Shown: positions 1 to 33,712 of the stretch, one piece after another
Numbering within the stretch: position 1 is the first letter of the stretch
How the letters are laid out: each line of letters opens with the position of its first letter
IMG/VR virus record: IMGVR_UViG_3300021373_000346
Span: 1 to 33,712 of that record
Source of the DNA: a virus
Length of the DNA stretch: 33,712 bases
Strand: one strand, 5' to 3'
Program-made: the position numbers and the translations under genes
The notes under the pieces: generated by a model
What the model was told of the DNA's origin: nothing
The model's database searches: none
Seen by the model: the letters and a program-made list of their open reading frames with translations, nothing else

Positions 1-108
1 TGGATGCACACATGCTGACACTGTAGCTAATACATGGGCAAAGCACACAACCAATGTCAATGTAGAAGGCAGCGCAGCCAAGATACAAGCAGGGCTTGAA
101 GCATTTCT
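1..108. repeat. Terminal redundancy, left copy
   Basis: These 108 bases match the last 108 bases of the window with two differences, at 13 (t here, c at 33617) and 91 (a here, g at 33695). Both fall in third codon positions of the DUF932-like gene (His and Ala codons) and change no residue. The overlap closes the contig into a circle. It reflects either circular permutation with terminal redundancy or a direct terminal repeat, and the sequence alone cannot separate these. Confidence 0.95.
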
Positions 109-430
109 AAATACAAAAGATGTATACAAATCTTGGATGTCAACCAACGTAGATAATGATATGGCTGAACGATTCTTCAAGCATACCATTTGCCGCACAC
201 CCAACAAGACTAGCACATTCAAATGGAATGAGCGTCAGCTTGAACGGCTAATGGGCTACTGGTATGCAGATAAAGCCAAGCTAGGTGGTAACAAGTGGGC
301 ATTGTACAATGCTTGCACCTACTGGGCTAGTCACACAGACGAATCTAGCTCACCAGCTAACACGCAACGTCTGCGTCAGAACCAATTAGCTAAAATATTC
401 AAACTAAATAGCTGGCATATCGCAGCATAA
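1..430 (+). CDS. DUF932 (phage/plasmid-like) protein, 3' part of a gene that starts at 33162
   Basis: The reading frame enters at base 2 and continues to a stop at 428-430. Joined across the contig ends to 33162-33604 it makes a 290-residue protein. The core segment at the join reads FGLRLWCLNGCTHADT, with a following NxWAKHT-like stretch, typical of the DUF932 family carried by many phages and plasmids. The molecular function is unknown. The C-terminal third is hydrophilic and ends in a helical SRxNQLAK-like tail. A start at 137 would give only a 97-residue fragment and is not needed once the circle is closed. The gene sits early in the rightward block, so an early role in takeover or replication is inferred. 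Confidence 0.85.
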   Translation, partial: GCTHADTVANTWAKHTTNVNVEGSAAKIQAGLEAFLNTKDVYKSWMSTNVDNDMAERFFKHTICRTPNKTSTFKWNERQLERLMGYWYADKAKLGGNKWALYNACTYWASHTDESSSPANTQRLRQNQLAKIFKLNSWHIAA

Positions 431-441
431 TCGTTTCGCGT

Positions 442-469
442 CACCGCCCCGCCCGATATGAGGGCGGTG
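442..469 (+). other. GC-rich stem-loop after the DUF932-like gene
   Basis: CACCGCCC (442-449) pairs perfectly with GGGCGGTG (462-469) around a 12-base loop. No T-tract follows, so it does not look like a classical intrinsic terminator. It lies between the DUF932-like stop and the ribosome-binding element at 491. It could protect or process the polycistronic message, or attenuate transcription. Confidence 0.55.
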
Positions 470-490
470 TCGCTCACCGATTCACTTACA

Positions 491-501
491 AGGAGAACTA
501 A
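491..501 (+). promoter_or_regulatory. Extended early ribosome-binding element AGGAGAACTAA (first of eight copies)
   Basis: The element occurs ahead of the start codons at 503, 1193, 2697, 3774, 4570, 32164, 32991 and 33162. Six copies carry GGAGAACTAA exactly; the copies before 2697 and 3774 diverge only at the last A positions. Only AGGAG is needed for Shine-Dalgarno pairing, so the conserved AACTAA is extra. GGAG-to-start spacing is 6-8 bases throughout, which fixes the start codons. Leftward late genes use varied Shine-Dalgarno sequences without the AACTAA extension. Confidence 0.85.
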
Positions 502-502
502 C

Positions 503-715
503 ATGAAGATATCATTCATCAATCAGATCACTGAAGCCAAACAGATTATTGATTTGCTTGACGATCGTTGCCATGACGAACAGTCTGAGTTTGCTACCAC
601 GATTAGTCAATGCAAGTGGGCTATCGACAAAGTGTATGACACATACACTGAGGTTCTTGATCGTGATGCAAACGAAGATCAATCATATCGCCCACCTTTG
701 AAGGAGATAAAGTAA
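503..715 (+). CDS. Small hypothetical early protein (70 aa)
   Basis: This predicted 70-residue, mostly helical acidic protein starts MKISFINQITEAKQ. The ATG at 503 is chosen because the extended element at 491-501 sits 7 bases upstream; an upstream in-frame ATG at 458 lies inside the loop of the 442-469 stem and has no Shine-Dalgarno. It has a cysteine pair about 14 residues apart but no recognisable motif. The stop TAA at 713-715 overlaps the next start (TAATG), so the two are translationally coupled. Function unknown. Confidence 0.75.
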   Translation: MKISFINQITEAKQIIDLLDDRCHDEQSEFATTISQCKWAIDKVYDTYTEVLDRDANEDQSYRPPLKEIK

Positions 716-921
716 TGCCACTCATGCAACAACGTCACTTTGAATACCTCGCAGACAAGGTAGCACCATTGCTGCCTTGGCCTACCTCAATCGTAACTAT
801 GGCTGATGATCTTGCAGCTACAAATCCACGCTTCAAAAAAGAAAAGTTTATTGAACGTGCGACAGCAGCATGGGAAGCAGCCCACCCACCACAGGATTTG
901 AACGATGATATTCCGTACTGA
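715..921 (+). CDS. Small hypothetical early protein (68 aa)
   Basis: The protein is 68 residues with two or three predicted helices: a middle segment rich in Ala and aromatic residues (FIERATAAWEAAH) and an acidic tail ending DDIPY. The start overlaps the previous stop and has GGAGAT just upstream. A short acidic tail ending in Asp-Asp-Ile-Pro is reminiscent of C-terminal tips of ssDNA-binding proteins, but the body does not look like an OB fold. I cannot assign a function. The following gene begins inside it at 905. Confidence 0.7.
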   Translation: MPLMQQRHFEYLADKVAPLLPWPTSIVTMADDLAATNPRFKKEKFIERATAAWEAAHPPQDLNDDIPY

Positions 922-1183
922 TATAACTGGCAGACGCACAGTCGAGGAGTTCCTTGAATGCAGAGAATGCAACAATCAAATGTTTTCCGAACAAGATACT
1001 TGCACTCATTGCAAAAGTGATGATCTGAAATGGATGACACAGTACACAGTTTACAAAGTTGTGTACGCTGAAGATGAAGGCGATGCTATCGAAACAGCAT
1101 TAGATATGATGACTGATTTTGAAGCAGCAAGCGGTAAAATTGTCATCGAGTCTGAACGCCAATCAAAAACCCCTGTAATATAG
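905..1183 (+). CDS. Zinc-ribbon early protein (92 aa)
   Basis: Residues near 17-37 contain two CxxC pairs, CREC and CTHC, separated by about 12 residues, a classical zinc-ribbon spacing. The remainder is acidic and helical (AEDEGDAIETALDMM). The gene overlaps the upstream stop by 17 bases. Its TAG stop (1181-1183) lies within the Shine-Dalgarno of the next gene, so coupled translation is likely. Zinc ribbons of this size in phages often bind nucleic acid or host transcription proteins, but no partner can be named here. Confidence 0.7.
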   Translation: MIFRTDITGRRTVEEFLECRECNNQMFSEQDTCTHCKSDDLKWMTQYTVYKVVYAEDEGDAIETALDMMTDFEAASGKIVIESERQSKTPVI

Positions 1184-1192
1184 GAGAACTAA

Positions 1193-1555
1193 ATGAACGA
1201 TTTGTTTGATAGACTTGGCTTAGATCAGCCACCATTCCCAGAAACACCAGCGTTTAAACTAGCCCGCAGCCGTGACCCAAGTACCAGCCATGATGCCGCT
1301 GACAAACTTGACGTTAATAAAATGGAGCGTATTGTATTAGCTGCTATCACTTCCTTTGGTAGCAGCGGCTGCATCTCTGATGATGTGCTAGATATTTTAC
1401 CAGCCTATAGGTACAGCACAGTCACAGCTAGATACAAACAGCTAAAGGAAAAGGGTTTGATCTTTGTTGATACACGCAAACGCAAAGGCCAATCAGGTAG
1501 GCAGCAGCTAATCATGTGGTCTAAAGAATTTTATGAGGAGGCAAGCGATGCCTAG
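1193..1555 (+). CDS. Winged-helix DNA-binding protein (120 aa)
   Basis: The N-terminal third has the ARSRDPSTSHDAA segment common in small phage DNA-binding proteins. Residues about 45-105 form a winged-helix-like fold: helix, CISDDVLDIL, then the recognition-helix candidate YSTVTARYKQLKEKGLI, followed by a basic wing TRKRKGQSGRQQ. It is preceded by the extended element at 1182-1192. I infer an early or middle transcription regulator or a replication accessory. It overlaps the next gene by 8 bases. Confidence 0.75.
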   Translation: MNDLFDRLGLDQPPFPETPAFKLARSRDPSTSHDAADKLDVNKMERIVLAAITSFGSSGCISDDVLDILPAYRYSTVTARYKQLKEKGLIFVDTRKRKGQSGRQQLIMWSKEFYEEASDA

Positions 1556-1793
1556 ACACGGTAGATACAAGCGCGAAGAAGACAAGCCACTATCAAGCAT
1601 TAACTTTGGCTACAACATGGAGCTTGAGCGAAACAAACAAGCTTGGCAGTTGAGCAACTCAATGCTTCCTGATAACGCTTTTGCTGATGATGTAATCGAA
1701 GAAGATACTGGTCACTATTATCACAGAGAAACGCATGTCGTTGGTGGATGGTCAAGCCTTGGTGAATATGAAAAAAGTTCTACAGAATTTTAG
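1548..1793 (+). CDS. Small hypothetical early protein (81 aa)
   Basis: The start at 1548 (MPRHGRYKREEDK) is chosen for the AGGAGG at 1536-1541. An ATG at 1533 in the same frame overlaps that Shine-Dalgarno and is unlikely. The product is hydrophilic, with a basic N-terminus, an acidic middle (FADDVIEEDTG) and no cysteines. No family is recognised. It is nested between two DNA-binding proteins in the rightward operon and overlaps both neighbours. Confidence 0.65.
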   Translation: MPRHGRYKREEDKPLSSINFGYNMELERNKQAWQLSNSMLPDNAFADDVIEEDTGHYYHRETHVVGGWSSLGEYEKSSTEF

Positions 1794-2028
1794 GTTATTG
1801 ACACTGACTGCAATGTCGCAGCATATTAGCGACATGCTTAGTTATATGAACCAACTTATCGAACAGTCAGCACATGCTGGCATCAACTTAAAAGATGCTT
1901 TCGCATGTGCTGGTGTACCTGACTCTACATTCTATCGTGCAAAGATGGGCAAAGATTTACGCTATCAAACTGCAAGCAAAGTTAGTGAAGCAATTGAAAA
2001 ACTTTCATCACTACAAAGAAGAGACTAA
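1735..2028 (+). CDS. Helix-turn-helix protein (97 aa or shorter)
   Basis: The C-terminal 60 residues contain a helix-turn-helix pattern, INLKDAFACAGVPDSTFYRA, then KVSEAIEKL, resembling repressor/Cro-type DNA-binding domains. In-frame starts lie at 1735, 1768 and 1813; none has a strong Shine-Dalgarno, and 1735 overlaps the upstream gene by 59 bases, so coupling is likely and the true N-terminus is uncertain. A second helix-turn-helix frame follows immediately. With no integrase in the genome, regulation of the lytic programme is more likely than lysogeny. Confidence 0.6.
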   Translation: MSLVDGQALVNMKKVLQNFRLLTLTAMSQHISDMLSYMNQLIEQSAHAGINLKDAFACAGVPDSTFYRAKMGKDLRYQTASKVSEAIEKLSSLQRRD

Positions 2029-2245
2029 AGTTACTGATACATATCAATATGTTATCAATGAACTTGTCGCTCATAGAGTGAAACAAAAGTTGACTCAAAA
2101 AAATTTAGCTCACAAGATTGGTTGCGCTGAATCTTTAGTACATAAATGGGAGCAGCACAAACGAGTGCCATCTGGTTTCTTGTTTACATGCTGGTTAGAT
2201 GCTCTTGGCCTCACGATCAAAGTCCACAAAAAAAAGAATATATGA
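1985..2245 (+). CDS. XRE-type helix-turn-helix protein
   Basis: The segment KLTQKNLAHKIGCAESLVHK followed by WEQHKRVPSG is a standard XRE/HTH_3 domain covering most of the product. The start is unclear: the frame is open from 1895 (ATG, no Shine-Dalgarno), with GTG at 1985 and TTG at 1994 closer to the domain edge. I give 1985 as a compromise. The gene ends ten bases after a run of eight A (2228-2235), where slippage would move the ribosome or polymerase into the zinc-ribbon frame described next. Confidence 0.6.
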   Translation: MKQLKNFHHYKEETKVTDTYQYVINELVAHRVKQKLTQKNLAHKIGCAESLVHKWEQHKRVPSGFLFTCWLDALGLTIKVHKKKNI

Positions 2246-2543
2246 TACGACAGGCAAGTCTTACCCTTGTGATGCTTGCGATACATCTACCCCTTGGTTT
2301 GTCTGCATTCTAGCTACAGAGAAACCGCCAACCTACTACACCATATGTGTAGATTGTTACGAGGCAGACACATGGCAAGCAAGAGTCGCGCAAAAGGAGA
2401 CTATCACGAAAGAGTCTTCGTCAAATGGCTACAAAAAATCGGCTTCAAAGCGAAGAGGCAACCACTCAGCGGAGCGTTGGGAGGCGAGTATAGCGGAGAC
2501 ATCATCTGGCAAGTCGGACAAAACCCCTTGGTGGTTGAAGTAA
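2199..2543 (+). CDS. Zinc-ribbon frame, possibly read by frameshift from the XRE gene
   Basis: Residues about 24-52 carry CDAC and CVDC pairs around 25 residues apart with aromatic residues between, a plausible zinc ribbon. The only ATG (2199) lies inside the XRE gene and lacks a Shine-Dalgarno. From 2372 on, the frame overlaps the downstream nuclease gene out of frame for 172 bases and becomes low-complexity (Ser/Lys-rich). It could be a real overlapping gene, the +1-frame extension of the XRE protein through the A8 run at 2228-2235, or a small gene cut short in reality. Confidence 0.4.
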   Translation: MLLASRSKSTKKRIYDTTGKSYPCDACDTSTPWFVCILATEKPPTYYTICVDCYEADTWQARVAQKETITKESSSNGYKKSASKRRGNHSAERWEASIAETSSGKSDKTPWWLK

Positions 2544-2743
2544 AGTACCGCGACAAGTCTAACTTTCCAAACCCATTCACTGTAGTTAGAGATGTGCTGT
2601 TCTACAAGCGCAGGGAAGGCAAACCTAAAACACTAATCATCTTTGATGGTGATGTCTTTGAAGAAAAGATAGCACCATTATTGAAGGAGAACTATGATGG
2701 CATTCCTACTAATGGCGAGGGCAATCAAGGCAGAGATACCTGA
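2372..2743 (+). CDS. PD-(D/E)XK-like nuclease, possible Holliday-junction resolvase type (123 aa)
   Basis: The start at 2372 (MASKSRAKGDYHERV) has GAGG eight bases upstream. Early KGDYHERVFVKWLQKIGF, then GGEYSGDIIW and VVEVKYRD match the order of a restriction-endonuclease-like core: helix with a conserved Glu, Asp in SGDI, then ExK in EVKY. The size is typical of resolvase-like or VRR-type phage nucleases. It probably processes branched DNA produced by the recombination module (YqaJ exonuclease and ERF protein) encoded downstream. It overlaps the next gene by about 47 bases. Confidence 0.7.
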   Translation: MASKSRAKGDYHERVFVKWLQKIGFKAKRQPLSGALGGEYSGDIIWQVGQNPLVVEVKYRDKSNFPNPFTVVRDVLFYKRREGKPKTLIIFDGDVFEEKIAPLLKENYDGIPTNGEGNQGRDT

Positions 2744-3341
2744 CTGCTATGCCAAATGGTTGATGGTCGTATTGGCAGACCACGCCAACGAAGACACCCA
2801 CTTATGCTGGCCTAGCTTACGCCGCTTGTCCGATAGGACAGCTATGAGTGTAGCTACAGTTACACGCAAGCTACAATGGCTAGAAGATAACGGCTATCTT
2901 ACCAGAGATCGCGGTCATACTGGCACATCAACACGATATATAATATTCCCGCAGGGTATTGCAGACAGCAACACCCCTGTTGCAGAGTGCAACACTAACC
3001 TATCAGTAACCAGTCAATATAATAAAGCTAAGAAGTCTGGTGTTCCTGATGACTGGTTGCCTAGTGATGACCTTTGCCAATCCATCAACGACAAACACAA
3101 GGTAACTATAGATCATGTCACTGAAACAGATAAGTTCATTAACTACCATCAAGCAACCGGCAAAAAATTCGCATCACTTGACCGAGCCTACAGATACTGG
3201 TGTTCAAATCACGTTGAGTACACAGCAGCAAGAGGCAGGGGTTCAGCGAATGCTGGAGGTAAACAATCCGGCGCGAGTAGACAAGCTGCTTCACACTTCG
3301 CTAGAGTCCATAACAGGCTACAGGGTAGTCGAGATAAGTAG
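2697..3341 (+). CDS. Replication-initiator-like winged-helix protein (214 aa)
   Basis: Residues 5-80 resemble the N-terminal helix-turn-helix of phage O/replication-organiser proteins: DCYAKWLMVVLADHA, CWPSLRRLSDRTAMSVATV, KLQWLEDNGYLTRDRG. The C-terminal part has an FxxYHxxxGKKFxxxxxAYxYW-like motif seen in primosomal and phage replication proteins. The start at 2697 rather than 2694 gives the same 7-base spacing to GGAG as the other early genes. I infer origin recognition or helicase recruitment. No helicase or primase is encoded, so host replisome use is likely. The C-terminus is Gly/Ala/Ser-rich and overlaps the next gene. Confidence 0.7.
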   Translation: MAFLLMARAIKAEIPDCYAKWLMVVLADHANEDTHLCWPSLRRLSDRTAMSVATVTRKLQWLEDNGYLTRDRGHTGTSTRYIIFPQGIADSNTPVAECNTNLSVTSQYNKAKKSGVPDDWLPSDDLCQSINDKHKVTIDHVTETDKFINYHQATGKKFASLDRAYRYWCSNHVEYTAARGRGSANAGGKQSGASRQAASHFARVHNRLQGSRDK

Positions 3342-3741
3342 GTCTAGCTTCAAAGATGATGGCGTTGACATCATTGTCAGCGGCTATCGTATCGAATGCG
3401 ACTCGCTTGAAGCTATAAACAAAGCTATCACTACTGTTATGTCAGCCTTAGTTCCAATGCCAGAGCCTATGCTCATTGACGAACTCACGCTGCTGGCTGC
3501 GCTGGTGGTGAAGCCAGCAGGTGAGTCGTCAGATGACCATGCGATGCGAATACAAGCTATAGCTAATGAGTTGTCAGTCTACCCAGCAGACATAGTTAAG
3601 TATGCTATCAAGCAAGTGGCACAGACTACAACATTCTGGCCTGCTTATGCTGAGTTTCACAAGCATATCAGGTGGAGACTAAGACGAAGGGAGTTAATGC
3701 TCAATGCTTTAGAAAGAAAGAAGGTTGAACTAACTGCATAG
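3250..3741 (+). CDS. Possible helicase-loader-like protein (163 aa)
   Basis: The ATG at 3250 (MLEVNNPARV) lies inside the upstream gene; the frame is open further left but that part is an out-of-frame shadow. The C-terminal half, with ELTLLAALVVKP, an ELSVYPADIVKYAIKQ helix, FWPAYAEFHKHI and a basic RWRLRRREL tail, resembles the conserved domain found in phage proteins encoded next to O-type initiators. A loader role is inferred from this placement and pattern, not from a clear catalytic motif. A sigma70-like promoter for the next gene lies in its last codons. Confidence 0.55.
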   Translation: MLEVNNPARVDKLLHTSLESITGYRVVEISRSSFKDDGVDIIVSGYRIECDSLEAINKAITTVMSALVPMPEPMLIDELTLLAALVVKPAGESSDDHAMRIQAIANELSVYPADIVKYAIKQVAQTTTFWPAYAEFHKHIRWRLRRRELMLNALERKKVELTA

Positions 3742-3753
3742 TTGCAGTATAAT
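3725..3753 (+). promoter_or_regulatory. Sigma70-type promoter ahead of the recombination genes
   Basis: TTGAAC at 3725-3730 and TATAAT at 3748-3753 are separated by exactly 17 bases. The -10 box is a perfect consensus and the -35 matches at four positions. It would start a transcript near 3760, just ahead of the ribosome-binding element at 3761 and the exonuclease start at 3774, leaving a very short leader. It lets host RNA polymerase express the exonuclease/ERF/ssDNA-binding group independently of upstream genes. Confidence 0.65.
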
Positions 3754-3773
3754 AAATCAAAAGGAGAACTACT

Positions 3774-4568
3774 ATGAATAGAATTGGATTTCTTGGCGGC
3801 TCAGATATGCGCCGCATTATGGATGGCGATTGGATATCGCTATGGGAACAGAAGACAGGACGCTCTGAGCCTGACGATTTATCTACAAACCTAGCTGTGC
3901 AGCTTGGCATACATACTGAATCATTCAACATCGAATGGTTCAAAGATAATGTGCAAGCTGAGATTACACACGAGCAGCATGAGTTCATGCTCAACTGGTA
4001 CAACATACCACTCAAGGGTCAGGTCGATGGCATGCTCAAGCTGCAAGACCCTAACGATAAAATAAATATTCTTGAGTGCAAGCACACATACGAGATGAAC
4101 AAGATGGAGTCTTGTCTCAGTATGTACATGCCACAAATGCAATTCTATATGTGGTTAGCACAAGCAGACGGATGTTACCTGTCAGTTATCTTTGGCAACA
4201 GACGTTGGGAATGTGTGTATGTCTCAAAGGATTGGGACTATATCAAAAGAATGCAAGTGCATATCACTGAGTTCTGGAGGCATGTTACTGAGAACACACG
4301 CCCTTTCGGTGACAACGAAGTGCCACCTGTATCTATAGATAAGATCAAGGTCGATGGCATGACCAAGCGTGACGCATCAAGCGACAATGAATTCATTAGC
4401 AGATGCCATGACTATATCGAACAAGAGAAATCAGCAAAGCTATTTGAGTCAGCCAAGTCTGACCTCAAAGCTATGGTTGGTGACGATGAGCGAGAAGTAT
4501 ACTGTGATCTTCTAGCCATCAAACGCGATAAGCGCGGATCATTACGCATCACAGTCAAGGAGAACTAA
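3774..4568 (+). CDS. YqaJ-family (lambda-type) recombination exonuclease (264 aa)
   Basis: The family pattern is clear: GGSD at residues 8-11, W and KTG near 24-29, E49 in GIHTES, GQVDGM with D85, and ILECKH with E101 and K103 as the PD-(D/E)XK catalytic core, then a PQMQFYMWL helix. Such enzymes resect double-strand ends 5' to 3', leaving 3' single strands for an annealing protein. It is preceded by its own promoter and by the extended ribosome-binding element, and is followed one base later by the ERF gene, a typical exonuclease-annealase pair. The length is normal. Confidence 0.88.
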   Translation: MNRIGFLGGSDMRRIMDGDWISLWEQKTGRSEPDDLSTNLAVQLGIHTESFNIEWFKDNVQAEITHEQHEFMLNWYNIPLKGQVDGMLKLQDPNDKINILECKHTYEMNKMESCLSMYMPQMQFYMWLAQADGCYLSVIFGNRRWECVYVSKDWDYIKRMQVHITEFWRHVTENTRPFGDNEVPPVSIDKIKVDGMTKRDASSDNEFISRCHDYIEQEKSAKLFESAKSDLKAMVGDDEREVYCDLLAIKRDKRGSLRITVKEN

Positions 4569-4569
4569 A

Positions 4570-5025
4570 ATGGAACTAAAGAACATAACCAAAGCACTCA
4601 TCCAGTTTCACAACACTGGAGCAGCAGCTAAAAAGACTGCAAAAAATCCATTCTTCAAATCAAACTATGCCAGTCTTGAAGAAGTTATTGAGACTGTCAG
4701 AGTGGAGGCTGGCAAGTGTGGCCTTACATTCACGCAGCCTGTTGACTTTAATGAGCATCACATCTTTGTAACTACAATTGTTATGCATGAGTCGGGCGAG
4801 TATATAACTGGACGCACACCTGTCCTAGTCAAAGACCCTACTGATCCACAGAAAATGGGCAGCGGTATCACATACGCTAAACGCTATGGCTTGCAGTCTG
4901 CATTCGGACTGCCATCAGAAGATGATGACGGTAACTCAGCCAGCATGCCCAACCCCAAGGTGACTAAGGTTAAAAGCATCAAGCTAGATGACAGTGGCAG
5001 ATTGCCAGCAGAGGAGAAGTGGTAA
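4570..5025 (+). CDS. ERF-type single-strand annealing protein (151 aa)
   Basis: The motifs are NPFFKSNYASLEEVI near residue 26 and GSGITYAKRYGLQSAFGL near residue 97, then an acidic DDDGN segment, all hallmarks of the ERF superfamily. ERF proteins anneal complementary single strands and can circularise or concatenate phage DNA. The C-terminal tail is short compared with P22 Erf. The gene overlaps the next one (TAATG). Together with the upstream YqaJ exonuclease it would act as the phage recombinase, and may generate concatemers for packaging. Confidence 0.9.
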   Translation: MELKNITKALIQFHNTGAAAKKTAKNPFFKSNYASLEEVIETVRVEAGKCGLTFTQPVDFNEHHIFVTTIVMHESGEYITGRTPVLVKDPTDPQKMGSGITYAKRYGLQSAFGLPSEDDDGNSASMPNPKVTKVKSIKLDDSGRLPAEEKW

Positions 5026-5393
5026 TGTTTAATAACAAAAAAGAATTGCAAGACATCCAGCGCAGACTCAACCACATCGAAGCAAACATCAACAAAGTTA
5101 TATGGATGCTAAGAGAAAAGCCTGAGAAAACAATTGATCAAGCTTTCGTAAATCAATTTGAGTCAGAAGTAGAGCAAGAATATAAACGATTAGGAAGAAA
5201 GAAAAGGACTTACCCTATGAAGTTTGTAGCTTGCGTAATGGGTAGGTACAAAACAATTGATGAGATGTGCAATGAACTACAGTTAACAGAAAGTTCAGCG
5301 CGTACCTACCTTAAGCTTGCCAAGAAAGATGGCATTGAATTTAACACACGCAGATCAGGTAAAAAATTATCTTACAAAGTGAGGAAAATCTAA
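5025..5393 (+). CDS. Early helix-turn-helix protein with a capsid-N-terminus-like segment (122 aa)
   Basis: The ATG at 5025 is chosen (GAGGAG at 5011-5016); a GTG two codons upstream is too close to it. Three parts are visible: an N-terminal coiled coil (about residues 4-32), a segment at 36-61 (TIDQAFVNQFESEV, then Y, R, G, K, R), and a helix-turn-helix (about 75-105; TIDEMCNELQLTESSARTYL) with a basic tail. The middle segment matches residues 4-29 of the major capsid protein at 16 of 26 positions. The product is probably a DNA-binding regulator; why it carries a capsid-like segment is unknown. Confidence 0.75.
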   Translation: MFNNKKELQDIQRRLNHIEANINKVIWMLREKPEKTIDQAFVNQFESEVEQEYKRLGRKKRTYPMKFVACVMGRYKTIDEMCNELQLTESSARTYLKLAKKDGIEFNTRRSGKKLSYKVRKI

Positions 5394-5809
5394 TGAGCGA
5401 ATATGATAACACTAACCGCGGCGCAGCCTTCAAACCATTCCCAGAGCAGCAGTTTATCCTGCAAGGTAAACTCAACATCATGGGCGAAGACGGCCAAGTT
5501 GCACTCATCATGGCTGAGTCACGAGATGGCAACAAGCGCATTGAAGTATTTCAGAAAGTTGGATGCTTGTTTCCCAACGACAAAAAGGGCAACGAGAAAG
5601 CACCAGACTACAGCGGCCCACTAGACGGATTGCATCAAGACTGGAAGATTGCAGCTTGGAAAGAAATGAAAGGCGACAACGCATACATGTCGCTGAATGT
5701 TTCAGAGTACAAACCCAAGCCAGTAGATGATGAAATACCTGAGTTCGGTGACAACATCAAAGATGAAAATGTGACTAGCAAAGTAGAGCCAGAAGATGTA
5801 CCATTCTAA
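5393..5809 (+). CDS. ssDNA-binding-like protein with acidic tail (138 aa)
   Basis: The body is a predicted beta-rich, OB-fold-like domain (QFILQGKLNIMG, QVALIMAESRDG, WKIAAWKEMKGDNAYMSLNV). The C-terminal 35 residues are acidic and end PEDVPF, like the protein-interaction tips of SSB proteins. There is some resemblance to DUF736-type small proteins, so the assignment is not certain. It closes the recombination group, overlapping the upstream gene by one base, and is followed by the stem-loop and terminator of the rightward block. Role inferred: coating resected single strands for the ERF protein. Confidence 0.65.
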   Translation: MSEYDNTNRGAAFKPFPEQQFILQGKLNIMGEDGQVALIMAESRDGNKRIEVFQKVGCLFPNDKKGNEKAPDYSGPLDGLHQDWKIAAWKEMKGDNAYMSLNVSEYKPKPVDDEIPEFGDNIKDENVTSKVEPEDVPF

Positions 5810-5810
5810 A

Positions 5811-5835
5811 GCAGGTTGATTAGTTCTCCGCCTGC
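5811..5835 (+). ncRNA. Stem-loop whose loop is complementary to the early ribosome-binding element
   Basis: GCAGG (5811-5815) pairs with CCTGC (5831-5835), leaving a 15-base loop. Within it TTAGTTCTCC (5820-5829) is the exact reverse complement of GGAGAACTAA, found before most rightward genes. It lies two bases after the stop of the last early gene and four bases before the terminator stem, so the rightward transcript ends with a seed-in-loop hairpin plus terminator, the layout of many 3'-UTR small RNAs. In the leftward transcript the loop would present GGAGAACTAA itself. Regulation is inferred. Confidence 0.45.
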
Positions 5836-5839
5836 TAGT

Positions 5840-5876
5840 GGGTCAGCCGTTTCCCAAATTACGGCTGACCCATTTT
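5840..5876. terminator. Terminator hairpin between the convergent operons
   Basis: GGGTCAGCCGT (5840-5850) and ACGGCTGACCC (5861-5871) form a perfect 11-base-pair stem with a 10-base loop. Rightward it is followed by ATTTT, a short U-tract; leftward the hairpin starts two bases past the M15 peptidase stop but has no U-tract. It is the only strong hairpin between the two convergent gene blocks and probably ends rightward transcription, and perhaps leftward transcription less efficiently. Confidence 0.75.
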
Positions 5877-6324
5877 AAGTTATCAAACCTTTACGATAAC
5901 CATTTTCTTTATCGTAGGTAAGAACTTCTTTCCGATTACCCTCTGCTTTATAGCTACAATGAACCCATCCAGTATTACCACCAGTGTAATGCTCAAGAAT
6001 AATCTGATCGAAATCTAGGCTAGATACAATCCAACTACACAACTCTAGGTTAGATACATTAGGCACTTCAAAGTCAGCAGCCTCACCCTTTGCATGCTGA
6101 CTAGCTACTGAACTACCAATAGCAACACACAACTCAGCACTACGATACCCGCTAGAGGGGGTAAACGGCACACTGAAGTGGGTTCGCACTGGCTCTAGTA
6201 TATTCTCACACAAAAGTTTCATCGCCTCTATATGCTCATCTGAGGGCGAATTAGGTAAGCCTCTACGCAAAGCTGTCTGGCTCTTGGTCATTTCTTCCAA
6301 GCTAAAATGTTCTGATAGTTTCAT
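5875..6324 (-). CDS. M15-family peptidoglycan peptidase, endolysin (149 aa)
   Basis: The Peptidase_M15_3 pattern is complete: SGYRSAEL at about 58-65, SQHAKGEAADFE with zinc ligands H77 and D84, ILEHY with E111, and WVHCSY with H122. This is the D-Ala-D-Ala carboxypeptidase / L-Ala-D-Glu peptidase fold used by phage endolysins to cut peptide cross-links. There is no signal peptide, so it needs the holin encoded just upstream (4-base overlap). It is the last gene of the leftward block, as expected for lysis genes expressed late. Confidence 0.9.
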   Translation of the reverse strand: MKLSEHFSLEEMTKSQTALRRGLPNSPSDEHIEAMKLLCENILEPVRTHFSVPFTPSSGYRSAELCVAIGSSVASQHAKGEAADFEVPNVSNLELCSWIVSSLDFDQIILEHYTGGNTGWVHCSYKAEGNRKEVLTYDKENGYRKGLIT

Positions 6325-6698
6325 TTCTTCATACCTTTCAAGCTACGCAATCCAAAGCTTGCAGCTATTGAAGCATAAACTGCGTACTGAAACCAAGGTG
6401 GTGTAGCTGACAATGCTTCAAACCCACGATCTACATAAGGCTGGGTAAATGGAATAAAACACATGGCGATAATAATGATAAACAAAATAGTCCACGCCTC
6501 ATCCTTCCAGCTATTGTCACTGGCTTGAGCCATGATCTTTTCCCAACCAGCTTCATGTGTAGCAGCAGTCACCATAACCTGTGCCTCTGCTTCTGCTTTT
6601 GCCTTAGCAACAACACCTTTAGCTTTGGTTTGCTCGACCTTTGATTCCATCCAGCTACCAGCTAACGATGCAATAGGCCCAATCAATGCCTGTATCAT
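6321..6698 (-). CDS. Holin-like membrane protein (125 aa)
   Basis: It begins with MIQALIGPIASLAGSWMESK, followed by an Ala/Glu/Lys-rich helix (about 25-50), then a strongly hydrophobic segment ILFIIIIAMCFIPF (about 71-85) and a second one near 100-117, ending in a basic GLRSLKGMKK tail. This arrangement matches the three-transmembrane holin family known from gene-transfer agents and phages. It overlaps both neighbours by four bases and sits directly before the endolysin. It would form the inner-membrane lesions that release the M15 peptidase. Confidence 0.8.
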   Translation of the reverse strand: MIQALIGPIASLAGSWMESKVEQTKAKGVVAKAKAEAEAQVMVTAATHEAGWEKIMAQASDNSWKDEAWTILFIIIIAMCFIPFTQPYVDRGFEALSATPPWFQYAVYASIAASFGLRSLKGMKK

Positions 6699-6901
6699 TG
6701 TGTCAACATACCCCCTGTTAGTTTCCTACACTGATATCTAACTGGCTTATGTGATTTCATGTAACGATTAACATCACCAGCCATCTCTAATGCCCTAGCC
6801 TTACACCTAGACTCAGTCTCAAACCACTGTTGCGCTTCCAGAACTACGCATTGATCCATGTTTGCTATGAAGCAAGCTGTCACTAAGGCTTGCCACATCA
6901 C
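6695..6901 (-). CDS. Small lysis-cassette protein with N-terminal hydrophobic segment (68 aa)
   Basis: The N-terminus MMWQALVTACFIANM could be a weak signal peptide. The mature part has four cysteines including the two in the first 20 residues, and ends QCRKLTGGMLTQ. It overlaps neighbouring genes by four bases on each side in a compact lysis cassette. A periplasmic or spanin-like accessory role is possible, but there is no convincing lipobox. No family recognised. Confidence 0.65.
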   Translation of the reverse strand: MMWQALVTACFIANMDQCVVLEAQQWFETESRCKARALEMAGDVNRYMKSHKPVRYQCRKLTGGMLTQ

Positions 6902-7188
6902 TTATTCTCAAGCAGTAGTTTTATTCTAGCTATCTCAATCTCTAAATCGTGAACCCTTGCAACCGTATCTTGCACAGATTTCGGTGGTTCAAACTCATCA
7001 ATCCAATTATCGTTTTCTTCTACTTCTTGCATAGTAAGCTCAAGATTATGCTCAAGAAACGCAATGCGTTCTACCAATCCAAAGTAAACCCAGACAGACA
7101 CACCAGTAAAAGCAATCATGCTAATAAGATTGCGTAGTGGTATAGTAACCTCACTAGCCTCGTTTAATCTTGTGGCTGCATTTTTCAT
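6898..7188 (-). CDS. Single-pass membrane protein with coiled coil (96 aa)
   Basis: One transmembrane helix (LISMIAFTGVSVWVYFGLV, about 21-39) is followed by a long heptad-rich coiled coil that reaches the C-terminus, broken near FEPPKS. The layout, inner-membrane anchor plus periplasmic coiled coil, resembles Rz-type inner spanins, and the next gene has cysteines in an N-terminal hydrophobic segment. The pairing is an inference from layout only. The gene overlaps both neighbours by four bases. Confidence 0.65.
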   Translation of the reverse strand: MKNAATRLNEASEVTIPLRNLISMIAFTGVSVWVYFGLVERIAFLEHNLELTMQEVEENDNWIDEFEPPKSVQDTVARVHDLEIEIARIKLLLENK

Positions 7189-7397
7189 TTGGTTTCACCC
7201 TTATGCTCATGCCCCATCCAAATGCCAAACACACCTGTCATCACGCCCATAACTACAGATACAAATGCTGACTGACTGGCAGTTGGAGCATCTAATTCCA
7301 TGAACCATTCAGCACACCGCCATGACATAACTGTAGATGCAAGCATCATACATCTTGGTAAAATTTTCCATTTAAGAAACTGTTCAACACTAATCAT
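7185..7397 (-). CDS. Small membrane protein, holin/antiholin-like (70 aa)
   Basis: Two hydrophobic stretches are visible, around 13-26 (LPRCMMLASTVMSW) and 45-62 (FVSVVMGVMTGVFGIWMG), with a conserved-looking CAEWFMELDAPTASQ connector and a basic tail. Similar small proteins precede lysis genes in many marine podoviruses (recalled, not searched). It could be a second holin or an antiholin. It overlaps the upstream and downstream genes by four bases. Confidence 0.65.
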   Translation of the reverse strand: MISVEQFLKWKILPRCMMLASTVMSWRCAEWFMELDAPTASQSAFVSVVMGVMTGVFGIWMGHEHKGETK

Positions 7398-7888
7398 ATG
7401 ACAAACGCCTTTGCTACACTGACCATCAAAAAGATAAATAAACCAATTGCTATGACAATAACTGATCCAATAAGAACAGCTTGCTTCATTGTTTCTTCAA
7501 ACTCTCTAGCTTCTTGTATCTGCTTGCGTTTAGCTATAGCCTCCGCTTCCTTGGCCTCTTGAATACGCTTGGCTCTCTCAGCTATAATGCCAGCCCAAGT
7601 GCCATGACCAAACCGCATGTCAACCATAGTCGCTACTTCTTGTAGCTTTTCAGCAGCAATCTTAGCGTCAATGATTTCTTTGGCTACAGTGTTCACGCCA
7701 AACTGATCGCCTAAACCACTGCCAGACTTCTTGGCTCTAGCTTGCTGCACCTGTTTCTCACCAGAAAACAGATCATCTATCTGGCTAGCTATCTGCCCAA
7801 TGTCTTGAGCAGTGCTAATATTTTCTTTAATAAATTTTACGGATTGCTGCACGAGTGCAATACCAGTAAGCACTTCAGCAACTACCAT
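7394..7888 (-). CDS. Tail-anchored coiled-coil protein, late (164 aa)
   Basis: A helical N-terminus is followed by an Ala/Gln/Lys-rich region, a long charged helix near 100-130 (RAKRIQEAKEAEAIAKR) and a C-terminal transmembrane helix (VLIGSVIVIAIGLFIFLMV, about 138-156). It has a reasonably conserved-looking middle, MVDMRFGHGTWAGIIAERAKRI. I do not recognise a named family. The position between tail fibres and lysis genes and the membrane anchor suggest a role at the cell envelope late in infection. Confidence 0.7.
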   Translation of the reverse strand: MVVAEVLTGIALVQQSVKFIKENISTAQDIGQIASQIDDLFSGEKQVQQARAKKSGSGLGDQFGVNTVAKEIIDAKIAAEKLQEVATMVDMRFGHGTWAGIIAERAKRIQEAKEAEAIAKRKQIQEAREFEETMKQAVLIGSVIVIAIGLFIFLMVSVAKAFVI

Positions 7889-7889
7889 G

Positions 7890-8057
7890 TTAGCCTCTCA
7901 TTACAACGCTCAATAGCAGTACGATTGTAGTGCCAGCAGAACCAATCATAATGTGTTCGATGCGCTTAATACGCAGGATGGTTTCACGCCAGCGTTCAGC
8001 ACACACTGCCTCATGTGTATCTATCTGCGACTGGACTGATGCGGCTGTAGGTTTCAT
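7890..8057 (-). CDS. Small single-pass membrane protein (55 aa)
   Basis: This short gene fills the gap between the tail-fibre and tail-anchored protein genes. It starts MKPTAASVQSQIDTHEAVC, continues with a charged helix ERWRETILRIKRIEHIM and ends in a transmembrane segment (GTTIVLLLSVVMRG). Its ATG overlaps the previous stop by one base (TGATG), and its stop lies one base before the next start, so it is part of the coupled operon. Similar ERWxETxxRIKRxE proteins accompany lysis modules in other phages (recalled). Probably part of the lysis cassette. Confidence 0.75.
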   Translation of the reverse strand: MKPTAASVQSQIDTHEAVCAERWRETILRIKRIEHIMIGSAGTTIVLLLSVVMRG

Positions 8058-8605
8058 CAGCCAGCGATTTCCGTTGCGCTAATAAATGACACACCACGTT
8101 CATTGCTGCTCAAGTCAGGATCACTTTCTGTTCTGTTAATTTTGTAATTACAAGCAGCATGAACTCGCAAACCTGCTTTATAAGTTATTTGTGATGTTGT
8201 GCTTGGTGTATCAAAGTAAGAATAGTGGAACCCTTCGGGCGTTGAACTATTGTTGTCATTATAAAAACTAAGATTCGCACCCATTTGAATACCTAATGCT
8301 CTGTTTCCCGCTGTGGGTGCAGCTAATTTAGTGCTGTCTCTAAAGAAAAATGCAACCACATCATGTGCAATAGCTGCGCTAAACTCACCATTAATAAAAG
8401 CAGTCAACAAAATTATACTGTTGGTTGATGTAGGTGTTATATTAACTGTCAAATCAGTTAGTGCTGTACCATCTCCGCTATTAGAAATAGCAATATTGTT
8501 TGTACCAGTAAACTGAGTGTACTTAACCTGCAACACACTACCACTAGGTAATCCAGCAGATGTGACTGCGCTAAGAGACTGATTGTTTAATTTTATAAGT
8601 GCCAT
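8057..8605 (-). CDS. Tail-fibre-associated beta-sandwich protein (182 aa)
   Basis: It has a short helical N-terminus MALIKLNNQSLSAVTSAGLP, then a beta-rich domain with GSVLQVKYTQF, DLTVNITPTSTNSIILL and a C-terminal RGVSFISATEIAG. This pattern recurs in fibre-tip or appendage proteins of marine phages. A start at 8605 with AGGAG nine bases upstream is well supported. It probably decorates the tail fibre or host-recognition complex. It is the last of a group of fibre-like genes. Confidence 0.7.
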   Translation of the reverse strand: MALIKLNNQSLSAVTSAGLPSGSVLQVKYTQFTGTNNIAISNSGDGTALTDLTVNITPTSTNSIILLTAFINGEFSAAIAHDVVAFFFRDSTKLAAPTAGNRALGIQMGANLSFYNDNNSSTPEGFHYSYFDTPSTTSQITYKAGLRVHAACNYKINRTESDPDLSSNERGVSFISATEIAG

Positions 8606-8614
8606 ATCTGTCTC

Positions 8615-9499
8615 CTATTGGGCGTCTGTTAAGCGAGTAAAAACAAGACCAGTAACAGTCTCATTGGTGCTTCCTTTAATCTTTGAACCGCTTGAGATTG
8701 AACCAGCATTAAAGCGTACTTTAACTTGTGATGTATTTGTTACGTTTATAAATGCAATTCCCGAAGCAGAGTTTTCAGCAGCATTGCTAGCACTTGAATT
8801 TGCAGTAGTTGCATTTGAGTAACTACTGTTGTCAGTGGTAAACTGACAAGCAAAAACAATATTATCATTAGCAATAGGATTTGATTTGTAAAAAAACTCT
8901 ACTCTATAAAGTCCAGTAAAAGGAAAAGTGAATACTCCAGAACTTACAGACATTCCATTCAAGGGAGCAAACGCTGCATGTTGCACCCTTCTTAAATTTG
9001 AACTTATCGGGGTTTGATTAGACGTAATGTCGGCGGTAAGTTCAAACATATCGAATACATGACTGCTATCCATCGAGACACGGTTTGAACTATCTATACT
9101 AATTGCCGTTCCGCTAGTGCTGCTTGATGAGATACCAGCAACACCCTGCACACCAGCCGCTAACTTAGCAGCAGTCACTGCACCATTGGCAATCTTATTG
9201 GTAGTCACAGCACCATCAGTAACTGAACCCACACCAAGCACATCACCAAGAGCCACCACAAAGTCGATGCTGTCGCTGCTTGTCAGTGCGCTGTCAAAGA
9301 TGAGGTTGCTGCCTGATACTGTGAAGCTGTCTTGTGGTGCTTGGATAACACCGTTGAGGGAAACCAGAAGCTGATTAGCAGTCTCTGGGTAGTATGCAGC
9401 AGACCCTAGCGTAAGAGCGTAGGTGTCCGTTGCAGAGGCTGTTAAGGCATCCAGCTTGTGGAACCCACCGCCTACTGGGGATTTACCTATATATGGCAT
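8615..9499 (-). CDS. Tail fibre protein with C1q-like C-terminus (294 aa)
   Basis: The N-terminal domain (PYIGKSPVGGGFHKLDALT, LLVSLNGVIQAPQDSF) is a common fibre-attachment module. A stalk segment has VTDGAVTTNKIANGAVTAAK. The C-terminal domain includes GMSVSSGVFTFPFTGLYRV, the core of a C1q/TNF-like jelly roll. Such tips often bind host surface sugars or proteins. The start overlaps the preceding stop (TAATG) with GGGAG upstream. Trimer formation is inferred from the family. Confidence 0.78.
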   Translation of the reverse strand: MPYIGKSPVGGGFHKLDALTASATDTYALTLGSAAYYPETANQLLVSLNGVIQAPQDSFTVSGSNLIFDSALTSSDSIDFVVALGDVLGVGSVTDGAVTTNKIANGAVTAAKLAAGVQGVAGISSSSTSGTAISIDSSNRVSMDSSHVFDMFELTADITSNQTPISSNLRRVQHAAFAPLNGMSVSSGVFTFPFTGLYRVEFFYKSNPIANDNIVFACQFTTDNSSYSNATTANSSASNAAENSASGIAFINVTNTSQVKVRFNAGSISSGSKIKGSTNETVTGLVFTRLTDAQ

Positions 9500-9690
9500 T
9501 AGTCATCTCCCGCCGCATCAATCTGTGCCTGTGTAGGCTGTGTCAGTGTTGGGTGATTCCACACTGCAATATACTCACCTGCCCCTGTGGCATCATCTTT
9601 TAGGATAATAATGTCATTCATCATTGCGTCTACCCAATCATAGTTAGCCAACTCAGGGTGTATGCTGATAATTTTTTCTGTTAAATTCAT
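9499..9690 (-). CDS. Small tail-fibre-associated protein, XkdW/chaperone-like (63 aa)
   Basis: It is a short acidic protein ending WNHPTLTQPTQAQIDAAGDD. A C-terminal TxPTxAQIDA segment is common in small phage proteins located between fibre genes, some grouped with XkdW or tail-fibre assembly chaperones. Start and stop each overlap a neighbour by one base (TAATG). A folding helper for the adjacent fibre is the most likely role, inferred from position. Confidence 0.6.
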   Translation of the reverse strand: MNLTEKIISIHPELANYDWVDAMMNDIIILKDDATGAGEYIAVWNHPTLTQPTQAQIDAAGDD

Positions 9691-10226
9691 TATGTGTTTC
9701 CTAAGTAATAGCCAGTAAAGTATGTACGTCTGCTATCTTCTTCTGCCGTTATTGCCGCTTGGTTTCCGTAATCGTAATGATAGTGTGCAATAGTAAAGTA
9801 ATCTGTCGTACCATTAGCGTACACAATAGCAGTAACATCACTACCAATGCTAGAATCTGTGTTAGATGTTTCTTTTGGGTGTGTGTAATCTCTAACAGTG
9901 CTTCCATTTTTTTGAATAGAAACATTTTTAAAGTAATGTCTTCCGCTAATTATAGTTGCACTAGTGAACAACATTCTCCCTTGCATAAGCCAATATCCAG
10001 CAGTAGTAGGCGTATATCTATAAGTACCAGAAGTGTAAGCACCTGCGGTGTCTGTAATAACATTGTTGAAAGCTAATGTTGTTGTGCTGTTCTGTGGCAA
10101 AGATTGATTACTTGTTAGCTGTGCCTCAAAGTAAATAAAAGGCGCACCAGCACCACTCACAGTACCAGTAAACGCAAAGTCATCAGTAAGGTCTACGCCT
10201 TCTGCTATGATTTTACTTAGTGCCAT
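9690..10226 (-). CDS. C1q-like fibre-tip protein (178 aa)
   Basis: After a short N-terminus (MALSKIIAEGVDLTDDF, FTGTVSGAG), almost the whole protein is a C1q-like jelly roll: FIYFEAQLTSNQSLPQN, FNNVITDTAG, YRYTPTTAGYWLMQGRM, and a terminal YFTGYYLG strand. AGGAGG precedes the start. The beginning resembles the short collar segment of marine phage tail-tip proteins. It is probably a host-recognition tip or alternative fibre. Confidence 0.78.
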   Translation of the reverse strand: MALSKIIAEGVDLTDDFAFTGTVSGAGAPFIYFEAQLTSNQSLPQNSTTTLAFNNVITDTAGAYTSGTYRYTPTTAGYWLMQGRMLFTSATIISGRHYFKNVSIQKNGSTVRDYTHPKETSNTDSSIGSDVTAIVYANGTTDYFTIAHYHYDYGNQAAITAEEDSRRTYFTGYYLGNT

Positions 10227-10237
10227 TAGCTTGCCTC

Positions 10238-11065
10238 CTATTCGTCAGTTGTGTAGGTTACTGAAACAATGACATCTGCCTGATCATCAGTAAAATTAGA
10301 AACATTTAAAGTTACATCGGTGGTTCCATCTCGCAGACGCTCAAATCTTATGTAAGAAAGACCGCCAATAACTCTAACCACTACTTGTGTTGAGGAAGAT
10401 ATATTTTGCCGCCACGCTGAACCCATAGCATTTGCATTTGGAGTATAAGGTAAGTTTCTAATTAACGCTGCGCCAGTGCCATTTAAACCAGTAGTATTTA
10501 TATCACTAAATCTACAAGTAACAAAAACTAACGCTCCAATTTTTACATATTGAGCACTATTGGCATCCGCTGAAGTAGAAGATACGTTTCCACCAGTTGC
10601 GGCATCTGCAAACTCTGGTGTCCAAGTGCCTTGAGAGAAAGAACTCAGGATATCTGTACCAGTACCTAGTTTAATACCAGCGTCAGCAGTGATCACACCT
10701 GTGCTATCTAATGTTCCTGCAATGTCTATGTTGGTGTCTAGCTTTGCGCTAGTAACATTGCCATCAATAATTTTGGCAGTGCTAACAGACGCATCCGGCG
10801 GTACTGTCGTTTGCAAAGCCAGTGAGTTATACACTACATAAATGTCATCAGTAGCTACAACAGAACCAGTCAGTGTTACCGCTGTGCCTACTACTGAGTA
10901 AGCTTCAGTAGGCTCTTGCCGCACGTTATTAATAAACAAGTCAATGCCTTCAGCACTGGCTACAGCATGTGTCAGCGTCAGGCTAGTGCCAGTCGCACCT
11001 GTCAAGTCTTGCTTGGCTGGTACTTGGCTAAAGCCTTCAGTCTGTTGATTGCCTACATAACCCAT
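10238..11065 (-). CDS. Tail fibre protein (275 aa)
   Basis: The N-terminal domain (MGYVGNQQTEGFSQVPAKQD, GIDLFINNVRQEPTEAY) is the same class of attachment module as in the 8615-9499 gene. It is followed by a stalk (VSTAKIIDGNVTSAKLDTNI) and a C-terminal beta domain beginning SFSQGTWTPEFADAATG, a pattern seen at the end of many phage fibres. AGGAG lies eight bases before the start. It is one of several parallel fibre subunits. Confidence 0.75.
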   Translation of the reverse strand: MGYVGNQQTEGFSQVPAKQDLTGATGTSLTLTHAVASAEGIDLFINNVRQEPTEAYSVVGTAVTLTGSVVATDDIYVVYNSLALQTTVPPDASVSTAKIIDGNVTSAKLDTNIDIAGTLDSTGVITADAGIKLGTGTDILSSFSQGTWTPEFADAATGGNVSSTSADANSAQYVKIGALVFVTCRFSDINTTGLNGTGAALIRNLPYTPNANAMGSAWRQNISSSTQVVVRVIGGLSYIRFERLRDGTTDVTLNVSNFTDDQADVIVSVTYTTDE

Positions 11066-11074
11066 CGGTCACTC

Positions 11075-11410
11075 CTATGTGCTAATCGCATCAACGGCAG
11101 ATACCCAAACATCGGCAGATGCAGCCGTGTCTGACTTGACGTAAAGCCTATCGCCAGACTGAACCACAAACTTTGCACCAGCATCCAATATCTGAAGCGC
11201 ACCGCCAGCCGCTATAGGCGCATCCTTAACCAGATGAATGTCGTTAGTGCCATCATTGATGTAACACTCAACCGTAATAGCGTTAGCCGTTACGTTAGCA
11301 ATGTGGATGCCTACGATGGTATCGAAGCTATCAAAGTTAGCTCCATCAGGTATGTCAGCAGCAACAGTGCCTACTGCGTTCAATGTGTATCTACGAAAAT
11401 TCTGTGCCAT
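11075..11410 (-). CDS. Small beta-rich virion or fibre-associated protein (111 aa)
   Basis: The pattern NFRRYTLNAVGTVAADIPDG, TIVGIHIANVTANAITVECYI and GGALQILDAGAKFVVQSGDR indicates a compact beta-sandwich common in marine phage structural regions, where it is usually annotated only as a structural protein. It lies directly after the main fibre gene and ahead of the C1q fibres, ten bases from the next gene. Exact virion position unknown. Confidence 0.65.
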   Translation of the reverse strand: MAQNFRRYTLNAVGTVAADIPDGANFDSFDTIVGIHIANVTANAITVECYINDGTNDIHLVKDAPIAAGGALQILDAGAKFVVQSGDRLYVKSDTAASADVWVSAVDAIST

Positions 11411-11434
11411 TGTTTAAGTCCTTGTTTTCATTGG

Positions 11435-12676
11435 TCAAAGAGCAATCGACATTGCAATGCTAAAGCCTGCCGTTGCAACTCCCGCTGTGCTAATAGCAGC
11501 AGCATTCCAAGCCGATCCGTCATAAACTTTCAAAACATTGTCGTTTGTGTTGAAATACAAATCACCAGTAGTTAAAGCATCACCATCATTATCCACTGTT
11601 GGGTCTGCGCTTTTGGGGCCAAGGTACAAATCATCTACGTTATCAGCACTAGCAGCCGCTTGCTCTGCCCAATATTTTGCCGAGTACCCTGCGTTATCTA
11701 CTGTGCCGCCTGTGTATGTTGCCCAATCTTTTGCAGAACCACCGTTAGCTTGCCCTCTACGTTGTGCGCCAACGGCATACTCTTTAGCAGAATACTCTGT
11801 GCCATCTACTTGACCAGTTGTTTCTGTTGCCCAGTCTTTAGCAGGGCCAGCACCCGCTGTGTCAGTAACACCAGTGCCACCGATTGACCAAGCCTTAGAT
11901 GAATAGTCTGAGCTATCAACAATGCCGTTTACTTTTACAGCCCAATCTTCAGCAAGCTGTGCATTAGCTGGGGCAGCATTAATGTTAGCAGCGTTAGCTA
12001 CAGCAGCATTTATGTTAGATGCATTCCCCGCAACGGATGTAACATTTCCCGCAATGTTTGCAACAGAGGTAACATCAGATGCAATAGCAGCAGTGTCGCT
12101 AATAGCGTCTGTAGCTACTGTACCGTCTTCAATATCAGCAAGTGTAGCAATGTCAGCAGCAGCCGCAGCTACGGTGGTTACGCCTGTTACACTTGGGCCA
12201 GATTCAACAGCACCAGTAGTAGCATTAAAAGCTAGAGTCTTACCTTTTCTGGTATCTAAGTCTGGCAATGTTAGATTTGCAGCAGCGTCATAATCTGTTA
12301 ATCGAAGTGATCGACCAATCTCATCGTTTAAATCAGCAGATATTGCAGTAAATCTATCAAGCTCTGTGTTTAATGAATTAATTTGAAATGCGCCAGAAGG
12401 CGGAAAGTCAGTCGTTCTTTCAAGCGCAATTGCTCGGGTAATAACAACAGTGCTACCGCCAGCAGCACCAACAACAGTTATAGTTACTGTGCCTGTAGAA
12501 CCATCACCACCACTTACTGTGTAATCAGTAGTTAATGTTTTAAGAGTTCCATCTACATATACGTTAAGATCAGCTTCAGCAAAAAACTCAAACGAAACTG
12601 TAAAGGAAGTCTGAGTGACCCCTTGCGCTACTGCATATGATACTCGTGGTGTGTTATCAGCTATGTTAATTGTCAT
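11435..12676 (-). CDS. T7 gp17-like tail fibre (413 aa)
   Basis: The first 150 residues match the T7-type fibre N-terminus that docks to the tail: RVSYAVAQGVTQTSFTVSFE, GSTVVITRAIALERTTDFP, INSLNTELDRFTAISADLND. The middle is Ala/Val-rich. Residues about 240-350 hold imperfect repeats of AKDWATxTxGxVDxxxYSAK, typical of the fibre shaft. The C-terminus SADPTVDNDGDALTTGDLYF is a common fibre end module. It is preceded by the late motif at 12708-12720 and so probably has its own promoter. Confidence 0.85.
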   Translation of the reverse strand: MTINIADNTPRVSYAVAQGVTQTSFTVSFEFFAEADLNVYVDGTLKTLTTDYTVSGGDGSTGTVTITVVGAAGGSTVVITRAIALERTTDFPPSGAFQINSLNTELDRFTAISADLNDEIGRSLRLTDYDAAANLTLPDLDTRKGKTLAFNATTGAVESGPSVTGVTTVAAAAADIATLADIEDGTVATDAISDTAAIASDVTSVANIAGNVTSVAGNASNINAAVANAANINAAPANAQLAEDWAVKVNGIVDSSDYSSKAWSIGGTGVTDTAGAGPAKDWATETTGQVDGTEYSAKEYAVGAQRRGQANGGSAKDWATYTGGTVDNAGYSAKYWAEQAAASADNVDDLYLGPKSADPTVDNDGDALTTGDLYFNTNDNVLKVYDGSAWNAAAISTAGVATAGFSIAMSIAL

Positions 12677-12707
12677 GCCAAAACCCTACTCCTGTTTAAC
12701 AAAATGC

Positions 12708-12720
12708 TCAACGCACAATT
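12708..12720 (-). promoter_or_regulatory. Late motif AATTGTGCG-TTGA ahead of the fibre operon
   Basis: On the minus strand the sequence reads AATTGTGCGTTGAGC and overlaps the stop codon of the large internal virion gene. The same 9-mer occurs at 27106-27114 and 31529-31537, each followed by a TTG that looks like a -35 hexamer. Here no good -10 follows at the expected spacing (TAGGGT at 17 bases), so an activator or alternative promoter recognition is implied. Confidence 0.55.
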
Positions 12721-15700
12721 AGTAACGCTTTGCTGTAAATGAATTACTGGCTTCATTCATAAAATCTTTCCATATCCAAAGTCTAGCTAATGGCATTGAA
12801 CGCATAGTTTGTTTTGCACCCTCGCCATAATTCCCACTTACAAACTCGCCAACGCCTCTAGTAATGTCTAAACCTATACTTGGCCCTGCACCCAACACAC
12901 CAACTGCCGCATCTGCAATGTTTTCTTCTTGTGGAAACTTTGGCTGGATTAAACCCATAGATATATCAGGCCCACCTAAAGCCATTGATGTATGCATTGC
13001 AGTATAAAGACCGTCTGAATACAAAGCAGCTACACCAGACATATCGAATGAGCGTGCAATTTTATCTTCTATTGCCATTTCATCCATAACAAAATCAGGA
13101 TTCTTTAGCTCTAAGCCCATATATGCCAAACCCATAGATGCAGCCAATGCTACTGCTCTGTTTCTTGCCTGACCTGTAGCGTATGAAGCTGTAATTTTAT
13201 TTACTGCGGCTAATGTATATGAGTAAAACTGGAATGGCAGGCCAAGCAATCCATTCTCTATGCGTGTATAACCGCGATACTTAGGGTCTTCTTTGCCACC
13301 AAACTGTCTAGCTATGCGATAAGGCACATAAACTACACCATCAACAATGTTTGGTTTATCTGCTGGTGTACCCATAAGAATAGTATTCATAATGCCACTG
13401 TTAAGCGAACTGCGAAACTCTAGCTTTAAATCGTCATATTCTACAGGCCATTTTTCTGTGCTTGGTAAGTATAACCCACCTTCAGTTTGATCAATGACTT
13501 TACTATCAACAAGCTCACGAATGCGTTTAGCTTTTGCTTTGTCAATTCCATATCGAGCAAGATACTCAACCTCAAACTTAGTTGCTTTCTTACCGCTTTC
13601 AGCAAGACGCATAGACATTTGTATTAATGAATGACCGCGAACAATTGCATCCATTTTTTTCATAATGTTAGTCATAGGCGCAAGCAAGTTGGCTTGATAA
13701 AAACCCCATTTAAGCTTGCTCATGTATTTATCATACGTTCCTTCGTTAAAAGGATTGTTACTCACATCATCTACAAGACGCATATGAGCATCGCCTGATA
13801 TAATCTCAGCTATTTCGCCAGCGTATTTACCTTCCATAGCTGACATGCGTATGCGAGAATCAGAAATTGTTGCAAACAAAGTTTTAAATACATCTTTAAG
13901 TTCATGCTCCATCATAATTTTTGCAAAGTCAGGCAATGTAGAAAAGCCAGCAGAACCAAGATAGTTAAGTTGTGCAAAATCTCTAAGCACAGTAGCTGTA
14001 CGTTGATCCCATGAATGCGGCTCACGCAATACTGTGCCTACAACACGATCATATAAATGCAAAAAATCTTTTCTAGCTGCGTTTATCTTTTCTATAGGCT
14101 TGCCAGCCATATCAGTGTCAATGTCATCTAAGACCTCATCTACTGATTTGCCACCAAACATTTTAGAAAACTCATACTGTGGGGCAACACGAGTTGTGTA
14201 CGCCCTCATTACAGCAAGAGGATCATTCTGAATAAAATCAAACACTTTTGCGTTTGGAATGTCTAATGATCTGTGACGCATGTGCTTAGATTTACCAGCA
14301 CCATAATACGCATTCATGTCGTTAGCAGTATCAGCTAATCCTAGTATATTATCTATTGTGTCTTCAACGCGTTTATTAAGCATACGCTCATCTTCAACAT
14401 CAAGCCTGCGCTTAAAGTACACTGGCTGACCTTCGCGTATTTCTGGTAGCTTTTCTTTAAGAAATGCAAGAGCAGCCCTGTCTGTAGCATTTTCCATCCT
14501 AAGCTGATCGGCTTGTGTTTTTACAGTCATTGTTGATTGATTAAATTTGTTATGATGCAACTCATGGAACAAAACAAAATCTTGAAAATCATTAAAGGTT
14601 TGGAAAAAGCTCCAGTTACGCATTACAAATTTTCTGTGAGCATAATCTTCTGTGTTCTTTGAACGTGTAGCATCTAAGTCTTTGAAAGCTTTAGATGGGT
14701 TTTTCATAGCTTCAGCTAGTTCATTGTAATACTGATAAATGCCAGTGCTGTCTAAATAGACTTCTTGTTTTGAGTCACCAGTTATTTTGTGTGTGTAGCG
14801 CACAAACATACCAAGCGCACCACCGCCCTGCCTACCAATAGGCCCATCTTGTACACGCCTAAAGTTAGATGTAATGCTAAACATATTAAATTCTTCACCA
14901 AACCGCGCCTGTATTTCTGCGTCAGTTAATTCAGATATGTTTCTAATTCGCCGTTCTGCAAACGCAGCTTCATTGCGTTCGTAAATGTAAGGATTTTCTT
15001 TGTAATGCTCTTTTAATATTGCAGCAAATTCCTGTCTCTTTTCGCGTATTTGATCTCTATTCCAATAGCGAGGAAACATTAACTCTTCGTTTTGCGGCAG
15101 TGTTCTTTCTTCTTTAGCCACAAGCATACTAAACTCAAGTTCATACAACTGATCTTCAAGCGCACTTAATCTAGTATTAGAATCGTTTATAACGTCAATA
15201 AGATAATCAGGAACACCCTTTGGCAACTCACCAGTTAGTGGTGATTTAACCATTCTTACAACATCAGCTTGATTAATTTTTTTTCTTCTAAGTTTGCTAG
15301 TCCATCGCCTTGCTTCTTCTGGGCTAAATGCTTTTTCAATTATTTTAATTTGAGCATCAAGTAGTGTTTTTTCTTTTCGTTGTATTTTAAACCTAATGTT
15401 GTCCATCTTGGCTTCAATAGATTTTATGCTGCCAATAATGCCTTGCTCTACAAGCCTGTCTTCCCAAGTCTTATAAAATTTGTGTAACGCTTGTATAGAT
15501 TCTTTTTCTGCTGTTGTAGAAGCTTCTTCGCCATTTATATATTTGCGATTAACTTCTTTTAGATATGCAGAGAATGAGCCATCAATGTTTGAAAGATTTA
15601 CATCACCAACTTGAGTAACGCCTTTACCACTATGCTCACCAAACTGTGTTAGCATCTTGGTGTATACTTGTAGCCACTCACCGTTTCTTGTTTGAGCGTA

Positions 15701-16939
15701 TTGATAAACAGATTTTGGTGTAGCAAAACCCATTTGATTCATTTTAAACAGCATGCCAGAGTCACCAGCTAATCTTACCATAGTGCTTTTTACGCTTTGC
15801 GGTATTTCTTTATCTTGCAGAACTCTTTTAAAACCTGTGGGAACGCCTTTAAAAGCCCAAGAATCTGTAAAAAAATTATCTGCAAAATCAAACGGCTTTG
15901 AAACATCGCCCCCAATTTGTTTTACTTCCTCAATTCTGCGGAATACCTGTTCTTCTTTTACTTTTTCAACATCAACTCTTTTCTGTGCGGTTGCTTTTTC
16001 AAGCATCTTTACCTGAACATTAGCAGCATCATACTGCTCTTTTGCTTTTTTATATAAAACACTGTTCTTAGCTTCTAATGCTGGGTTCTTTTTAACTTGC
16101 TCACGCAAATCACTTGCCTTTTTAAAAAGCACATTTGCTTTTTCTTTAGCTTTTTGCAGTTTAGATTCTAGTAAGTCACGTTCTTTTGGGAATATTTTTT
16201 CAAAATTATTTAATTCACTTTGCTTTTTGTCTTTAAAGGTTCTGTAATCTGGGTTGTTAATGTTTCTAATTTGGTCAGGTGTAATGTCACCTACTTCATT
16301 TGCAAACTCAGTTACCTCAGCTTCAGTCTTTTTTATTGCCGCGCCTCTGCGTCTAGCTGGTACAGACACAAGGCTTCCAATAGCACCGCCAATAACAAAA
16401 GCAGAGCCTATGTTTGTGGCTACTTCTGATGGAGTGGATAACGGATCAAACGGCGCACGAGCAACCTCTAGGCCAGCTTGTGTAACACCTACGCCAGCAC
16501 CGGTACGCAAAAACTGCCTGCCAGCAGTAGCGGCTGCGCCACCAAAGGGCAAAGCAACTAAGTTAATTGGGTCAAAAATACCAGCACCTAAGTTAGCCCA
16601 GAACGATGAGTCAGCTAAAACTTGTCTGCGTTTTTTATTTTCATCAAGCTGCATTTTAAGATCGCGCATGTGATCTTCGCTAACAGCATTCATTAAATGA
16701 TGTTTATATTCTTCATATCCATCTACATCATCAAGAGGATTATATCCTTGCTGAACTTCTGTTCCATATTTAACAGCGTTTCTAACAGCTTCAAACATAG
16801 GTAAATACTGATAGCCAAGTGCTGCTGGAACAGTGTCAGCAAAAAACTCAGGCTGCTCTACGCGCTGTAGTGACCGTCTTTCAGATACATCTGACTCAAC
16901 AAAAGTCCCTTGCGTTGATTCCCAAGGATTAATGCCCAT
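12719..16939 (-). CDS. Large internal virion protein (gp16-like role) with HELHH motif (1406 aa)
   Basis: It is the largest gene and lies where T7 places gp16, after the two smaller core proteins. Residues about 105-200 are hydrophobic and Gly/Ala-rich (LGAGIFDPINLVALPFGG), suitable for membrane insertion; 205-335 is a charged coiled coil. No lytic transglycosylase motif is seen. Instead residues 792-796 read HELHH, followed about 25 residues later by ENATDRAALAFL, a gluzincin-like zinc-protease arrangement. The C-terminal half is helical with an AASMGLAYMGLEL hydrophobic stretch. It is probably ejected with the DNA to form the trans-envelope channel. Confidence 0.8.
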   Translation of the reverse strand: MGINPWESTQGTFVESDVSERRSLQRVEQPEFFADTVPAALGYQYLPMFEAVRNAVKYGTEVQQGYNPLDDVDGYEEYKHHLMNAVSEDHMRDLKMQLDENKKRRQVLADSSFWANLGAGIFDPINLVALPFGGAAATAGRQFLRTGAGVGVTQAGLEVARAPFDPLSTPSEVATNIGSAFVIGGAIGSLVSVPARRRGAAIKKTEAEVTEFANEVGDITPDQIRNINNPDYRTFKDKKQSELNNFEKIFPKERDLLESKLQKAKEKANVLFKKASDLREQVKKNPALEAKNSVLYKKAKEQYDAANVQVKMLEKATAQKRVDVEKVKEEQVFRRIEEVKQIGGDVSKPFDFADNFFTDSWAFKGVPTGFKRVLQDKEIPQSVKSTMVRLAGDSGMLFKMNQMGFATPKSVYQYAQTRNGEWLQVYTKMLTQFGEHSGKGVTQVGDVNLSNIDGSFSAYLKEVNRKYINGEEASTTAEKESIQALHKFYKTWEDRLVEQGIIGSIKSIEAKMDNIRFKIQRKEKTLLDAQIKIIEKAFSPEEARRWTSKLRRKKINQADVVRMVKSPLTGELPKGVPDYLIDVINDSNTRLSALEDQLYELEFSMLVAKEERTLPQNEELMFPRYWNRDQIREKRQEFAAILKEHYKENPYIYERNEAAFAERRIRNISELTDAEIQARFGEEFNMFSITSNFRRVQDGPIGRQGGGALGMFVRYTHKITGDSKQEVYLDSTGIYQYYNELAEAMKNPSKAFKDLDATRSKNTEDYAHRKFVMRNWSFFQTFNDFQDFVLFHELHHNKFNQSTMTVKTQADQLRMENATDRAALAFLKEKLPEIREGQPVYFKRRLDVEDERMLNKRVEDTIDNILGLADTANDMNAYYGAGKSKHMRHRSLDIPNAKVFDFIQNDPLAVMRAYTTRVAPQYEFSKMFGGKSVDEVLDDIDTDMAGKPIEKINAARKDFLHLYDRVVGTVLREPHSWDQRTATVLRDFAQLNYLGSAGFSTLPDFAKIMMEHELKDVFKTLFATISDSRIRMSAMEGKYAGEIAEIISGDAHMRLVDDVSNNPFNEGTYDKYMSKLKWGFYQANLLAPMTNIMKKMDAIVRGHSLIQMSMRLAESGKKATKFEVEYLARYGIDKAKAKRIRELVDSKVIDQTEGGLYLPSTEKWPVEYDDLKLEFRSSLNSGIMNTILMGTPADKPNIVDGVVYVPYRIARQFGGKEDPKYRGYTRIENGLLGLPFQFYSYTLAAVNKITASYATGQARNRAVALAASMGLAYMGLELKNPDFVMDEMAIEDKIARSFDMSGVAALYSDGLYTAMHTSMALGGPDISMGLIQPKFPQEENIADAAVGVLGAGPSIGLDITRGVGEFVSGNYGEGAKQTMRSMPLARLWIWKDFMNEASNSFTAKRY

Positions 16940-19245
16940 TAATTATTACCTATGTTTTTTAAAGCTTCAACATTCCTGTCAATACGAGCTTTAGTTTGCC
17001 TACTTATTTCTATTTTTCTTAATGCCTTTGTGTTTGCATCATACATTTCATCTTGTGATTGTTCTTTTCTTATTTTTGCAATGTCATCATAAGCTAACTC
17101 TGTGCCAATAAATATTGGGCTATTGTTTTTGTCTGGAATCACTCTAAGTTGACCATTGTCATCAACATAATGTGCAACGTATTGGAATGTTTGCAATGAT
17201 GAACTTCTTGTTACAAATCCTTCTTCTGACAAATCATCATCTATCTTGTATTCTATAGGCAGTGCGTCAGGTTGAAATGCGCTTGTTGTCATTGGCACAA
17301 GTTTTATCTGTCGATTTTTTTCAATCCCTATGTACTGACCTTTTTCACGCATTACAAAATCTTCACCGCTTAATGCTTGGACTAATTCTGTAGCATTACT
17401 ATAAAAAGCTTGCCTCTCCGCATAGTCTGGCAGCAATCTTGGCAAGGCAAACATAGACTTATCTATCTGTGAATTGTATCTATCTACAACAACACCAACA
17501 GTATCAATGTAAGATGTTTCAAACATTTCGTTTAACTGTTGATTTATATCCTCTTTGCCAACACCAGACATAATCAAATGTTTTACATACGGTTTTACAG
17601 TTTCAACCATTTGGTAATCAGTTCCAAATGCTTTTGATTCATTTATATCGTTATCGCCTTGAAGATAAGCATTTAAAAGATCATTAGCTGACTTGTCGCT
17701 CCCATCGCCAAGAACTGATTTAACTCTGTCATTTACAGCCGATGTGTTTTGCATGTTTTCTTTTAATCTAGCAGCAAGGCCAACAATATTTTCAGAACCT
17801 TCAACTCTAGTTAAATAACTTAGTGTGCGTAAAAATGCATTTTCATCATTTGATAAAGTTGTGTCTAGTGTCTTGTTAACAACAGAGCCTCCAATATTTA
17901 CATTAGCCAAATAGTCATAATGACTTAATGTAATTTGGAGGTCTTCCTTACTCATGTTGTCAAGTCTATATGCTCTTTTTAATGTTAACTCCATGCCTTC
18001 AGTTATAATGCCTTTTCCAGCAACTAAAATTTTCCAAGGCGCATCTTCTTTTGTAGACTCCTCACCTGTAAAATAAGGAACCATGTTAGGCCTTGCTGGG
18101 TCTAAATCTTCAACTTCATTTGCTATTAAAACATCACCAGCTTTTTTTACTTGTGAATCTTTTGTGTCAACTACAAAACCTTCTTCAGCAACATTAAGCA
18201 CAGTCTGTTGGAATGCTGTTAGCTTAACAGCGTCTGATTCTTTTAGGCTTAAGTTTGTTCTAAGTGCTGTGACATGACGGCTTATGTTGTCACGATCTTT
18301 GTCGTAAGCTTCTGAATCAAGTATTCTTTGAACTTGAGGTTTTAACGCTGTAGGAACTTCATCAAGAACCCTATTAGTTTTTAATGAGTTTTCTACAGCA
18401 AGAGCTACATCAGAGTTTATTTGAACAGTGCTGCCATCTTCTTTTTCATACACAGCATCAAAGTTAATCATCTTTGACAGTATTGCTTTAGGCAACGCTC
18501 TTCGCATTACACCTACGTTTGCTTCAAACTGTGCATCAGAAATTAAGCCAGCAACATTTGCTGCCCTTTGACCAGCAACGCCTTCCATATACATGTCTTC
18601 AACATCTCTGTGGCCTTGTGAATCTGGCAAACTCCAGTCTACATTTTCAGCCATAGATTCAATAAATGAGGCATTGTCTTTTGCATCATCTCTTTGTGCA
18701 ATTTGCTCTGCCTCTTTGATTCTAAGGTTGCGCTTTTGCATAAGATTAAATTTTGTGCTGGCAATGTAAGCTGCGCCTGTGTCGCGAACAATTCCTTCAA
18801 AACGCTTGTCAGCGTTCTTGGTCATGCCACTAACATAGTCTTCCATAACCTGTGAGTATTTCTCCACACCTTGAGGATCAAACTCATACTTAAGATATGT
18901 TTCGTTTGCTTTGTCTCTTATTTCTCTATCAACAGTGCGTATGTATCTACGATCAAGAGTCTCTTCATAAGCGGCTTGAGCAATAGTTCCAAAGCTTGTT
19001 GGTGCTTTAAACGCCTGAGGTTTGCCTGTGGCTGGATCAATTGTTCTTAGAGACTCTTCACCAACAGATTCTGCAAACTCCTTGCCTTTGTTCTGCGCCT
19101 CTACAGAGGCCTGCTTAAAAGCTTGCTGAGTTAAAGAGTCAGCAGCAGACGCAACAGTCTGCCACATCTGGCTTTCACCAGTGTCCATGCGAACCACGCC
19201 AATGCGTGAGTTTCTGAACTGTTGTTTTTCTCTAATTACCGCCAT
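16939..19245 (-). CDS. Internal virion protein (gp15-like, 768 aa)
   Basis: The size, mostly helical composition, and location between a gp14-like and a gp16-like gene match the T7 gp15 role. The N-terminus (AVIREKQQFRNSRIGVVRMD) and the following QMWQTVASAADSLTQQAF segment recur in gp15-like proteins of marine podoviruses (recalled). Long charged helices cover residues 40-200. The stop overlaps the next start. It should form part of the ejectable core and DNA-translocating channel. Confidence 0.75.
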   Translation of the reverse strand: MAVIREKQQFRNSRIGVVRMDTGESQMWQTVASAADSLTQQAFKQASVEAQNKGKEFAESVGEESLRTIDPATGKPQAFKAPTSFGTIAQAAYEETLDRRYIRTVDREIRDKANETYLKYEFDPQGVEKYSQVMEDYVSGMTKNADKRFEGIVRDTGAAYIASTKFNLMQKRNLRIKEAEQIAQRDDAKDNASFIESMAENVDWSLPDSQGHRDVEDMYMEGVAGQRAANVAGLISDAQFEANVGVMRRALPKAILSKMINFDAVYEKEDGSTVQINSDVALAVENSLKTNRVLDEVPTALKPQVQRILDSEAYDKDRDNISRHVTALRTNLSLKESDAVKLTAFQQTVLNVAEEGFVVDTKDSQVKKAGDVLIANEVEDLDPARPNMVPYFTGEESTKEDAPWKILVAGKGIITEGMELTLKRAYRLDNMSKEDLQITLSHYDYLANVNIGGSVVNKTLDTTLSNDENAFLRTLSYLTRVEGSENIVGLAARLKENMQNTSAVNDRVKSVLGDGSDKSANDLLNAYLQGDNDINESKAFGTDYQMVETVKPYVKHLIMSGVGKEDINQQLNEMFETSYIDTVGVVVDRYNSQIDKSMFALPRLLPDYAERQAFYSNATELVQALSGEDFVMREKGQYIGIEKNRQIKLVPMTTSAFQPDALPIEYKIDDDLSEEGFVTRSSSLQTFQYVAHYVDDNGQLRVIPDKNNSPIFIGTELAYDDIAKIRKEQSQDEMYDANTKALRKIEISRQTKARIDRNVEALKNIGNN

Positions 19246-19252
19246 ATCACAC

Positions 19253-19690
19253 CTACACTTTTGTTAGATTGTAGTTGTGCAAACCGCTTGCGATAGTCGA
19301 AAATCCTTTAATCATGCCAGCAGTAGAAGCAGCGCGACCACGCTGTCTTGCTACTTGCGCTTGCATAGCAAGCTGTGATCCTTCAGCATAACCCTGCTTG
19401 TCAGAACGAGACACGTCGGTAAAGGCAACCTCACGTTGCTTATCTAAAAAAGCTTTGACAGAACGATCACTGGTTATGTCTCTGCCAGCAAAAGTAAACC
19501 AAGCAAGGTTAGCTGCTCTAGCTGAATCATAAGATGCAAGACGATCATTGTGACGCTGCAAAGTCTCAATCTCATTCTGACGCTTTTCTTGTTCATACTG
19601 TAAAGCTTGTGCTTCTTCAGCCCTGCGTTGTGCTGCACCAGCTTGAATGGAAGCAAATGCGCTAAATGCTGTACCTAGTAACTGAAACAT
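19253..19690 (-). CDS. Internal virion protein (gp14-like, 145 aa)
   Basis: It starts with a hydrophobic, Ala-rich helix (MFQLLGTAFSAFASIQAGAA), followed by a charged coiled coil and a C-terminal GRAASTAGMIKGFSTIASGL amphipathic segment, matching gp14-like core proteins that insert into the outer membrane. GGAGG precedes the ATG, which overlaps the tail tubular B stop (TAATG). Length is somewhat shorter than T7 gp14. Confidence 0.78.
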   Translation of the reverse strand: MFQLLGTAFSAFASIQAGAAQRRAEEAQALQYEQEKRQNEIETLQRHNDRLASYDSARAANLAWFTFAGRDITSDRSVKAFLDKQREVAFTDVSRSDKQGYAEGSQLAMQAQVARQRGRAASTAGMIKGFSTIASGLHNYNLTKV

Positions 19691-21954
19691 TAGAATGATA
19701 CCTCCGCAATAATTCCATTAATTTGCAATGATAATGGTGCGCTTTGAGTTATTTTAATTGTTGGGTCTTTACTGTAACCAAGTAAACGAAACTCTTGTTT
19801 GCCTTGAATTGCCACACGATCCAAGCTTAAATCGTCACCAACACGCCGAATTGCAAGTTGCTTGCCGTTTACTGTAAGAGATAAAGTATCTAGCACATCA
19901 AGTATTACTCTATTAACAGAGCGAGGGTTTCCAGTTAATGGGCCACCTTGAACATTGGCATCAATAGGTAGCGTTTCTGCGCTTACAGTAAATGAATAAC
20001 CAATTTCTGCACCTGTTATTTCTGATACAGCAGACACATCAACATTACCGCCAGCTACAGTAAACTGGCCTATATAATCTGTATCATCAACTACATCAAC
20101 TACAGCACCATTTTGGAAATGAGCAGACACATCGAACACACCAGCAACACCAGTAAACGTATCAGAGAAATCTAAATTTAAATTAGAATCAAATTCAGTA
20201 AGAATATATTTTTGTGTGCCTGCGCCAGTATCATACAGGCCTACAAGAAATACGCGATCATCAACAGTGCAAATAGAATGGAACTTGCCTTTGGTGGTAA
20301 ACTTAGCCCAGCCAGCACGTTCTTCAGCCCTGTTAGATGTAAGCAATGCGATCTCACCATCTTGATTTACAAAAAAAGCATATGATTCTGGACGATTGAT
20401 TGCGCCATTAAGCACAGACATTTGAATTGGGTTGTTAATTAAATGCGATGAAAGCTGACTAATACCGTTAGCAACATACGCACCTTCTGCATCTGAATAA
20501 ACAAACTCACGCACAACAGAGCCATGCTTCTGTACATACATAGTTGCGCCATCAAACGAAAATGGCTTTACATAACTTGCGCCAAATGGTGTCTGCCTTT
20601 TAATACGAGCATTAGTTGCTGTAATAGGTTTTTCAACAAATGATGGAATGTAAAATTCTGATGTTGAGGTAAACACTTGTAGATCACGGTTAGATACGAT
20701 GTGACGTATTGAGTTAATCTCACCAATACTAGCAGTTAAATCAAGAGCATCATTATCCTCAGCGTCACCTACATCGAAGTTAAAATACTCAGAACTTTTA
20801 CTGCCCCACAATCCGTCAGGTTGTGAGATAGTGCCGCCAAACCATAATCTATTTTCGTGGAACGCTACTGCTGCTGGGAAACCGCGTAATGCAGAGTAAG
20901 ACTGTTCGCTCCATTGTGTTGTTGGCGCATGTGTCACTACCTTTGGTGAGCCGCCACCTACAGTAGAGCTAGACGCGTTTGCTCCTGCTGTAAACACAAT
21001 TACATTTTCATCAATAATTTCCTGTACTGATCTAGTCCCATTGATTTGATTTCTAGAAATCCCGCCTACAGCACCAGCTTCTGAAATTACAATTGAGTCA
21101 CCTGTAGATAATCCATGCAAAGGAAAGGTCATCTCAACATCAGCTATACCTTCTGTAGTTTCAAGGGCATCAACATCAAGATGAACAAGCAACTCATTAG
21201 TAATATTTCCTGTTGCTTGTGTTGCTGATTGAACAGAGGTAATCAAAACTTCGTTATCGTGATAACGCAAAACAATGCCGATGTGCTTAGAGTCTGCGTA
21301 ATTACCACCTGATTGTGTTCCTGTTGTGTCAAAATAATTTGCGCTAGTGGTTAATGTAACTCCATTCCCTGTTGAAGCTGAAGGGTTAAGGGTTACTGTT
21401 AAATCTTGGAAAGGGTAGTAAGGCTGATTAACTCTGTACCCATCTGCACTTTCAGCAAATTGATAAGTCTCAACTTCAAAGGTTGTTAAGCTAGTACGCA
21501 CTAACTTACGAATCATAAATGTATTGTGAGCAAGAAACATTACATCGCCTGATTGTGCAAATGTAATTTCGTGCAAGATGTCATCAGTAATAGGTAAGGC
21601 ATTACTGTCAACATCTTGCGTAACAGTAGCTACCAAAGAAACAACACCAGTGGTAGGGCTAATTTGAAAACATCTAATCTTTTGATGCTCAAGTGAAATT
21701 ATATAACGCTCATCATCAGAGAAAATAAAAGGAACAATTCTGTGTTGCTGAAATTTATCTGTGTCTAGCGTTGTGTCAAACTCATAAATGCGCTTAGTGC
21801 CAAAGCGTTTTAACAAACCGCCTTCATTTCTAAGAAAAAAGTTTTCAACAGATTTTGCAGAATTTGAATAAACTTTTGTGTCTGTTCTGGACACAAGAGA
21901 TGGGCTAACTTCACCATACTGGAAGTTAGTAATAGGAACCCTGACTCTAGCCAT
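19690..21954 (-). CDS. Tail tubular protein B, nozzle (T7 gp12-like, 754 aa)
   Basis: The N-terminal NFQYGEVSPSLVSRTDTKVY and SVENFFLRNEGGLLKRFGTK are signature segments of the podovirus nozzle family. Further features are VAFHENRLWFGGT and GLWGSKSSEYFNF near the middle. The rest is beta-propeller-like repeats. It forms the distal tail tube. It is coupled by one-base overlap to the gp11-like gene upstream and to the gp14-like gene downstream. Confidence 0.92.
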   Translation of the reverse strand: MARVRVPITNFQYGEVSPSLVSRTDTKVYSNSAKSVENFFLRNEGGLLKRFGTKRIYEFDTTLDTDKFQQHRIVPFIFSDDERYIISLEHQKIRCFQISPTTGVVSLVATVTQDVDSNALPITDDILHEITFAQSGDVMFLAHNTFMIRKLVRTSLTTFEVETYQFAESADGYRVNQPYYPFQDLTVTLNPSASTGNGVTLTTSANYFDTTGTQSGGNYADSKHIGIVLRYHDNEVLITSVQSATQATGNITNELLVHLDVDALETTEGIADVEMTFPLHGLSTGDSIVISEAGAVGGISRNQINGTRSVQEIIDENVIVFTAGANASSSTVGGGSPKVVTHAPTTQWSEQSYSALRGFPAAVAFHENRLWFGGTISQPDGLWGSKSSEYFNFDVGDAEDNDALDLTASIGEINSIRHIVSNRDLQVFTSTSEFYIPSFVEKPITATNARIKRQTPFGASYVKPFSFDGATMYVQKHGSVVREFVYSDAEGAYVANGISQLSSHLINNPIQMSVLNGAINRPESYAFFVNQDGEIALLTSNRAEERAGWAKFTTKGKFHSICTVDDRVFLVGLYDTGAGTQKYILTEFDSNLNLDFSDTFTGVAGVFDVSAHFQNGAVVDVVDDTDYIGQFTVAGGNVDVSAVSEITGAEIGYSFTVSAETLPIDANVQGGPLTGNPRSVNRVILDVLDTLSLTVNGKQLAIRRVGDDLSLDRVAIQGKQEFRLLGYSKDPTIKITQSAPLSLQINGIIAEVSF

Positions 21955-22547
21955 TAACTGCGCCTTTCAGCAATGAACCTAGATGTTGTAAGCTTTCTTG
22001 AAGTCTGCTGCTGCGAGTCTAGGCTTCTTGCTTTTGCCATAGCGTTCTGACCTTGGCTTTGCATTAGTGATGCAAGTGTAGAGTCTCGTGCAATTGATGT
22101 GGCAAACACAACCGCTAAAGAATACTCAACAGCAAGTGTAAAGTAAGAAGGCCAATCTTGCTCTTCTGCTCTAAAAGTGTAATCAGCAACTACAATATCT
22201 GACGGATCAGTGTCTGAAAAAACTTTGTTTCCATAAATTTGATAGTCAATAGGTAAATCATTTACTGTAACAGCGTGAAGCATAAGAGTGTCACTTGGAA
22301 GCTGATAAGCGCGATCATATCTTCCAGTAGGGGCAGCACTTAATAAATTTAAAACCGCTTGGTTTGTAGCAAATCTCCAACGAGAGTTTACTAAAGATGC
22401 TCTAGCTACATCTTCATACATATTCACGGCAACTAAAGCTTCTGTATTTCCATCGTCAAATGAAGTAATTGGGTCAGCACCAATTAGAATTAATGCCCGA
22501 CTGCAAATATCAATTGGCGAATTAGCCGTTGTGCTTATAAGTGCCAT
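21954..22547 (-). CDS. Tail tubular protein A, adaptor (T7 gp11-like, 197 aa)
   Basis: The family pattern is clear: DICSRALILIGADPITSF, ALVAVNMYEDVARASLVN, WRFATNQAVLNLL and QLPSDTLMLHAV. It joins the portal to the nozzle. The ATG at 22547 has no Shine-Dalgarno within 20 bases; an AAAGGAG lies 41 bases upstream on the far side of a 10-base-pair hairpin, which on folding would bring it to 7 bases. That gives an unusual initiation region (see the hairpin entry). Confidence 0.9.
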   Translation of the reverse strand: MALISTTANSPIDICSRALILIGADPITSFDDGNTEALVAVNMYEDVARASLVNSRWRFATNQAVLNLLSAAPTGRYDRAYQLPSDTLMLHAVTVNDLPIDYQIYGNKVFSDTDPSDIVVADYTFRAEEQDWPSYFTLAVEYSLAVVFATSIARDSTLASLMQSQGQNAMAKARSLDSQQQTSRKLTTSRFIAERRS

Positions 22548-22554
22548 ATGTGGT

Positions 22555-22594
22555 TAGGGGAGGTAAGTTAATACCTTGACCTCCCCTACTCCTT
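22555..22594 (-). promoter_or_regulatory. Hairpin that could bring a distant Shine-Dalgarno to the gp11-like start
   Basis: On the minus strand TAGGGGAGGT (22588-22579) pairs with ACCTCCCCTA (22564-22555), ten perfect pairs, with a 14-base loop that may form three more. AAAGGAG ends at 22589, directly before the stem, and ACCACAT (7 bases) follows the stem before the ATG. Excising the hairpin places the Shine-Dalgarno at ideal spacing. No U-tract follows, so a terminator role is less likely. The layout matches the split initiation region described for phage T4 gene 25. Confidence 0.55.
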
Positions 22595-22857
22595 TAGTCT
22601 GAGTCTGTTTCAGCTATAGCTGTACCATCAGATACATCTACAACGGAACCAGTATTAGAAAGCACACTAACAAAACTTGTTGTTGGTGTGTTTGTATCAG
22701 CCACAATAATAACATCGCGAACATTAAGCATGTTTGCTGCGTTATTGAAGTAACCTTCTGTGTTCACAGTCGCGATAGCGTCTGCGGTAGTATAAAACCA
22801 CAGGTTGCCATTAGACGCCCCTGCAAGACGATTAAGACCAGATGCTGCGTATGCCAT
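22594..22857 (-). CDS. Small head-associated protein after the capsid gene (87 aa)
   Basis: It opens MAYAASGLNRLAGASNGNLW and has a beta-rich middle (NVRDVIIVADTNTPTTSF, SVLSNTGSVVDV) with an acidic tail ending TETDSD. Proteins of this size and opening commonly follow the capsid gene in marine podoviruses (recalled). A decoration or head-completion role is likely, but no function is established from the sequence. AGGAGG precedes the ATG. Its stop codon overlaps the Shine-Dalgarno of the split initiation region downstream. Confidence 0.7.
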   Translation of the reverse strand: MAYAASGLNRLAGASNGNLWFYTTADAIATVNTEGYFNNAANMLNVRDVIIVADTNTPTTSFVSVLSNTGSVVDVSDGTAIAETDSD

Positions 22858-22868
22858 GTCTAATCCTC

Positions 22869-23681
22869 CTAGTTGTTGTCAAGGACTTCATAGATACCAT
22901 TGTCATCAATAACAATAGAACCCATGGACATCATTGAGGTTGCAAGGTGTGACACACGCTCTGGGACATAGTTCAGTTCAGTCGTAACGTCTGCACCGAT
23001 ACCAAGTCCTACAGATGATGTGTGATACGCCATATTCTTACCAGCAGTAACGGCTGATGTAGAGAAAATCTTGAAGCCAAGAAACTCTTTCATTGTCATG
23101 CCGCCAGCAAATGGTAGGTTTTGCTCACCAACAAAGTCACTTGAAGCAAACTCAGTAATGTTGAACAAGTCAGCATAACCTGCTGGGTGCATCGCAAGAT
23201 AACGCCCACCATCTTCTGGGATGTTAGCTGAACCAAATGTTTCAAACAAGCTAAGTAGATCAGCTTTAGAAACAGCGGAACCAGCAGCACCAATTTGAGT
23301 TGTGTTTGCACCAGCATCCATAGCAGTGATAAGAATCTCATCAGTCTTGCGACCAAGGGCAGCAGCAGCAGATTTTGCTACAGCTTGACGCTCATCAATG
23401 TTTGTCTTCAATTCATCTAGCTTGTCGATATACTCGGCAGCATAGAAATCAGACATTGTTGCTTCTACGTTGGTGTGTGCCAACTCCATTGGAGTTACCA
23501 TACCGTTTCGTGATTTAGTTGAAGCAGAGCCTGTTCCGATCTTTTGGAATCGAACAGTGTTCCCACGGACGCTTGATACAGTACGCACAGTGTTCCGCAG
23601 TTTAGAACCCATGCGCTGATAAGCCATGTGAACCTCTGATTCAAACTGTTTAATAAAGGCGGTGTCAATTGTATTCGCCAT
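22869..23681 (-). CDS. Major capsid protein (270 aa)
   Basis: The N-terminus (TIDTAFIKQFESEV, AYQRMGSKLRNTV) and later DFYAAEYIDKLDELKTNIDE and GGRYLAMHPAGYADL are familiar from HK97-fold capsid proteins of marine podoviruses. The size is modest, about 29 kDa. It is placed after scaffold and before the tail tubular genes, as expected. Residues 4-29 closely match a segment of the early protein at 5025-5393. GAGG lies nine bases upstream of the ATG. The 88-base leader probably carries its own promoter or processing site, allowing high expression. Confidence 0.9.
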   Translation of the reverse strand: MANTIDTAFIKQFESEVHMAYQRMGSKLRNTVRTVSSVRGNTVRFQKIGTGSASTKSRNGMVTPMELAHTNVEATMSDFYAAEYIDKLDELKTNIDERQAVAKSAAAALGRKTDEILITAMDAGANTTQIGAAGSAVSKADLLSLFETFGSANIPEDGGRYLAMHPAGYADLFNITEFASSDFVGEQNLPFAGGMTMKEFLGFKIFSTSAVTAGKNMAYHTSSVGLGIGADVTTELNYVPERVSHLATSMMSMGSIVIDDNGIYEVLDNN

Positions 23682-23769
23682 TTTACAGTCCTCTTCATAG
23701 GATTAAGGTTAATATACTTACTGCGGTTGTCTGCTTTTCACTTTCAATGCGATTGTCCACATGGGTCGC
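23682..23769 (-). promoter_or_regulatory. Capsid gene leader, possible promoter
   Basis: This 88-base gap is large for this compact operon. On the minus strand TATATT (23716-23711) is a good -10 box, with an AAG before it, but no -35 match at 16-18 bases. The AATTGTGCG late motif is absent. It may hold an extended -10-type or activated promoter for capsid expression, or an RNA processing site. Confidence 0.3.
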
Positions 23770-24309
23770 TCAATGCATTACAGGCCGTTCTAGGTAATAA
23801 ACATTATTTTTTCGTTCTCTGCAACGCACAAAACGCATCATGTTATGACCGTGAATATTATAGACCTCTTCATCAAATATAAAACCACACCATGTTAACC
23901 ACATGATTGTGTCAACATGATCTTGCGGAACAAAGTTTTCTACAACCTCATATTCGCCCTGCAATATATCTATTGCTGGCTTGCAACCGCGCAAAAAAAT
24001 ACGATAGTTTTCATTAACGCCGCCAGTGCCGAGCATCCAAACTCTGCCAACACCCTCTGAAACAGGCACAGTTCCGCACATAGCTATAACAGTTTCGTTA
24101 AATTTTATAGCATAGGTTCTGCTATCTTTTACCGTAAACGGCTCTAAGAGAGCCTCTAGCGGCGTTAAACCATATATAAGGCATTCTCTAGCGTCATACA
24201 TTCTAAGGCTGTCAGCGATCATTCTAGCGTGATCTACGTTAGCTTCTACTAATGACAGCTCACCAATGCGTCCAACTTCCTTATCCATATAGACGTTTGA
24301 AGCCAGCAT
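23770..24309 (-). CDS. GNAT-like internal virion/assembly protein (T7 gp13-like, 179 aa)
   Basis: The protein looks like a compact acyltransferase fold: ANVDHARMIADSLRMYDARE, TYAIKFNETVIAMCGTVPV, GRVWMLGTGGVNENYRIFLR and VHDTI-like MWLTWCGFIFDEEVYNI. Similar GNAT-related proteins occupy this position in T7-like genomes (gp13). Catalytic activity is not assured. The start may be 24309 (overlap with scaffold, 29 bases) or 24288 (MDKEVGRIGEL); neither has a strong Shine-Dalgarno. Probable virion assembly factor. Confidence 0.7.
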   Translation of the reverse strand: MLASNVYMDKEVGRIGELSLVEANVDHARMIADSLRMYDARECLIYGLTPLEALLEPFTVKDSRTYAIKFNETVIAMCGTVPVSEGVGRVWMLGTGGVNENYRIFLRGCKPAIDILQGEYEVVENFVPQDHVDTIMWLTWCGFIFDEEVYNIHGHNMMRFVRCRERKNNVYYLERPVMH

Positions 24310-25006
24310 CTACTTCAGCAATGAATGTTTGATCTCGCTTAACTGGGTCGTGATACCTAGGGTCTAACATCATTTGATTCAGTTGATCTTGAGTGATGGT
24401 AGCCACAGCCTGACCATCAATAGCTGGCCCACCTTGCTGCATTGACTGCATCATAAACTCCAATGCTTCAATACCATCAGCAGTTTCACACATGCGTTCA
24501 ATGGCTGGAAGGTGTTGCTCTTCAAAAAACTGATTAGCAAATAAGCTTGCAGCTTCTTGTCTAGCTTCAGCATTGTCGCCCAGCTTAGAAACTTCCGCCT
24601 CATAGTCAGGCACATCAGCGTTAAGAGCTTCGGCATACATATTAATACCTTCTTCAAACTGCTCTTGGGTGTACCCATTTTCAAACGCAGTTTCAGACCA
24701 CCATTTAAGAAGCTCATTGTCAGTAGCCATTTGATCGTCAATTGTTTCCGGCAACTGATAGTCACCAGCAGTTTCTGGACGATTAGCAAACGCTTCATTA
24801 CTAAGCTCTTCAATGACAGCGTTGCGGATGTCTTCTTCTTTTTGACCAAGCTTTCCTTCAAGACTTGTATATGAATTTACCAAGTCCTCTGCTGTTTTAA
24901 ATTTTTCCGGCAACCAGTCTGGACGAGCCTGCTCATCTGTTTGCAGCAATGGATCGCCACCTTCAGTGACTACTCCAGAATCTTCTACTTGTGCTTCTTC
25001 GTTCAT
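24281..25006 (-). CDS. Scaffolding protein (241 aa)
   Basis: It is strongly acidic, with an N-terminal PDWLPEKFKTAEDLVNSYTS segment (about 29-48) that is a hallmark of podovirus scaffolds, helical central region and a C-terminal QLNQMMLDPRYHDPVKRDQT helix-turn-helix-like capsid-binding end. It directs procapsid assembly and leaves before maturation. GAGG precedes the ATG, which overlaps the preceding stop (ATGA). Located between portal and capsid genes as expected. Confidence 0.88.
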   Translation of the reverse strand: MNEEAQVEDSGVVTEGGDPLLQTDEQARPDWLPEKFKTAEDLVNSYTSLEGKLGQKEEDIRNAVIEELSNEAFANRPETAGDYQLPETIDDQMATDNELLKWWSETAFENGYTQEQFEEGINMYAEALNADVPDYEAEVSKLGDNAEARQEAASLFANQFFEEQHLPAIERMCETADGIEALEFMMQSMQQGGPAIDGQAVATITQDQLNQMMLDPRYHDPVKRDQTFIAEVDAGFKRLYG

Positions 25007-25272
25007 GTCTTAACCTCTTTGTTTTTGTGTGCATTTTGCATACGAGTTTCAATGAGGCCAACGATATATCGCTGTCCTTCCATATGGCGCAGTTCAGCGT
25101 CAGAAACGCCAGCACCATTAACCTGTTCAATTGTTATGGAACGTAAATACTTTAATACAGATCGCCCTGCATCTGTATTGAATAGTGTAGCTATGTTTAG
25201 ATTTATCTTTGTGTCTTCACTCTTATCACGGCGAAATCCATCAAGGGCTAGAAACTCCCTATCCTTGATCAA
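25003..25272 (-). CDS. Bbp19-like head protein with TTG start (89 aa)
   Basis: The pattern LFNTDAGRSVLKYLRSIT followed by AELRHMEGQRYIVGLIETRM matches the small Bbp19-type domain known from Bordetella phage BPP-1 and others. The start is TTG at 25272: AAGGAGG lies eight bases upstream, inside the portal gene, and no ATG is available. The gene overlaps the portal end by 14 bases and the scaffold start by four. Its precise role is unknown; its place between portal and scaffold implies head assembly. Confidence 0.78.
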   Translation of the reverse strand: MIKDREFLALDGFRRDKSEDTKINLNIATLFNTDAGRSVLKYLRSITIEQVNGAGVSDAELRHMEGQRYIVGLIETRMQNAHKNKEVKT

Positions 25273-26836
25273 TTGGTGGGCCTCCTTGCATTTGTTGTTG
25301 CTGTGCCATTTGCTGCGCCATCTGTACTATGCGCTGACGCTCTTCAAGATCACGAATAAGAGTATCAGGCACACCAAACTTCTTGGCTAGATATGCCGCA
25401 GTTTCTTCTGAGTTAATTAGAATGTTTGTAAGCTCTGGGCCAAATCTGCCTTGCACAAGCTCCAAGAAACGTGCAACGGAGGAAATGTCTTGGTTTGCTT
25501 GAGCCTGTGCAAGAGGTGATACAGAGCGAACCTTTACTTCCCTACCGTTCATTGTAGGCAATTCAATACGCCCTTGTTTTTTTAGAATGTAAACAACACG
25601 TTGCAGTACAGGCTGCACTAATTCTGCTTGTAATCTTCCAAATGCAGAGCCAATACGCCTAGATAGATCAGCCATACGTTCTGCTATTTCTGTTGCAGAC
25701 GCTGGTGTTTTATCAGGATTGCCAAGCATATCATTGTATAATGCACGTTTAATATTCAAACGCATGTCACTAAGAACAAGGTTAGCAACATCAAAAGACC
25801 CAGCAGCTTGAACAGGCTGCAAACCCATGGAGCCAGCGGCTTTTGGTATGACGGTTCCGGGGACAAGATTAATAGTATCTGGGTTAATCACACCATCATC
25901 ATCCATTTGATAGATACCAGAAATAGCCATCTGTGCATTCTCAAGGATTAGTTCGATAGTTAGATTGGTTGTTTTGATTGCGCTTAGTGCATTCATCAAT
26001 GGGCCACGCCCATAAATCTCACCAGATACTTTAGACCAGCGGAAACAAATAAACGGATTTGATCCAATGCCAGTGTACTTTTCTTCTTTAATTATCTGCT
26101 TAGTGTTTGTTTCTATTGCATAAAAGAAGAATGCTTTTTGATTTACTATTGAATAGTCACGGCAAACGACTTCTAATATCTTAGTGCGTTCATCTGGATT
26201 GTTTTTAATTCTTTGTAAGATTTTGTCTGACAGGCTCGCCTTTGGATACATAACAGGGATGTCTGAATTACGCACAGAACGCTCACGATAAACATGATCT
26301 ACCTGATCGTCAGGGCCAGTATCAAGAACTACATGCGGCAATGGTATCGCGGAAAACATTACAGGGTTAACTGCATCGCCTTCCATAGCACATAAAACGC
26401 CTGTGCCTACCGCCAAGTCCATAAACGATTCGTGTACTTCCTGACCGAAGTTAGAGTTCTGGATAACTTCAAAGACATAATCTGTAACTTCATCCAATTG
26501 ATTGTTAACTTCATCTCTCTCTTCAGCCGGAACTTCAGAACCCGCAGTGAAATCCGCCCATCTAGCAAAATTAGGAACCAAGCCTGACTGCAAGCGCGAG
26601 GCAAATTCTTGAACGCCAACAACTGCCGTTTCATCAAAGATTTTATCATCTCTACGCTGTCCTACTGACTCTGCATAAAATGATTCACGTTGAGGCAATG
26701 CATATTCATAGCACTCTTCAAACAACGGCAAAAAGTTTTCGCGTTGTGTTTTAGCATGTTCATACTTTTTTAAATACTTGAGGGCAGTTTTTTCGCCTTC
26801 ATACACGCCATTTTGTAAATCATTGTTAACTATCAT
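25259..26836 (-). CDS. Portal / head-tail connector protein (T7 gp8-like, 525 aa)
   Basis: The pattern RENFLPLFEECYEYALPQRE, FDETAVVGVQEFASRLQSGL, FARWADFTAG, GRGPLMNALSAIKTTN and the C-terminal PALLQAEL-like RLQAELVQPVLQRVVYI are typical of podovirus portals; length is close to T7 gp8 (about 535). The C-terminus is Gln/Met-rich. It forms the twelve-subunit DNA-entry ring where terminase docks. The ATG overlaps the upstream stop (TAATG). Confidence 0.93.
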   Translation of the reverse strand: MIVNNDLQNGVYEGEKTALKYLKKYEHAKTQRENFLPLFEECYEYALPQRESFYAESVGQRRDDKIFDETAVVGVQEFASRLQSGLVPNFARWADFTAGSEVPAEERDEVNNQLDEVTDYVFEVIQNSNFGQEVHESFMDLAVGTGVLCAMEGDAVNPVMFSAIPLPHVVLDTGPDDQVDHVYRERSVRNSDIPVMYPKASLSDKILQRIKNNPDERTKILEVVCRDYSIVNQKAFFFYAIETNTKQIIKEEKYTGIGSNPFICFRWSKVSGEIYGRGPLMNALSAIKTTNLTIELILENAQMAISGIYQMDDDGVINPDTINLVPGTVIPKAAGSMGLQPVQAAGSFDVANLVLSDMRLNIKRALYNDMLGNPDKTPASATEIAERMADLSRRIGSAFGRLQAELVQPVLQRVVYILKKQGRIELPTMNGREVKVRSVSPLAQAQANQDISSVARFLELVQGRFGPELTNILINSEETAAYLAKKFGVPDTLIRDLEERQRIVQMAQQMAQQQQMQGGPPIDQG

Positions 26837-27048
26837 TATAGATACTCGTTATAGAAGCCCATGCCACCGCTGCCACTTTTGATTAGTGAACGCCGACCTC
26901 GACCGCCGCGCATCGTTGTCAAAGATTCAGATAAAGCTTCTTGCTTGCGAACTTTTTTCTGTTGAGTTTCTTCTGCCTTTTGAGATTCCTGTTCTTGTTT
27001 TACAACAGGGTCTTCTTTTGGCTTACCACCGCCACCACCTAAACACAT
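26836..27048 (-). CDS. Small MC-GGGGG protein ahead of portal (70 aa)
   Basis: It starts MCLGGGGGKPKEDPVVKQEQ, has a Gln/Glu/Lys-rich helix and a basic, Gly-rich end (MRGGRGRRSLIKSGSGGMGF). A similar Met-Cys-Gly-rich small protein lies just before the portal in many podoviruses (recalled). AAGGAG is well placed. It is the first gene after the late motif at 27.1 kb. Function unknown; basic Gly/Arg patches suggest nucleic acid or portal contact. Confidence 0.7.
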   Translation of the reverse strand: MCLGGGGGKPKEDPVVKQEQESQKAEETQQKKVRKQEALSESLTTMRGGRGRRSLIKSGSGGMGFYNEYL

Positions 27049-27083
27049 GTTAATCTCCTTGTATTAGATCATTTATGCATAAA

Positions 27084-27117
27084 CACAATTAATCAATTAA
27101 CGCAACGCACAATTTAC
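27084..27117 (-). promoter_or_regulatory. Late motif AATTGTGCG-TTGC ahead of the head operon
   Basis: On the minus strand GTAAATTGTGCGTTGCGT overlaps the stop codon of the large terminase gene. A second AATTGTG lies at 27090-27084. TTGCGT could be a -35 with TATGCA 18 bases on as a weak -10. It would start transcription of the portal and head genes about 20 bases before their first Shine-Dalgarno. The shared 9-mer also occurs at 12712-12720 and 31529-31537. Confidence 0.55.
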
Positions 27118-28634
27118 ATTCTTGCCCAAAGACCTTGACGCTTTTGTTGCTTTGGTTTTCTTGCAAACACATCAAATTCAGACTTTGCATTGAATGCCCT
27201 CAAAGGTTTTTGCCCAGATATTAAAGCCCTGCCTTCACCAGCACCAAGCATTAGATATTGAAGCGCATCATGTATATGTGAATACATGTTTTTATCAGGC
27301 TTGTCATCAAATCGCTCACCGGAAACTTGCATACGCCGATAGCAATAACCGCCCTCAAAGCCTTTAATAAGCGTTGGACAACGCCTATCAATTAAAAATG
27401 CTGGCTTGCCCTCAACCATTTTGTTTAATGAAGAGGCAACAGCCTCAAGACGAAGGTCAACAGAATTGCTTGGAGCAGGCGTTGCTCTTAGCCCAGCACC
27501 CCTAAGTATTTGAAAAGGTGTACTTTCATCTGTCTGTGCGCGGAAGTCACCAGCCGGATCACCAAATATTTTTACATCTAAGTTAGCAAATCTAGTGGCA
27601 ATCTCTTGGCGCAGCACTTCTGCAAACCTTACAATTCCCATGTCGATAGCAACAATCTCTGATTGTATTAGCCATCTGCCCCTAACTTTTTGCCCAAACA
27701 CAGCCGCTGGTGTAAGCCCGAAGTCAATGCCAATGTACAAAGGGACGCCATGAGCAATAGGTATTTCTTCTGTTGCTATATGAGTTTCGCTTACAAAGCT
27801 TTGATACACCGGCTTCCCCTCTTGGATTGAGCCAAGTTTATTCATTACATATACATCAATCCAGCTTTTTGTCTTACCTCTAATTAAATTAGGGTAATAA
27901 CTCTTCAGCATATTCTTGCAGTTCTCTGCCTTTTTGTTTTCTTTGTAGTCAAGCACAGAGCCGTTTTTGTCTGTTTCTTCTATCATGCCAGATGGTTGCA
28001 CATAAAATGTCCAGTTGTCAGGCTTAACAAGCATACGCGCTTGCTCTACCGGAATATGATCCGGCACAGGAACTTCACCAGACATGATAGGCCACCAGTG
28101 ATCTTCCTCAGGAGCATTAGTATCAGCGATGACCCCAGACCAACTAGGCCCACCATCACGCATAGAAGGGAAACGACCAACACGCATAGTACATGCGTCA
28201 ATAATTGATTTAGGTATCTCCCTAGCCTCATTGATCCAGATGCCAGTGAGTTCAAGGGAGAGTAACTTTTTGACATCTTCGGGCCTATCGAGTGCTAGGA
28301 AGATTACTTCTAGTTCCAAATCACCTTGTTTAATCCAGTGAGTGTACGGAACCGACCACATAAACTTGCCCCACTCGTCTTCTGGAAACCAGTCAAGCCA
28401 AGTCTTTATAGTGGTTGTTCTTAGTTGTGGATTAGTGTTTCTGATGATTGCCCATCGGCTGCGGCGTAAACCAGCTTTGTTTTTTTCTTGCATCAAAGCT
28501 CTGCGAAAAACTTCAACGCAACAACCGACAGATTTGCCAGAACCTACTGGCCCACGAATGCCGCGAAAGAAATTATTATCTTTCATAAATTGTTTTAATA
28601 CATTGCCGTCAGGCTTGTAATTAAAGTTGGTCAA
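27114..28634 (-). CDS. terL: Terminase large subunit (506 aa)
   Basis: The ATPase domain has Walker A GPVGSGKS (28-35) and Walker B GIWINEARE with catalytic Glu near 136. The nuclease domain has GIDFGLTP with D304, FGDPAGDF with D359, and HIHDALQYL near 460 as the third acidic site. Length is typical for T7-like packaging motors. The start is TTG at 28634, with AAGGA about eight bases upstream and no usable ATG. It overlaps the upstream gene by 14 bases. Packages concatemers using the small subunit encoded at 31.1 kb. Confidence 0.95.
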   Translation of the reverse strand: MTNFNYKPDGNVLKQFMKDNNFFRGIRGPVGSGKSVGCCVEVFRRALMQEKNKAGLRRSRWAIIRNTNPQLRTTTIKTWLDWFPEDEWGKFMWSVPYTHWIKQGDLELEVIFLALDRPEDVKKLLSLELTGIWINEAREIPKSIIDACTMRVGRFPSMRDGGPSWSGVIADTNAPEEDHWWPIMSGEVPVPDHIPVEQARMLVKPDNWTFYVQPSGMIEETDKNGSVLDYKENKKAENCKNMLKSYYPNLIRGKTKSWIDVYVMNKLGSIQEGKPVYQSFVSETHIATEEIPIAHGVPLYIGIDFGLTPAAVFGQKVRGRWLIQSEIVAIDMGIVRFAEVLRQEIATRFANLDVKIFGDPAGDFRAQTDESTPFQILRGAGLRATPAPSNSVDLRLEAVASSLNKMVEGKPAFLIDRRCPTLIKGFEGGYCYRRMQVSGERFDDKPDKNMYSHIHDALQYLMLGAGEGRALISGQKPLRAFNAKSEFDVFARKPKQQKRQGLWARM

Positions 28635-28815
28635 CCTTGTTGTCCTTACCGAACCTAATCATGCGTTCAACAACTTCTGGGCCAATTGTAGTTATAACCT
28701 TGTCAGCCTCATAGTCGTTACAAAATTCTTTTGGGTGGTGAACAAGGTGTACTTTCTTCACTATTTTGCGAAGCAAGTCACGCTCTTCTACTTTGAGTGT
28801 GTGTAGAAAACTCAT
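28621..28815 (-). CDS. Small hypothetical late protein before terminase (64 aa)
   Basis: It is a helical protein, MSFLHTLKVEERDLLRKIVK, then HPKEFCNDYEADKVITTIG and VVERMIRFGKDN. The ATG has GAGG upstream and overlaps the previous stop (ATGA); its end overlaps terL by 14 bases. Small proteins with a similar HPKEFCNDYEADK motif precede terminase in other marine podoviruses (recalled). It may assist terminase, inferred from coupling only. Confidence 0.65.
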   Translation of the reverse strand: MSFLHTLKVEERDLLRKIVKKVHLVHHPKEFCNDYEADKVITTIGPEVVERMIRFGKDNKVDQL

Positions 28816-29057
28816 CTGTACCTCTTTGCTATTGCAGCCGCAGCTTTAGGCTGCTTAGAAAACTGCTTGCCTTTTGACTTGTCTTCACGTTTTTTCTTAG
28901 AAGACGCTGCATACTGAGAGCTAGACATAGCTTTAATAGCAGCGGCAGGCAAGTAACGCTCACCAGTGGCTTTTGATCCTTGTGTGGAAGGCTTACCTGA
29001 CTTGGTGCGCCACTTCTGCTTTGTCCAATTCATTAGAGATTTTTGCGGCTTCTTCAC
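28812..29057 (-). CDS. Lysine-rich small protein, DUF5872-like (81 aa or 73 aa)
   Basis: The core MNWTKQKWRTKSGKPSTQGS, TGERYLPAAAIKAM, YAASSKKKREDKSKGKQFSK and KAAAAIAKRYR matches a small basic family I recall from marine phages and giant viruses (DUF5872). The product is very basic. The frame starts at a GTG (29057) overlapping the upstream TGA (GTGA), but the family-like start would be the ATG at 29033; neither has a good Shine-Dalgarno. Function unknown, possibly nucleic acid binding in the head. Confidence 0.7.
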   Translation of the reverse strand: MKKPQKSLMNWTKQKWRTKSGKPSTQGSKATGERYLPAAAIKAMSSSQYAASSKKKREDKSKGKQFSKQPKAAAAIAKRYR

Positions 29058-29221
29058 GAAGTATAACCCCCACCTTTGGCTTTGTAAGCTTTGGCAAGCA
29101 TCTGAGCCTTACGCGCTGACCATTGACCACTAGCACCACCTTTGCTACCAGCCTTGATGCGATTGAATAAAGACTTACGCATAGTAGGCTTGGTGTAATT
29201 ACCCGCTGCGTTAACTGCCAT
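29054..29221 (-). CDS. Small basic protein (55 aa)
   Basis: It starts MAVNAAGNYTKPTMRKSLFN and continues RIKAGSKGGASGQWSARKAQ, ending AKAYKAKGGGYTS. Proteins with this GQWSARKAQMLAKAYK pattern occur in many marine phages next to terminase (recalled). The ATG lies 11 bases inside the previous gene, and its stop overlaps the next start (GTGA). It is very basic. Function unknown; size and charge suit a DNA- or RNA-contacting virion component. Confidence 0.75.
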   Translation of the reverse strand: MAVNAAGNYTKPTMRKSLFNRIKAGSKGGASGQWSARKAQMLAKAYKAKGGGYTS

Positions 29222-29462
29222 TTTTCTTTTTCCTCACAGCCTTTTTCTTAGGTGCTTTGCCGCCAACCCAAGCTTCATTGACTTGTGGCGTAGAAGGATC
29301 GTCAGATTGAAAACCGCCATCTGCATCTCGTGAACGCTCCGGCATAGGAAACAATCGAACAGAGTCAGTACTTAACGTAGCTCCAGACTTAATGCGTCCA
29401 TCAGGCATAGTAATTACTGGACCTTCATAGACTGAGCCATCATGTTTTTGATACTTAGTCAT
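29211..29462 (-). CDS. Small late protein with basic tail (83 aa)
   Basis: The first half is neutral (KYQKHDGSVYEGPVITMPDG, RLFPMPERSRDADGG) and looks beta-stranded; the second ends APKKKAVRKKKNGS, a lysine/arginine cluster. AAAGGAT is placed seven bases before the ATG. It belongs to the run of small basic genes between the two terminase genes. No family recognised. Confidence 0.65.
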   Translation of the reverse strand: MTKYQKHDGSVYEGPVITMPDGRIKSGATLSTDSVRLFPMPERSRDADGGFQSDDPSTPQVNEAWVGGKAPKKKAVRKKKNGS

Positions 29463-29465
29463 CGT

Positions 29466-30047
29466 TTAATCCTTTGGTGTGAATTTGTAGTTACGACTTG
29501 GTAAGCCGCGATCAGAGCCTTTGCCAGCAGATGTTGAGGAGAACGCAGATATGAACGCGCCAACTGCTGGAATACTTCTAAGCCCTACAGACTTTGCAAT
29601 CTGTAACAATGTCTTTGGAGCCTTGCCTTTAATTATGTTTCTTTGATTTTTTATATGAGCATTTTTAGTTAGTTTTTGTCTTGTGTTAATGTCTGCATCT
29701 CTAATTTTACGCAACTCAGCAATTCTTTTTTCAGCTTTTTCCGCTGCCTCTACTACAGCTTTGTTTGCTGCTGCCGATGCTGCCCTCATCTGTTTCATTT
29801 TATTTGCATTGCTTTTTTGTGCATCTGCAAAAGCGCGATCACGACTAGCAATATTTTTTAATGCTCTACTGCGCTGTGCTGGAGTTTCTTTTTTTATTGC
29901 ACTGCGTCTAGCCGCTGATCTTTTCTTTCGCTTCTGACGCTCATTACTTGCAAGCTTACCAGCAGCAAGGGTTGCGCCAGTAGCCGCTGCACCGCCACCA
30001 ACTGCGGCAAGAAGTCTTGCTTGATCTTCTCGTAGCTTATCAGCCAT
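29466..30047 (-). CDS. Basic coiled-coil protein with hydrophobic ends (193 aa)
   Basis: An Ala/Gly-rich hydrophobic helix (LAAVGGGAAATGATLAAGKL) near the N-terminus is followed by Lys/Arg-rich sequence (ERQKRKKRSAARRSA), a long charged helix and a final hydrophobic GLRSIPAVGAFISAFSS segment. It is strongly basic with an Ala-rich helix. The start has GGAGAAGG and overlaps the upstream stop. It could be a DNA-condensing or ejected virion protein, inferred from charge and amphipathicity only. Confidence 0.65.
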   Translation of the reverse strand: MADKLREDQARLLAAVGGGAAATGATLAAGKLASNERQKRKKRSAARRSAIKKETPAQRSRALKNIASRDRAFADAQKSNANKMKQMRAASAAANKAVVEAAEKAEKRIAELRKIRDADINTRQKLTKNAHIKNQRNIIKGKAPKTLLQIAKSVGLRSIPAVGAFISAFSSTSAGKGSDRGLPSRNYKFTPKD

Positions 30048-30199
30048 TATGCCTTCTCCATTTTCTTCTTAACGATGCTGGCTTGGATAGCCTTCGGAAG
30101 CGTTCTCTGTTGCTTAGTGAGTAAACTCTGCGCGGCTTTCTTTGCTTTCTTCTTACCAGCAGCATTGTAGGCGTAACTTTTTCCAGCGACATTAGGCAT
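30047..30199 (-). CDS. Small lysine-rich protein (50 aa)
   Basis: The start at 30199 (MPNVAGKSYAYNAAGKKKAK) has AAGGAAAG upstream; the frame is open further but that part is a shadow of the next gene. It is about one quarter lysine/arginine and ends IVKKKMEKA. Similar MPNVxGKxYxYxxxGKKKAKKA proteins occur in marine phages, usually near terminase (recalled). Function unknown. Confidence 0.7.
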   Translation of the reverse strand: MPNVAGKSYAYNAAGKKKAKKAAQSLLTKQQRTLPKAIQASIVKKKMEKA

Positions 30200-30533
30200 T
30201 GGCTTTCCTTTTCTTTGTGTTCTGGTAACGCTTGAGAAGTGAGCGACCCTTTGAAACAGCACTAGCCTTGTCACCACTGTGACCCCACGCAACTAATGCC
30301 TTCTTTAAACGAGTAGGTCTGCCCTTCTCATCCTTCAATGGCCCCTTTGCGGAACCCATGCGTGTCAAGAAACTTCCTTTGCGCCTCAGTTTCTGCGGTG
30401 TGTCTGCGCCGCCCTTCACTGGGGCTTTGAGTGTGCCGCCTGTTTGAGCCTTGTAAGATGCGCGTCCGGCAGCGTTCAACCCACCGGCTGGGTTCTGACC
30501 TTCTTTTCTTGTCCATGCTGGTGTCTTGCTCAT
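30192..30533 (-). CDS. Basic protein, DUF6321-like (113 aa)
   Basis: The segments PAWTRKEGQNPAGGLNAAGR, YKAQTGGTLKAPVKGGADTP, RRKGSFLTRMGSAKGPLKDE and GRPTRLKKALVAWGHSG match a family I recall as DUF6321, found in marine phages and nucleo-cytoplasmic viruses. The product is very basic. The ATG overlaps the previous stop (ATGA). The function of this family is not known. Confidence 0.75.
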   Translation of the reverse strand: MSKTPAWTRKEGQNPAGGLNAAGRASYKAQTGGTLKAPVKGGADTPQKLRRKGSFLTRMGSAKGPLKDEKGRPTRLKKALVAWGHSGDKASAVSKGRSLLKRYQNTKKRKANA

Positions 30534-30784
30534 GTGATTACGTTTCCACTACTTGCAGTGGGCGTTGAAAGTCCACCATTCCAATTGCCGCTACTGCCAG
30601 CACCAAGCGTTGTATCACGACCATCACCGCCAGACTTCTTTTTCTTCTTGGAAGCAAGTAAGCTCTTGCGCCGCTTGTTCTCTTTCTTCTGCTCAACAGT
30701 GAGTTCGTACTTGCTAACGATAGGCTCTTCACTGGTGTCTTTATAATCTGTATTAGCCCCGCTACCACCACTACTTACACACAT
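30530..30784 (-). CDS. Small MC-SSGG protein (84 aa)
   Basis: It starts MCVSSGGSGANTDYKDTSEE, has a lysine-rich centre (KKENKRRKSLLASKKKKKSG) and a Gly/Ser/Asn-rich C-terminus (GAGSSGNWNGGLSTPTASSG). The Met-Cys-x-x-Gly-Gly opening recalls the 26836-27048 product. AAGAGG precedes the ATG, which overlaps the previous stop (TAATG). Function unknown. Confidence 0.65.
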   Translation of the reverse strand: MCVSSGGSGANTDYKDTSEEPIVSKYELTVEQKKENKRRKSLLASKKKKKSGGDGRDTTLGAGSSGNWNGGLSTPTASSGNVIT

Positions 30785-30960
30785 TACATTTGACCTCTTA
30801 CATTTTTGTAAACAAGCTTGCGCTTTCTACCTAAATCACGCCTTGCTTGAGCAGCACGCATCTTTGAATGCCTTGCCTTTGTGTCACGTTGAGCATTCTT
30901 TGAACGAAGAAGGCTAACAGCCTGTTTAAACATTGCGCGACCAAGAGTGGTTTGAAGCAT
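30784..30960 (-). CDS. Small arginine/lysine-rich protein (58 aa)
   Basis: This short gene follows the small terminase gene downstream, with GAGG eight bases before its ATG. It starts MLQTTLGRAMFKQAVSLLRS and continues with a highly basic helix (AQRDTKARHSKMRAAQARRD) and ends LVYKNVRGQM. About one third of residues are Arg or Lys. The stop shares one base with the next ATG, so it opens the run of coupled small basic genes. Function unknown. Confidence 0.7.
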   Translation of the reverse strand: MLQTTLGRAMFKQAVSLLRSKNAQRDTKARHSKMRAAQARRDLGRKRKLVYKNVRGQM

Positions 30961-31010
30961 AAGACGAACCTCTGACTAAAAAAAATAAATCTAAACCTTG
31001 CGAGCTTTTT

Positions 31011-31094
31011 TTAACTATCATGTGAGTGAGGGACACCTTGCCATTCACGCGCCTTCTTTTTTGGACCCCACCCACGCAGAGCAACGATTCGCAT
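31011..31094 (-). CDS. Possible 27-residue peptide in the terminase leader-distal gap
   Basis: A frame starting at ATG 31094 encodes MRIVALRGWGPKKKAREWQG followed by VPHSHDS. It begins eight bases after the small terminase stop, with no Shine-Dalgarno, so only reinitiation would express it. The ATG sits within a perfect inverted repeat, GATTCGC (31086-31092) and GCGAATC (31096-31102). The rest of the 30961-31101 gap shows an A-rich/T-rich stretch (30979-31012) and no other gene. Low confidence. Confidence 0.25.
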   Translation of the reverse strand: MRIVALRGWGPKKKAREWQGVPHSHDS

Positions 31095-31101
31095 TGCGAA
31101 T

Positions 31102-31473
31102 CTAGCTCAAGTCTATGCTTACACTAATATCACCCTTATGCAAATGCATGTGCTTGTCCGGAGCCTTGAAGCCAGCCCTGTCCAAGATATCTTTACTAGC
31201 TTCTAGCTGAACGTACTCACTCTTGGCTCCTCTTGCTAAGTTCAGCATCTTAGCCGCAGCTACCGTAGCGTTGAGACCTAGACTCTCACCTATCCGTTGC
31301 ATCATGTACTGCTGGACATGTCCTGTCCGCAAAGCCTTGCTAGCACTCACTCTACCGGATTCGCCATCAGCGTAACCAGCAAGCTTTGCTGCTTCTGTAA
31401 TGCTACAGCCTGTTGCTACAAGTGTATCCACCAATGCAGTCTGTTTATCGGTAAGCTTCACAATCTCGGTCAT
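31102..31473 (-). CDS. terS: Terminase small subunit (123 aa; longer start possible)
   Basis: An N-terminal helix-turn-helix (LTDKQTALVDTLVATGCSIT, EAAKLAGYADG) is followed by a helical oligomerisation region with RVSASKALRTGHVQQYMMQR, NLARGAKSEYVQLEASKDIL and a DRAGFKAP segment, the usual small-terminase pattern. It binds phage DNA and hands it to the large subunit. The ATG at 31473 (MTEIVKL) is preferred because the likely promoter -10 lies at 31503-31498, downstream of the alternative ATG at 31509. AGGGGGGG serves as a Shine-Dalgarno-like tract. Confidence 0.85.
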   Translation of the reverse strand: MTEIVKLTDKQTALVDTLVATGCSITEAAKLAGYADGESGRVSASKALRTGHVQQYMMQRIGESLGLNATVAAAKMLNLARGAKSEYVQLEASKDILDRAGFKAPDKHMHLHKGDISVSIDLS

Positions 31474-31476
31474 CTG

Positions 31477-31497
31477 CCCCCCCTTGTGTTCCCCCCC
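31477..31497 (-). promoter_or_regulatory. Two G7 tracts ahead of the small terminase start
   Basis: On the minus strand GGGGGGG, AACACAA, GGGGGGG lies between the probable -10 box and the start codon (four bases beyond the second tract). Two runs of seven G with a seven-base spacer satisfy the usual intramolecular G-quadruplex pattern (G3 runs with 1-, 7- and 1-base loops), and the second tract doubles as the only Shine-Dalgarno-like sequence. The homopolymers are also prone to sequencing error and slippage. Confidence 0.5.
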
Positions 31498-31540
31498 ACT
31501 ATCAGCCAATTATTCTCGGCTTGTCAACCGCACAATTTAC
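31498..31540 (-). promoter_or_regulatory. Probable leftward promoter with late motif, for terminase
   Basis: On the minus strand GTAAATTGTGCGG (31540-31528) is followed by a consensus -35 TTGACA (31527-31522) and, 18 bases on, GATAGT (31503-31498; four of six). The AATTGTGCG element is shared with two other leftward transcription starts. This is the best-formed of the three, and it faces away from the structured region, so it should drive the small terminase gene and the basic-protein run. Confidence 0.6.
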
Positions 31541-31565
31541 ACACCTAGCCACTAACCACTAGCTT

Positions 31566-32143
31566 GTCGATTGCTAAGGGTAGCATCGACTGTCTCGTTG
31601 CAACACATCGCAGCAACAAGGCAATGAGCGTGGCATACTCATGCGCCAGATGGCCGTTGCGACAGCGATGTGATCTGCTGATCCCATCACTGACGGACGT
31701 TACATCGCGCATGAACACGCTCAAGACACGGGGGTATTTTCACCAATACACAGCACCAATGAAAGGATCAGCAATTGTGAAGCCACGCTTGATGCCTCGC
31801 GCTACACTCGTTTTTGTAAATTGATTGCAAGTCATCTACGCGTTCCCCTTTGTTTGCTAGATACCGATCCCCTCTCGGCAAGCCCCATTATCCACATCAT
31901 AACTGCCATCCAAACCCTCGCTAGTCGCTCGTGGCAAGTCTCGCCCATTGGTGGTCGCCACGCCAGCTTATGCTCATATCGCATAGAGGCGATCTGTTCA
32001 TAAGCTGACTAACAGCCCGCGCTTTAGTCGCGCTTCGCGCAAGCGGGCTGTAGGCGATCATCCAATGCCGCCCGAGCCTGCCTTGCCTTTGGATTGCAGC
32101 CATGATTGTGGTGTGGGGCATAAGCCGAGGGCAGTTCCTCGGC
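31566..32143. other. Structured non-coding control region between the divergent operons
   Basis: No convincing gene lies between 31510 and 32163. Perfect or near-perfect stems include 31566-31590 (10 pairs, one bulge, AGGG loop), 31605-31671 (ACATCGC/GCGATGT plus inner GCAAC/GTTGC and TGGC/GCCA), 31676-31684 with 31765-31773 (nine pairs), 31964-32007 (nine pairs enclosing ATCGC/GCGAT), 32012-32051 (nine pairs enclosing CGCG/CGCG) and 32124-32143 (seven pairs). A second ACATCGC (31702-31708) could replace the first one in pairing. Base composition is richer in G+C than the genes. It may be a structured leader RNA, origin or packaging site. Confidence 0.55.
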
Positions 32144-32163
32144 AGCTAACTAGGAGAACTAAA

Positions 32164-32580
32164 ATGACTAAGAACGCAAACACAAACGGATTCGCACGAG
32201 ACATCAACCGTGAGTTCACATTGTCTGACCGCACACACAAATCAACAGTTCAATACTTCATCACTAAATTCATCAGTGATGTTGACTGGAACACGAACAC
32301 AAAAAACAAGAAGATCACTGAGTTGCAAGATGACAACTTCAACGATTACATCGAACATAAAGAACATGGTGTAATTCTTGACAACGACAAAATCCTACAG
32401 CGTAACCGCGACATCGAATGGCAGCAGACACAGTTGGAATGCAACGAGATTCTCAAGTCACTGTTAACACAAGCTTCAGAGCAGTTGTTCCCTGCCGACC
32501 ACGACATATCAGAGCAGACAGCCAGTACGCTTGACGCATTGGATGCTCGGTACAACGAACTCAAGAAAAAGTCAGCATAG
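32164..32580 (+). CDS. First early protein of the rightward block (138 aa, hypothetical)
   Basis: The start at 32164 is fixed by the extended ribosome-binding element (32152-32162); an in-frame extension to 32065 runs through a hairpin and is not coding. The product is hydrophilic and mostly helical: ARDINREFTLSDRTHKSTVQ, YFITKFISDVDWN, then a charged segment and a C-terminal helix TLDALDARYNELKKK. No family is recognised. Being first after the control region and followed by a strong terminator, it is probably the earliest and most highly expressed gene. Confidence 0.75.
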   Translation: MTKNANTNGFARDINREFTLSDRTHKSTVQYFITKFISDVDWNTNTKNKKITELQDDNFNDYIEHKEHGVILDNDKILQRNRDIEWQQTQLECNEILKSLLTQASEQLFPADHDISEQTASTLDALDARYNELKKKSA

Positions 32581-32594
32581 GTAACTGACACATC

Positions 32595-32626
32595 AGCTTC
32601 GCAGCTTCGGCTGCGGAGCTTTTTTT
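32595..32626 (+). terminator. Strong intrinsic terminator after the first early gene
   Basis: AGCTTCGCAGC (32595-32605) pairs with GCTGCGGAGCT (32610-32620), eleven pairs with one G-U, closed by a UUCG tetraloop and followed by seven T (32620-32626). This is the best terminator in the genome. It lies 14 bases after the 32580 stop, so the first early gene is largely monocistronic unless antitermination or readthrough occurs. Confidence 0.92.
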
Positions 32627-32645
32627 ATGTTCCATCCAGCGGGTG

Positions 32646-32677
32646 TCGCTAGTCGCTCCCCCCGCCCCCGCAGGGGG
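32646..32677 (+). other. GC-rich stem and 13-base direct repeat copy
   Basis: TCGCTAGTCGCTC (32646-32658) repeats exactly at 31918-31930 in the structured region. It runs into C6 and C5 tracts; CCCCC (32665-32669) pairs with GGGGG (32673-32677) over a GCA triloop. It lies in the 182-base gap between the terminator and the zinc-ribbon gene at 32763. The remainder of that gap shows TTTAAAC and no clear promoter. Confidence 0.45.
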
Positions 32678-32762
32678 AACACACGCCACGGCTGAGTACT
32701 TGCGCGGCAGACTTTAAACAATTCGTGTTTGAAAATTCGATTCCAACTTTACGGAGATACAA

Positions 32763-32933
32763 ATGCTTTATACTAGACGGAGTAAATGCGCGACTTGCGA
32801 TCAACGCAACGCATCAGTGTATTGCCCAGATGCAGACGATATGTATTGCTATAGCTGCTATGAGCAAAAGCAAATTGATAATGAATGCAATGATGATCGC
32901 GGCATCACATGTCACATACATATTGAATATTAG
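32763..32933 (+). CDS. Small zinc-ribbon protein (56 aa)
   Basis: The frame from ATG 32763 encodes MLYTRRSKCATCDQRNASVY with further cysteines: CxxC at 9-12, C21, CxxC at 29-32, then C42 and C50 with His51 and His53. Two CxxC pairs 16 residues apart suggest a zinc ribbon. CGGAG lies seven bases upstream. The stop codon is the first base triplet of a ten-pair stem. A longer frame at 32725-32994 in another register has no ribosome-binding site and is rejected. Function unknown; early expression inferred. Confidence 0.75.
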   Translation: MLYTRRSKCATCDQRNASVYCPDADDMYCYSCYEQKQIDNECNDDRGITCHIHIEY

Positions 32934-32964
32934 GTATTGCACTCTGCAATACCTAGTTTATACT
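32931..32964 (+). promoter_or_regulatory. Ten-pair stem on the stop codon, with a possible promoter
   Basis: TAGGTATTGC (32931-32940) pairs perfectly with GCAATACCTA (32946-32955) around ACTCT. The TAG is the stop of the zinc-ribbon gene. No long U-tract follows. TTGCAC (32937-32942) and TATACT (32959-32964) are 16 bases apart and could form a sigma70 promoter starting near 32971, just ahead of the ribosome-binding element at 32979. Stem and promoter overlap, so attenuation and initiation may be linked. Confidence 0.5.
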
Positions 32965-32990
32965 GCAAGTATGCAACAAGGAGAACTAAC

Positions 32991-33149
32991 ATGATCGCAA
33001 ATAGTTTAATCGGAATTGGATTTATGATGACAATCATATGTTCAGCATTGAATCCTGTCACTGACGCAGGGTTCTACATTCATATCACACTACTAATGTT
33101 CTCATTAGTTGTGATAATCAGCGGCGTAATACTGCGCCATCATTCATAA
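32991..33149 (+). CDS. Small two-helix membrane protein (52 aa)
   Basis: The frame starts MIANSLIGIGFMMTIICSAL and ends HITLLMFSLVVIISGVILRH, giving two transmembrane helices linked by a short polar turn (NPVTDAGFY). The extended ribosome-binding element sits at 32979-32989, and its stop lies within the next copy of the element. Early phage membrane peptides often block superinfection or alter the membrane; no specific role can be read here. Confidence 0.75.
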   Translation: MIANSLIGIGFMMTIICSALNPVTDAGFYIHITLLMFSLVVIISGVILRHHS

Positions 33150-33161
33150 GGAGAACTAACA

Positions 33162-33712
33162 ATGGATGGAGTAACTGTTATAGGCAACAGCCTAGTAAAA
33201 GATAACTGGTCTTTCCCAGTAGAAACAGTCAACCTTACAGCAAGCAAAGACAATGACTGTAACCTGTATGATGTGCCGCAATCAATGGCACGAGCTATCA
33301 TGCGTACAGATACTAATGAAGTGCTTGGTGTTCATGGCTCTAAGTACAAAGCAATTAAGCATGACGATGTAGTTAACTCAGTCATGGATGCTGTCAGTCA
33401 ATCAAATGTATCTAAAGATTACGATACAAAAATTGAAATCTTTGATAACGGTGCCAAGCTACGAGGCACTATCGACTTCGCTGACCTAGTGATGGAGCCA
33501 GCAGTTGGTGACTATGTAAGATTCCGTGTCCAGTTCTTTAACTCATACGACAGTAGCTGGGCATTCCAACAATCAGCATTCGGCTTGCGCTTGTGGTGTC
33601 TTAATGGATGCACACACGCTGACACTGTAGCTAATACATGGGCAAAGCACACAACCAATGTCAATGTAGAAGGCAGCGCAGCCAAGATACAAGCGGGGCT
33701 TGAAGCATTTCT
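33162..33712 (+). CDS. DUF932 (phage/plasmid-like) protein, 5' part of the gene continuing at base 1
   Basis: The start (MDGVTVIGNSLVKDNWSF) follows the extended element at 33149-33159. Visible family features are YDVPQSMARAIMRTDTNEVL, LGVHGSKYKAIKHDDVV and DFADLVMEPAVGDYVRFRVQ, then SAFGLRLWCLNGC. The frame is open to the last base and rejoins the frame at base 2 through the terminal overlap, giving 290 residues in total. DUF932 proteins are widespread in phages and plasmids and their biochemical role is not established. Confidence 0.9.
   Translation, partial: MDGVTVIGNSLVKDNWSFPVETVNLTASKDNDCNLYDVPQSMARAIMRTDTNEVLGVHGSKYKAIKHDDVVNSVMDAVSQSNVSKDYDTKIEIFDNGAKLRGTIDFADLVMEPAVGDYVRFRVQFFNSYDSSWAFQQSAFGLRLWCLNGCTHADTVANTWAKHTTNVNVEGSAAKIQAGLEAF
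33605..33712. repeat. Terminal redundancy, right copy
   Basis: Copy of bases 1-108 with two silent differences (33617 c, 33695 g). Once one copy is removed, the unique genome is 33,604 bases. No gene or stop interrupts the junction, which lies in the middle of the DUF932-like gene, so the contig ends were set by assembly and not by a natural end of the genome. Confidence 0.95.

Follow-up and report, generated by a model that had tools for sequence, protein, structure and literature searches.

A segment homologous to the capsid N-terminal arm in an early, predicted DNA-binding protein of a phage recombination operon

We describe here a small protein of a marine phage, designated X, that is encoded within a recombination operon and carries a 26-residue segment homologous to the N-terminal arm (N-arm) of the major capsid protein (MCP), positioned between a coiled coil and a winged helix-turn-helix (HTH) domain. 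The window, by which we mean the whole stretch of DNA analysed, is a 33.7-kb IMG/VR virus record (33,712 nucleotides) with a GC content of 42%, and the features on which the argument depends are as follows.

3774 to 4568, plus strand: YqaJ/RecE-type exonuclease, operon neighbour (PF09588, 3e-8; PHROG 434, 2e-26)
4570 to 5025, plus strand: Erf-family single-strand annealing protein, directly upstream of X (PF04404, 9e-24)
5025 to 5393, plus strand: early protein X, 122 aa, with coiled coil, capsid-arm segment and winged HTH (open reading frame, translation and AlphaFold2 model)
5025 to 5117, plus strand: coiled-coil domain of X, residues 1-31, common to the whole family
5130 to 5207, plus strand: capsid N-arm-like segment of X, residues 36-61 (16/26 to MCP residues 4-29; E 5.6e-7; score matrix 44 bits)
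5211 to 5390, plus strand: winged HTH domain of X, residues 63-122 (AlphaFold2 pLDDT about 90; ArsR-like by Foldseek)
5393 to 5809, plus strand: SSB-like protein, directly downstream of X (PHROG 18154, 8e-8)
22869 to 23681, minus strand: MCP (PF19821, 2e-61 in Pfam; PHROG 3437)
23595 to 23672, minus strand: residues 4-29 of the MCP (N-arm), homologous to the segment in X and near-invariant across about 80 relatives
24281 to 25006, minus strand: T7-type scaffolding protein, the presumed partner (PF05396, 6e-10)

X, the product of the 5025-5393 open reading frame (MFNNKKELQDIQRRLNHIEANINKVIWMLREKPEKTIDQAFVNQFESEVEQEYKRLGRKKRTYPMKFVACVMGRYKTIDEMCNELQLTESSARTYLKLAKKDGIEFNTRRSGKKLSYKVRKI), lies third in a compact operon with the order exonuclease, Erf, X and SSB-like protein, and its start and stop overlap both neighbouring genes, with TAATG at both junctions; the operon is referred to as early, as read from its gene content and strand. 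Residues 36-61 of X (5130-5207, plus strand; TIDQAFVNQFESEVEQEYKRLGRKKR) pair without gaps with residues 4-29 of the MCP (23595-23672, minus strand; TIDTAFIKQFESEVHMAYQRMGSKLR), with 16 of 26 positions identical, and the match, coordinates and strands are exactly those of the original prediction, which was made from the DNA sequence alone. In an all-against-all BLASTP comparison of the window ORFs this pair has an E value of 5.6e-7 and is the sole match between an early and a late gene. On a score matrix built from 48 distinct capsid segments the X segment scores 44 bits, the runner-up among the 15,365 window 25-mers scores -20, and the top score from 40 shuffled proteomes is -12.5. A profile of the early orthologues finds the N-terminus of the capsid protein in every one of 50 phage records, and the agreement between X and the MCP extends beyond the helix core (TID.AF). 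By these comparisons the homology of the X segment to the N-arm of the PF19821 capsids is confirmed above the level of chance, and the breadth of the capsid family suggests that the direction of transfer was from capsid to X.

The two segments are identical at 44 of 78 nucleotides, 11 of the 16 identical residues are specified by different codons, and the differences are distributed 9, 5 and 20 among the three codon positions, all of which argues that the X segment is not a recent copy of the MCP, as had been proposed at the outset. A recent DNA duplication is thus rejected as its origin, given this identity together with the saturation of silent sites.

Short helices can resemble one another for trivial reasons, and chance similarity, or convergent evolution of an amphipathic helix, might account for a segment of only 26 residues that is predicted to be helical, particularly as the C-terminus of the scaffolding protein has a weak F..EV...[FY].RL resemblance to two of the early alleles (Z about 4). 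We searched 2.9 million viral contigs, with two forms of the pattern, and about 85,000 genomes (257 Gb) with degenerate patterns for F..QFE.[DE]V...Y, and all of the matches are PF19821-type capsid N-termini, X proteins, or a few evident chance matches (L250, L320/L328, L321 and L332). The concern that the segment is a generic helical motif of many unrelated proteins is therefore dismissed by both viral-contig scans and the genome scan. Likewise, when the segment of the L165 relative was compared with 50,697 annotated phage records at E values up to 10, the best match was the capsid of Pelagibacter phage Hodr (E 0.03), which is also the nearest annotated capsid to the window MCP (54% identical), the only others being one in MT838907, at the position of its capsid match (E 3), and a weak one in a Pseudomonas phage (E 6). 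The specificity in these very large scans, the separation of 44 from -20 bits, the agreement at TID.AF outside the core and the occurrence of the segment in two branches of the X family make chance so improbable an explanation that we consider it refuted in practice.

The AlphaFold2 model of X, run on 21 family members, has a mean pLDDT of 83 and predicts a helix at residues 4-30, a helix within the segment at 37-56, and a winged HTH at 65-121. Confidence is moderate in the segment (pLDDT about 62-78), which is thus modelled as helical in the context of X, and high in the HTH (about 90). The winged HTH fold is indicated both by AlphaFold2 and by Foldseek, in which ArsR-type regulators are nearest with weak E values (about 1e-3); several X members have weak Pfam matches to HTH_29, HTH_28 or HTH_11, and the window X falls below the curated Pfam cut-offs for HTH families. 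The best PDB matches of the X family profile in the coil region are designed coiled coils, and searches of PHROGs, Pfam and PDB sequences for a name for X returned nothing beyond weak HTH or coil matches. X is a predicted DNA-binding protein, and the fusion of coil, segment and DNA-binding fold is as first described. Its C-terminal domain has the same fold as the small winged-HTH phage regulators, but the combination of coil and N-arm linker occurs in none of the matched library families. From the PF19821/PHROG 3437 MCPs, the source of the 26-residue N-arm, X has only this piece; the remainder of the HK97 fold (P domain, A domain and E-loop) is absent, and the head-assembly interface motif lies downstream of the predicted coil, and so on a foreign, putative oligomerisation domain.

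To survey the X family, SSB was used as an anchor and the ORF directly upstream was read in about 100 loci, with an additional scan for a second branch. This gave about 44 distinct X proteins, 43 by pattern plus L287, which that pattern missed. Close relatives were found on only four IMG/VR contigs (80-100% identity); no X relative was found in the 50,697 annotated phage records, and the capsid-arm graft was found in no annotated phage. The family is modular, with a coiled coil of about 30 residues and, in most members, a linker and winged HTH. Where the capsid is closest to that of the window (MCP 96%; L126-L142), the locus encodes only a 42-46 aa coil, and the HTH and linker are dispensable in these relatives. 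These coil-only proteins occupy the same place between the annealing protein and SSB and have the same kind of coil, but lack both the linker segment and the HTH of the window X.

The capsid-like segment is present in the linker of five of the approximately 44 distinct members, in two branches. The carriers in the FNNKK branch are window/L001, L002 and L003/L004, and those in the LGINKRLD branch are L165/L271 and L287. About twenty LGINKRLD sisters have the same coil and a short linker (mostly TVPKQVPSVVVHKP) without the segment, and at this position L271 and L287 contain Y.KGKKP..TIEDAFIKQFE.EV...Y.RL. Recurrence in related genomes, which the original prediction named as support, is seen, and the refuting case that it named, absence of the segment from orthologues, holds in part: the close orthologues have the segment, but most of the family lacks it. 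The segment is, as judged from these sequences, an accessory cassette rather than a core part of X. Near-complete relatives that share the capsid N-arm and the scaffold C-terminus are without the segment, so head assembly in these relatives is independent of it. The absence of the segment, or even of the HTH, from relatives whose capsid and scaffold are nearly identical also disfavours a coupling of head assembly to gene control as an essential function of X. The window record is the only one in which a segment-bearing X and its own capsid are on one contig. A search of 43 related records with the segment profile yielded no second capsid-arm copy besides the known L165 record, and a search for a second copy in 31 genomes gave no clear non-capsid full-length match.

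Comparison of close alleles shows that the segment moves as a unit. The X genes of L002 and L003 do not differ in the coil (0/93) or the HTH (0/183; 0/276 together) but differ at 19 of 78 nucleotides in the segment, a clustering with a hypergeometric p of 5e-14. Silent sites differ at 5 of 15 positions in the segment and at 0 of 54 outside it (p 3e-4), which points to exchange between old alleles rather than to fresh hypermutation. In the other branch, L165/L271 and L287 have the coil and segment in common but different HTH halves, and these two patterns together indicate that the segment recombines on both sides. In a tree of amino acid sequences a single split separates the five early segments from the 48 capsid segments, with a support of 0.91 on an alignment of only 25 residues, which is only suggestive of monophyly; a single capture followed by spread, and a single ancestral presence with losses, both fit.

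Between the early branches, the core of the segment from F6 to L21 has pS values of 0.76-1.27, at or near saturation, and pN values of 0.17-0.22. Since F..QFE.EV...Y.RL is kept while silent sites are saturated, selection maintains the segment core, and the suggestion of an old exchange preserved at the protein level is supported. F6, Q9, F10, E11, E13, V14, Y18, R20 and L21 are kept in all five early alleles, and all except L21 are invariant or nearly so in the capsids (E13 can be D). The early copies retain a hydrophobic stripe and the acidic QFE.E face, whereas H15, A17, Q19 and L25, which are invariant in capsids, are lost or free.

These patterns bear on a rather plain alternative, in which a helix was gained by illegitimate recombination in an indel-prone linker and serves only as a rigid spacer or as an additional helix for dimerisation, binding neither capsid nor scaffold. 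The X linker is indeed an indel hotspot, with inserts of 6 and 11 residues at the same point in L281/L283 and L284-L286; most X members do without the segment, which is the most variable part of X among close orthologues, and the loss of the four capsid-invariant residues is also compatible with such a role. However, a spacer does not need QFE.EV, and five alleles with saturated silent sites show no change at the surface polar residues Q9, E11, E13 and R20 or on the hydrophobic face. We therefore consider the spacer somewhat unlikely.

We tentatively favour, at a little less than an even chance, the view that the segment is a captured mimic of the N-arm that binds the N-arm's own partner, probably the scaffold, and is accessory and not needed for head assembly. 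On this view, capsid DNA was captured long ago, the N-arm piece now in the X linker was then exchanged between lineages of the early gene, and it has been retained because its helix still binds something that the capsid N-arm binds. The first candidate for this partner would be the scaffolding protein of the phage itself (24281-25006), through its C-terminal helix, and the second a groove in the capsid subunit. In phage P22 the coat N-arm (residues 2-30) is an alpha-helix in the procapsid that is gripped by the scaffold C-terminus, its acidic residues D14, E15 and E18 contacting scaffold R293/K296 (PMC9965877); in 80alpha the scaffold C-terminal helix packs against the N-arm helix of the capsid protein (PMC5644958), and the N-terminal helix of the SPP1 MCP is also bound by scaffold (PMC6813328). 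The N-arm is thus a scaffold-binding element in all three phages, and the X segment retains QFE.EV, a core of acidic and aromatic residues, such that scaffold sensing or binding is, by analogy, the proposed role most consistent with known capsid N-arm biology. Any such interface is presumably partial, because H15, A17, Q19 and L25 are lost.

The window scaffolding protein ends in ...FIAEVDAGFKRLYG, which is conserved among relatives. This C-terminus (24281-24360, minus strand) weakly resembles the early segment QFESEVEQEYKRLG, a post hoc observation with Z about 4 for two alleles. As a source of the segment it is rejected, with Z scores of 1.3-4.6 compared with 12.6-18.2 for the capsid. An AlphaFold model of the MCP alone has a pLDDT of 35 and is too poor to use.

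If the segment is such an N-arm mimic, X would be a coil-mediated oligomer presenting several mimics beside a DNA-binding domain, and, while sitting on phage DNA, it could act as a sink or a sensor for scaffold or for capsid parts not yet assembled. A more specific proposal, and an unlikely one in our estimation, is that a diversifying copy of the capsid N-arm beside a DNA-binding domain acts either as a sensor of scaffold or capsid that links head assembly with DNA recombination or with early transcription, or as a pre-emptive decoy against capsid-sensing immunity. Taken by itself, the decoy role, in which an early, variable piece of capsid occupies or adapts to a host capsid sensor before the real capsid is made, seems quite improbable. 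Bacterial capsid sensors do exist, the Thoeris proteins ThsB1/B2 binding the 80alpha capsid protein (PMC11312562), and an arms race would be expected to give what is seen for the segment: a place in an early operon, a patchy distribution as an accessory element, and diverse alleles. But no known sensor reads the N-arm, the capsid N-arm is near-invariant and so is not escaping, and a decoy has no need of a DNA-binding domain.

A precedent for the borrowing of a head-assembly interface is CpmB, the capsid-morphogenesis protein of the Staphylococcus pathogenicity island SaPI1, in which the RIIK helix-and-hook motif of the scaffold competes at the scaffold-capsid interface (PMC5644958). X too is a small protein encoded outside the head genes that carries a short head-assembly motif. 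CpmB, however, is made by a satellite and copies the scaffold side, whereas X is encoded by the phage in a recombination operon, has a winged HTH, and copies the capsid (N-arm) side, for which binding is presumed. Because CpmB demonstrates that a short borrowed motif can redirect the assembly of another phage (PMC5644958), X might similarly poison capsid assembly of a competitor, phage or satellite, that infects the same cell and builds the same type of capsid. Self-poisoning would be expected, however, since this N-arm is also that of the window phage's capsid, and we regard such interference as highly improbable.

X is a clear case in which an interface helix of a structural protein has been inserted into a phage protein of the early, non-structural class, where it is maintained by selection and swapped as a cassette between alleles. 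X differs from the known borrowers of head-assembly interfaces in that the capsid side rather than the scaffold side has been taken. If the graft does bind scaffold or capsid, it would constitute a small link of early DNA metabolism or gene control to head assembly; alternatively, if the decoy reading were true, it would be a decoy of a new type, aimed at immunity that senses capsid. The X family is a natural set in which the same coil occurs with and without the segment.

Additional observations were made at this locus and elsewhere in the window. The C-terminal tail of Erf (4935-5025) is a second hypervariable patch at the locus, and in L002 and L003 the tails (L002 coordinates 4965-5054) are about 45% identical, most of the flanking DNA being more than 90% identical. 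In L088, L089 and L176-L213 the annealing protein upstream of SSB is exchanged for an unrelated-looking one (SDP.[YF]LK.V.FG.RSFTAIDP...), although SSB, and the coil protein where present, are retained. The one further match besides X and the MCP in the window BLASTP comparison is between two late genes on the minus strand, 8615-9499 and 10238-11065, which have a similar stretch of 66 residues (33% identity, E 3e-4). Finally, matches in L002 and L004 suggest that window positions 1-108 and 33605-33712 form a direct terminal repeat of about 108 bp.

What the first reader, a model, noticed from the sequence alone, without database searches (positions are those of the whole stretch)
5811..5876. 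Operon-junction hairpin presents an anti-ribosome-binding seed next to the terminator
The 15-base loop of the stem 5811-5815/5831-5835 contains TTAGTTCTCC, the exact complement of the GGAGAACTAA found before six rightward genes and nearly so before two more. It directly precedes the terminator hairpin, the layout of a 3'-UTR-derived small RNA with its seed in a loop. Once the early operon is transcribed to its end, the RNA could shut off translation of all early genes that carry the element. Read leftward, the late transcript would carry a decoy copy of the element. A given 10-mer is expected about 0.06 times by chance in both strands of this genome.
Basis: partly seen in the sequence, partly recalled or inferred. 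Interest (0 to 1): 0.66.

Follow-up and report, generated by a model that had tools for sequence, protein, structure and literature searches.

The report
Phage RNA loop matching early-gene leaders
At the end of its early genes this bacterial virus carries a short RNA hairpin whose loop is the exact complement of the ribosome-binding sequence used by those same genes, and many relatives keep the match even where both sequences have changed, which suggests a built-in RNA off-switch for early protein making.

Summary
Observation confirmed: loop 5820-5829 (TTAGTTCTCC) is the exact complement of GGAGAACTAA, found before six early genes, with two near copies. It follows the stop of an ssDNA-binding-protein (SSB) gene and precedes a terminator; the 74 nt fold with z -7.0.

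It is not chance. In 22 of 52 SSB-cluster representatives GTTCTCC lies within 60 nt of the SSB stop (expected 0.34); phages with GTTCTC there carry GGAGAAC leaders (20 of 21, against 3 of 23 without; tree-aware test under-powered). Where the seed sits in a loop, stems are replaced wholesale and loop and leader co-vary beyond the core (1.59 vs 0.61 nt, p 1.7e-4, 10 clusters). In 9 clusters with an unpaired seed they do not.

Best explanation: a 3'-UTR RNA that pairs with early leaders and blocks ribosome binding, an RNA counterpart of T4 RegA. No transcript data exist; a free small RNA and the shut-off are inferred. In some Cluster K mycobacteriophages the unexplained lone reverse SAS copy also sits in a hairpin loop. 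Not in Rfam. New variant of a known kind.

The parts
5393..5809 (+). single-stranded DNA-binding protein gene, last early gene; its 3' UTR carries the element. Its own leader (GTGAGGAAAATCTA) lacks the GGAGAAC element
   Evidence: PHROG 18154 'single strand DNA binding protein', E 8e-8, matched by 22 of 22 family members; no Pfam match
5810..5836 (+). seed-bearing stem-loop: 5810-5816 paired with 5830-5836, loop 5817-5829
   Evidence: fold of 5807-5880, -36.7 kcal/mol, z -7.04; 100% of cells paired, 3 of 7 pairs with changes on both sides; different 7-10 bp stems in other clades
5820..5829 (+). anti-leader seed TTAGTTCTCC
   Evidence: exact complement of GGAGAACTAA; GTTCTCC core in 22 of 52 cluster representatives; mean unpaired probability of the 7-nt core 0.73 in L001, whose element is identical
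5839..5876 (+). intrinsic terminator, stem 5839-5850/5861-5872, loop 5851-5860, tail TTTT
   Evidence: sequence and fold; many relatives have longer T tails
492..501 (+). leader GGAGAACTAA before ORF 503 (70 aa, unknown)
   Evidence: duplex -15.7 kcal/mol
1183..1192 (+). leader GGAGAACTAA before ORF 1193 (120 aa, PHROG 1123, unknown function)
   Evidence: duplex -15.2
2686..2695 (+). leader GGAGAACTAT before ORF 2694 (replication initiation protein)
   Evidence: PHROG 1032, E 4e-21; duplex -14.3
3763..3772 (+). leader GGAGAACTAC before ORF 3774 (YqaJ/RecE-like exonuclease)
   Evidence: duplex -14.2
4559..4568 (+). leader GGAGAACTAA before ORF 4570 (Erf ssDNA-annealing protein)
   Evidence: duplex -15.2
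32153..32162 (+). leader GGAGAACTAA before ORF 32164 (138 aa, unknown)
   Evidence: duplex -15.2
32980..32989 (+). leader GGAGAACTAA before ORF 32991 (52 aa, unknown)
33150..33159 (+). leader GGAGAACTAA before ORF 33162 (PHROG 1221, unknown function; runs into the window end)

Best explanation
The loop is an antisense seed. The early operon's transcript ends in a 3' UTR that presents GUUCUCC (here UUAGUUCUCC) in a hairpin loop or, in other clades, as an unpaired stretch, followed by a terminator hairpin. Shown: the sequence match, the predicted structure with compensatory changes, conservation, co-occurrence with the leaders and, for the loop form, co-variation with them. Inferred: the 3' end acts as an RNA, most likely in trans as a terminator-capped 3'-UTR small RNA, pairs with the GGAGAAC ribosome-binding leaders of the phage's replication and recombination genes, hides their Shine-Dalgarno sequence and lowers early translation once the operon has been transcribed to its end. 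The SSB gene that would make the RNA mostly lacks the leader, so it could escape its own product. Late genes in the window lack it too. It would do with RNA what RegA protein does in phage T4.
For: 1) Placement: GTTCTCC within 60 nt of the ssb stop in 22 of 52 cluster representatives, expected 0.34, the most common 7-mer of all. 2) Co-occurrence: at least two GGAGAAC leaders in 20 of 21 representatives with GTTCTC and 3 of 23 without. 3) Co-variation: contiguous match beyond the core 1.07 nt for own loop against 0.50 for other clusters' loops, p 1.5e-4 (19 clusters); p 1e-3 for 15 super-clade representatives; loop form alone 1.59 vs 0.61, p 1.7e-4 (10 clusters). Examples: loop TGGTTCTCC with 16 of 16 GGAGAAC leaders reading GGAGAACCA in G005 and G006; loop TCTGTTCTCC with three GGAGAACAGA leaders in L080. 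4) Structure: perfect 7-10 bp stems of unrelated sequence around the same seed, compensatory changes within the window's clade, z -7.0. 5) Specificity: in 23 records 153 of 164 forward GGAGAAC copies precede a start; 23 of 32 reverse copies lie in the 140 nt after ssb (records mostly chosen for having the element). Predicted pairing is stronger to early than late starts with p < 0.05 in 16 of 22 genomes (window p 0.06). 6) Precedent: alphaproteobacterial NfeR1 silences an mRNA through anti-SD motifs in unpaired parts of hairpins (passages of PMC10746234).
Against: No RNA or protein data; neither a stable fragment nor repression is shown. In the 9 clusters where the seed is not in a stem-loop there is no co-variation beyond GGAGAAC (0.48 vs 0.54, p 0.61). 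The L101 cluster and L243 keep leaders without the complement in the DNA held. L334, a 51-member cluster, has the element but only one leader counted in its representative. Tree-aware support for co-occurrence is thin: 3 independent pairs on supported branches, nearly always agreeing, too few for significance. The minimum-energy fold pairs two seed bases weakly. In Hodr and MEP301, cultured phages with a similar terminase, I saw neither element nor leader.
Confidence: 0.7

Rival explanations
1. Cis action: the seed works only within the polycistronic early mRNA, pairing back to one or more upstream leaders of the same molecule (long-range mRNA folding, perhaps controlling decay or re-initiation), without a free small RNA.
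For: The element lies in the 3' UTR of the same gene block as its targets, and I identified no separate promoter for it.
Against: Several leaders at distances up to thousands of bases share one seed; a separate stem-loop plus terminator is the usual layout of 3'-UTR small RNAs (general knowledge). Not excluded by any test here.
Confidence: 0.16
2. Protein site: the leader and its reverse copy are binding sites for a phage protein, for example the ssDNA-binding protein regulating early mRNAs, and the complementarity is incidental.
For: The element lies beside the ssb gene; T4 gp32 and RegA act on initiation regions (passages of PMC3014915).
Against: An RNA-binding protein would need the same strand in both places, but the 3' UTR holds the complement; loop and leader change together in the loop form.
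Confidence: 0.05
3. The 3' UTR is a sponge or protector: pairing prevents a host anti-Shine-Dalgarno small RNA or nuclease from acting on early leaders, or activates them.
For: Alphaproteobacteria have small RNAs with anti-SD loops, and two of three genome-collection relatives fall in Rhodobacterales bins.
Against: The 3' UTR is complementary to the leaders, not to host anti-SD loops; pairing at the SD is expected to block initiation.
Confidence: 0.05
4. Chance or terminator by-product in this genome.
For: A 10-mer match has expectation 0.078 per genome and was picked after the fact.
Against: 22 of 52 representatives against 0.34 expected, and co-variation.
Confidence: 0.02
5. Leftward decoy: the late leftward transcript carries a copy of the leader that titrates a regulator.
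For: In the window the next gene is leftward.
Against: In several clades the next gene is rightward, and the terminator T tail serves rightward transcripts.
Confidence: 0.02

Closest known systems
Alphaproteobacterial 'cuckoo' / alpha-r14 small RNAs (NfeR1; related CcsR RNAs of Rhodobacter)
   Same: Constant C/U-rich anti-Shine-Dalgarno motif in unpaired hairpin regions, stems differing freely in sequence; NfeR1 shown to silence by pairing at the initiation region (passages of PMC10746234). CcsR RNAs are cut from the transcript of a small protein gene ending in a terminator (passages of PMC10253847).
   Different: Those are host RNAs; NfeR1 carries CCUCCUCCC three times and targets host mRNAs. 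Here the seed is GUUCUCC plus a clade-specific extension matching the phage's own leaders, usually one copy, in a phage operon. No Rfam match.
Start Associated Sequences (SAS) of Cluster K mycobacteriophages
   Same: A long conserved RBS-overlapping sequence before a subset of non-structural genes, one orientation, with a lone reverse copy in Anaya, Adephagia, Angelica and CrimD (passages of PMC3203893). I find that copy in a hairpin loop in a gap between annotated genes in Adephagia and Anaya.
   Different: Different sequence, host and gene order; loop TCCTATC found in 6 of 11 records examined; the reverse site was noted but not explained in the passages seen.
Phage T4 RegA translational repressor
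   Same: Phage factor that blocks initiation on about 30 mRNAs (passages of PMC3014915).
   Different: RegA is a protein; here the candidate regulator is RNA.
Known phage-derived small RNAs (VpdS, PreS, sar, c4, DicF)
   Same: Phage RNAs acting by base pairing (passages of PMC12197685).
   Different: In the passages seen these act on host RNAs or on single phage mRNAs; none was described as matched to a repeated leader of a whole early regulon.

Membership tests
3'-UTR-derived base-pairing small RNA | lies in the 3' UTR of an mRNA and ends in an intrinsic terminator | tested here: met
3'-UTR-derived base-pairing small RNA | accessible seed complementary to initiation regions of several mRNAs | tested here: met
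   (prediction)
3'-UTR-derived base-pairing small RNA | conserved target complementarity (co-variation) | tested here: met
   for the loop form; not beyond the 7-nt core in the other form
3'-UTR-derived base-pairing small RNA | stable processed or separately transcribed short RNA | not testable with these tools
   no transcriptome of these uncultured phages on hand
Cuckoo / alpha-r14 small RNAs | CCUCCUCCC motif in hairpin loops, several copies | tested here: not met
   seed is GUUCUCC, one hairpin; no Rfam hit; L045 has a second GTTCTCC in the terminator loop
Cuckoo / alpha-r14 small RNAs | constant loop motif, freely varying stems | tested here: met
Cluster K SAS system | 13-bp GGGATAGGAGCCC before start codons | tested here: not met
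   leaders here are GGAGAAC plus extension
T4 RegA family | RegA protein | not tested
   not searched for by name; 9 window proteins scanned against Pfam and 10 references against PHROGs gave no such name

The most novel reading that the evidence does not exclude
Unrelated phage groups have independently evolved the same RNA feedback device: an extended ribosome-binding leader shared by the early regulon plus one reverse copy displayed in a hairpin loop of a terminal non-coding RNA, which turns early translation off. It would cover at least this large group of uncultured phages and part of the Cluster K mycobacteriophages, and would explain the Start Associated Sequences.
Probability: 0.35. 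Interest if true: 0.88.

Novelty: new variant of a known kind. Interest (0 to 1): 0.74.

Why it matters
Early-to-late control in phages is usually ascribed to transcription or to repressor proteins such as T4 RegA. A phage RNA tuned to the leader of its own early regulon, and co-evolving with it, would be a simple general timing device. It offers an explanation for unusually conserved ribosome-binding sites of unknown function in other phages (SAS of Cluster K), and it is directly testable in cultured Cluster K phages.

Tried and rejected
Rfam: no match for the window stretch, for two sets of ten sources or for the Adephagia gap. No similar DNA or SSB protein in the phage collection. The terminase led to Hodr and MEP301, where I saw neither leader nor element in the starts and operon ends printed. 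A third leader-rich phage, Microbacterium phage AnnaSerena (SAS-like motif, passages of PMC7302621), has no convincing reverse copy in a hairpin loop in record bases 8000-56707 (four matches with 3 mismatches, all unconvincing): a negative for the convergence idea. Cluster K: 11 records examined around the gap; TCCTATC in the loop in 6 (Adephagia, Anaya, Yunkel11, Curiosium, Amelie, Niklas), not in Ekdilam, Shandong1, Yuna, PhelpsODU and ShedlockHolmes; no CTCCTAT-type reverse copy in the TM4 and Pixie stretches fetched, though leaders are there. In Ekdilam, Shandong1 and PhelpsODU the loop is only C/U-rich while the leader is unchanged, so no co-variation is shown in that group. I looked for changed leaders in clades whose 3' UTR has altered letters (L312, L342, L057, L242, L257, L099, L168) and found no matching change. 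The automatic stem search picked a competing wobble stem for L001 and L015; the hairpin described is supported. Some folds were cut at a poor place (L030, L156, L316, L237). Papers: the searches listed no report of such an RNA; the library lacks most subscription journals, and the claim rests on those listings and the passages read only.

Full report
What is there. The window is a phage record of 33,712 bases with early genes running rightward (about 32.1 kb to the end and 1 to 5.8 kb) and late genes leftward ('early' and 'late' are inferred from gene content and layout). [quoted passage not shown] all 22 family members scanned match it; Pfam finds nothing. Directly after its stop codon comes a 7-bp stem (5810-5816/5830-5836, one G-U pair) with loop TGATTAGTTCTCC, then a 12-bp terminator hairpin and TTTT. 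The 74 nt from the stop fold at -36.7 kcal/mol against -15.2 +/- 3.1 for shuffles, z -7.0. TTAGTTCTCC in the loop is the exact complement of GGAGAACTAA, which precedes six early genes, with two near copies. Genes with the leader include a replication initiator, a YqaJ/RecE-like exonuclease and an Erf annealing protein.

Relatives. Four protein scans with single SSB sequences and one with an alignment (viral contigs) plus one of genome contigs gave loci with an SSB relative. One search read 237 SSB proteins (of 279 loci entered; loci whose gene start or end could not be read were dropped) and clustered them at 85% identity into 53 clusters. One representative per cluster was used; one search examined the 52 clusters with at least 100 nt after the gene.

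Presence. GTTCTCC lies in the first 60 nt after the SSB stop in 22 of 52 representatives; the expectation from first-order random sequences is 0.34 (largest of 2000 runs: 3), and it is the most frequent 7-mer of all. The element stays at the end of the operon when a gene is inserted before it (L019). In clade L050-L056 it appears about 410 nt further on, as GTTCTCCATTCTCC within a terminator-like hairpin (GTTCTCCATGCTCC in L056), while L051 and L056 have a leader GGAGAATGGAGAATC, a longer match of the same kind; L050 shows no leader in the DNA held. These are not in the counts above.

Two forms. In clades A (L001-L026), B (L027-L040), C (L042-L046), D (L047, L156, L304), E (L080, L090, L092, L095), and in L306 and L316, the seed is in the loop of a 7-10 bp stem, and stem sequences differ wholesale between clades. 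Within clade A, 100% of hairpin cells pair and 3 of 7 pairs have changes on both sides; the whole structure is 97.6% paired against 94.7% in shuffles (11 distinct rows). In the other form (L157, L166, L220, L300, L323, L334, L340, L341, L343 types) the seed comes right after the stop, mostly unpaired, followed by one or two hairpins and a long T tail. The mean probability of the core being unpaired is between 0.36 and 0.97 over the elements, apart from L237, whose seed lay outside the stretch folded.

Leaders and loop change together. With own loops the contiguous match beyond the core averages 1.07 nt, with other clusters' loops 0.50 (permutation p 1.5e-4, 19 clusters with at least two leaders; 15 super-clade representatives p 1e-3; matches at position 8 alone 0.57 against 0.32). 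Split by form, a post-hoc split: loop form 1.59 against 0.61, p 1.7e-4, 10 clusters; other form 0.48 against 0.54, p 0.61, 9 clusters. So the extension is tuned only in the loop form; the other form shares just the 7-nt core. The permutations treat clusters as independent, which they are not fully. Examples: G005 and G006, loop TGGTTCTCC, all 16 GGAGAAC leaders read GGAGAACCA; window clade, loop TAGTTCTCC, most leaders GGAGAACTA; G010 and G011, loop GTAGTTCTCC, several GGAGAACTAC; G012 to G015, loop CTGTTCTCC or TCGTTCTCC, with mixed AACAG and AACGN leaders. Weak cases are clade C (G008), G016 and the F and G types (G017-G025).

Leaders and element occur together. Of 44 representatives with at least 2.5 kb upstream, 20 of 21 with GTTCTC have two or more GGAGAAC leaders, and 3 of 23 without (Fisher 2e-8). 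This ignores relatedness. On an SSB tree the element changes at least 7 times and the leader trait at least 10; of 3 independent pairs on supported branches 2.8 on average agree and 0.0 disagree, which cannot reach significance. Exceptions: L101 and L243 have leaders without the element in the DNA held, checked on the whole record for L101 (7 copies on one strand, none on the other); L334 has the element with one leader counted.

Specificity. In 23 records (21 fetched with the element, G027 without, and the window; chosen mostly because they have it) 153 of 164 early-strand GGAGAAC copies precede a start, and 23 of 32 reverse copies lie within 140 nt after the SSB stop. In the window one of the nine counted copies (29538) lies inside the late region and is probably spurious. 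Predicted duplexes of the loop with start regions are stronger for early than late genes with p < 0.05 in 16 of 22 genomes; the window itself is p 0.06 with a crude gene caller that includes false ORFs; its six called leaders score -14.2 to -15.7 kcal/mol and the best late start -13.3. The SSB gene itself mostly has another leader, AAGGAGCCAGAAGC or a close variant in about half of the clusters, so it could escape regulation.

Mechanism. Base pairing over the Shine-Dalgarno sequence is expected to block 30S binding. The precedent is NfeR1 of Sinorhizobium: anti-SD motifs in hairpins, stems free to vary, silencing lost when the motifs are mutated (passages of PMC10746234). The order of events proposed (operon transcribed to its end, 3' end accumulates, early translation falls) is inference. 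Trans action is preferred over cis because one seed serves many leaders, but no test here separates them. The host is not known; two of the three genome-collection hits lie in Rhodobacterales bins and one in an Opitutae bin, which is weak evidence.

A parallel elsewhere. Pope et al. 2011 (passages of PMC3203893) describe Start Associated Sequences in Cluster K mycobacteriophages and a single opposite-orientation copy in four of them, unexplained. In Adephagia and Anaya that copy, GGCCTCCTATCCC, sits in the loop of a long hairpin within a gap of about 400 nt between annotated genes. The region has matches in 145 Mycobacterium phage records (some records annotate a hypothetical protein there). 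Of 11 records looked at, 6 keep TCCTATC in the loop and 5 do not; TM4 and Pixie keep leaders but no reverse copy of the kind searched was found. AnnaSerena is negative. The parallel is suggestive only.

Verdict. Observation confirmed; the core of the reading (RNA antisense seed against early leaders) is well supported by comparison; small RNA and shut-off are untested; the leftward decoy is not supported. New variant of a known kind: an anti-SD loop is a known device of bacterial small RNAs; a phage family in which a 3'-UTR loop tracks the leader of its own early regulon was not found in Rfam or in the paper searches listed.

Noticed in passing
start region of the SSB gene in about half of 53 clusters, e.g. 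L257 before 6001, L312 before 4738: An almost invariant leader AAGGAGCCAGAAGC (sometimes GGAGCCAAAAGC) directly precedes the start of otherwise diverged SSB genes. It may be an operator for SSB autoregulation, as with T4 gp32.
   Followed up: no
Adephagia JF704105 about 58,600-58,790 (L344:28600-28790) and homologues in 145 Mycobacterium phage records: Conserved structured gap between annotated genes with several hairpins; one loop holds the lone reverse SAS copy in part of Cluster K. No Rfam match.
   Followed up: partly
terminator loops of L042, L043, L045, L080, L092, L156 and L246: The terminator hairpin loop itself often carries a second C/U-rich anti-SD-like stretch (GTTCTCCTCCC in L045, TTTCCTCCCC in L042), so two loops may act.
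   Followed up: partly
window 1-108 and 33605-33712: The ends of the window repeat about the same 108 bases with a few differences, so the record is probably a circular or permuted genome of about 33.6 kb assembled from mixed strains; the gene at 33162 seems to continue at position 1.
   Followed up: no
L059 and L061, about 370 nt after the ssb stop: Stretch TGTGTTCTCCC with leaders GGGAGAACACACATG (L061) and GGAGAACACACAATG: another clade-specific extension not counted in the statistics because it lies beyond the 140-nt limit.
   Followed up: partly
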